DNA of 32,527 nucleotides from Thermosipho sp. (in: thermotogales). GTDB taxonomy: Bacteria > Thermotogota > Thermotogae > Thermotogales > Fervidobacteriaceae. A program made the translations under genes and the position numbers. Position 1 is the stretch's first letter; the number at the start of each line of letters is the position of its first letter. The stretch lies in the NCBI GenBank assembly GCA_030153605.1, contig JASKLO010000018.1, forward strand, positions 1 to 32,527, given 5' to 3'. The notes beneath the pieces were generated by a model. That model worked only from the letters and a program-made list of their open reading frames with translations, had not been told where the DNA came from and searched no databases. Shown in pieces: positions 1 to 32,527 of the stretch.

Positions 1-264
1 GAGTGGAGGTTTGAAGGAGAAGAAGGCCATCCATTTATGAAATTACCAGATCCAGATACAGTATATGGATTTGGACATGTTCCGTTATATAAAGATTTTC
101 ATGAATCAATAGTAAAAAATAGAAAACCATACATCTCAGGTGAAGATGGTAAAAAGGCAGTAGAAATAGTACTTGCGATATACAAATCAGCTCTCACAGG
201 AAAACCAGTCAAATTTCCTTTTGAATTTTCAACAGAAGATATGAAAGGAATGAAATTAAAATGA
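1..264 (+). CDS. Gfo/Idh/MocA-family oxidoreductase, C-terminal end (5' partial)
   Basis: Reading frame 1 is open from the first base to a TGA at 262-264, so this is the last 87 residues of a gene that begins outside the window. The segment GHVPLYKDFHESI, then GEDGKKAVEIVLAIYKSA and GKPV, is the usual C-terminal signature of NAD(P)-dependent sugar and inositol dehydrogenases of the Gfo/Idh/MocA family. The N-terminal Rossmann domain and catalytic Lys are not visible, so the substrate cannot be told. The stop overlaps the next start (ATGA, 261-264), so the two genes are probably translationally coupled. An internal ATG at 37 is not a real start, because the homology runs through it. Confidence 0.8.
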   Translation, partial: EWRFEGEEGHPFMKLPDPDTVYGFGHVPLYKDFHESIVKNRKPYISGEDGKKAVEIVLAIYKSALTGKPVKFPFEFSTEDMKGMKLK

Positions 265-941
265 AATACGAAATGATATATTTTGACTTAGATAATACTA
301 TTCTTGATTTTAATAAATCTGAAGAACATGCACTAAAAAAGGTATTCGAGTTTTTAAACCTCGATTATAAAGAAAGTTATTTAGAAATTTACAAACCAAT
401 TAACGAAAAATGGTGGAAACTCTTCTCTGAGGGAAAATTCCCAAAACACATAATTGTTGTTGAAAGATTTAGAGAATTTTTTGAAACTATTAATGTGAAA
501 ATTAACGATTATGAAAAAATTTCCGAGTTATATTTAAATGGACTTTCAAGTGCTGCATTTTTTATTGAAGGAGCAGAAGATTTTCTCAAAAATTTAAAAG
601 AAATTGGGGTTAGGATGGCAGCAATTACTAATGGAGTAGAATCTGTTCAACAAAGTAGATCAAAAATTGCAAGATTAGATAGATTCTTCGAATTTATCCT
701 TACATCAGAGAAAGTGGGAAAACCCAAACCTGAACCAGATATATTTTTCTATGCAGAAAAACTATCAAAAGTCCCTCTTTATAAATCTGTCTATGTTGGT
801 GATAATCTTGAAACAGATTTTGAAGGTGCAAAAAGGGCAAATTTAGATTTTATTCTTTTTGATCCTGAAAATAAATTTGACATTGACATAAAAAAAGCTT
901 CAAATTATGAAGAATTATACAGACTTTTAACAGAAAACTAA
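261..941 (+). CDS. HAD-superfamily hydrolase, YjjG-like (probable nucleotidase)
   Basis: This 226-residue cytoplasmic protein has all four HAD motifs. Motif I is DLDNT (D9 nucleophile, D11), motif II is TNG at 123-125, motif III Lys lies in KVGKPKPEPD (about 151-160), and motif IV is GDNLETD (D181, D186). A helical cap lies between motifs I and II, as in subfamily IA. The motif I form DLDNTILDF and the overall length best match the YjjG branch, whose characterised members dephosphorylate nucleoside monophosphates. The precise substrate here is inference. Its ATG lies inside the stop of the preceding oxidoreductase, and a strong hairpin terminator follows 17 bases after the stop. Confidence 0.85.
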   Translation: MKYEMIYFDLDNTILDFNKSEEHALKKVFEFLNLDYKESYLEIYKPINEKWWKLFSEGKFPKHIIVVERFREFFETINVKINDYEKISELYLNGLSSAAFFIEGAEDFLKNLKEIGVRMAAITNGVESVQQSRSKIARLDRFFEFILTSEKVGKPKPEPDIFFYAEKLSKVPLYKSVYVGDNLETDFEGAKRANLDFILFDPENKFDIDIKKASNYEELYRLLTEN

Positions 942-958
942 AATATTCCATAAAAACT

Positions 959-985
959 AAAAGGAGCCTATAAAAGGCTCCTTTT
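959..985. terminator. Bidirectional intrinsic terminator
   Basis: A 10-bp perfect stem (AAAAGGAGCC / GGCTCCTTTT) with a 7-base loop. Both strands end in T-rich tails. It sits between the converging HAD gene and lipoprotein gene and can serve both. Confidence 0.85.
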
Positions 986-1003
986 AATTTAATGAAAAAT
1001 TTT

Positions 1004-2680
1004 TTAGTTTATTCTAATTTTACTTAAAAAAGAGTTATTCAAATATTTCATGCTGTTTATAACATCTTGCGAAAAAGATAGAGGATTCATTAATTGCGGG
1101 ATTGTAAAACCCTCGAAAGTTAATGTTAAAGTTGCAACTACTGCTCCATTTTGTAAATTATATTCGAAAACAATAGTAGTCGTAAGAGTATTTGGATCAT
1201 GATTAAAGGAAACAAATTCAAGATTATCAGTTATAAAAGTTATATATTCAACAAAAGTATCGATACCTTCTTGGGTATAAGTTTCAGTTGAGACATTTTG
1301 AATAGCAGAAGCAAATTCTGTCATAGATGCAACATTAAGCATATCTAAAATTTGATCATTCATTTTCAAATTACAATCTTTTAAGTCAACTGGTTGTGAA
1401 CTTAACTTTTGGAAATCAAAAGTTAATGAAAAATTGACATCTATCTCGAAATCTGTATCAATTGGTGTTGCATAATCAATAGTTAGATTTAAGCTATTAT
1501 CTGGTAAAGCTGTATTCAAAATTTCAAGAACATCAATAACCTGCATTGAAGTGTTAATTGGTTCTCCATTTAAAGATGCAGTTACACCATCAGGTAGTTG
1601 ATCTACAACTGGCTCGTCATACCATTGAAGAGTAATTGCCACATTACTGGAAGCATCTTCACCATATGTCCAAATTGTAATCTTTCCATCATTCCTAAAC
1701 CCATTATTATCTGTCTTCTGAGTTTCAAACGCATTAATTTCAACAATTGTTTTTACAAGTAAATCTGAAAGATGAATTGCCTTATCTACCCATGGGAAAA
1801 CAAAAGCATCATCAACAAAAATATCATTCAAATCAAGGTAATTTTCATCGGGTGATATGTCTGATAAATTATCTAAAAATGTTTTAAAATCACTTAAAAA
1901 TGTTGGACTTGAAAAATATGAAGCTTCTATAGTTGGATAAAGAGTTTCAAATGTATTAATTTCCGATAAAAATTCTTGCCTAATAATTGGCTCAGGCCCA
2001 TTTGCTGCTGTTTCAGAAGCATTTTCAACCATTGACACAAGGGCTTCATGATTATCATGAATAAATATAAATGGTTCAATCAATAAATTTAAAATCATAA
2101 CATCTCTAAAATCTCCATACAAATTATCTACTGTAAAATCAGAATCTAGATCTTTTAGTTGATTTAATACATTTTCAACTTTTGTTTTGGCATTTCCAGT
2201 AATCTCAACTAAATAATCATATCTACCTTCATACTGTAATAAATTATTTACTCCTGCTCTAAATTGTTTCATTTTGTTAATTAAATTTTCTTTACTAGCT
2301 ATAACATCTAAAATATGAATCAAATAATCATACTGATTAGTATATTGTTGTTGCTCTAATTCAATTTCTGGAAGTAATTTTTCTCCAAAAATCTTGTCAC
2401 TACCTTCTAAAGAAGTTGCTAAATTCATATCTAAAATATTCTGCGTAATATTAGCGACATCATTTACAGATACTTGAGTCGTACCTCCTCCAAACAATTC
2501 GTTAAGTAAGTCAATAAAATCTTGATCAGTTATAATATCAACAAAATATGCTGGGGTATCTGGATCGTTCCCTGTATCATTTATTTCAGATGGTCCTAGA
2601 TCAATAGGTTCTAGACCAACACATCCAAAAAGAAATGCAAAAACTATAAAAACAACCCAAATATACCTAGGAAATTTCAT
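1004..2680 (-). CDS. Predicted lipoprotein of unknown function (558 aa)
   Basis: The N-terminus has a short basic start, a hydrophobic stretch (about residues 7-19) and a lipobox LFGC with Cys20, so export and lipid attachment are expected. The mature part is acidic, rich in Asn/Asp/Thr and has no further membrane segment. Roughly residues 80-330 look helical and the remainder beta-rich, with alternating phrases such as ITLQWYDEPV and TLTLTFEGF. I recognise no domain. The start is well placed: a GGGGGTGG ribosome site lies a few bases upstream of the ATG. A TGT-TATAAT extended -10 at 2703-2708 gives a short leader. It is monocistronic and converges on the HAD gene. An outer-envelope (toga) surface role is only a guess. 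Confidence 0.75.
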   Translation of the reverse strand: MKFPRYIWVVFIVFAFLFGCVGLEPIDLGPSEINDTGNDPDTPAYFVDIITDQDFIDLLNELFGGGTTQVSVNDVANITQNILDMNLATSLEGSDKIFGEKLLPEIELEQQQYTNQYDYLIHILDVIASKENLINKMKQFRAGVNNLLQYEGRYDYLVEITGNAKTKVENVLNQLKDLDSDFTVDNLYGDFRDVMILNLLIEPFIFIHDNHEALVSMVENASETAANGPEPIIRQEFLSEINTFETLYPTIEASYFSSPTFLSDFKTFLDNLSDISPDENYLDLNDIFVDDAFVFPWVDKAIHLSDLLVKTIVEINAFETQKTDNNGFRNDGKITIWTYGEDASSNVAITLQWYDEPVVDQLPDGVTASLNGEPINTSMQVIDVLEILNTALPDNSLNLTIDYATPIDTDFEIDVNFSLTFDFQKLSSQPVDLKDCNLKMNDQILDMLNVASMTEFASAIQNVSTETYTQEGIDTFVEYITFITDNLEFVSFNHDPNTLTTTIVFEYNLQNGAVVATLTLTFEGFTIPQLMNPLSFSQDVINSMKYLNNSFLSKIRIN

Positions 2681-2702
2681 AATACCACCCCCTTAAGAAA
2701 AT

Positions 2703-2708
2703 ATTATA
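2703..2708 (-). promoter_or_regulatory. Extended -10 promoter of the lipoprotein gene
   Basis: On the minus strand TATAAT is preceded by TGT (extended -10). No good -35 is seen at 17 bases. The predicted start of transcription is about 16-20 bases before the ATG. Confidence 0.5.
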
Positions 2709-2775
2709 ACATAAATAAAGAAATTTAATTACTCCAAATTATAATTTTTATTTTAATTTTATATTAATTTTTAAG

Positions 2776-2800
2776 GCAATTTAATTAAAAATTAAATTGC
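2776..2800. terminator. Terminator-like hairpin, T-tract on the plus strand
   Basis: An 11-bp A+T-rich stem (GCAATTTAATT and its complement, loop AAA) is followed by eight T on the plus strand. No plus-strand gene lies upstream. On the minus strand it lies upstream of the lipoprotein promoter, just past the amidohydrolase terminator, so it may back up termination or block antisense reading. Confidence 0.45.
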
Positions 2801-2816
2801 TTTTTTTTAAAAAATA

Positions 2817-2844
2817 AAAAGCGGCAAAATCAATTGCCGCTTTT
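2817..2844 (-). terminator. Terminator of the amidohydrolase gene
   Basis: An 11-bp stem (AAAAGCGGCAA / TTGCCGCTTTT) with a 6-base loop. On the minus strand it ends in a T-rich tail. It lies about 50 bases after the amidohydrolase stop. Confidence 0.8.
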
Positions 2845-2895
2845 AATTGAATATATAAAATGGATTTTTTTATTTGTTAATCATTTTAATTTATT

Positions 2896-4035
2896 TCAAT
2901 CTTCATAAACTATGTTACCTTCAATAAATACTTTTTCGGCTTTCGCCCTAAAATCAAATGGGTGTTTATTCCAAACAACAATATCTGCATCTTTTCCTTC
3001 CTCAATTGTTCCAACCTTATTATCTATTTTTAGAATTTTTGCAGCATTAATAGTAAGCATTTCCAATAAATCTTCTTCTTTTGCTCCATACCTTAAGGCA
3101 GTCGCGGCTTGAATGTTAGCGTGTTCAAGATGTATCACTGGATGATCACACATCAAAGCAGAAAGAATACCTTTCTCGTTTATAATTTTTATAGCTTCAT
3201 AGGTCATATCAGTAAGTTCTAATTTTGTTCTAAATCCAAATAGTGGTCCTAAAACAAGCGGAATGTTTTTACTTTTAATGAAATCAGCAATCTTGTAGGC
3301 TTCAGTTGCATGTTCTATCACAATATCAAAATCAAATTCTTCTGCTATTCTAATCGCCGTCACTATATCATCAGCTCTATGAGCATGACATCTTGCGGGA
3401 ATTTCTTTTCGTAAAACCATTGCACCTACTTCAAGACTAAAATCTACAGGAGTTTTTGGTTCTAGCTCTCTTCTTCTCATATAGTCTTTTACTTTAGTAA
3501 AATATTCTCTTATAATTGCTGCAACACCTAGTCTTGTTGTAGGCATTTTTCCTTTTGAGCCATAGACTCTTTTTGGATTTTCTCCAAAAGCCATTTTTAA
3601 ACCTGCAGGTTGTCTTACAACCATTTCATCAACAATATTTGATTTGAATTTTAAAATAAACCCCTGTCCTCCAATTGGATTGGCACTTCCTGGAACAACC
3701 ATGACAGTAGTAACTCCACCAGACAAAGCTCTTTTAATTGCAGAATCTCCAGGATAAAAAGCATCAATTGCTCTAACGTGTGGGGTTACTGGATCAGAAT
3801 ATTCATTTCCATCTTGATAATAAAACTCACCAACACCTTCTTCAAAAACACCTATATGTGAGTGTGCATCAATAAAGCCAGGTAATATATACTTACCAGA
3901 AACATCTATTATTTCAGCGTTAGAATCACTTATTTTCTCAGCAACTTTTTTAATTTTTCCATCTTCTATTAAGATATCTCCTATAAATGGTTTTCCATTG
4001 ATTGGAATTATATTTCCACCTTTTAAAAGAAACAT
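2896..4035 (-). CDS. Metal-dependent amidohydrolase (imidazolonepropionase-like)
   Basis: A 379-residue cytoplasmic enzyme of the amidohydrolase superfamily. It has an N-terminal composite beta segment (FLLKGGNIIPINGKPFIGD), the metal-binding HxH in FIDAHSH (H58, H60), later His ligands in CHAHRADD and EHATEAY, and a probable catalytic Asp in MCDHPV. The C-terminal segment GTIEEGKDADIVVWNKHPFD is the usual return of the composite domain. Members hydrolyse C-N bonds in cyclic or linear amides; the substrate cannot be predicted. The start is fixed by a GGAGGTGG site 5 bases before the ATG. A TATAAT lies at 4067-4072 on the minus strand, about 30 bases upstream. The gene stands alone with its own terminator. 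Confidence 0.85.
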   Translation of the reverse strand: MFLLKGGNIIPINGKPFIGDILIEDGKIKKVAEKISDSNAEIIDVSGKYILPGFIDAHSHIGVFEEGVGEFYYQDGNEYSDPVTPHVRAIDAFYPGDSAIKRALSGGVTTVMVVPGSANPIGGQGFILKFKSNIVDEMVVRQPAGLKMAFGENPKRVYGSKGKMPTTRLGVAAIIREYFTKVKDYMRRRELEPKTPVDFSLEVGAMVLRKEIPARCHAHRADDIVTAIRIAEEFDFDIVIEHATEAYKIADFIKSKNIPLVLGPLFGFRTKLELTDMTYEAIKIINEKGILSALMCDHPVIHLEHANIQAATALRYGAKEEDLLEMLTINAAKILKIDNKVGTIEEGKDADIVVWNKHPFDFRAKAEKVFIEGNIVYED

Positions 4036-4066
4036 ACAACCACCTCCAAAGTTTAATTATATTTTA

Positions 4067-4072
4067 ATTATA
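4067..4072 (-). promoter_or_regulatory. Candidate -10 of the amidohydrolase gene
   Basis: TATAAT on the minus strand, 32 bases upstream of the ATG. The nearest -35-like hexamer, TTGGTT at 4092-4097, is 19 bases away, which is long. Weak support. Confidence 0.35.
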
Positions 4073-4168
4073 CCATATATTTCGCTTTACTAACCAATTA
4101 CAAAAATTTAATCAAATAAATGTAAATATGAATTATCTTAAGATCTAAGATTTATTTGATATAAAAAA

Positions 4169-4201
4169 CCCCCGAAAGTTAAATTTTATTTCTTTCGGGG
4201 G
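4169..4201 (-). terminator. Terminator of the rplJL-rpoBC operon
   Basis: A 10-bp G+C-rich stem (CCCCCGAAAG / CTTTCGGGGG) with a 13-base loop is followed by six T on the minus strand. It begins 40 bases after the rpoC stop. Confidence 0.9.
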
Positions 4202-4241
4202 TCTTTTAATTTTTCCAATTTTATTTAGCTTTACATATAAT

Positions 4242-7200
4242 TTATGCAAGTTTTTCTTTTTCTTTTTGAGCAAGCCTTGGTGTTTCTTCTATTTGAATAT
4301 TCGCAAACATATCTAAACCTGTTCCGGCTGGAATTAATTGCCCGACAATAACATTTTCTTTTAATCCAAGTAGTAAATCTTCTGCTCCTTCTACAGCTGC
4401 CATTGTTAAAACTTGAGGCGTTTGTTGGAAACTAGCAGCACTGAGCCATCCTACATGCTCTAATGAGGCTTTAGTAATTCTAAGCAATCTTCTTCTGTAT
4501 TTTATTGGCTCTTTTGGCAATATTTGATATGTTATTACTTCTCCTTCGCCATTTCTTACGACAAGTTCTTTGATTCCTAATGAAATTGCCTTTTCAAGAA
4601 TTTCTTCTGTAACTTCTGCTCCTTCAGGAGCAATTTCAACTATTTTTCCGTCTTCATCTTCACCTATTAAATGATTAACAAGTTCTTTGCCAATAACTCT
4701 CTTTCTGTTCATTTCAACGTGTGCATTGCCTTCCATAATTTCTCTATTAATTCTTTTTACTGTTTGAAGTCTTAGAAGATCGCCTGGCAAGTAATCTGTA
4801 TCTCCTGGATCAATTACTTCAACTTTATCAAGCATTTGTTTAATAATTATTTCAAAATGTTTATCATGAATATCAACACCCTGTTCAACATAAACCTTTT
4901 TAATTTCTTTCAATAGATAAAGGGCTGTAGCTTCAACACTTAAAGTTTCAAGAATTTTTCTAGGTCTTATTGCACCTGTAGTTAAAGATTGTCCAGGAAG
5001 TATTTTTTGTCCTTTACTAACGCTTACTTTTACTTTCGTTGGGATTTCATACTCATGTATATCTCCCGCTTCATCTTCAATATAAACTTTCTTTTTGCCT
5101 GTTTCATCTTCAACTATATCTTTTACAAAACCTTTTACAGCAGAAAATACTCCTTCTGGTTCTTTAAGTTTCTTTCTTGCTTCGAATAATTCTTCAGCTC
5201 TTGGAAGACCTTGTGTAATATCAGCAGTTGTTGCAATACCACCAGTATGGAATGTTCTCATTGTAAGTTGTGTACCAGGTTCACCTATAGATTGTGCGGC
5301 TACAACACCTACTGATTCTCCAACACCTACAACCTTATGATTTGAAAGATCCATACCATAACATTTTGAACATACTCCATGTTCAGCTTCACAAGTAAGA
5401 ACAGATCTAACAATTATTTCTGGTCTTACTTCGAGAGAACTTACATTATTTTCTAAAAGAATTTTTGCTGTAGTAGGTTCAATTAACTCTTCTTCGATAA
5501 CTAATTGTTTCATATCTTTGCTACTGACAACTGTTTCTCTAGAAACTTTTCCAACAATTGGAAATTCTTGTATTTTTAATTTCTTAACTCCTGCTGCTTT
5601 TGCAGCCCTAATAACTTCCCAATTTACCTCTGTTCCACTTTCATAGTGAACATCGTTAGAAATAAAATCTTCAGCAAGTTCTGCATAATTTTCAGGTAAT
5701 TCAGGATTAGAAATATCTATTTCTTTTTCTACCATTACAGGAATTCTTTTTGCGAATGTTCCAAGGAATTTAGCATCTTCATCTTCTAACATTGTATCTT
5801 TGGTGTACTCTTTTCCTGTTTCGGGGTTAACAAGAACATTATTAGTCTCAGGATCATAAACATCCTTTGCTAAAACCCTACCAAATAAGAAATCTTCAAG
5901 TTTTTCAACGGTCAATCCATCACTGCTCTTAAGAACAGTTGCTCTAACTCCATTACTAGTTCCACAATCTGTAGTTGTAATAACAACACTTTGAGCAACA
6001 TCAACTAGTCTTCTTGTTAAATAACCAGCAGAACTTGTCCTCAAAGCAGTATCAGCTGAACCTTTTCTTGCACCGTGTGTACTGTTAAAGAATTCTAGAA
6101 CTGACAAACCTTCTCTAAAGTTTGAAATAATCGGAATTTCAATTGTTCTTCCTGAAGGATCAGCCATCAATCCTCTCATACCAGCAAGTTGTTTTAATTG
6201 GTCTTTATTACCTCTGGCACCAGAATCAACCAATATAAATATTGGGTTATATGGATCTTTTCCTATATACTCAAATGTAGCTTCTTGAACTTTTTCCGTT
6301 GCATCTGCCCAAATTTTTATTGTTTCTCTGTACCTTTCTTCATCTGTTAGGAAACCTTGAGCATAAAGCATATTTACTTCTTCGACCTTTTTTCTTGCTT
6401 CTTCAATTATTTGATCACGCTCTGGTGAAATTAAAAGATCTGTGATACTTACAGTGAGTCCTGAAATTGTTGCATAATGGAAACCTAGATCTTTAATATC
6501 ATCTAAAAGATCCGCTGTTCTATCAACACCGTATTTTTTGAATGTTTTGTAAACTAGGTCTTTTATTCCACCTTTTCCGAATGTTTTATTGTAATCTTTA
6601 AATTCATCTGGAACAATACTTGCGAAAACTAATCTTCCATATGTAGTTTTAATAACTTTATCTTTTACCTTTACAAGAATTGGATCATGAAGTTTAATAT
6701 ATCCAAACTCATAAGCAAGTTCTGCTTCCTCTATTGAAGAAAACTTCCATTTTATATCCTCTGGTTGTACTTTGTCAAAATCTTTTCCAACCATTGTTAA
6801 GTAGTAAATTCCAGCAACAATGTCTTTTCCAGGCATAGAAATTGGTTTACCATGTGCAGGTGAAATAATATTGTATCTTGATAACATTAAGAATTTAGCT
6901 TCAGCTTGTGCCGCAGCAGATAATGGAACGTGAACTGCCATTTGGTCTCCATCAAAGTCCGCATTAAACGGTGGACAAACCAAAGGATGTAATTGAATAG
7001 CATTACCTTCAATTAACCTAGGTTCAAATGCTTGCAATGACATTCTATGGAGTGTTGGTGCCCTGTTTAATAAAACGGGGTGTCCTTTAATAATTTCTTC
7101 AAGAACTTCATAAGCTTGAGGAAGTTCCTTTTCAATAATCGCTTTTTTCATTTTTCTTGCTGTTTTACTTGTTTCTTCATCTTTATTTAAAAGTTCTGCT

Positions 7201-9194
7201 AAAACAAATGGTTTGAATAATTCCATTGCCATCTTTTTGGGTAGACCACATTCGTGAATCTTCAAATGAGGACCTACAACAATAACTGCACGGCCAGAAT
7301 AGTCAACACGTTTTCCAAGAAGATTTCTTCTAAATCTTCCTTTCTTTCCTTTTAACAAATCTGTTAAAGATTTTAGAGGTCTTCCATTTCTATCGGTTAC
7401 AGCCTTACCCATTCTTCCGTTGTAAATAAGACTATCAACTGCTTCTTGAAGCATTCTTTTTTCATTCTTTATAATTATTTCCGGGGAATTCATTTCATAA
7501 AGCTTCTTAAGCCTGTTATTTCTATTAATAACACGTCTATAAAGATCGTTAAGGTCTGTTGTTGCAAATCTTCCTCCTTCCACCTGAATCATAGGTCTAA
7601 TATCAGGTGGAATAACGGGTATAACTTCTAGAACCATCCACTCAGGTTTCGTTCCGCTCTTTAATAAGTCTTTTACTATTTTCAATCTTCTTAAAAGTTT
7701 TTTTGCTCTTCCGCTGCTCTTTGATATTTTCTTCAATTCTGATTCTATTTCAACTTTCAATTTTTCAAGATCTAGATTTTGTAAAAGTTTTTTAATAGCA
7801 GCTGCACCAGAATCTGCTTCGATCTTATCACCATACAATACTCTATATGCTCCATATTGATCATCGGTAATTATATCTCCCATTTTTAAACCTGTTTCTG
7901 TTGCAACATCATCATCTATCCTTGTAATTACAACAATAGGTCTATCATTTTCTACTTCTGTTTCAGCAGTAAACATTGCAGGATAATGTTCTTCAAAGAT
8001 TTTATATTCTTCAAGAGTAAGGTATTCATCCTCAAATAAAAATCTATCTGCAATAATATCTCCTTCAGAAATTTCCTGGCCATCTTCGACGTAAACCAAA
8101 GCACCTTCAAACAAAGGATAACTTTTTTCTTCAACAATGTTTTCTACATAAACATTTCCTGTAGAAATAACTTCATATTTTCCATCTTCTCTAGGCCTTA
8201 CATTTAATTCCTTACCGAAACTAACTGTTCCAGAAACTGATGCATAAACCGCTGGTAAAACTGTTCCATTAGTAAGTTGATCTCCTTTTTTCACCTTAGC
8301 TCCATTAGAAACAATAGGAGAAACTCCGTATGGCAAAGAAAAGGTAATCGGCATTTCTTTACTTGTTGTAAGGGGCTTAACTGTAATGGTTTCAGAGATT
8401 TCATCAACCTCAACTCTTCCATCAAATGGAGCATAAATTGGATCTATTTTCATCTCGGATACAATTTCTTCTCCTTGTTCAACTTTATCTCCATTCTTTA
8501 CATTTAAAATCATTCCACTGTAGACTCTATGTTCAGCTCTTGAAATTTTTCTTACATCAACCCAAGTAATTTCTCTATCTGTATGAGTCTTTTCTTTTCT
8601 AATTCTAACTTCTCCCGAAATACTAGAGACTACAGGTGTAACAGGAGATTTAATAATTACACCTGGCATTACTTCAAAATCAAGTTTCTGACTGTATATT
8701 TCATATTCAGTTTGATATAAAAGTGAACCTTTTATAAAATCGGTATTTTTAGGATCTGTTACAACTAGTATTTTTTCAATAATTCTTTTACCACCATAGT
8801 AAATAACATTTTCAAGCTCTTTTGCTTGAATAGATAAAAGAGAAGAAAGAATACTAGGACTACTTTTTAAATACCAAATATGAACTACGGGAGACACAAG
8901 ATCAATATGTCCCATTCTTCTTCTTCTAGCTTCTTTCGATTCAACTCTTACTCCACATCTTTCACAAACAGTTCCTTCATATTTTTTACCTTTATATTTT
9001 CCACAAGCACATTCATAGTCTTTAGTTGGACCAAAAATTCTTTCACAAAAAAGACCATTTTTTTCAGGTTTAAACGTCCTATAATTTATTGTCTCCGGTT
9101 TTTTTACTTCTCCGCTAGACCAACTTCTAATGACTTCAGGAGAAGCTACTTTAACAGAAACTTTTGCAATTTTTCTTTTAAACGTTGAACCCAT
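4242..9194 (-). CDS. rpoC: DNA-directed RNA polymerase beta' subunit
   Basis: This 1650-residue protein is the catalytic largest subunit of RNA polymerase. The first zinc site is C62, C64, C77, C80. The absolutely conserved NADFDGD is at 744-750, with the three Mg-binding Asp (746, 748, 750). A second zinc site is in [13 protein letters not shown], and the C-terminal [16 protein letters not shown] follows. Between the clamp region ending near residue 145 and the segment corresponding to E. coli EAIQALLKSMDL (near residue 480) there is an insert of about 300 residues. It is built of repeated short beta modules (for example APFDGRVEV and ASVSGTVSF), resembling the barrel-sandwich insert known from Thermus and Thermotoga. 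The start has an AAGGAGGG site. rpoB ends 22 bases upstream. Confidence 0.98.
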
Positions 9195-9216
9195 TTTTTT
9201 CCCTCCTTACGGGGCA

Positions 9217-12200
9217 TTATAACTTTTCTATGTCAATCTCGTTTCCTTCATCATCATAAACCCTTACATCAAGAGCTATACCTCTAAGCTCTCTAACTAG
9301 AACCTTAAAACTTTCAGGTAATCCTGGTTCTGGAATGTTTTTCCCTTTCATGATAGCTTTATATACTTCATTTCTTCCTTTAATATCATCACTTTTTACT
9401 GTTAACATTTCATTCAAAGTATGAGCAGCACCGTATGCCTCTAATGCCCAAACTTCCATTTCACCAAACCTTTGACCACCAAATTGTGCTTTACCACCAA
9501 GAGGTTGTTGGTGAATTAATGAATAAGGACCAGTTGACCTTGCGTGAATTTTATCTCTTGCAATATGTATTAACTTCATTACATACATGTACCCAACTAG
9601 AATTGGAAAATCAAATTCTTTTCCAGTTCTTCCGTCCCTTAAGATAACTTTTCCTGTTGGATTTTCTTCGCTATCACCTGCATCCAATCCAACTTCTTTT
9701 CTAGCTTTAAATAAAGCTGGTAAAATGTCTTCTTCTTTTGCACCATCAAAAACAGGGGTAGCAAACCATTTGTTGGTTAATACTGCTAGCCAACCTAAAC
9801 TTGTTTCAAGAATCTGTCCAACATTCATACGAGAAGGCACACCTAAAGGACTTAAAACAACTTGAACAGGTGTTCCATCAGGTAAGAATGGCATATCTTC
9901 TTTTGGAAGTATTTTAGAAACAACACCTTTGTTTCCGTGCCTTCCTGCAAGTTTATCTCCAACTTCTAAAGGTTTTCTAATTGCAACATACACTCTTATT
10001 AACTTATTTACACCAGGACCAAGATCTCCATCCTTTTCTTTATCAAACACATTAACTCCTATTACTCTACCTTCTATACCGTGTGGAACTCTTAAAGAAG
10101 AATCTTTTACTTCTTTACCTTTTTCACCAAATACTGACCTTATTATTTTTTCTTCAGGAGTTGTGTCACTTTCACTTTTTGGTGTAACTTTACCAACTAA
10201 AATGTCAGTTTCCTCAACATATGCACCTATTCTAACAATTCCATCCTCATCAAGGTTTCTAAGTTTTTCTTTACTAACATTTGGAATATCAGGGGTAATT
10301 TCCTCTGGACCAAGTCTTGTGTCTCTTGCTGTGGTTTCATATACTTCTATATGTATTGATGTATAAGTTTCTTTTTCCAAAAGTTCTTCACTAACCAATA
10401 TAGCATCTTCAAAGTTGTAACCTTCCCAAGGAACAAATGCAACCAAAACATTCTTACCAAGTGCTAATTCTCCCATATCAGTAGCAGGTCCATCTGCTAT
10501 GGGATCTCCTTCTTTTACAACTTCTCCTACTTCAACAATTGGTCTTTGATTTATACATGTGTCTTGGTTTGTTCTAGTAAACTTCAAAAGTTCATAAGTA
10601 TCAAGAATTGGATTTCCCATTGAATCGTACATTTCTTTTCCATTTTTATCTAATCGGTGAATTATTATTTTACTTGCATCAACTTTCTTTACAATACCAT
10701 CATGTTTTGCTAAAACCATAGTTCCTGCATATCTTGCAGCTTCCCATTCCATACCAGTTCCAACTCTAGGCGCTTCAGTTTCAATTAAAGGTACTCCTTG
10801 TCTTTGCATGTTAGAGCCCATTAAAGCCCTATTAGCGTCATCATGTTCCAAAAATGGAATTAATGAAGTTGAAACACTAACTATTTGATTAGGAGCAACA
10901 TCTATGTATTGGACTTCTTCTCTTGGAACATACAAAACTTTTTCTTCATATCTAACCGCTACACGTTCTGGAATAATTTTTCCATTTTCATCAATTGGTG
11001 TTGTAGATGGAGCAATTTTATAGTTTTCTTCTTCATCAGCTGTTAAATAAACAACCTCTTTAGTAATTTTACCTTTCGAAACTTTTATATAAGGAGTAAT
11101 TAAAAAGCCATATTTATCAATTGTTGCATATACTGCTAAAGAAGTAATAAGACCTATATTAGCGCCTTCTGGTGTTTCAATTGGACACATTCTTCCATAA
11201 TGTGAGTGGTGAACGTCACGAACTTCAAATCTTGCTCTTTCTCTCTTCAAACCACCAGGTCCAACTGCTGTTAATCTTCTTTTGTTAGTAAGTTCAGCCA
11301 ATGGATTAGTTTGATCCATGAATTGAGATAAAGGATTTGTTGCAAAGAAAGAATTAATTGTTGCTATAATACTTCTAACATTTATAAGACTTTGAACTGA
11401 AATTTTATCAAGAGAAGTATAAGTCGCAAGTTTCTCTTGAATCATAAAAACAGCTTTTGAAAATGCTCTTTCAAATTCGATTCGAATTAATTCTCCAACT
11501 GTTCTAACTCTTTTATTTCCGAGATGATCTTTTGTATCCATTGTACCTGGATGTTTGAAAATTTCTAATAAATTTCTAGAAGCAAGAACAATATCCATTG
11601 TAGTTAAAACATTTGATTGTTCTTCGTATTTAACATCTTCTACTTCTTCGGGGTCTTTACCCTCAACCTCAATTAAATACTTTCTATATGCTTCTTCAAG
11701 TCTTTTGTTCATTTTAAATCTTCCGACTTCTGAAAATTCAAATCTTTCTTCTTTGAAATATAAATTCTCCAAGAACATTTTTGCAGCATTAATTCTTGGA
11801 AGTTCACCGGGTCTTAATTTTCTAAATATTTCTATATATGCCCTATTTTGATCAACTTCATCTCCATAAACATGTTTTAATTTTTCTAAAGTATTCATTG
11901 CGTATCTATGAGAGACTTTGATTCTCTCAACAGTTGAATCTGAAAGTTTTTGAATTAAACCTTCAGTTATAACATCGCCACGTTTTGCAATTAATTCTCC
12001 TGACTTATCTTTTACATCTTCCAAAATTATAAGTCCTTCTGATCTCTCTAGGGAATATTCATCTTCAACATCCACCCAATCAGGGAATAATGAAAGTAAT
12101 TCTAAATCATCACTGTATCCAAGTGCTTTTAAGAATAAGAAAAGGTTTATTCTTCTTTTCCTATCAATTCTTGCGTAGAAGGTTTCATCATTTAAGTTCA

Positions 12201-12735
12201 GTAAAATTTCCAACCATGCACCTCTAACTGGCAAGAAATGAGCAACATATATTGGTTTTGCACCTGGATTTTTCCTAGGTTCTTCAACGAAATAAACTCC
12301 AGGACTTCTTACAAGCTGGTTTACAACTACACGCTCAGCACCATTGATTATAAAAGTTGTTCGAGGAGTCATATAAGGAATGTATCCAAGAAATGCTTCT
12401 TCTTCAATCATTTCGTTGGTACTGGTATCAGTTACTCTTACAGTAGTATAAACAGGTACAGTATATGTAAGAAGTCTTTCCTTACATTCCTGCACAGTAT
12501 TCTGGGGTTCACCTATTCTCACAGATAAAAATTCAAGAGAAAATCCTTTTTCTTTTCTCAAATCCGACTTTGAAGATGTAATTGGAGAGAATTTTCTCAA
12601 GACCTTCAATATCCCATTCTCGAGAAATTCATTGTAAGACTTTGTCTGAATTTCTACGAGGTTAGGGACAGGGATAGGTGCCTGGACCCTTCCAAATGAA
12701 TAACGGGTCCTTTTACCACTTTTAATCTCTTTCAT
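9217..12735 (-). CDS. rpoB: DNA-directed RNA polymerase beta subunit
   Basis: A 1172-residue second-largest subunit. Diagnostic parts are the rifampicin pocket ([17 protein letters not shown] near 472-487), [18 protein letters not shown], the active-site segment with [12 protein letters not shown], and the C-terminal [29 protein letters not shown] that packs against beta'. Relative to E. coli, the positions of His526 and Ser531 are Asn484 and Thr489 (see findings). The ATG has a GAGGTGA site just upstream. The gene follows rplL after 136 bases, with a terminator-like hairpin in between, and precedes rpoC in the same operon. Confidence 0.98.
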
Positions 12736-12803
12736 CCTATCACCTCAGTTGGAAGAATTTGGAAGGAATAAAAATATGCCAATTATATATTTAAACACAA
12801 AAA

Positions 12804-12833
12804 AACCCCGTACACAATACTTTGTACGGGGTT
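12804..12833 (-). terminator. Terminator/attenuator between rplL and rpoB
   Basis: An 11-bp stem (AACCCCGTACA / TGTACGGGGTT) with an 8-base loop is followed by seven T on the minus strand. It lies about 40 bases after the rplL stop and 68 before the rpoB ATG. I see no convincing promoter between it and rpoB, so it probably terminates only part of transcription, adjusting the ratio of ribosomal protein to polymerase subunits. Confidence 0.75.
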
Positions 12834-12871
12834 GATACAAAATCTTTTCTTTTTAGAAACTTATGTAACTA

Positions 12872-13258
12872 TTATTTAAGCTCTACTTCTGCTCCAGCTT
12901 CTTCTAATTTCTTCTTGATTTCTTCTGCTTCTTCTTTCTTAACGCCTTGTTTAATTACTGCATCAGGAGTTCCTGCTTTTTCAACAAGATCTTTTGCTTC
13001 TTTAAGTCCAAGTCCTGTAATTTCTCTTACAACTTTAATAACTTCAATTTTCTTTTGACCGAAGCTCTTAAGAATTACGTCAAACTCTGTCTTTTCTTCT
13101 TCAGCTGCTGCTCCACCTGCTGCTGCTCCTGCAACTGGCATAGCCATTACTGGTGCAGATGCACTAACGCCAAATTTGTCCTCAAGCATTTTAACAAGTT
13201 CTGCAAGTTCAGCTACTGTGAGTTGTTCGATTGCGCTTACGATTTCTTCTAATGTCAT
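12872..13258 (-). CDS. rplL: Ribosomal protein L7/L12
   Basis: A 128-residue stalk protein that binds elongation factors. It has an N-terminal dimerisation helix ([20 protein letters not shown]), a flexible Ala-rich hinge at about residues 36-55, and the C-terminal domain with [27 protein letters not shown] and [10 protein letters not shown]. The ATG at 13256-13258 is chosen because it sits 8 bases after AGGAGG. An in-frame GTG nine bases upstream overlaps that site and would be an artefact. It follows rplJ by 18 bases and ends before the attenuator hairpin. Confidence 0.96.
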
Positions 13259-13276
13259 AATATACACCTCCTAAAA

Positions 13277-13822
13277 TTATTCTGATTTTTTATCCTTAAT
13301 TGCATTAAGAGCAAATAGTAAACTTTTAAGTGTACCTGCAAGTACATTAACGAAACCTCTGATTGGTCCTTGTACACCACTAACAACCATAGCAAGAAGT
13401 TGTTCTTTAGATGGAAGTTTGGAAAGATTTTCAATTTCTTCTGCTCCGAAGAATTTACCATCAAGGTATAATCCCTTAAATGATGGTATACCTTTCATTT
13501 TTTTAGAGAAATCATATATGACTTTTATTGCTTCAATAGGATCTCCTTCTTCAACATAAAGAAGAGCCAAAGGACCTTCAAATAAATAACTTAATTCATC
13601 AATTTCTTCATAACCGGCTTCTTTCATCGCAAAGTAAGCTACACTGTTTTTAACAACTCTATATCTTGCTCCATTTCCAAGTTTTTCTCTAAGTTTTCTT
13701 CTTAAATCTGTAATCTGTTGGACGTTTAAACCCTTATAATCAGAAAAGAGAATTAAAGAAGAATTTTTCAAACTTTCAGAAAGTTCCTTTACAAGTGCTT
13801 CTTTTTGTTTTCTTGTCAGCAA
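13277..13822 (-). CDS. rplJ: Ribosomal protein L10
   Basis: L10 anchors L7/L12 dimers to 23S rRNA and represses its own operon by binding the leader. Recognisable parts are LTRKQKEALVKELSESL at the N-terminus, SDYKGLNVQQITDLRRKLRE, YRVVKNSVAYFA, EGPLALLYVEEGDP and the C-terminal helix that holds L12. I choose the TTG at 13820-13822 (181 residues). AGGAGG ends 8 bases before it, while the in-frame GTG at 13829-13831 overlaps the ribosome site. First gene of rplJ-rplL-rpoB-rpoC, preceded by the L10-type leader. Confidence 0.95.
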   Translation of the reverse strand: MLTRKQKEALVKELSESLKNSSLILFSDYKGLNVQQITDLRRKLREKLGNGARYRVVKNSVAYFAMKEAGYEEIDELSYLFEGPLALLYVEEGDPIEAIKVIYDFSKKMKGIPSFKGLYLDGKFFGAEEIENLSKLPSKEQLLAMVVSGVQGPIRGFVNVLAGTLKSLLFALNAIKDKKSE

Positions 13823-13836
13823 TCTCTTCACCTCCT

Positions 13837-13949
13837 AAAAAAAATAACCTCGGAAAACCGAGGCAAAAACAAAAGGGGGTTTACAACCCTTTTGTGCCTC
13901 GGGCAGGCGGCCTTTCGCCTTTCTTTGACCTGCCGTCTTTGGCATCGAG
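13837..13949 (-). promoter_or_regulatory. Ribosomal protein L10 leader (autoregulatory attenuator)
   Basis: Read on the minus strand, the leader opens with CTCGATGCCAAAGAC and then GGCAGG. This later pairs with CCTGCC-CGAG, giving two short helices separated by a kink-turn-like bulge, as in the known L10 leader. The 5' CCGAGG (13897-13902 complement) can also pair with the 3' CCTCGG (13858-13863) through a long helix including CAAAAGGG/CCCTTTTG. If that helix does not form, CCTCGG-TTTT-CCGAGG (13848-13863) makes a terminator with a TTATTTTTTTT tail. L10 binding to the kink-turn would therefore favour termination. The assignment is from structure and recalled family features. Confidence 0.85.
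13848..13863 (-). terminator. Regulated terminator of the L10 leader
   Basis: A 6-bp G+C-rich stem (CCTCGG / CCGAGG) with a TTTT loop and a T-rich tail at 13837-13847, directly before the rplJ ribosome site. One arm is shared with the competing antiterminator helix. Confidence 0.75.
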
Positions 13950-13952
13950 TTG

Positions 13953-13981
13953 ATTTTAACACATTTTTTTCTTCTTAACAA
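13953..13981 (-). promoter_or_regulatory. Promoter of the rplJL-rpoBC operon
   Basis: On the minus strand, TTGTTA (13976-13981), a 17-base spacer, and TAAAAT (13953-13958) preceded by TGT. The predicted first base, near 13946, falls at the 5' end of the L10 leader, which supports both calls. Confidence 0.7.
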
Positions 13982-13993
13982 GTTTTTGTTATG

Positions 13994-14020
13994 TTAACAT
14001 TGTGTAAAAAAGAGTATAAT
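13994..14020 (+). promoter_or_regulatory. Promoter of the alcohol dehydrogenase gene
   Basis: TTAACA at 13994-13999 and TATAAT at 14015-14020 with a short 15-base spacer. It lies back to back with the rplJ promoter. Confidence 0.5.
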
Positions 14021-14074
14021 ATTTTATATGAAAAAATAACTGCAATTATTAAAATTTAAGGAGGAGGGATCGAA

Positions 14075-15238
14075 ATGTTTGAAATCTATTCATTTTTACC
14101 TACAAAAATAGTCTTTAAAGTTGGTGCAATTAACGAATTGCATGAACATATTAAAGGTATCGGAAACAAAGCTCTTATTGTAACTGGAAGAAGTAGTACT
14201 AAGAAAAATGGTGTATTACAAAAAGTTGAGGAACAACTTAAAAAATTGAATATTGACTACATAGTATTTGATAAAATCATACCAAATCCCATTTCTACAA
14301 CTGTAGATGATGCAGCAGAATTATGCAGAAAAGAAAATATTGATTTTGTAATTGGAGTTGGTGGAGGTAGTGCAATAGATAGTGCTAAGGCAATAGCCAT
14401 CACTGCTCCAAATCCAGGTAAATTCTGGGATTATGTACCAGTAGGCGGCGGAAAAATTCCTACAAAAGCTCTGCCAATTGTTGCTATTCCTACAACTCAC
14501 GGCACAGGAACTGAAGCTGACCCATTTTCGGTTACAACAAATCCATTAACAAAAGAAAAAGTTGGAATTGGTTACGATAACACTTTTCCAAAAGTTTCAA
14601 TAGTAGATCCAGAAATAATGAAAAGCCTTCCCCAAAATCAGACTGCTTATACATCTATGGATGCTTTTTACCATTCAATTGAAGCTTTTTTCAATATTAA
14701 AGCTAATCCATATTCAGATGTATTGGCTTTAGATGCTATGAAGAGAATCGTTTCATATCTTCCAATTGCTTTTGAAAACGGAAATGACATTGAAGCAAGG
14801 ATTCAACTTGCTTGGGCAAGTACAGAAGCAGGAATTACAGAAACTTTAACCGGTGTAATTGCAAATCACGCCCTTGAACATGGATTAAGTGGCTTTTATC
14901 CAGATATCCCTCATGGATTAGGACTGTGTATTACAGGTCCTTATTTGTTTGAATATATCTTCGAGCATATTTATGAAAGACTGGCAATTGTTGGTCGAGA
15001 AGTTTTTGGCGTATATGAATCAGATAACAAGAAAGCTGCAAGACTTGCTATTAAAAAACTTAGGGATTTTCAAGAACAATTTAAATTAAATAAAAGATTA
15101 AAAGAACTCAACGTAAGAAAGGAAGATCTTGAGGAAATTGCAAAAACAGGTTATAGAGTACTTAAAGGAGTGGTAGTTGTAACACCTGGAAACATAGATG
15201 AAAAAGATATGTTCAAAATACTGCAAAGCTGTTATTAA
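14075..15238 (+). CDS. Iron-containing alcohol dehydrogenase
   Basis: A 387-residue group III (Fe-type) alcohol dehydrogenase, which reduces aldehydes or oxidises alcohols with NAD(P)H in the cytoplasm. The N-terminal nucleotide-binding half contains GVGGGSAIDSAKAIA (95-109). PTTHGTGTEAD (140-149) is the family signature. The divalent metal ligands are D196 and H200 (DAFYH) and H265 and H280, the last two in NHALEHGLSG and PDIPHGLG. Such enzymes often make ethanol or butanol, or reduce lactaldehyde in fermenters; the substrate is not determined here. An AAGGAGGAGG site precedes the ATG. It is monocistronic, with its own promoter and terminator. Confidence 0.93.
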   Translation: MFEIYSFLPTKIVFKVGAINELHEHIKGIGNKALIVTGRSSTKKNGVLQKVEEQLKKLNIDYIVFDKIIPNPISTTVDDAAELCRKENIDFVIGVGGGSAIDSAKAIAITAPNPGKFWDYVPVGGGKIPTKALPIVAIPTTHGTGTEADPFSVTTNPLTKEKVGIGYDNTFPKVSIVDPEIMKSLPQNQTAYTSMDAFYHSIEAFFNIKANPYSDVLALDAMKRIVSYLPIAFENGNDIEARIQLAWASTEAGITETLTGVIANHALEHGLSGFYPDIPHGLGLCITGPYLFEYIFEHIYERLAIVGREVFGVYESDNKKAARLAIKKLRDFQEQFKLNKRLKELNVRKEDLEEIAKTGYRVLKGVVVVTPGNIDEKDMFKILQSCY

Positions 15239-15240
15239 AA

Positions 15241-15267
15241 ATAAAGCGGGCATTTTGCCCGCTTTAT
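15241..15267. terminator. Bidirectional terminator after the alcohol dehydrogenase
   Basis: A 12-bp perfect stem (ATAAAGCGGGCA / TGCCCGCTTTAT) with a 3-base loop and T-rich flanks on both strands. It separates the converging dehydrogenase and dnaB-coaD clusters. Confidence 0.85.
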
Positions 15268-15276
15268 TTTTGCCTT

Positions 15277-15777
15277 TTAAAAAGCTGCTCCAGCTGCAAA
15301 ATAAAAGATACTACCAAAATTCATATTCATTGAATCATTTTGTTTTTCAAATCTGGCCACTACTCCTCCTTCTAGTGCTACTAATAAAAATTTAAAGCCA
15401 ACTCCAACTTTTAAATCAAATGTGCTAAAAGTTTGATTTACTAATAAATCAAAGACTGGAAGATCAGCTCCAACTCTTGCATATAGTGGTATCATTGGAA
15501 TCTTAGGTTTCAATGAAATTCCTACATTCAAATGTGAAAGAATAAAATCAGTGCTAAAATCATTGTTAATATTATAAGTTCCATCATCGAAAAGTTCAGC
15601 TACAGGAAGAGAAAAATAAAACATTCCAAGGTCTAATCTTGCATTCACAGTAAGCACGGAAGGAGTTGCGCTTAAAGATACTGGAGGAACGTTAATTGCC
15701 TCTAGCCCCGCAAAAAACGGAAATGAAAATGCTGAAATAACAAACAAAACAAATAAACTAACTAATAGCTTTTTCAT
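15277..15777 (-). CDS. Small secreted/envelope protein, paralogue of its upstream neighbour
   Basis: 166 residues with a typical signal peptide (MKKLLVSLFVLFVISAFS) and probable cleavage before FPFFAGLEA. The mature part alternates polar and hydrophobic residues in short beta strands (LTVNARLDLGMFYFSL, LKVGVGFKFLLVALEGGVV) and ends in Phe (FYFAAGAAF), as many outer-membrane barrels do. With about 150 mature residues it could form a small 6-8 strand barrel, but this is inference. The ATG at 15775-15777 is 8 bases after GGAGG; a GTG nine bases upstream overlaps that site. It aligns with the preceding gene product (xFxGxExxNVP, VARFE, GxIFYxxxG), so the two are tandem duplicates. Confidence 0.7.
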   Translation of the reverse strand: MKKLLVSLFVLFVISAFSFPFFAGLEAINVPPVSLSATPSVLTVNARLDLGMFYFSLPVAELFDDGTYNINNDFSTDFILSHLNVGISLKPKIPMIPLYARVGADLPVFDLLVNQTFSTFDLKVGVGFKFLLVALEGGVVARFEKQNDSMNMNFGSIFYFAAGAAF

Positions 15778-15790
15778 ACTGCCCACCTCC

Positions 15791-16297
15791 CTAAAGGTTT
15801 AAACCTGGTGTTATATAAAAAATTCCTCCATAAATTAAATTTTTTGAGTTAGCGTTAAAAAATTCAAATCTAACAACTTTGCCCAAATTAATCTCATATG
15901 AATAATATCCTATTCCAAGCCCAAATTTAAAATTTAATGGTTGTATTCTTTTTTCAGAAATTAAATTTAACAATGGAAAATCACCACTAATACTTGTTTT
16001 TAAAAAATTAACAGAATCTTTATAGATATTATGGTTGTATTCAAAACCAAAAAATAGATTTTTGGTAAAGAAATCCTCATCAAAGCTTATTTTTTCAAAT
16101 TTTCCTTCAGAATTTATTTGTATTAACGGTACTACAAAATATAAATAATCAAACTTTATTTTTAAGCTTAATCCCAGAAACATATCTGAGGAAAAAACTG
16201 GAAAAGGAACATTAGAAAATTCAATACCAACAAACATTGGAATAGAAAAGGAAAATACTGAAAAAATTATTAAAAAAGATATTATCAATCTTTTCAG
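15791..16297 (-). CDS. Small secreted/envelope protein, possible CTG start
   Basis: 168 residues if translation begins at the CTG at 16295-16297, giving (M)KRLIISFLIIFSVFSFS, a normal signal peptide. A TTG three codons later (16286-16288) is 16 bases from the GGAGGGG site, too far, whereas the CTG is at normal distance. CTG also overlaps the coaD stop as CTGA, the counterpart of the common ATGA overlap. The mature part resembles the downstream paralogue: FVGIEFSNVPFP, a Leu-Asn-Phe-Lys-Phe-Gly-Leu-Gly strand, KVVRFEF, YGGIFYITPG. Function unknown; a beta-barrel or periplasmic protein is likely. Confidence 0.65.
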   Translation of the reverse strand: MKRLIISFLIIFSVFSFSIPMFVGIEFSNVPFPVFSSDMFLGLSLKIKFDYLYFVVPLIQINSEGKFEKISFDEDFFTKNLFFGFEYNHNIYKDSVNFLKTSISGDFPLLNLISEKRIQPLNFKFGLGIGYYSYEINLGKVVRFEFFNANSKNLIYGGIFYITPGLNL

Positions 16298-16791
16298 ATA
16301 TCTACCCCTCCTTTATTTTCATTAAACAAAGTTATTAATTTTTTCTCTACATTTTTTGGAACCCAGCTAGAAATATCTCCACCAAAATATGCAACTTCCT
16401 TAACCAAACTTGATGAAAGAAATGAAAATTTTTTATCTGTCATTAGAAAAATAGTATCAACATTTGGACACATTTCTTTATTTGCCATAGCCATTTGAAG
16501 TTCGTATTCAAAATCAGTTACAGCCCTAAGCCCTCTTATAACAACATCTATATTGTTCTTCTTTACATAATCAATTAATAGGCCTTTAAAGCAATCAATT
16601 TTTATATTTTTTATATGTTTAGTACTTTCTTTTATCATTTCAATTCTTTCATCCAAACTAAACGTATATTTTTTTCTCTTGTTTTCCATTACCACAATAT
16701 ATACTTCTGAAAAAATCTTTGCGGCTCTTTCAATAATATCTAAATGTCCTAAAGTAATTGGATCGAAGGATCCAGGATAAATTGCTTTCAC
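16294..16791 (-). CDS. coaD: Phosphopantetheine adenylyltransferase
   Basis: A 165-residue enzyme that transfers AMP from ATP to 4'-phosphopantetheine, the penultimate step of coenzyme A synthesis. The nucleotidyltransferase motif is at the N-terminus: YPGSFDPITLGHLDI, with T13-x-G-H16. VVIRGLRAVTDFEYELQMA (about 84-102) and FSFLSSSLVKEVA, which holds the second nucleotide-binding loop, are also typical. The start is a GTG at 16789-16791 sharing one base with the dnaB TAG, with GGAGGTG inside the end of dnaB. The stop overlaps the following envelope gene. Confidence 0.96.
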   Translation of the reverse strand: MKAIYPGSFDPITLGHLDIIERAAKIFSEVYIVVMENKRKKYTFSLDERIEMIKESTKHIKNIKIDCFKGLLIDYVKKNNIDVVIRGLRAVTDFEYELQMAMANKEMCPNVDTIFLMTDKKFSFLSSSLVKEVAYFGGDISSWVPKNVEKKLITLFNENKGGVDI

Positions 16792-18134
16792 TATTCAGCA
16801 CCTCCGTGGTAAACATCCACATCAAAGAACGCTGTAAAGTGAGGATCAAAAATAAGTTTAATCGTACCAATAGGCCCATTTCTTTGTTTTCCAATAATTA
16901 TTTCTGTTTCATGAGGTTCAACGGTTTTTTCTTTTTTATAATATTCTTCTCTATACAAAAATAGAACCATATCTGCGTCTTGTTCAATAGATCCCGACTC
17001 TCTTAAATCACTTAATCTTGGTCTTTTGTCTTCTCTTTGCTCAACGGCTCTTGACAATTGTGATAATGCAATTATTGCCACATCAAGTTCTCTTGCTAAC
17101 AGTTTCAAGGATCTGGAAATTTCAGAAATTTCTTGCTGTCTGTTTTCTCTAAAAGATCTTATACTCATAAGTTGTAAATAATCAATAAAAATTGCTTCAA
17201 CACCATATTCTTTTTTCATTCTTCTAGCTTTTGCACGTAATGAACGAGGATCAAGATTTGCTTCATCATCAACAATTATATTTGCTTTATATAACTTCCC
17301 AGTTGCATGTAGAAGTTTTTGCCATTCTTCATCAGTTAAATGTCCTCTTCTAATTTTTTGAAGTTCGATAAGTGCTTCCATTCCTAGTAATCTTTGAGCT
17401 AGTTGTTCTCGACTCATTTCAAGACTAAATATACCAACAGGAACATCTGCTTTTATTGCCATATTTCTAGCTATATTTAAAGCAAACGCTGTTTTTCCAA
17501 CACTTGGCCTTGCAGCAACAATTATTAAATCAGACTTATGAAATCCTGAAGTAAGTTCATCTAATAATCTATATCCAGTAGGTATTCCCGTAATTAAAGA
17601 ACTTGTACCTTTCTTCATTTTATCTCTTAAAGATTCTAAATTTTCAAATACTTCGTGCAGTATTGTATTCAAAGGTTGATAAGTTTTAGAAGTTTTTGAT
17701 TCTGCAATTTCAAATATAACTCTTTCAGCGTTATCCAAAATTTCATCTACATCACTATCTGTCATTGCTTCTTCTACAACTCTAGAAGCGGCTGAAATCA
17801 AAGATCTTAAAATAGATTTATCCCTTACAATTTGTGCATATGTTTCCGCATGTGCTGAAGTTGGAACACCATCTGCAAGTTGAGCGACGTATAATTCTCC
17901 TCCAACCATTTCTAATTTTCCTTTAGTTTTCAATCTATCACAAATAGAAATAACATCTATAGGAATATTTTCATCGTACAATTCCTCAATTGCTTTAAAA
18001 ATTTCAACATGTCTATTATCATAAAAATCTTCAGAACGAACAATTGATATGACATTTTCAATTGCTTCAGGATCAATTAAAATACTCCCTATAACAGCTT
18101 GTTCTGCTTCAATATTATGTGGGGGTGTTCTCAT
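16791..18134 (-). CDS. dnaB: Replicative DNA helicase
   Basis: 447 residues. The N-terminal domain begins PPHNIEAEQAVIGSILID, as in DnaB proteins. The RecA-like motor follows, with Walker A ARPSVGKTAF (K214), Walker B AIFIDYLQLM, the LSQLSR segment and an arginine-rich C-terminal part (QEISEISRSLKLLARELD). It is the hexameric fork helicase that recruits primase. The length is normal and there is no intein. The ATG follows AAAGGAGGAGG. An extended -10 (TGA-TATAAT, 18155-18160) gives a leader of about 14 bases. First gene of dnaB-coaD plus two envelope genes. Confidence 0.97.
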   Translation of the reverse strand: MRTPPHNIEAEQAVIGSILIDPEAIENVISIVRSEDFYDNRHVEIFKAIEELYDENIPIDVISICDRLKTKGKLEMVGGELYVAQLADGVPTSAHAETYAQIVRDKSILRSLISAASRVVEEAMTDSDVDEILDNAERVIFEIAESKTSKTYQPLNTILHEVFENLESLRDKMKKGTSSLITGIPTGYRLLDELTSGFHKSDLIIVAARPSVGKTAFALNIARNMAIKADVPVGIFSLEMSREQLAQRLLGMEALIELQKIRRGHLTDEEWQKLLHATGKLYKANIIVDDEANLDPRSLRAKARRMKKEYGVEAIFIDYLQLMSIRSFRENRQQEISEISRSLKLLARELDVAIIALSQLSRAVEQREDKRPRLSDLRESGSIEQDADMVLFLYREEYYKKEKTVEPHETEIIIGKQRNGPIGTIKLIFDPHFTAFFDVDVYHGGAE

Positions 18135-18154
18135 AATCCTCCTCCTTTATAGTG

Positions 18155-18160
18155 ATTATA
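18155..18160 (-). promoter_or_regulatory. Extended -10 promoter of dnaB
   Basis: TATAAT on the minus strand preceded by TGA. A -35 would fall in the upstream terminator stem and has no consensus match. Confidence 0.5.
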
Positions 18161-18175
18161 TCATAAAAAAATAAC

Positions 18176-18196
18176 GCCCCGGAAATTTTCCGGGGC
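18176..18196 (-). terminator. Terminator upstream of dnaB
   Basis: A G+C-rich stem, GCCCCGG / CCGGGGC, extended by AAA/TTT. The minus-strand tail is GTTATTTTTTT. It ends transcription from the nuclease gene or from a separate small RNA. Confidence 0.8.
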
Positions 18197-18304
18197 ATTT
18201 ATTCTTGGATTTATATTCCAATGGGGATGGGGGGGTCGCTGCTCAGCTTAACTTTAACATAGGTTTTGTTAAAACTCAACTACTTAAATAAAATTTTTTG
18301 TTAC
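18197..18304 (-). ncRNA. Candidate small structured RNA upstream of the dnaB terminator
   Basis: This 108-base gap contains a G+C-rich island (GCTGAGCAGCGACC followed by a run of seven C, minus strand) in otherwise A+T-rich intergenic DNA. On the minus strand there are hairpins TTTAACA-N7-TGTTAAA (18252-18272 region) and TTGGA-N7-TCCAA (18203-18219 region), then the terminator. A TATAAT at 18311-18316, overlapping the nuclease stop, could start it near 18304. It matches no RNA family I recognise (not tmRNA, SRP RNA, 6S or RNase P). It could also be a simple 3' untranslated region. Confidence 0.35.
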
Positions 18305-18311
18305 AAATACA

Positions 18312-19514
18312 TTATATATAAAACATGTAATTTCTAAGTATATCCCACAATAGTTTTGTAGCTCTTACATCATCTTCGTTATAAACTAATATTTCCTCTA
18401 ACAATTTTTCTTCTCCCGTTAGTAAAAAATCTTCAAATTTCTTTACTGCTTTCATACCATTTAAACTGGTACGCCAATTAAACCCAAAATATCTTGCAAG
18501 AGGTTTTAAAGAATAAGATAAAACAGGAACAGCTATATGATTTGTAAAAATACTGTAAATATCCAAAAATCTGTTCTCAAATCGTGCATTTAATCCATAT
18601 TTTCTAATCAATTTTTTAAATTGATTAGGTTCATAGCTATGATAATGATATATTGGTAAATCATTTTCAGATAAAAAGAAAAGAAGTCTAATAAATGCTT
18701 CTTTTTCTGAATTTTTTTCTCTTGCAATAAATGGTACATATTTATTTTTATACAAAATACCAAATAAATAATGGAAATCTACATAACTTTCAATATCAAA
18801 AAATATACCTTCTTTCAATTTTGGAGGTTTCTTAATTATAACAGGCTTTTCATCTAAGAAAGATTTAGCTTGAGCCCATACTTTTAAACCTTTTTGCTCT
18901 CCTAAAATTAATTGAACTTTTTCCTTATTTTTTACAATATCTGTTAGAGTATTTATATTTGCAGATTTTAACTTGCTTAAATTCACTTTCCCTATACCTT
19001 TAATAAACTCAATATTATCACTTTTAACAAAATAATCGAGACATTCATTTGAATATCCACAGAATTTACATTCTGAATTTATTTTTGGTGTTGGCATATC
19101 ACTCTCTGTCAAATTTCTTAAAATCACAAGCGCACTTTCAACAAAGTTTTCCCAGGGAATTTCTTGTTCATAAAAATTGCTTTTAAAAATTACTCGAACT
19201 TTTTTTCCGCTTTCTTTTGAAAAAACATACCCATACAAAGCCGCTTCATAATAATGGTATTTATATAACCTTTTTCCTTTTCGCCAAGAAATAATAATTA
19301 TCTCTTCTTTATTAGCGTTAATTTCAATACCAGTTGCCCATAAAGTAGCACCAAAAATCTCTGAACTCAACTCTGCATATTTCAAAGAACCACCAAATCT
19401 AATAACTTCTCTAGTTATTTCTTCGTGGTTGTAATTTCTCTTTTCTCGGCTTTCTAACCAAAATTTTCTTGGACAAACCATTACTGTCCTTATGTTTGAA
19501 ATTTCAATATTCAT
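18312..19514 (-). CDS. TM0106-family nuclease: Cas4/RecB-like domain plus DEDD exonuclease
   Basis: A 400-residue two-domain protein. The N-terminal half has Cas4/AddB-like cysteines: C14 in CPRKFWL and C149, C152, C158 in CKFCGYSNEC, likely holding a 4Fe-4S cluster. Between them lies a PD-(D/E)XK-like core (VRVIFKSNFYEQE). A helix-hairpin-helix segment follows (FIKGIGKVNLSKLKSANINT). The C-terminal half is RNase H-fold, DEDD-type: FFDIES (D240, E242), a middle Asp in FLDIYSIF, and YNEDDVRAT. It matches the TM0106 family of putative RecB-like nucleases, presumed to act in DNA repair. The ATG at 19512-19514 follows AGGTGA. No cas genes or repeats are nearby. Confidence 0.8.
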   Translation of the reverse strand: MNIEISNIRTVMVCPRKFWLESREKRNYNHEEITREVIRFGGSLKYAELSSEIFGATLWATGIEINANKEEIIIISWRKGKRLYKYHYYEAALYGYVFSKESGKKVRVIFKSNFYEQEIPWENFVESALVILRNLTESDMPTPKINSECKFCGYSNECLDYFVKSDNIEFIKGIGKVNLSKLKSANINTLTDIVKNKEKVQLILGEQKGLKVWAQAKSFLDEKPVIIKKPPKLKEGIFFDIESYVDFHYLFGILYKNKYVPFIAREKNSEKEAFIRLLFFLSENDLPIYHYHSYEPNQFKKLIRKYGLNARFENRFLDIYSIFTNHIAVPVLSYSLKPLARYFGFNWRTSLNGMKAVKKFEDFLLTGEEKLLEEILVYNEDDVRATKLLWDILRNYMFYI

Positions 19515-19546
19515 AAAGATCACCTGTTCTATTTTTTTCAAAAGTA

Positions 19547-19573
19547 ATTATAACATCAAAAGTTTGATATAAT
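19547..19573. promoter_or_regulatory. Back-to-back promoters for the nuclease gene (-) and ridA (+)
   Basis: On the minus strand TGT-TATAAT (19547-19552) faces the nuclease. On the plus strand TGA-TATAAT (19568-19573) faces ridA. Between them an inverted repeat ATCAAA-AG-TTTGAT (19555-19568) could be an operator reaching both. Confidence 0.5.
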
Positions 19574-19615
19574 ATTTTTTGAAAAATAGTAAATAGTAAA
19601 AGGAGGAATTAGAAA

Positions 19616-19990
19616 ATGGAAATAATTCAACCAAAAAATGCACCAAAAGCCATAGGCCCATATTCAATCGCTGTAAAAAGTAATGGATTTATTTTTGTTT
19701 CAGGCCAACTTCCAGTTATTCCAGAAACCGGTGAAATGGTGAAAGGCGATATTAAAAAAGCAACTTTAGTTATTCTCAAAAACATTAAAAATATATTAGA
19801 AGAATCAGGAAGCGGTATTGAAAAAATAGTCAAAGTTAATGTTTACATGATGGATATTTCTAACTTCAATGATTTTAACGAAGTATATGCAGAGTTTTTT
19901 GGAGAACATAAACCTGCAAGAGCTGTAGTACAAGTTGCGGGGTTACCTAAAAATTCAGATCTCGAAATTGAGGTAATAGCGGAGGCCTAG
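19616..19990 (+). CDS. ridA: RidA-family imine/enamine deaminase
   Basis: A 124-residue RidA (YjgF/YER057c/UK114) protein, which hydrolyses reactive 2-aminoacrylate and related imines. GPYSIAVKSNGFIFVSGQLP at the N-terminus, VNVYMMDISNFNDFNEVYAEFF in the middle, KPARAVVQVAGLP with the substrate-carboxylate Arg (R102), and IEVIAEA at the end are all family features. The normal trimer is expected. AGGAGG lies about 10 bases before the ATG. Its TAG directly abuts the ATG of the downstream glycosylase gene, whose ribosome site lies inside ridA, so the two are co-transcribed. Confidence 0.93.
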   Translation: MEIIQPKNAPKAIGPYSIAVKSNGFIFVSGQLPVIPETGEMVKGDIKKATLVILKNIKNILEESGSGIEKIVKVNVYMMDISNFNDFNEVYAEFFGEHKPARAVVQVAGLPKNSDLEIEVIAEA

Positions 19991-20644
19991 ATGAAAGAAA
20001 TTAAAAAACTTTATGATGATCTTTATAGTATATATGGGGATGTAGGAAAATGGTGGCCAGGAACACCAGAAGAGATTTTTGTATCTGCTGTACTAACTCA
20101 AAATACTAATTGGAAAAATGTTGAAAAAGCACTAGAAAATATTTATAAATACACAAATCAAAAGGACATCTTAAAGGATCTTCACAATTTTTCCATACAA
20201 AAAATTGCTGAATTAATTAAACCTGCAGGATTTTATAATTTGAAAGCAGAAAGGTTAAAAAACCTTCTTTCTTTCCTTTCAATTTTTGACTTTGATATTG
20301 AAAAAATGAAAAAAATGGATGAGAATCTTTTTAGAAAAAAGCTTCTTGAAATAAAAGGAATCGGCAAAGAAACAGCCGATTCCATTTTATTATATGCATT
20401 AAATAAACCATTTTTTGTTGTAGATGCATATACAAAAAGATTAATTGATAGAATATACAAAATTAAAGAAAAAGACTACGATAAAGTTCAAAAAATATTT
20501 TATGAAGCATATCCTAAAAACACTGAACTATATCAAAAATTACACGGTTTAATAGTAGAACATGCTAAATTGATTTGTAGAAAAAAACCTTTATGTAATC
20601 TTTGCAAACTTTCATCAAAATGTTCGTTTAAAAATTCTACTTAA
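19991..20644 (+). CDS. Endonuclease III-like DNA glycosylase (HhH-GPD, 4Fe-4S)
   Basis: A 217-residue base-excision-repair enzyme. It has an early SAVLTQNTNWKNV helix, helix-hairpin-helix IKGIGKETADSILL (121-134), the catalytic Asp145 in VVDAYTKRL, and a C-terminal iron-sulfur loop C196-x5-C202-x2-C205-x5-C211. In E. coli endonuclease III the HhH reads GVGRKTAN with catalytic Lys120; here that position is Glu127. It is therefore probably a glycosylase without beta-lyase activity, as in MagIII-type 3-methyladenine glycosylases, where the motif also reads GIGKE. That assignment is from memory. GGAGG lies 5 bases before the ATG. The 3' end overlaps the convergent MFS gene by 8 bases, with no terminator between. 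Confidence 0.85.
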   Translation: MKEIKKLYDDLYSIYGDVGKWWPGTPEEIFVSAVLTQNTNWKNVEKALENIYKYTNQKDILKDLHNFSIQKIAELIKPAGFYNLKAERLKNLLSFLSIFDFDIEKMKKMDENLFRKKLLEIKGIGKETADSILLYALNKPFFVVDAYTKRLIDRIYKIKEKDYDKVQKIFYEAYPKNTELYQKLHGLIVEHAKLICRKKPLCNLCKLSSKCSFKNST

Positions 20645-21893
20645 CATCTCCTTTTTTAACATATTGTAGTGTAACAATAGCTATAAGGAAAAATATAGCT
20701 GAAAAGATAATTAAAGAATCATAACCAACTTTATCAATAAACAAACCCGCTAATGGAGGCGCTATAATATTTGCACTCATTGAGAAGAAATAATACAGCC
20801 CAGTATATCCTCCAACTTTTTCTTGAACAGTCATATCTACAACAGTGGGCAAAGAATTGACATTAACCATTCCCCAACCAATTCCTCCAAGAGCAAACAA
20901 AACAAACATAACATAAGTTAATGTTTTGGCTTCATTAATGGTCCAAACAGCAAACATTGTTAAAAGTGTAATAGAAACAACAGTAATAAGACCTATTGTC
21001 ATAGCTTTTTTTCTTCCAATTTTATAACCAATAAATCCTGCGGGGATAGAAAATAACATGAAAGTTAATGAGAAAAATCCAAGGATCAGAGCCCCAGTAC
21101 TTTCACTAATGCCTACCCTAAATTTTGCATAACTTGTAAAGAAGGTTTCAAGAGCGTTATAACCAATAAACCAAAAAAGAATAGATAAAAGCATCATTAA
21201 AAGACTTTTTTCTTTTGAAGCAAACACTTCTTTTAAATTTGTCATTAATTCACTAAAACTCTTTTTAAACACATTATCTAACTTCACTTTTTCTGAACTT
21301 TTAATTCTATATTTCTCATCTTCTTTTATAAAAATAACCACTAATATTAAAGCTAAAACCATAACAAGTGCACCTAGCCAAAATGGTAATGCATAATTTT
21401 TATCATAAAGTGGTTTTCCAACAAAATAAGCAATCAGTGCACCAAGACCTCCCATAAAGTTAATTATTCCATTAGCTTGACTTCTATATTTTGACGGAGT
21501 TATATCTGGCATTAGCGCTATTACTGGTGATCTAAAAAACGCCATAAAGAAATTCATAAAAATTATATTCAACATCATAAACCAAAGAAGATGCATTTCT
21601 CTAGTAATAGGAATTAAAGCAAAAAATAAACCTGCAAGAGGAGCACCGATTAATATATAAGGCATTCTTCTCCCAAAGCGTGTTCTGGTTTGATCACTTA
21701 ATACCCCGATTAACGGAAGCATAAATATCGCAAAGATATTATCAATAGTCATTACAAAACCTATACTTGTAGAAGACAAAGAGAAATCCTTCAAAAATAT
21801 AGGAACATATGCATTATAAAGTGGCCATACAATACTTATACCAAAAAAGCCAAAACCCAGTAGAAATAATTTACTAAATTTAGGTTTTTCCAT
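20637..21893 (-). CDS. MFS transporter (sugar/glycoside-type)
   Basis: 418 residues with about 12 hydrophobic segments. The loop after TM2 carries the MFS signature in GVLSDQTRTRFGRRMPYILIG, whose D-x-x-x-x-R-x-G-R-R form resembles sucrose/maltose:cation symporters and the GPH/MFS_2 group. A second half-repeat loop is GYKIGRKKAM. Substrate unknown; sugar uptake is plausible in a saccharolytic thermophile. The ATG at 21891-21893 is 8 bases after GGGGG. A TTG seven codons upstream overlaps the ribosome site and is rejected. Divergent from mgsA. Confidence 0.85.
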   Translation of the reverse strand: MEKPKFSKLFLLGFGFFGISIVWPLYNAYVPIFLKDFSLSSTSIGFVMTIDNIFAIFMLPLIGVLSDQTRTRFGRRMPYILIGAPLAGLFFALIPITREMHLLWFMMLNIIFMNFFMAFFRSPVIALMPDITPSKYRSQANGIINFMGGLGALIAYFVGKPLYDKNYALPFWLGALVMVLALILVVIFIKEDEKYRIKSSEKVKLDNVFKKSFSELMTNLKEVFASKEKSLLMMLLSILFWFIGYNALETFFTSYAKFRVGISESTGALILGFFSLTFMLFSIPAGFIGYKIGRKKAMTIGLITVVSITLLTMFAVWTINEAKTLTYVMFVLFALGGIGWGMVNVNSLPTVVDMTVQEKVGGYTGLYYFFSMSANIIAPPLAGLFIDKVGYDSLIIFSAIFFLIAIVTLQYVKKGDVK

Positions 21894-21933
21894 CTCCCAT
21901 TCCCCCTTTTTCAATATATCTAGTACAGTTTTG

Positions 21934-21955
21934 ATTTTAACATATATGATATAAT
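21934..21955. promoter_or_regulatory. Divergent extended -10 promoters: MFS gene (-) and mgsA (+)
   Basis: On the minus strand TGT-TAAAAT (21934-21939) faces the transporter. On the plus strand TGA-TATAAT (21950-21955) faces mgsA. Neither has a good -35. Confidence 0.5.
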
Positions 21956-21983
21956 TAAAAAAAGAACCTTGGAGGTGATTCTT

Positions 21984-22373
21984 TTGTTAAATATAGCCTT
22001 AATAGCTCATGACAAAAAGAAATTGGACCTTGCTATGTTTGTTAAAGAATGGAAAGAAGTTTTTGAAAAATGCACTCTTTATGCAACAAGTACTACTGGA
22101 AAAATTATTGAAGAAAAAATAGGCCTAAAAGTAAATAAGTTAGAATCTGGTCCCTATGGAGGAGATTTACAAATTGGAGCGCTTGTTGCAGATAGAAAAA
22201 TTGATTTTGTTATTTTTTTAAGAGATCCTTTAACAGCTCAGCCACACGAGCCAGATGTTTCAGCATTAATGAGAGTTTGCGATGTTCATAATATTCCATT
22301 AGCTACAAATCTTGGAACTGCTGAAGCTCTTGTTATAGAAATTAGAAAAAACCTTGAAGGGCAGGTAAAATAA
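21984..22373 (+). CDS. mgsA: Methylglyoxal synthase
   Basis: A 129-residue enzyme converting dihydroxyacetone phosphate to methylglyoxal and phosphate, a phosphate-releasing bypass of lower glycolysis. Conserved parts are [11 protein letters not shown] with the active-site His9, LYATSTTG (phosphate site), [32 protein letters not shown] with the catalytic Asp/His region, and [13 protein letters not shown] choose the TTG at 21984, 8 bases after GGAGG. This gives [10 protein letters not shown], matching family N-termini; the in-frame TTG at 21969 overlaps the ribosome site. First gene of mgsA-HAD-asnS. Confidence 0.95.
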
Positions 22374-22374
22374 G

Positions 22375-23175
22375 ATGGTCTTTGTTTTTGATTTAGACGG
22401 AACTCTTTTAAAAGATGATTATACAATCTCTAAAAATACAATAGAACTAATTAAAGAACTAGAGACTCATAATCAAACAATTGTTTTTGCAAGTGGACGA
22501 ATGTTAGTCTCTATTAGAAAAATTGTTAAAAAATTTTTTTCTAAAGATTTTCCAATCATTGCGTACAATGGTGCAATGGTTTTTGTTCCAAATGAAGGGA
22601 TAATATTTGAAAAAACACTTGATTACGAAAATACTAAAAAAACAATAGAGTTTCTTCGAACCAAAAACGTTCATCGACAAGCGTACGTAAACGACGAACT
22701 TTTTACAGAAGAAGATAATGAAAAAATAAAGTTTTATTCAAAACATTCAGATGTAAATTACAAAGTTGTAAATGACTTAATTGAACTAATAAAAAGTAAA
22801 GAACCAACAAAACTTTTAGCTATTGACTCTCCTGAAAGATTGGATATCATTTTGGAGGAACTTAATAATCTTGACATTAAAGCTGAAATTTTCAAAAGCA
22901 TGAATATTTTTCTTGATATAGTTCCAAAAGATATAAACAAAGCAATTGCACTTAATAATTTGCTTAAATATTTAAATCTTGAAAATGAAAAAATTATAGT
23001 TTTTGGAGACAACCACAATGACATTCCTCTATTTAAAATGGCGGATTTTTCTGTTGCCGTTGAAAATGCTGTAGATGAGTTAAAAAATGTTGCTGATTTT
23101 GTCTCAAAAACTAATAACGAAGATGGAGTTTACTATGCCATAGCTAAAAATTTTCCAGAATATTTAAGAAAATAA
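22375..23175 (+). CDS. Cof-type HAD hydrolase (HAD-IIB)
   Basis: 266 residues. Motif I FDLDGTLL (D6, D8), motif II ASGRM (about 39-43), motif III Lys near residue 195, and motif IV GDNHNDIPLFKMADFSVAVENA. The alpha/beta cap between motifs II and III marks the Cof/IIB group, which dephosphorylates sugar phosphates, flavin or pyridoxal phosphates. The substrate is not predictable. The ATG begins one base after the mgsA stop, with GCAGG upstream inside mgsA. asnS follows after 15 bases. Confidence 0.9.
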   Translation: MVFVFDLDGTLLKDDYTISKNTIELIKELETHNQTIVFASGRMLVSIRKIVKKFFSKDFPIIAYNGAMVFVPNEGIIFEKTLDYENTKKTIEFLRTKNVHRQAYVNDELFTEEDNEKIKFYSKHSDVNYKVVNDLIELIKSKEPTKLLAIDSPERLDIILEELNNLDIKAEIFKSMNIFLDIVPKDINKAIALNNLLKYLNLENEKIIVFGDNHNDIPLFKMADFSVAVENAVDELKNVADFVSKTNNEDGVYYAIAKNFPEYLRK

Positions 23176-23190
23176 TTGGAGGTGGGCCTT

Positions 23191-24486
23191 GTGTGGGTAT
23201 ATGTAAAAGACCTAAAAAAATATATAGGTCAGGATGTGGAATTAAGAGGTTGGGTTTGGAGAAGTAGAAGTAGTGGAAAAATAGCATTTATAAACCTTAG
23301 AGATGGTACAGGAATTGTACAAGTTGTTGTTGAAGCCTCTTCTGTTCCTGAAGAAACTTTTAATAATGCAAAAAAATTAAGAATGGAATCTTCTTTAATT
23401 GTTAAAGGTCATGTTAAAGAAGAACCTAGAGCTCCTGGTGGAGTTGAAGTTCATGCCACAGAAGTTATACCCCTACAAATACCGCACGAAGATTTCCCAA
23501 TTAACAAACCAGATCATAGTATTGATTATTTGATGGATCATAGACATTTATGGCTTCGTTCAAGAAGGCAAATGCATATCCTTTATATAAGAGACGCTGT
23601 TTTAAAAGGAATTCGAAAATTTTATTGGGAAAATGATTTTGTTCAAGTTGACACACCGATTTTTACTGGAGCTATAGGTGAATCTGCAGGAAATCTTTTC
23701 GAAATTGATTATTTCGATTATGGAAAAGTTTACTTAGCACAAACCGGTCAATTATACCTTGAAGCGGCATGTATGGCGCTTGGAAGAGTTTTTAATTTAG
23801 GTCCAACATTTAGAGCAGAAAAATCAAAAACAAGAAGACATCTTATTGAATTCTGGATGAATGAAGCAGAAGTTGCATTTTATGAACATGAAGACAATTT
23901 AAAACTTCAAGAAAATCTTGTAAGTTATATAGTGAAATATGTTTTAGAAAATGCAGCAGAACATCTATATGCTTTAAAAAGAGACATTTCAAAACTTGAA
24001 AAAATTGAACCACCATTCCCAAGAATAACTTATACCGAAGCTGTAAAAATGCTTCAGAAAAAAGGGTTTGATATACAATGGGGCGACGATTTTGGAGGAG
24101 ATGAAGAAACTGAAATAGCCAAGCAATTTGAAAAACCCGTTTTTGTCACACACTATCCAAGAAAAGCAAAAGCTTTCTACATGCAACCAGATCCTGAAAA
24201 TCCAGATGTTGTTCTTTGTGATGATTTAATAGCACCTGAAGGATATGGAGAAATTATTGGAGCTTCTCAAAGAATTCATGACTATGATCTTTTAGTTGAA
24301 AGATTGAAAGAATTCAATTTACCTATAGAATCATATGATTGGTATCTTGATCTTAGAAAATTTGGTTCTGTTCCTCACAGTGGATTTGGTTTAGGTGTTG
24401 AAAGAACTATAGCTTGGATTGCTGGGCTTGAACATATTAGAGAAGCAATTCCATTTCCAAGAACATTGTATAGGGTCCATCCTTAA
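23191..24486 (+). CDS. asnS: Asparagine--tRNA ligase
   Basis: A 431-residue class IIb synthetase. The N-terminal OB-fold contains VELRGWVWRSRSSGKIAFINLRDGTGIVQVV. The catalytic domain has AQTGQLYLEAA, motif 2 with FRAEKSKTRRHLIEFWMNEAE, and motif 3 with GFGLGVERTIAWIAGL, then IREAIPFPRTLYRVHP. QLYLEA and the EFWM-type motif 2 favour AsnRS over AspRS. The GTG at 23191 is 8 bases after GGAGG; an in-frame TTG at 23176 overlaps the ribosome site. Last gene of its operon, followed by a perfect palindromic terminator. Confidence 0.93.
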   Translation: MWVYVKDLKKYIGQDVELRGWVWRSRSSGKIAFINLRDGTGIVQVVVEASSVPEETFNNAKKLRMESSLIVKGHVKEEPRAPGGVEVHATEVIPLQIPHEDFPINKPDHSIDYLMDHRHLWLRSRRQMHILYIRDAVLKGIRKFYWENDFVQVDTPIFTGAIGESAGNLFEIDYFDYGKVYLAQTGQLYLEAACMALGRVFNLGPTFRAEKSKTRRHLIEFWMNEAEVAFYEHEDNLKLQENLVSYIVKYVLENAAEHLYALKRDISKLEKIEPPFPRITYTEAVKMLQKKGFDIQWGDDFGGDEETEIAKQFEKPVFVTHYPRKAKAFYMQPDPENPDVVLCDDLIAPEGYGEIIGASQRIHDYDLLVERLKEFNLPIESYDWYLDLRKFGSVPHSGFGLGVERTIAWIAGLEHIREAIPFPRTLYRVHP

Positions 24487-24514
24487 CTACAAATTTAAAA
24501 CAAAAATAAAATCA

Positions 24515-24540
24515 AAAAGCCACCTTATAAGGTGGCTTTT
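24515..24540 (+). terminator. Terminator after asnS
   Basis: A 10-bp perfect stem AAAAGCCACC / GGTGGCTTTT with loop TTATAA and a TTTTATAAT tail. Confidence 0.85.
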
Positions 24541-24561
24541 ATAATAACAAATCAAATATGT

Positions 24562-24567
24562 TAAAAT
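24562..24567 (+). promoter_or_regulatory. Extended -10 of the Crp/Fnr regulator gene
   Basis: TAAAAT preceded by TGT, 33 bases before the ATG. No palindrome like the one at hcp is seen here. Confidence 0.4.
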
Positions 24568-24600
24568 TAAATTTGAAAAGCATGAACTTTGGAGGAAAAT

Positions 24601-25287
24601 ATGTCGAAATTGAAAAAATATATTCCAATATTAAGACAATGTGAGCTTTTTAAAGATATTGATGAAAGTGAAATTTTAGATATTATAAAAGATGCACATA
24701 TTGAATCATTTGAAAAAGATGAAACAATTCGATTTAGAAACGATCCATGTGATGAAATACTAATCTTGATAGAGGGAGAAACTCTTGGATTATTCATAAA
24801 CGAAGAGGGAAAAATTATACAAGTTGATCACATGTTTGCTCCAAAAACTTTGGCTGTAGCAGTCATTTTCTCTTCAAATCCAAAGTATCCTGTTGATGTC
24901 GTTACTGTAAAACCAAGTAAAATTTTAAAAGTACCAAAAGAAATGTTTATTCATAAATTGATGAAAAATGAAAAATTATTGAGAAATTATCTCCAACTCG
25001 TTTCTGACGCTTTCGTTTTTATAACCGATCGATTTTACGAAATTACATTAAAAAACCTTGTACAGAAAGTATGCCGTTATTTATATACAATTTTTCAAAA
25101 ACAGAACAGTTTAATTATTGAACTAGAAATGTCGAAAGAGGAGCTTTCAAGAGAATTTGGAGTAACAAGGCCAGCATTATCTAGAGTTTTTTTAGAATTA
25201 GAAAAAAGAGGTGTTATTGAAACACTAGGTAGAAAAATTAAATTAAAAAACATAAAATATATTGAAGATTATGCTCTGTTTTTTTAA
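24601..25287 (+). CDS. Crp/Fnr-family transcriptional regulator, HcpR-like
   Basis: 228 residues. The N-terminal cyclic-nucleotide-binding-type beta barrel covers about residues 10-115 (LRQCELFKDIDESEIL, ILILIEGETLGLFI). A long dimerisation helix follows, then a winged helix-turn-helix at about 175-210 whose recognition helix is VTRPALSRV, with the Ser-Arg pair shared with Fnr. It lacks the N-terminal Cys cluster of Fnr. The hcp gene lies 1.5 kb away with a GTAAC-N4-GTTAC palindrome in its promoter. This fits HcpR, the Crp/Fnr regulator that activates hcp in several anaerobes in response to nitrogen oxides; the link is inference. The ATG at 24601 follows GGAGG by 5 bases; an upstream TTG is not used. 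Confidence 0.8.
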   Translation: MSKLKKYIPILRQCELFKDIDESEILDIIKDAHIESFEKDETIRFRNDPCDEILILIEGETLGLFINEEGKIIQVDHMFAPKTLAVAVIFSSNPKYPVDVVTVKPSKILKVPKEMFIHKLMKNEKLLRNYLQLVSDAFVFITDRFYEITLKNLVQKVCRYLYTIFQKQNSLIIELEMSKEELSREFGVTRPALSRVFLELEKRGVIETLGRKIKLKNIKYIEDYALFF

Positions 25288-25389
25288 ATTTTTTTAAATT
25301 ATAGTTTTATTCCCAATTATTTTAATTTATAAGACCTCTTCAAAAAAAATTAATTATCTATATGCTTTTTGCTTTATTTTTCCTAATGA

Positions 25390-25395
25390 TAAAAT
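25390..25395 (+). promoter_or_regulatory. Candidate extended -10 of the alkaline phosphatase gene
   Basis: TAAAAT preceded by TGA, about 35 bases upstream of the ATG. The gap 25288-25430 holds no clear terminator, so read-through from the regulator gene is possible. Confidence 0.35.
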
Positions 25396-25430
25396 CAAAT
25401 TATCAATCTTACTTAAAAGGAGGAAAGCTT

Positions 25431-26741
25431 ATGAAGAAATTATTACTTTGTTTATTTCTATTGTTAGCTTTATTTAGTTTTGCAGTTACCAACGTCATTT
25501 ATATGGTTGGCGACGGAATGGGGATAAACCATGCTTTGCTTGCAAGTTATCTTGAAGGAAGAATTTTAAATTTCTTGAAAACCCAAAACATTGGTATTAT
25601 AACTACTCACTCGGCAAATAGCAATGTTACAGATTCAGCTGCCGCAGGAACAGCTTTATTCACTGGATTTAAAACAAATAATGGGATGATAGGTATGTTA
25701 CCGGATGGAACAATTGTTCCTACAATAGCGGAAATAGCTGCAAAACAAGGGGTAAAAATAGGGATTATTTCTACTTCTAGAATCACCCATGCCACTCCGG
25801 GTGCTGTATTTGGTCATGTAGAATCAAGAGATGATGAAAATACACTTGCTGAACAATTAGTTAATAGCCCTATTACAGTTGCATTTGGTGGAGGTTGGAG
25901 ACATTTTGTTGCAACAGGTGGCAAAAGGAAAGATGGAAAAGATTTAATTAAACTCGCAAAAGAGAAAGGTTTTGACTATATTACAACTAAAGAAGAATTA
26001 TTAAATTATAAAGGAAATAAAGTTATTGGTTTATTTAATTCAAGTCATCTTCCTGCTGCATCAGATAGAATCAAAGAACCAATGTTAGCTGAAATGACCA
26101 AAAAAGCTCTCGAAATCCTATCAAAAGATGGAAAGCCATTTTTCTTAATGATTGAAGGTTCCCAAATTGATTGGGAAGCTCATGGAAATGATCCATTTGG
26201 CGTATGGAAGGAAATTATTGAATTTGAACAAGCATTTAACGTAGCCATGGAATTTCTAAAAGAAAATCCAGATACTTTAATAATCGTAACTGCTGATCAC
26301 GAAACTGGTGGATTAGGACTTTCCACAGGTGGTTATTTCTTTGATGTCGAAATGTTAAGACAATTTACAAAAAATACAGATTTTATAGCTAGACAAGCTA
26401 ATAATGATAAAAATAAACTTAGAGAATTGATCAAACAATATTATGGAATAGAATTAACAGATGAAGATATGGATTATTTTGATCTCATACTAAAAGAACA
26501 AGCTGGTTCTTACTATGCATTTTCAAATGCAATTGGAAGAGTTGTCAGTAGAAAAGCACATCTTGGATGGACTACTTTTGATCACACTGGAGCTCCTGTT
26601 GCTTTGTATGCATTTGGAAAAGGCGCAGAAAACTTTAACGGATTCTATGATATCACTGAAATCCCAAGAATTATTGGAAGAATAGCTGGATATGAACTTA
26701 CATTCCCAACATATGTATTGCCAACATCTGGGGGACACTAA
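25431..26741 (+). CDS. Secreted alkaline phosphatase
   Basis: 436 residues with a signal peptide MKKLLLCLFLLLALFSFA, so it acts outside the cytoplasmic membrane and releases phosphate from monoesters. Zinc/magnesium-site residues are D28 in MVGDGMG, the Glu/Asp/His group in MIEGSQIDWEAHGND, and TADHETGG. The phosphorylated Ser69 is in VTDSAAAGTA. The late His is in HTGAPV. The length is normal for the family. The ATG at 25431 follows AGGAGG by 7 bases; in-frame codons further upstream are unsupported. A strong terminator follows. Confidence 0.93.
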   Translation: MKKLLLCLFLLLALFSFAVTNVIYMVGDGMGINHALLASYLEGRILNFLKTQNIGIITTHSANSNVTDSAAAGTALFTGFKTNNGMIGMLPDGTIVPTIAEIAAKQGVKIGIISTSRITHATPGAVFGHVESRDDENTLAEQLVNSPITVAFGGGWRHFVATGGKRKDGKDLIKLAKEKGFDYITTKEELLNYKGNKVIGLFNSSHLPAASDRIKEPMLAEMTKKALEILSKDGKPFFLMIEGSQIDWEAHGNDPFGVWKEIIEFEQAFNVAMEFLKENPDTLIIVTADHETGGLGLSTGGYFFDVEMLRQFTKNTDFIARQANNDKNKLRELIKQYYGIELTDEDMDYFDLILKEQAGSYYAFSNAIGRVVSRKAHLGWTTFDHTGAPVALYAFGKGAENFNGFYDITEIPRIIGRIAGYELTFPTYVLPTSGGH

Positions 26742-26763
26742 TATATCGTTTGATTACTAATCA

Positions 26764-26787
26764 ATGAGGCACCATTTGGTGCCTCAT
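26764..26787 (+). terminator. Terminator after alkaline phosphatase
   Basis: A 10-bp stem ATGAGGCACC / GGTGCCTCAT with a 4-base loop followed by T's. It may also serve hcp, which converges and stops at 26798. Confidence 0.8.
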
Positions 26788-26797
26788 TTTTAAATTC

Positions 26798-28099
26798 TTA
26801 AATTTTTAAAATAGTCTTTATATCTTCCTCAGGATCTCCTATAAGTTTCAAATCATAATTTGTTTGAAGAACTTTAAGAATATCTTCATTAACCCATGCA
26901 GGAAGTACAGGACCCAAATAAATCCCTTTAACACCAAGTGCAAGTAATGTCCAGAGTATTGCAACTGCCTTTTGTTCCATCCAAGTAAGGATAAGTGAAA
27001 GTGGTAATTCATTTATTCCAACTCCAAACAACTTAGAAAGTGCTTCAGCAATTTCAATAGCCACTATCGTATCATTACATTGTCCAACATCAATAAGTCT
27101 TGGAATACCATCAATATCACCTAAATCAAGATCGTTTATTCTAAACTTGCCACACGCAAGTGTAAGCACAACTGTATCTTTAGGAAGTTTTTCAACAAAC
27201 TCTCTGTAGTATGAACCCTTATTTGTTGGTGTATCACAACCTCCTACTACAAAGAAATGTCTTATTTTTCCTTTTTCCACATATTCTTTTATTTTATCGG
27301 CAAGTGAAAGAATTACACCTGTCGAGTAACCAGTAACCAATTTATAATTTCCTTTTTTCTCTTCTAACTTTGGTAAACTTTTTGCTTTTTCTATAACTTC
27401 TGTATAATCATACCCTTCAATATGTTTAACACCTGGAAGTTTTGCTATTGAGGTTGTAAACATTCTATCTTTATATGATTCCTTTGGAATGAGTACACAA
27501 TTACTTGTTCCAAGAATTGCTGCTGGGATTTCATCAAAAAGTTTTCTTTGATCAAACCATGCTTTACCTAGATTTCCGGCTAAATTCTTATATTTTCTAA
27601 GTCCAGGATAACCATGTGCAGGAAGCATTTCTGAATGCGTATAAACATATACGTCTGTTCCTTCAACTTGTTTTAACAATTCTTCAAGAGCTTTTAAATT
27701 GTGTCCAGTTACAATAATTGCATGTCCTTCTTTCGTACCAGTTTCAACCTCTGTTGGTGTAGGTTCTCCATACGTTTCTATATGTGCTTTTTTCAAAAGT
27801 TGCATAACTTTGTAATTCATCATACCAGCTTCAAGAGCAAGCTGTACAAGATTTTCTCCATCGAAATTTACATTTGTAAGAGTTGTATATAATCCTTTTC
27901 CTAAATATGCCGCTATCTCTTCATCAACATATCCAAGTTCTCGAGCATGATAATAATATGCAGAAATTCCTTTAAGTATATAAACTAAATTATCTTGTAA
28001 TCTATCAACTGTAGGACTTTTGCCACAAACTCCTGTAACTGTACAACCTTCTCCATTCATCGCTTGAGAACATTGATAACAAAACATATTAAATCCCAT
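26798..28099 (-). CDS. hcp: Hybrid cluster protein (short, class III type)
   Basis: 433 residues, cytoplasmic. The N-terminal cluster Cys are C7, C10, C19 and C25 (CYQCSQ...[11 protein letters not shown]). Hybrid-cluster ligands lie in [25 protein letters not shown] and [13 protein letters not shown], and the GQCNDTIVA segment is also typical. It is about 110-120 residues shorter than class I and II proteins, as in thermophile class III Hcp. Hcp reduces hydroxylamine in vitro and acts on NO in vivo; the role here is by family. GGAGG lies 7 bases before the ATG. Its promoter has a regulator palindrome at -41.5. Confidence 0.95.
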
Positions 28100-28133
28100 A
28101 GTTTCACCTCCATGTACTTTATTTCACAATTTT

Positions 28134-28175
28134 ATTTTAAAAAGCTTTTTCTTTTTTGTCTGTAACATAGGTTAC
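28134..28175 (-). promoter_or_regulatory. hcp promoter with Crp/Fnr-type operator
   Basis: On the minus strand GTAAC-CTAT-GTTAC (28162-28175) is a perfect 5+5 palindrome. A -10-like TAAAAT is at 28134-28139, giving transcription start near 28127. The palindrome centre then falls at -41.5, the class II activator position. There is no TGn before the -10 and no -35 consensus, as expected for an activator-dependent promoter. Confidence 0.7.
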
Positions 28176-28319
28176 GAATCATGTTTGTTGTTCTAAAATT
28201 GCTTATCTACCAGATATTTCTTTCAGATTAACAAAGCATATTCAAGAATAAAATTTATAAGAATTAATTTTTACTCACTTTTAAATCTATTCAACATTGA
28301 TAGCAAAAAGTATATATGC

Positions 28320-28797
28320 TAAAATGAGGTTGGAAATAGGGAAAAGATCCACACAAAAATACAATGTAAAAAGGTAATATAGTAAGTATTGTTAGCACTT
28401 AACTTTCGTGCTTAAAGTTCTTGAAAAAATGTAGAATATTAATGATAAAACAGGTGATTATTATTGCTACTTTGCAAGGAAACACAAATACAAAAGCTAA
28501 TTTTGTAGTGTACAAGAAAGAATCTATGTAAACAATAAAAAATTCGCGTGGCAAAGTTTTATTGCGGAATACTAATTATATTTGTTGAAAATAAAATTAC
28601 CTCCTGGTACTAGACATGAATTTATATAAGGATTGTTATGTAAAAACCTGGCTTTAACTTATTTAAAATCTAGTTATCTTGGATATGGTGTATCAATCCA
28701 AATTGACTTAATTGAAAATTCAGGAAAAATACTTTATTATCTGCTAAAAATATTCCTATCATTTTAGATTCAAATATTTCTGACCTTGTTAATATGT
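28320..28797 (+). pseudogene. Possible decayed coding sequence in a gene-poor gap
   Basis: The gap 28100-28875 has no intact gene, but coding-like stretches appear on the plus strand in shifting frames. They include MIKQVIIIATLQGNTNTKAN (28442 on), VNNKKFAWQSFIAEY (28528 on), and a longer run from about 28590 with one stop, containing KLPPGTRHEF, KNLALTYLKSSYLGYGVSIQ and IPIILDSNISDLVNM (ending near 28797). I do not recognise the parent gene. No ribosome site precedes any piece. The call rests on non-random residue patterns only. Confidence 0.3.
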
Positions 28798-28875
28798 AAG
28801 GAACCATACTTTAAAAAACCGAAATTAATAATTAATAAATTAAGTTACTATTTATAAGTATCTTATTTTATAAAA

Positions 28876-30486
28876 TTAAATTTCCACAATTTTATTACAG
28901 GTCTTTTCTAAAAATATCTTTGAATGTGACACAATTAAAATTATAGAATTTTTCGATTTTAACGATATTAGTTCTCTCAACTTTTCTGTTTTCTTAATAT
29001 CCAAATGAGTTGTTGGTTCATCTAAAAGATATAAATCCTTATTTTTTTGCACAAAAGCTCTAACGATAGCTATTCTCTGGAGTTCTCCACCCGAAAGGTT
29101 ACGCCCTCCTTCCTCTACTTCTCTTTCTAATGAAAGATCATCCAAAAATTCCAGTAACATCTTATCTAATTTTCCATTATCACCTAAAAATATATTCTCT
29201 TTCACAGTCCCTTTAAAAACAACTGGATGTTGAGGAACATAGCAAATTCTACGATAATACGAATCAAGCTCAAGTTCTCTCAAAGGTATATTGTTTATTT
29301 TTACATAATTTTCATTACCTCCTAAAAAACCAAGAATAACCTTAATTATTGTACTTTTACCTCCTCCACTTTTCCCAAATAATCCTATAATTTCTCCCTT
29401 CTTTGCCTCTAATTTAACATTTTTAAGCAACTCTCCAACCCCTTCATATGAAAAGCTAGGAACTCTTACTTTTATTGAATCAATTTTATTTTTTAAGGGT
29501 TGTTTAAATCTACTTTCCTGGTTCTCCCTTTGAGTATCATCTAATACTTCTGACAATCTTCTAAACACAACTTTTACTTCTTGGCGATGAATGTTAAAAT
29601 CCCAAAAATTTTTCGATGAATCATAAAGATAATTTACTACCATTAATATTGCTACTAAATCTCCGGCTTGCATTACTCCATTTTTTATATAATATGCCCC
29701 CATAAGAATTGCGATAATATAACCACTATTAAATAGTATTGCAAGAGGTATATTAAATAATACAATCGATTTTATCCTTTTTACATCTGATTTAACATAC
29801 CTCATATTAAATTCTTTAAATTTTGCTATAGAAAATTTCTCTTTGAGGTAAACTCTAAACATTTCCATTCCTTCGATATACTCTTTAAGTCTGCTTACAA
29901 ATTCAGTTTGAGTTTCTATAGTTTTATAAGTCAATTCTCTCACAATTGGATTTATGTAACGGATTAGGACTAAAAATGCAAATAATGGAAGAATTGATAT
30001 TAAAATTGTTATAGTATTTAAAAAAAACCCTAATATTAAAGCAAAACCAAACGTGAGCAGATCTTTCAAAAAAAACACAAAAGTAGGGTAGAAAAAAGTC
30101 TGTAACCTTTCTGTATCTGAACTAATATAGGTAAGTATTCTTCCTGATTCATAAAAGGAAAATTGATTATAATTGTTTTGTATAACCTCAAATAACAACT
30201 TTCTTAGAGAAGCAGAAAAAATTCTCATCCTAGTTTCAAAAAGATAATACGAAATATATATTAAAAATTCTTTTAACAAACTCAAAAATAAAAACAAAAA
30301 TACATAAATTTTGAACGAAAAAACAGCAGATTTTAGATTAAAAATAGAGTTAATAAGTTTTTTAGAAAGCAATGGGATAGGTATGGTTAATCCTGTAGCC
30401 ATAATGAGCAGTAAAAAAGCAAAAATTAAATATAAAATATGATCTTTAAAAAGGCTTAAAATCCGCTTTTCAACTCTGCTTTTCAT
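28876..30486 (-). CDS. ABC exporter, fused membrane and ATPase domains
   Basis: A 536-residue half-transporter. About six membrane helices occupy residues 15-300, then the nucleotide-binding domain: Walker A GKSGGGKST (371-379), Q-loop YVPQHP, signature LSGGELQRIAIVRAF (464-478), Walker B LYLLDEP (D489, E490) and H-loop H521. There is no N-terminal C39 peptidase, so any leader peptide would be cut by another enzyme. The ATG lies inside the end of the radical SAM gene (17-base overlap) with GGTGGAG upstream, so the two are coupled. The context suggests export of, or immunity to, a modified peptide. No clear terminator follows. Confidence 0.9.
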   Translation of the reverse strand: MKSRVEKRILSLFKDHILYLIFAFLLLIMATGLTIPIPLLSKKLINSIFNLKSAVFSFKIYVFLFLFLSLLKEFLIYISYYLFETRMRIFSASLRKLLFEVIQNNYNQFSFYESGRILTYISSDTERLQTFFYPTFVFFLKDLLTFGFALILGFFLNTITILISILPLFAFLVLIRYINPIVRELTYKTIETQTEFVSRLKEYIEGMEMFRVYLKEKFSIAKFKEFNMRYVKSDVKRIKSIVLFNIPLAILFNSGYIIAILMGAYYIKNGVMQAGDLVAILMVVNYLYDSSKNFWDFNIHRQEVKVVFRRLSEVLDDTQRENQESRFKQPLKNKIDSIKVRVPSFSYEGVGELLKNVKLEAKKGEIIGLFGKSGGGKSTIIKVILGFLGGNENYVKINNIPLRELELDSYYRRICYVPQHPVVFKGTVKENIFLGDNGKLDKMLLEFLDDLSLEREVEEGGRNLSGGELQRIAIVRAFVQKNKDLYLLDEPTTHLDIKKTEKLRELISLKSKNSIILIVSHSKIFLEKTCNKIVEI

Positions 30487-31609
30487 ATTTCTCCACCAAC
30501 CTCAAAACTTCTTTAGAATAAAGTAAATCAATAGGAACAGGAGGATTAAGTTCATAGTTGGCAAGTTCCCATAAAATTGTAAAAACACTTTTAATAAATA
30601 TATCACATACTAAACTTTCTGCTTTTGCCTCAACAAAACTCTTACCCGAAAGCAATTCAACAGCACGACAACCGCCTCCACATAACAATTTTATAGGACA
30701 TTCAGGACAAATCTTTTCAACAACCGGAGTCCCGATTCCCGTACGTGTTTTGAACTTTTTAATGATTTCTTTTAGATTTTTATATTCTGATATGTGGCAT
30801 ATTTTAAATCTATCATTTATCAATTCACTACATGGATAAAAATAACCATCCGAAGCTAAAGATAATTGATTATATAAGGCCGAACAATTATGCCTTGTTA
30901 TTCTTCTTAAAAGCCGTAATTTGATTTCTTCTACAAAATAGATTTTAATTTTATTATAATGAAAAGAATAATATATAAGAAATTGATATAAATCAGTTAA
31001 TTTTTTCGAATCTGGAATTATATCATTTGATTTAGCTCTACCATATCTTTCTATAATAGGAAAATGAATAGAATTAACTTCCACTAATTCCGCTTTTTTT
31101 ATAAAATCTACAACTTCAGCTTTATTATAAGAATGTATAGTATAGCTAAGCGCAACATCAACACCTATTTCTTTTAATTTAACAATGTTTTTCATTAGTT
31201 TCTCAAAGTCTCCTCCACGAATTCTCTTATAGGTTTCTCTTCTTGCAGCATCTACACTTATTTGAACATTAAATCGTGAGCTTCTCAATAAATCTTCAAT
31301 TAAATTTATCATTAGGCCATTTGTTAACAAAAAAATTCTAGCATTTGTTTTTTCTAACACTTCTTCTAAAAATTTTCTTAAGTGTCGCCAGATTAAGGGT
31401 TCTCCACCTCCGATGGTTATATTTTCGATATTATTTTCATTAACAAAATCAATTATTAATGGTATGTACTTTTCATCAAGTGCCACAAAATGTTTATTGG
31501 GCCCTGATTCATAAAAGCAATGTAAACACTTTAAATTACACTCAAATGTTGGCAAAATTGACATACCTATAAAATTATTCTCAGATAAATTATTTGTTAA
31601 ATTTTCCAA
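30470..31609 (-). CDS. Radical SAM/SPASM peptide maturase, main frame
   Basis: 379 residues from the TTG at 31607-31609. The radical SAM cluster is C24-x3-C28-x2-C31 (FECNLKCLHC), followed by ENITIGGGEPLIWRHL, the GGEP-type SAM site. The C-terminal SPASM region carries a first Cys group (NCSALYN, DGYFYPCSEL, KICHI) and then CPECPIKLLCGGGCRA with a final Cys in LVCDIF. This matches enzymes that modify ribosomal peptides or proteins. The TTG has no good ribosome site. The frame stays open 25 codons further upstream, to a TGA at 31691-31693, and appears to continue a short ATG frame by a -1 shift (next entry). Overlaps the exporter gene. Confidence 0.85.
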   Translation of the reverse strand: MENLTNNLSENNFIGMSILPTFECNLKCLHCFYESGPNKHFVALDEKYIPLIIDFVNENNIENITIGGGEPLIWRHLRKFLEEVLEKTNARIFLLTNGLMINLIEDLLRSSRFNVQISVDAARRETYKRIRGGDFEKLMKNIVKLKEIGVDVALSYTIHSYNKAEVVDFIKKAELVEVNSIHFPIIERYGRAKSNDIIPDSKKLTDLYQFLIYYSFHYNKIKIYFVEEIKLRLLRRITRHNCSALYNQLSLASDGYFYPCSELINDRFKICHISEYKNLKEIIKKFKTRTGIGTPVVEKICPECPIKLLCGGGCRAVELLSGKSFVEAKAESLVCDIFIKSVFTILWELANYELNPPVPIDLLYSKEVLRLVEKYEKQS

Positions 31610-31674
31610 TCTATTATCTTCTGTGTCCTCTGATTCAAAAATCTCTATTAAAAAACGATCATCATTACTACAAC

Positions 31675-31770
31675 TTAACGAGAGTTTTTTTCACCAATTA
31701 TCCATTTAAGCGTAACAGAATCAAAGCATAAACAGTAATTATCTTTTTGATCTGCAAAAAAACGCTTCAT
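31675..31770 (-). CDS. Short ATG frame before the maturase; probable N-terminus joined by -1 frameshift
   Basis: This 31-codon frame starts with an ideal AAAGGAGG site 6-7 bases from the ATG and reads MKRFFADQKDNYCLCFDSVT and onward to IIGEKNSR, then TAA. Near its end the bases read A AAA AAC in phase (31684-31690), the classic -1 slippery heptamer. A -1 shift there enters the maturase frame and continues LSLSCSNDDRFLIEIFE, giving a 433-residue protein with no other start needed. Alternatives are an A7-versus-A8 indel (sequencing error or phase variation), or a separate 31-residue Cys peptide translated before the maturase. Confidence 0.6.
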   Translation of the reverse strand: MKRFFADQKDNYCLCFDSVTLKWIIGEKNSR

Positions 31771-31810
31771 TATCTTCCTCCTTTCTTCAAACCGCTTGAT
31801 AAAGCAATCA

Positions 31811-31930
31811 TCAAACAAACTTCACATTTACAAAAGCAAACTTTTTATAATCACAGTTTAGCATTAATTCATTGCTCAATTTAAAAAAGTAAGAAGGTGC
31901 AGGGCAAAATATTATTAAAATTCGTACCAT
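31811..31930 (-). CDS. Possible 39-residue hydrophobic peptide frame
   Basis: ATG at 31928-31930, reading MVRILIIFCPAPSYFF, then KLSNELMLNCDYKKF, to TGA at 31811. It has two Cys and lies just upstream of the maturase. No ribosome site precedes it, and part of it is read from one arm of the 20-base inverted repeat, so it may be chance. Confidence 0.2.
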   Translation of the reverse strand: MVRILIIFCPAPSYFFKLSNELMLNCDYKKFAFVNVKFV

Positions 31931-32104
31931 CAATTAATGAATTTGATGATTTTAGTGTGCAAAATACGAACAGTGTGCGCTTGAAAGAGAACAATTTATC
32001 CTAGAAGGTGTAATTTTTAATGCTTTAACTTTTATATCAGACCATTTTAAAAATATCTTCATAACGATCCCCCCTATTTTTTGCATTTTACCCTGCACCT
32101 TCTT
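31891..32104. repeat. 20-base inverted repeat enclosing a 174-base segment
   Basis: AAGAAGGTGCAGGGCAAAAT at 31891-31910 recurs inverted at 32085-32104 with 19 of 20 bases matching (C to T). The arms enclose the 36-residue peptide frame. No direct target repeat is seen immediately outside. It could be a small non-autonomous element, a recombination site, or a shared protein-binding site. Confidence 0.6.
31952..32062 (-). CDS. Candidate 36-residue precursor peptide
   Basis: The ATG at 32060-32062 is preceded by AGGGGGG, 6 bases away, a usable ribosome site. The product begins MKIFLKWSDIKVKALKIT, then PSRINCSLSSAHCSYFAH. The N-terminal half is basic and amphipathic, as a leader would be. The C-terminal half is Ser/Cys/His/Tyr-rich with two Cys seven apart. 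An in-frame ATG at 32084-32086, behind an AAGGTG, would add eight residues. Position (about 180 bases before a radical SAM/SPASM maturase, same strand) suggests a modified-peptide precursor. This is inference from context; I recognise no family. Confidence 0.4.
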   Translation of the reverse strand: MKIFLKWSDIKVKALKITPSRINCSLSSAHCSYFAH

Positions 32105-32295
32105 TCAATACGCAACTACAAAAATCATCATCACAATATCTATCTTATTGTTGAACTTCATACCATACATGTTTATTTCTAAACTTCTACAAAAGAATTC
32201 CCATTTATTTCATTATATTTGTTATTTTTTTAACAAACTTTATATCAGTTTATTAATTTTTAATATTATTAAGAAATCTTCCCTTTCTTCGATCT

Positions 32296-32527
32296 TCAAT
32301 TATTTCCATTTTTATCAAAAAGAGAATCTTTTCTTGACAATAGTTTTATAACACCATGAAATGTTATAAGCAATTTTTTAGTATTTTCAATATTAATATT
32401 TAGTAACACATTTTTAATTTTATCTACGGTTTTGTTTAAATACAACTCTAATTTTCTGGATTTTTCTTTTTTTTTTTTTTCTTTAACAATGAATATTTTA
32501 TAAATTCTTAATATTTTATAAATTTTC
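32296..32527 (-). CDS. Possible C-terminal end of an unidentified gene (5' partial)
   Basis: On the minus strand a frame is open from the window edge to TGA at 32296-32298, about 76 codons. It is Lys/Ile/Leu-rich, passes through an A14 run, and reads KLELYLNKTVDKIKNVLL, then ITFHGVIKLLSRKDSLFDK near its end. The second half looks helical and protein-like. The first half is low complexity and includes a 15-base direct repeat. Not recognised; it could be chance in such A+T-rich DNA. I see no other gene in 32105-32295. Confidence 0.3.
   Translation of the reverse strand, partial: KIYKILRIYKIFIVKEKKKKEKSRKLELYLNKTVDKIKNVLLNINIENTKKLLITFHGVIKLLSRKDSLFDKNGNN

Follow-up and report, generated by a model that had tools for sequence, protein, structure and literature searches.

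A candidate radical SAM-modified peptide locus in an accessory island of a Thermotogales genome

Does a group of minus-strand genes near the end of a Thermotogales contig encode a small peptide together with the radical SAM enzyme that modifies it and the transporter that exports it, and is the enzyme gene still whole? The stretch of DNA that we analyzed (the window, 32,527 nt) is the entire contig C4 of a 1.69-Mb genome in 56 contigs. An earlier sequence-only reading had proposed a radical SAM-modified peptide system with an ABC exporter, and short Cys-containing peptide genes upstream; the enzyme ORF was listed from a TTG codon. The proposed kind of system is still the best reading, whereas one of the two peptides (P1) and the enzyme start had to be given up. 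From sequence comparison, we estimate at roughly 0.8 the probability of an accessory radical SAM RiPP-type locus in which P2 would be the precursor, followed by a radical SAM/SPASM maturase and ABC export.

Gene order and the start of the maturase gene

Read downward from 32062, the genes follow in the order P2, P1, radical SAM enzyme, ABC exporter. Both upstream Cys-containing frames are present as first described, and motifs and coordinates bear out a SPASM maturase overlapping an ABC exporter by 17 bases (30470–30486). No protease or immunity gene was seen in the window, where the contig ends at 32527, and Rfam returned no match within 28000–32527.

Table 1. Coordinates of the features of the locus in the window.
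Feature	Position	Strand	Remarks
P2, candidate precursor gene	31952-32062	(-)	36 aa, MKIFLKWSDIKVKALKITPSRINCSLSSAHCSYFAH
P1, maturase N-terminal 27-31 codons, frame 0	31675-31770	(-)	AGGAGG site; TAA after A7 run
A7C run, heptamer A AAA AAC at 31690-31684	31684-31691	(-)	site of -1 frame move
Radical SAM/SPASM maturase ORF from TTG	30470-31609	(-)	379 aa
ABC exporter, membrane + ATPase domains fused	28876-30486	(-)	536 aa
Inverted-repeat 5' arm around P2	32085-32104	(-)	20 nt, 95% complementary to 31891-31910
Inverted-repeat 3' arm around P2	31891-31910	(-)	then T6
Island left boundary, intergenic beside hcp	28177-28336	(.)	direct repeat, 91%, at C41 end

Numbered from the TTG codon, the maturase carries the radical SAM motif CxxxCxxC at Cys24, Cys28, and Cys31 and all seven Cys of a SPASM domain (C242, C260, C271, C301xxC304x5C310x3C314, C335), both kept in the orthologue described below, and it matches the Pfam Radical_SAM profile at E 7e-24. 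The motifs of the ABC exporter are complete (Walker A, LSGGE signature, Walker B, H-loop). Because this protein begins directly with its membrane part, it has no N-terminal peptidase domain.

Among 103 genomes of the phylum, we found one other full orthologue of the maturase, 66% identical over 377 residues, in a genome of the same order and another family (G082). Intact ABC homologues of 538 and 540 aa are encoded in G082 and G014, respectively. No close homologue was found outside Thermotogales in genome contigs, viral sequences, plasmids, and 390 relatives; the contig scans rely on a few short patterns, so this absence is weak evidence. Matches of 29 to 32% (family f3; G088 and G097–G099) were rejected, three of the four (L030, L031, and L033) being judged a different enzyme in housekeeping surroundings.

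The G082 maturase is a continuous gene of 432 aa that begins MQRFFKDIKSDYCLCFDSDTLRWIIVDKRSALKCKN. P1, translated as MKRFFADQKDNYCLCFDSVTLKWIIGEKNSR, aligns without gaps to its residues 1 to 27 (pN 0.18, pS 0.80). The maturase therefore truly starts at 31770 and not at the TTG at 31609, and the same ungapped match rules out P1 as a second precursor gene; of the two short frames taken for peptide genes, P2 keeps that role. An out-of-frame enzyme N-terminus with a good ribosome site is thus a trap that mimics a short Cys peptide gene. With the G082 maturase as query, homology continued upstream of the TTG in the maturase frame to 31690, a limit that comes directly after a TGA in that frame (31693–31691). 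Given this stop, the frame move must fall in 31690–31675.

Frame offset, decayed copies, and genomic setting

In the window, the maturase frame is offset by −1 at the A7 run; the same region is in-frame in G082. The gene may be damaged or recoded: the offset would imply slippage for full-length enzyme, a recent loss of function, or an assembly that is one base short. We compared about 760 kb of the congener G016 with a sample of the window assembly and found no frameshift candidate in 178 orthologous genes, which span 179 kb and contain 223 A7/T7 and 35 A8/T8 runs. Planted deletions were detected in 53 of 60 cases inside genes and in 33 of 60 near codon 30. An assembly slip is therefore an unlikely cause of the offset, with the lower recovery near codon 30 weakening the screen there.

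The alternative that survives best, to which we give somewhat less than even odds, is that the cluster is decaying, the A7 offset being a true loss-of-function indel and the strain making no modified peptide. Decay fits the RiPP reading for the family and conflicts with it for this strain only. Besides the lack of other frameshifts in the sampled assembly, which argues against a sequencing slip, decay is plausible because broken copies are usual in relatives. The G014 copy has several stops in the maturase and an intact ABC gene; in G019, a maturase tail remains and the ABC gene is interrupted by an IS-like ORF. The G015 copy, in what we take to be T. melanesiensis, is a deletion scar in which the first (N-terminal) half of P2 is joined directly to a maturase fragment. 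The joint lies within AATTGTTC, a sequence common to P2 and the maturase gene of the window, which indicates that a deletion between short repeats removed the intervening DNA, and the fusion implies an ancestor there with the same pair of genes. Against decay in the window, all else is intact, including P2, every catalytic Cys, and every ABC motif, and the lower recovery of planted lesions near codon 30 (33 of 60) leaves room for an assembly error.

Synthesis of the maturase by −1 recoding, through either a ribosomal frameshift at A AAA AAC or slippage during transcription, is unlikely. The slippery heptamer is in the phase of a programmed −1 frameshift (frame 0 codons AAA AAC) and is shortly followed by a frame 0 stop, but this heptamer arises automatically when a run of eight A becomes one base shorter. 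The run is not conserved in relatives, the G082 gene being continuous without it, and we found neither a terminator-like hairpin downstream of the heptamer nor, by eye, a Shine–Dalgarno-like stimulator 10 to 14 nt upstream.

The locus forms an accessory island that separates genes which are neighbours in two congeners, G016 and G017. There, a 412-aa gene comes immediately after hcp (window 26798–28099), and the homology of the window to these genomes ends at 28336 and 28178. In the window genome, the 412-aa gene is on contig C41, 575 nt from the contig end, where the intergenic stretch of about 160 bp beside hcp is repeated (L153). The adjacency in congeners and the direct repeat together indicate an insertion, on the assumption that the ends of C4 and C41 face each other. 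This duplication around the island is a possible integration footprint. The island has a G+C content of 0.27 versus 0.315, lower in part because intergenic DNA is included.

G019 carries a second peptide-modification cluster immediately upstream of its decayed copy (L026 2191–4398), with a YcaO cyclodehydratase of 735 aa and an MFS transporter. G015 has another candidate radical SAM peptide locus (L027 7192–9633), with a fragment of a PapB-like SPASM enzyme and a 70-aa Cys-rich ORF (...EACLTPGDGDGLCGGEDTVICEMIPEPCSTDFCGYGNPPIIY). Short ORFs with signal peptides (MRKALLVIF...FADRTDADNETH...) are found upstream of the G082 locus (L040 7814–8179) and near the decayed copy of G014 (L025 7728–7832); the window has no counterpart of them. 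A family of about 530 aa (L040 8318–9922), found in 58 of the 103 Thermotogota genomes and often multicopy, is encoded divergently from the loci in G082 and G014 and is missing from the window genome. Its T. maritima member matches TPR and Cro/C1 HTH domains and is thus perhaps a peptide-responsive regulator. Upstream of P2, window positions 32206–32527 share up to 87% identity with G015, which belongs to a different genus, and contain a possible 49-codon coding frame (MYLNKTVDKIKNVLLNINI...) with a similar frame in G015; the contig ends there.

P2 as candidate substrate and the stem around it

In G082, an ORF that immediately precedes the maturase orthologue, translated as MKILLKWSDVKKLIFKVTAARVNCSLSAAHCSYFVH, matches P2 at 67% over 36 of 36 residues (E 2e-13). 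The sequence-only reading had proposed looking for a short frame conserved beside homologous maturases, and P2 is such a frame beside the only intact homologue. The two versions differ with pN 0.21 and pS 0.89, values like those of the enzymes, and this bias of changes to synonymous sites indicates that P2 is under purifying selection. Because P2 is conserved over its full length, adjoins a maturase that is itself conserved, and appears to be under purifying selection, it is likely the precursor peptide of the maturase. Weak matches to P2 in G001, G003, and G005 (E 0.02–0.1) were discarded; the one in G005 lies inside a helicase-like gene. Conservation is concentrated in residues 1 to 9 and 23 to 36, from which we infer a leader of about residues 1 to 22 and a core of about residues 23 to 36. 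Only two Cys are present, at positions 24 and 31, and both are conserved; P2 is thus not of the SCIFF/freyrasin ranthipeptide type, with six Cys in about 45 residues.

As we envisage the pathway, P2 would be translated into a 36-residue precursor, the putative leader of which (MKIxLKWSD...) would be recognized by the maturase. The radical SAM/SPASM enzyme would then modify the C-terminal part (NCSLSxAHCSYFxH, the presumed core with the two conserved Cys), most likely by forming one or two thioether cross-links at Cys. Export of the product would fall to the ABC protein, and a protease encoded elsewhere would remove the leader. The product may serve as a bacteriocin or a signal.

P2 is enclosed by an inverted repeat whose arms pair over 20 nt, the sole mismatch being a G-U pair in RNA. 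None of 2000 shuffles and one of 2000 random places in a genome sample matched the score of this stem, and its predicted RNA fold has a z of −4.3. In G082, arms at the same position (GAAGGGTGGGGG/CCCCCACCCTTC) give a stem whose score was matched by 3 of 2000 shuffles and 2 of 2000 places (z −2.7). Comparison of the two by eye found inner pairs changed on both sides (C-G to G-C, A-U to G-C), which indicates that the pairing is kept rather than the sequence. A T6 tract follows within about 10 nt of the 3′ arm in both. With two sequences to judge from, the stem may act as a stabiliser or a leaky terminator, tipping expression toward the precursor relative to the enzyme. It is improbable that this conserved stem around the precursor gene is coupled to −1 recoding at A AAA AAC as a limit on maturase level; if true, such an arrangement would represent a new two-Cys thermophile peptide family and a new way of setting the precursor-to-enzyme ratio.

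The top NCBIfam profiles for the maturase are the peptide maturases StsB (85.2 bits, cut-off 625) and PapB (77.8 bits, cut-off 340), both under cut-off, and AlbA scored 64.6 bits against a cut-off of 850. The maturase reaches none of the NCBIfam equivalog cut-offs, which leaves membership in the sactipeptides (StsB, AlbA type) or the ranthipeptides (PapB) unsupported. Profiles of MoaA and sulfatase maturases score almost level with those of the peptide maturases. With the window protein as query, the nearest PDB structures were 5wgg, which we take to be CteB, and 6efn (SkfB), followed by the sulfatase-maturating enzyme AnSME; with a two-sequence profile as query, AnSME ranked first. On the question of a RiPP recognition element, no Pfam profile matched the first 68 residues of the maturase in G082. 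Given the near-equal scores of sulfatase maturase and MoaA, the enzyme sequence alone leaves a peptide substrate unfixed, and it is the gene context that points to one. These scores would also suit an enzyme whose substrate is a larger protein or a molecule other than a peptide, which we consider improbable in an operon that has no sulfatase or cofactor gene and whose conserved neighbour is a short Cys peptide. Slightly less probable still is that P2 acts as an attenuator, a regulatory leader peptide for the operon, and not as a substrate: it does lie within a long stem in both genomes, but its conserved residues are grouped at the two ends, with two Cys among them and no single-codon run, and the operon holds no other candidate substrate.

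The RiPP reading thus rests on the joint conservation of P2 and maturase in G082 (67% and 66%), on the radical SAM, full SPASM, and ABC exporter motifs, on the remnant of P2 and maturase fused in G015, on the identity of P1 with the maturase N-terminus, and on the nearest structures (CteB and SkfB) and best profiles (StsB and PapB, under cut-off). As in radical SAM RiPP loci, a short conserved candidate precursor, an enzyme with radical SAM core and SPASM, and a dedicated exporter gene, with export as its predicted function, stand together. Counting against this reading, the sulfatase maturase and MoaA profiles score nearly as high, G082 holds the one full orthologous locus known, neither a protease nor an immunity gene was seen, and the frame offset may mean a dying locus. 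Overall, the locus is a genuine and fairly ordinary radical SAM RiPP-type locus.

Comparison with known systems

The locus had been likened to the TM1316 locus of Thermotoga maritima (Frock et al. 2013, as cited in PMC13157175 and PMC11594946), a likeness that holds for architecture and fails for orthology. Both loci combine a short Cys peptide, a radical SAM enzyme with SPASM, and ABC exporters, and the TPR/HTH proteins of the TM1316 locus have relatives next to the copies of the window locus in G082 and G014. However, the radical SAM enzymes are 26% identical over 104 residues only, the ABC proteins are 25% identical, the 31-aa peptide (MQKMPKPVVPNDYLNPGKGCGGAGLVCGWCG) is unrelated to P2, and the hicAB genes of the TM1316 locus are absent from the window locus. 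From position and the hicAB pair, we take G090 to be T. maritima and its 31-aa ORF to be TM1316. No maturase match was found in G090 at E 1e-20, and TM1316-type orthology is thereby lacking. In G090 (L107 13355–13510), the 31-aa Cys peptide is followed by a strong GC-rich hairpin and then the radical SAM gene; a hairpin around the peptide as a common theme was rejected, since 1517 of 2000 random places score equally.

A putative sactipeptide cluster was predicted earlier at Tmel_0409 of Thermosipho melanesiensis (PMC4289311). Like the window locus, this cluster belongs to the same order and has a radical SAM/SPASM enzyme adjoining transport genes, but it is probably a different enzyme. By position, Tmel_0409 is probably the 446-aa enzyme at G015:C1:431402-432397, which is 29% identical to the window maturase and falls outside its family.

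With the SkfB, CteB, PapB, and StsB systems, the locus shares a radical SAM enzyme with SPASM, a short Cys-containing precursor, and an ABC exporter. It differs from them in an enzyme far under every curated cut-off, an N-terminal extension of only about 65 aa ahead of CxxxCxxC, and a P2 core that holds two Cys only. The few peptide-modification loci known in Thermotogales gain one that has its own maturase and a small precursor family (36 aa, two Cys) that annotation has probably overlooked, and G082 offers an apparently intact partner locus for heterologous tests.

Follow-up and report, generated by a model that had tools for sequence, protein, structure and literature searches.

Layout of the maturase locus

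The window analyzed here, a stretch of 32,527 nucleotides from Thermosipho sp. (assembly GCA_030153605.1, contig JASKLO010000018.1, positions 1-32,527), carries on its minus strand a locus comprising a radical SAM maturase gene, an exporter gene and a short peptide gene (Table 1). Reading base by base, we located a strong ribosome site, AAAGGAGG, preceding an ATG at 31770-31768; from this codon the zero frame encodes a peptide of 31 residues, MKRFFADQKDNYCLCFDSVTLKWIIGEKNSR, whose end reads GGT GAA AAA AAC TCT CGT TAA, with the stop codon at 31677-31675. The run within this stretch comprises seven A's followed by a C at 31684. The maturase frame lies one base back and is open from 31690 to a stop at 30470. 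The previous sequence-only reading had described an A AAA AAC heptamer in zero-frame phase at 31684-31690, together with a 31-residue zero-frame peptide and a 433-residue product after a -1 shift; its coordinates and phase were right, and both lengths were reproduced (27 + 406 = 433 residues for the shifted product). Within the body frame, TTG 31609 is the earliest common start codon; it is located 5′ of the radical SAM domain and, as that reading had also stated, has no well-spaced ribosome site.

Table 1 Features of the maturase locus in the window.
Feature	Position	Strand	Description
Zero-frame ORF, 31 codons	31675-31770	-	Severed maturase N-terminus, as judged from the relative; 19/28 residues match the N-terminus of the relative; preceded by ribosome site AAAGGAGG
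A7 run, point of the frame break	31685-31691	-	In-phase A AAA AAC at 31690-31684
Maturase catalytic body, 406 open codons	30470-31690	-	Radical SAM (CNLKCLHC) and SPASM-like cysteine-rich C-terminus
ABC exporter, 536 aa, intact	28876-30486	-	17-base overlap with the end of the maturase gene; 67% identity to the relative's exporter
Probable precursor peptide MKIFLKWSDIKVKALKITPSRINCSLSSAHCSYFAH, 36 aa	31952-32062	-	67% identity to the peptide at the same position in the relative
Inverted repeat (20 bp) around the precursor gene, 3′ arm in the transcript	31891-31910	-	
Inverted repeat (20 bp) around the precursor gene, 5′ arm in the transcript	32085-32104	-	

We searched 103 genomes of the phylum and found one close intact relative of the maturase. 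It lies in G082, whose finished single-contig genome (2.17 Mb) belongs to the same order; other scans of genome contigs for close maturase relatives returned none. The G082 maturase is a single ORF of 432 residues with 63% identity to that of the window (63-64% over the body), and it begins in the same manner as the ATG frame of the window, with MQRFFKDIKSDYCLCFDSDTLRWIIVDKR... or, in a longer form, MQRFFKDIKSDYCLCFDSDTLRWIIVDKRSALKC... At the junction, the G082 DNA reads GAC AAA AGG TCG GCT and contains no A-run. Once the window sequence is shifted by one base, the two proteins align with one single-residue gap, which lies elsewhere. Conservation is about equal on the two sides of the break, at 19 of 28 residues (68%) before it and 256 of 405 (63%) after it, and third codon positions are the commonest place of change on both sides. 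Because the G082 homologue is encoded by one uninterrupted ORF that begins alike, we take the 31-mer to be the conserved N-terminus of the enzyme, and the equal conservation of N-terminus and body argues that both evolved as one protein. This accords with the claim of the sequence-only reading that start and catalytic body form one protein, for which a homologue alignment had been named as the check: the relative is fused in a single frame. Judged from this comparison, the split frames represent one gene of about 433 codons, normally read in a single frame.

An arrangement of two genes, namely one for a genuine leader peptide of 31 residues and one for a maturase that starts at TTG 31609, is the least credible of the readings that we considered. 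It draws on the TTG being the first common start in the frame and lying ahead of the radical SAM domain. Against it stand the homologue, which is one ORF with an N-terminus matching the 31-mer, and the TTG, with its lack of a well-spaced ribosome site. Moreover, the body frame upstream of the TTG, which had been called protein-like, is conserved in the homologue. A homologue starting at the TTG position alongside a separate, conserved 31-codon gene was not found in our homologue searches, which included the 103 phylum genomes.

A putative RiPP cluster with an inverted repeat

The maturase body matched the radical SAM family (PF04055, E 7e-24), with the CxxxCxxC motif present as CNLKCLHC, whereas the SPASM match (PF13186) reached 18.6 bits, below the cut-off of 21.5; many cysteines are conserved in the alignment with G082. 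All NCBIfam maturase models scored far below their curated cut-offs; the best bit scores were 85 against 625 for the window enzyme and 83 against 340 for the G082 protein, and neither the StsB sactipeptide nor the PapB ranthipeptide family scored above its cut-off. The closest solved structures by sequence were the sulfatase-maturating enzymes and SkfB. The window enzyme resembles StsB, PapB, AlbA, SkfB and the anaerobic sulfatase maturases in its CxxxCxxC radical SAM core, its cysteine-rich C-terminus and the small Cys-containing peptide and exporter that adjoin it; it differs from them in these low NCBIfam scores and in a short N-terminal region without a Pfam-recognized domain.

A conserved small precursor gene and an exporter gene adjoin the maturase, and from their sequences the three genes have the makeup of a putative RiPP cluster. 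The peptide encoded upstream of the maturase (36 codons; E 2e-13 against the G082 peptide) is the probable precursor. It contains Cys, and it was seen only in this genome and in G082, with a remnant in G015. No Rfam family was detected within the window. A survey lists one sactipeptide locus in the phylum, Tmel_0409 of Thermosipho melanesiensis (PMC4289311); the small RiPP cluster described here is apparently undescribed so far, and our literature search for radical SAM RiPP maturases with a frameshift or pseudogene found none.

The 20-bp inverted repeat encloses the precursor gene together with its ribosome site, and its core has no other copy in the genome. The folded RNA of this region is far more stable than its shuffles (z -4.4). 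In G082, a stem of different bases occurs at the same place (L034, 2829-2995; z -2.7): by eye, UGCAGGG/CCCUGCA in the window corresponds to UGGGGGG and its complement in G082, with two pairs changed on both sides, so that the pairing is kept by compensatory changes. The stem is followed by a U-run in the window and in G082. The inverted repeat may act as an RNA element that sets the amount of precursor relative to maturase, or it may be a DNA inverted repeat or inversion site.

The A-run as a candidate recoding site

We then considered functional recoding, in which a -1 ribosomal slip at A AAA AAC, or an extra A inserted by RNA polymerase, would yield some full-length maturase at a ratio that is used or tolerated. 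The heptamer lies exactly in phase and the shifted frame enters the enzyme directly. To place this in the context of the genome, we counted motifs and runs across 264,394 codons, drawn from 810 intact genes of this genome for which the congener G016 has a homologue, the expectation being obtained by shuffling synonymous codons within genes. The in-phase A AAA AAC (-1 phase) occurred 117 times against 119.3 ± 10.3 expected. Its presence at the frame break therefore says little, and calls for caution, as chance alone gives about one such heptamer per seven genes in a genome of 30% GC. Runs of A7 were likewise not avoided (727 observed, 670 expected; ratio 1.08), whereas A8 was halved (118 against 229; 0.52) and A9 or longer was almost absent (2 against 101; 0.02). 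Among T-runs, T7 (205 copies), T8 (31 copies) and T9 or longer occurred at 0.77, 0.41 and 0.03 of expectation, respectively. Runs of A6-A7 are, in general, not avoided in the coding sequence of this genome.

Such genome-wide run-length counts provide a simple test of which runs an organism treats as slippery. Since A7 is not avoided while A8 is halved and A9 almost absent, A7 does not appear to be treated as slippery here; the avoidance of A8 and A9 is what one would expect if slippage, by either DNA or RNA polymerase, does harm once a run reaches about eight bases. There are known cases of transcriptional slippage at A-runs rescuing broken genes, and productive slippage needs an A/T run of about nine, or eight in some organisms (PMC1088944). 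With its seven A's, the run falls below the length at which avoidance begins in its own genome, and we infer that slippage rescue at this site should be poor.

The surroundings of the heptamer likewise argue against recoding. Folding of the RNA 3′ of it was no better than that of shuffles (z +0.34 and +0.93). The upstream sequence, read by eye, offered no convincing stimulator of Shine-Dalgarno type; at most GGA fits at a plausible distance. A_AAA_AAC is also a much poorer shift site than A_AAA_AAG in E. coli (PMC5009743). The site shares an A-run with an alternative frame with the A_AAA_AAG -1 site of E. coli dnaX and the A9 slippage site of Thermus dnaX; those sites, however, are strong or long and functional, whereas the heptamer of the window ends in C, its run has seven A's, and it is absent from G082. 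Hence, of the hallmarks of a programmed -1 site, the X XXY YYZ pattern in phase is present, whereas conservation, a stimulator and genome-wide avoidance are lacking. Of the explanations offered in the sequence-only reading, programmed frameshifting and productive polymerase slippage are thus both unsupported, given an unconserved site, an absent stimulator, an unavoided motif and a run that is too short. Overall, we regard functional recoding as improbable. Still less probable is that slippage of polymerase or ribosome on A7, at a high growth temperature, yields a small set amount of maturase, which would make this a RiPP enzyme dosed by recoding.

Phase variation, whereby the run would flip in length within the population and switch the maturase on and off, also merits consideration, given a homopolymer near the start, a product that could be costly and a frame that a length change would restore. 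We consider it more doubtful again: seven A's are short for a contingency run and commonplace in the conserved genes of this genome, the one assembly holds a single allele (A7), and G082 has no repeat at that position.

Decay in relatives and the origin of the frame break

Related genomes retain the locus in various states of decay. In G014 (L040, G014:C6), the maturase is reduced to about 160 residues in broken frames, and the transporter is intact (5866-7473), with 65% identity to that of the window and 81% to that of G082; an exporter that has outlived its maturase suggests that it is still useful, for example, in self-protection. G019 retains the last 56 maturase residues and a broken transporter start. 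In G015 (L042, G015:C1, about 5940-6075), precursor residues 4-25 run in frame into the maturase tail through a shared NCS, evidently, from the sequence, as a deletion remnant. The cluster is absent from three congeners, and G016 has a different, unrelated gene upstream of hcp. The cluster appears dispensable and under repeated loss across the family. The picture that emerges is of a small RiPP cluster that one finished genome of the order has kept intact and that is decaying elsewhere. Weak DNA matches in two congeners were rejected as remnants: in G017 the match spans no more than the ribosome site and the initial codons, and in G018 it belongs to another radical SAM gene.

In the window, the precursor and exporter genes are intact, and apart from the A7 break the maturase gene contains no stop and no second lesion. 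An intact single-frame homologue exists and the lesion is specific to this genome, as in a pseudogene. We consider it probable that a genuine one-base change recently altered the A-run in a dispensable RiPP cluster and broke the frame, leaving a pseudogene in the making; recent inactivation is favored because decayed copies occur in related genomes, and a one-base change is to be expected here because a dispensable cluster is repeatedly lost. In this scenario, a one-base change 28 codons after the start would have cost the maturase its frame; ribosomes loading at the good start site would produce the 31-residue stub, and the catalytic body would be left without a good start. We infer that the maturase is inactive in this genome, and the sequence comparisons point to a single-base break with no built-in frameshift switch. 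The case resembles singleton poly-A frame breaks and one-base frameshift pseudogenes (PMC3711429) in its one-base shift at an A-run, single-frame homologue and unconserved site; nothing essential differs, the one added feature being locus decay in three related genomes.

An assembly or sequencing error, in which case the organism's actual run would leave the maturase frame continuous and the gene unbroken, is a possible but clearly less probable explanation, genuine mutation being the likeliest. A lone homopolymer lesion in an otherwise perfect ORF is what an error would look like, and the good ribosome site at the start and the intact precursor and exporter fit it as well. In a survey of prokaryotic frame breaks, singletons confirmed by BLAST are expected to reflect sequencing error and not genuine indels (PMC3711429). 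A further point against a genuine mutation is that just one intact close homologue was found. On the other side, the cluster is of a kind lost in relatives, and errors of this type are rare in the assembly. We scanned 1.22 Mb of the 1.69-Mb assembly against G016 for frame breaks, covering 836 genes with a homologue (782 kb), and obtained four candidates, two of them credible; with only two credible breaks in 836 genes, the assembly is not riddled with homopolymer errors. Of the A7, A8, T7 and T8 runs counted above in conserved genes, over 1,000 in number, about one is shifted, so that the chance of error is about 0.1% per run, and for any given 1.3-kb gene it is well under 1%. Among the options listed in the sequence-only reading, sequence error and a change in A-run length (A7/A8) remain, and simple recent inactivation is added to them. 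The gradings given to the five main readings (inactivation, error, recoding, phase variation and two genes) are judgements, not computed probabilities.

One of the two credible breaks, in a conserved crcB-like gene (L124, G000:C1 46442-46811, minus strand), lies at a T8/G3 run. As another homopolymer frameshift in the same assembly, it speaks for error at the maturase as well; the crcB-like break itself may reflect inactivation of a second gene, or it may be a sequencing error. The second credible break, of one base at a short A-run, lies in a gluconate-permease-like gene (L179, G000:C53, about 2064-2097), which is 87% identical to that of the congener. The remaining frame-break candidates proved on reading to be antisense, gene-edge or non-coding matches.
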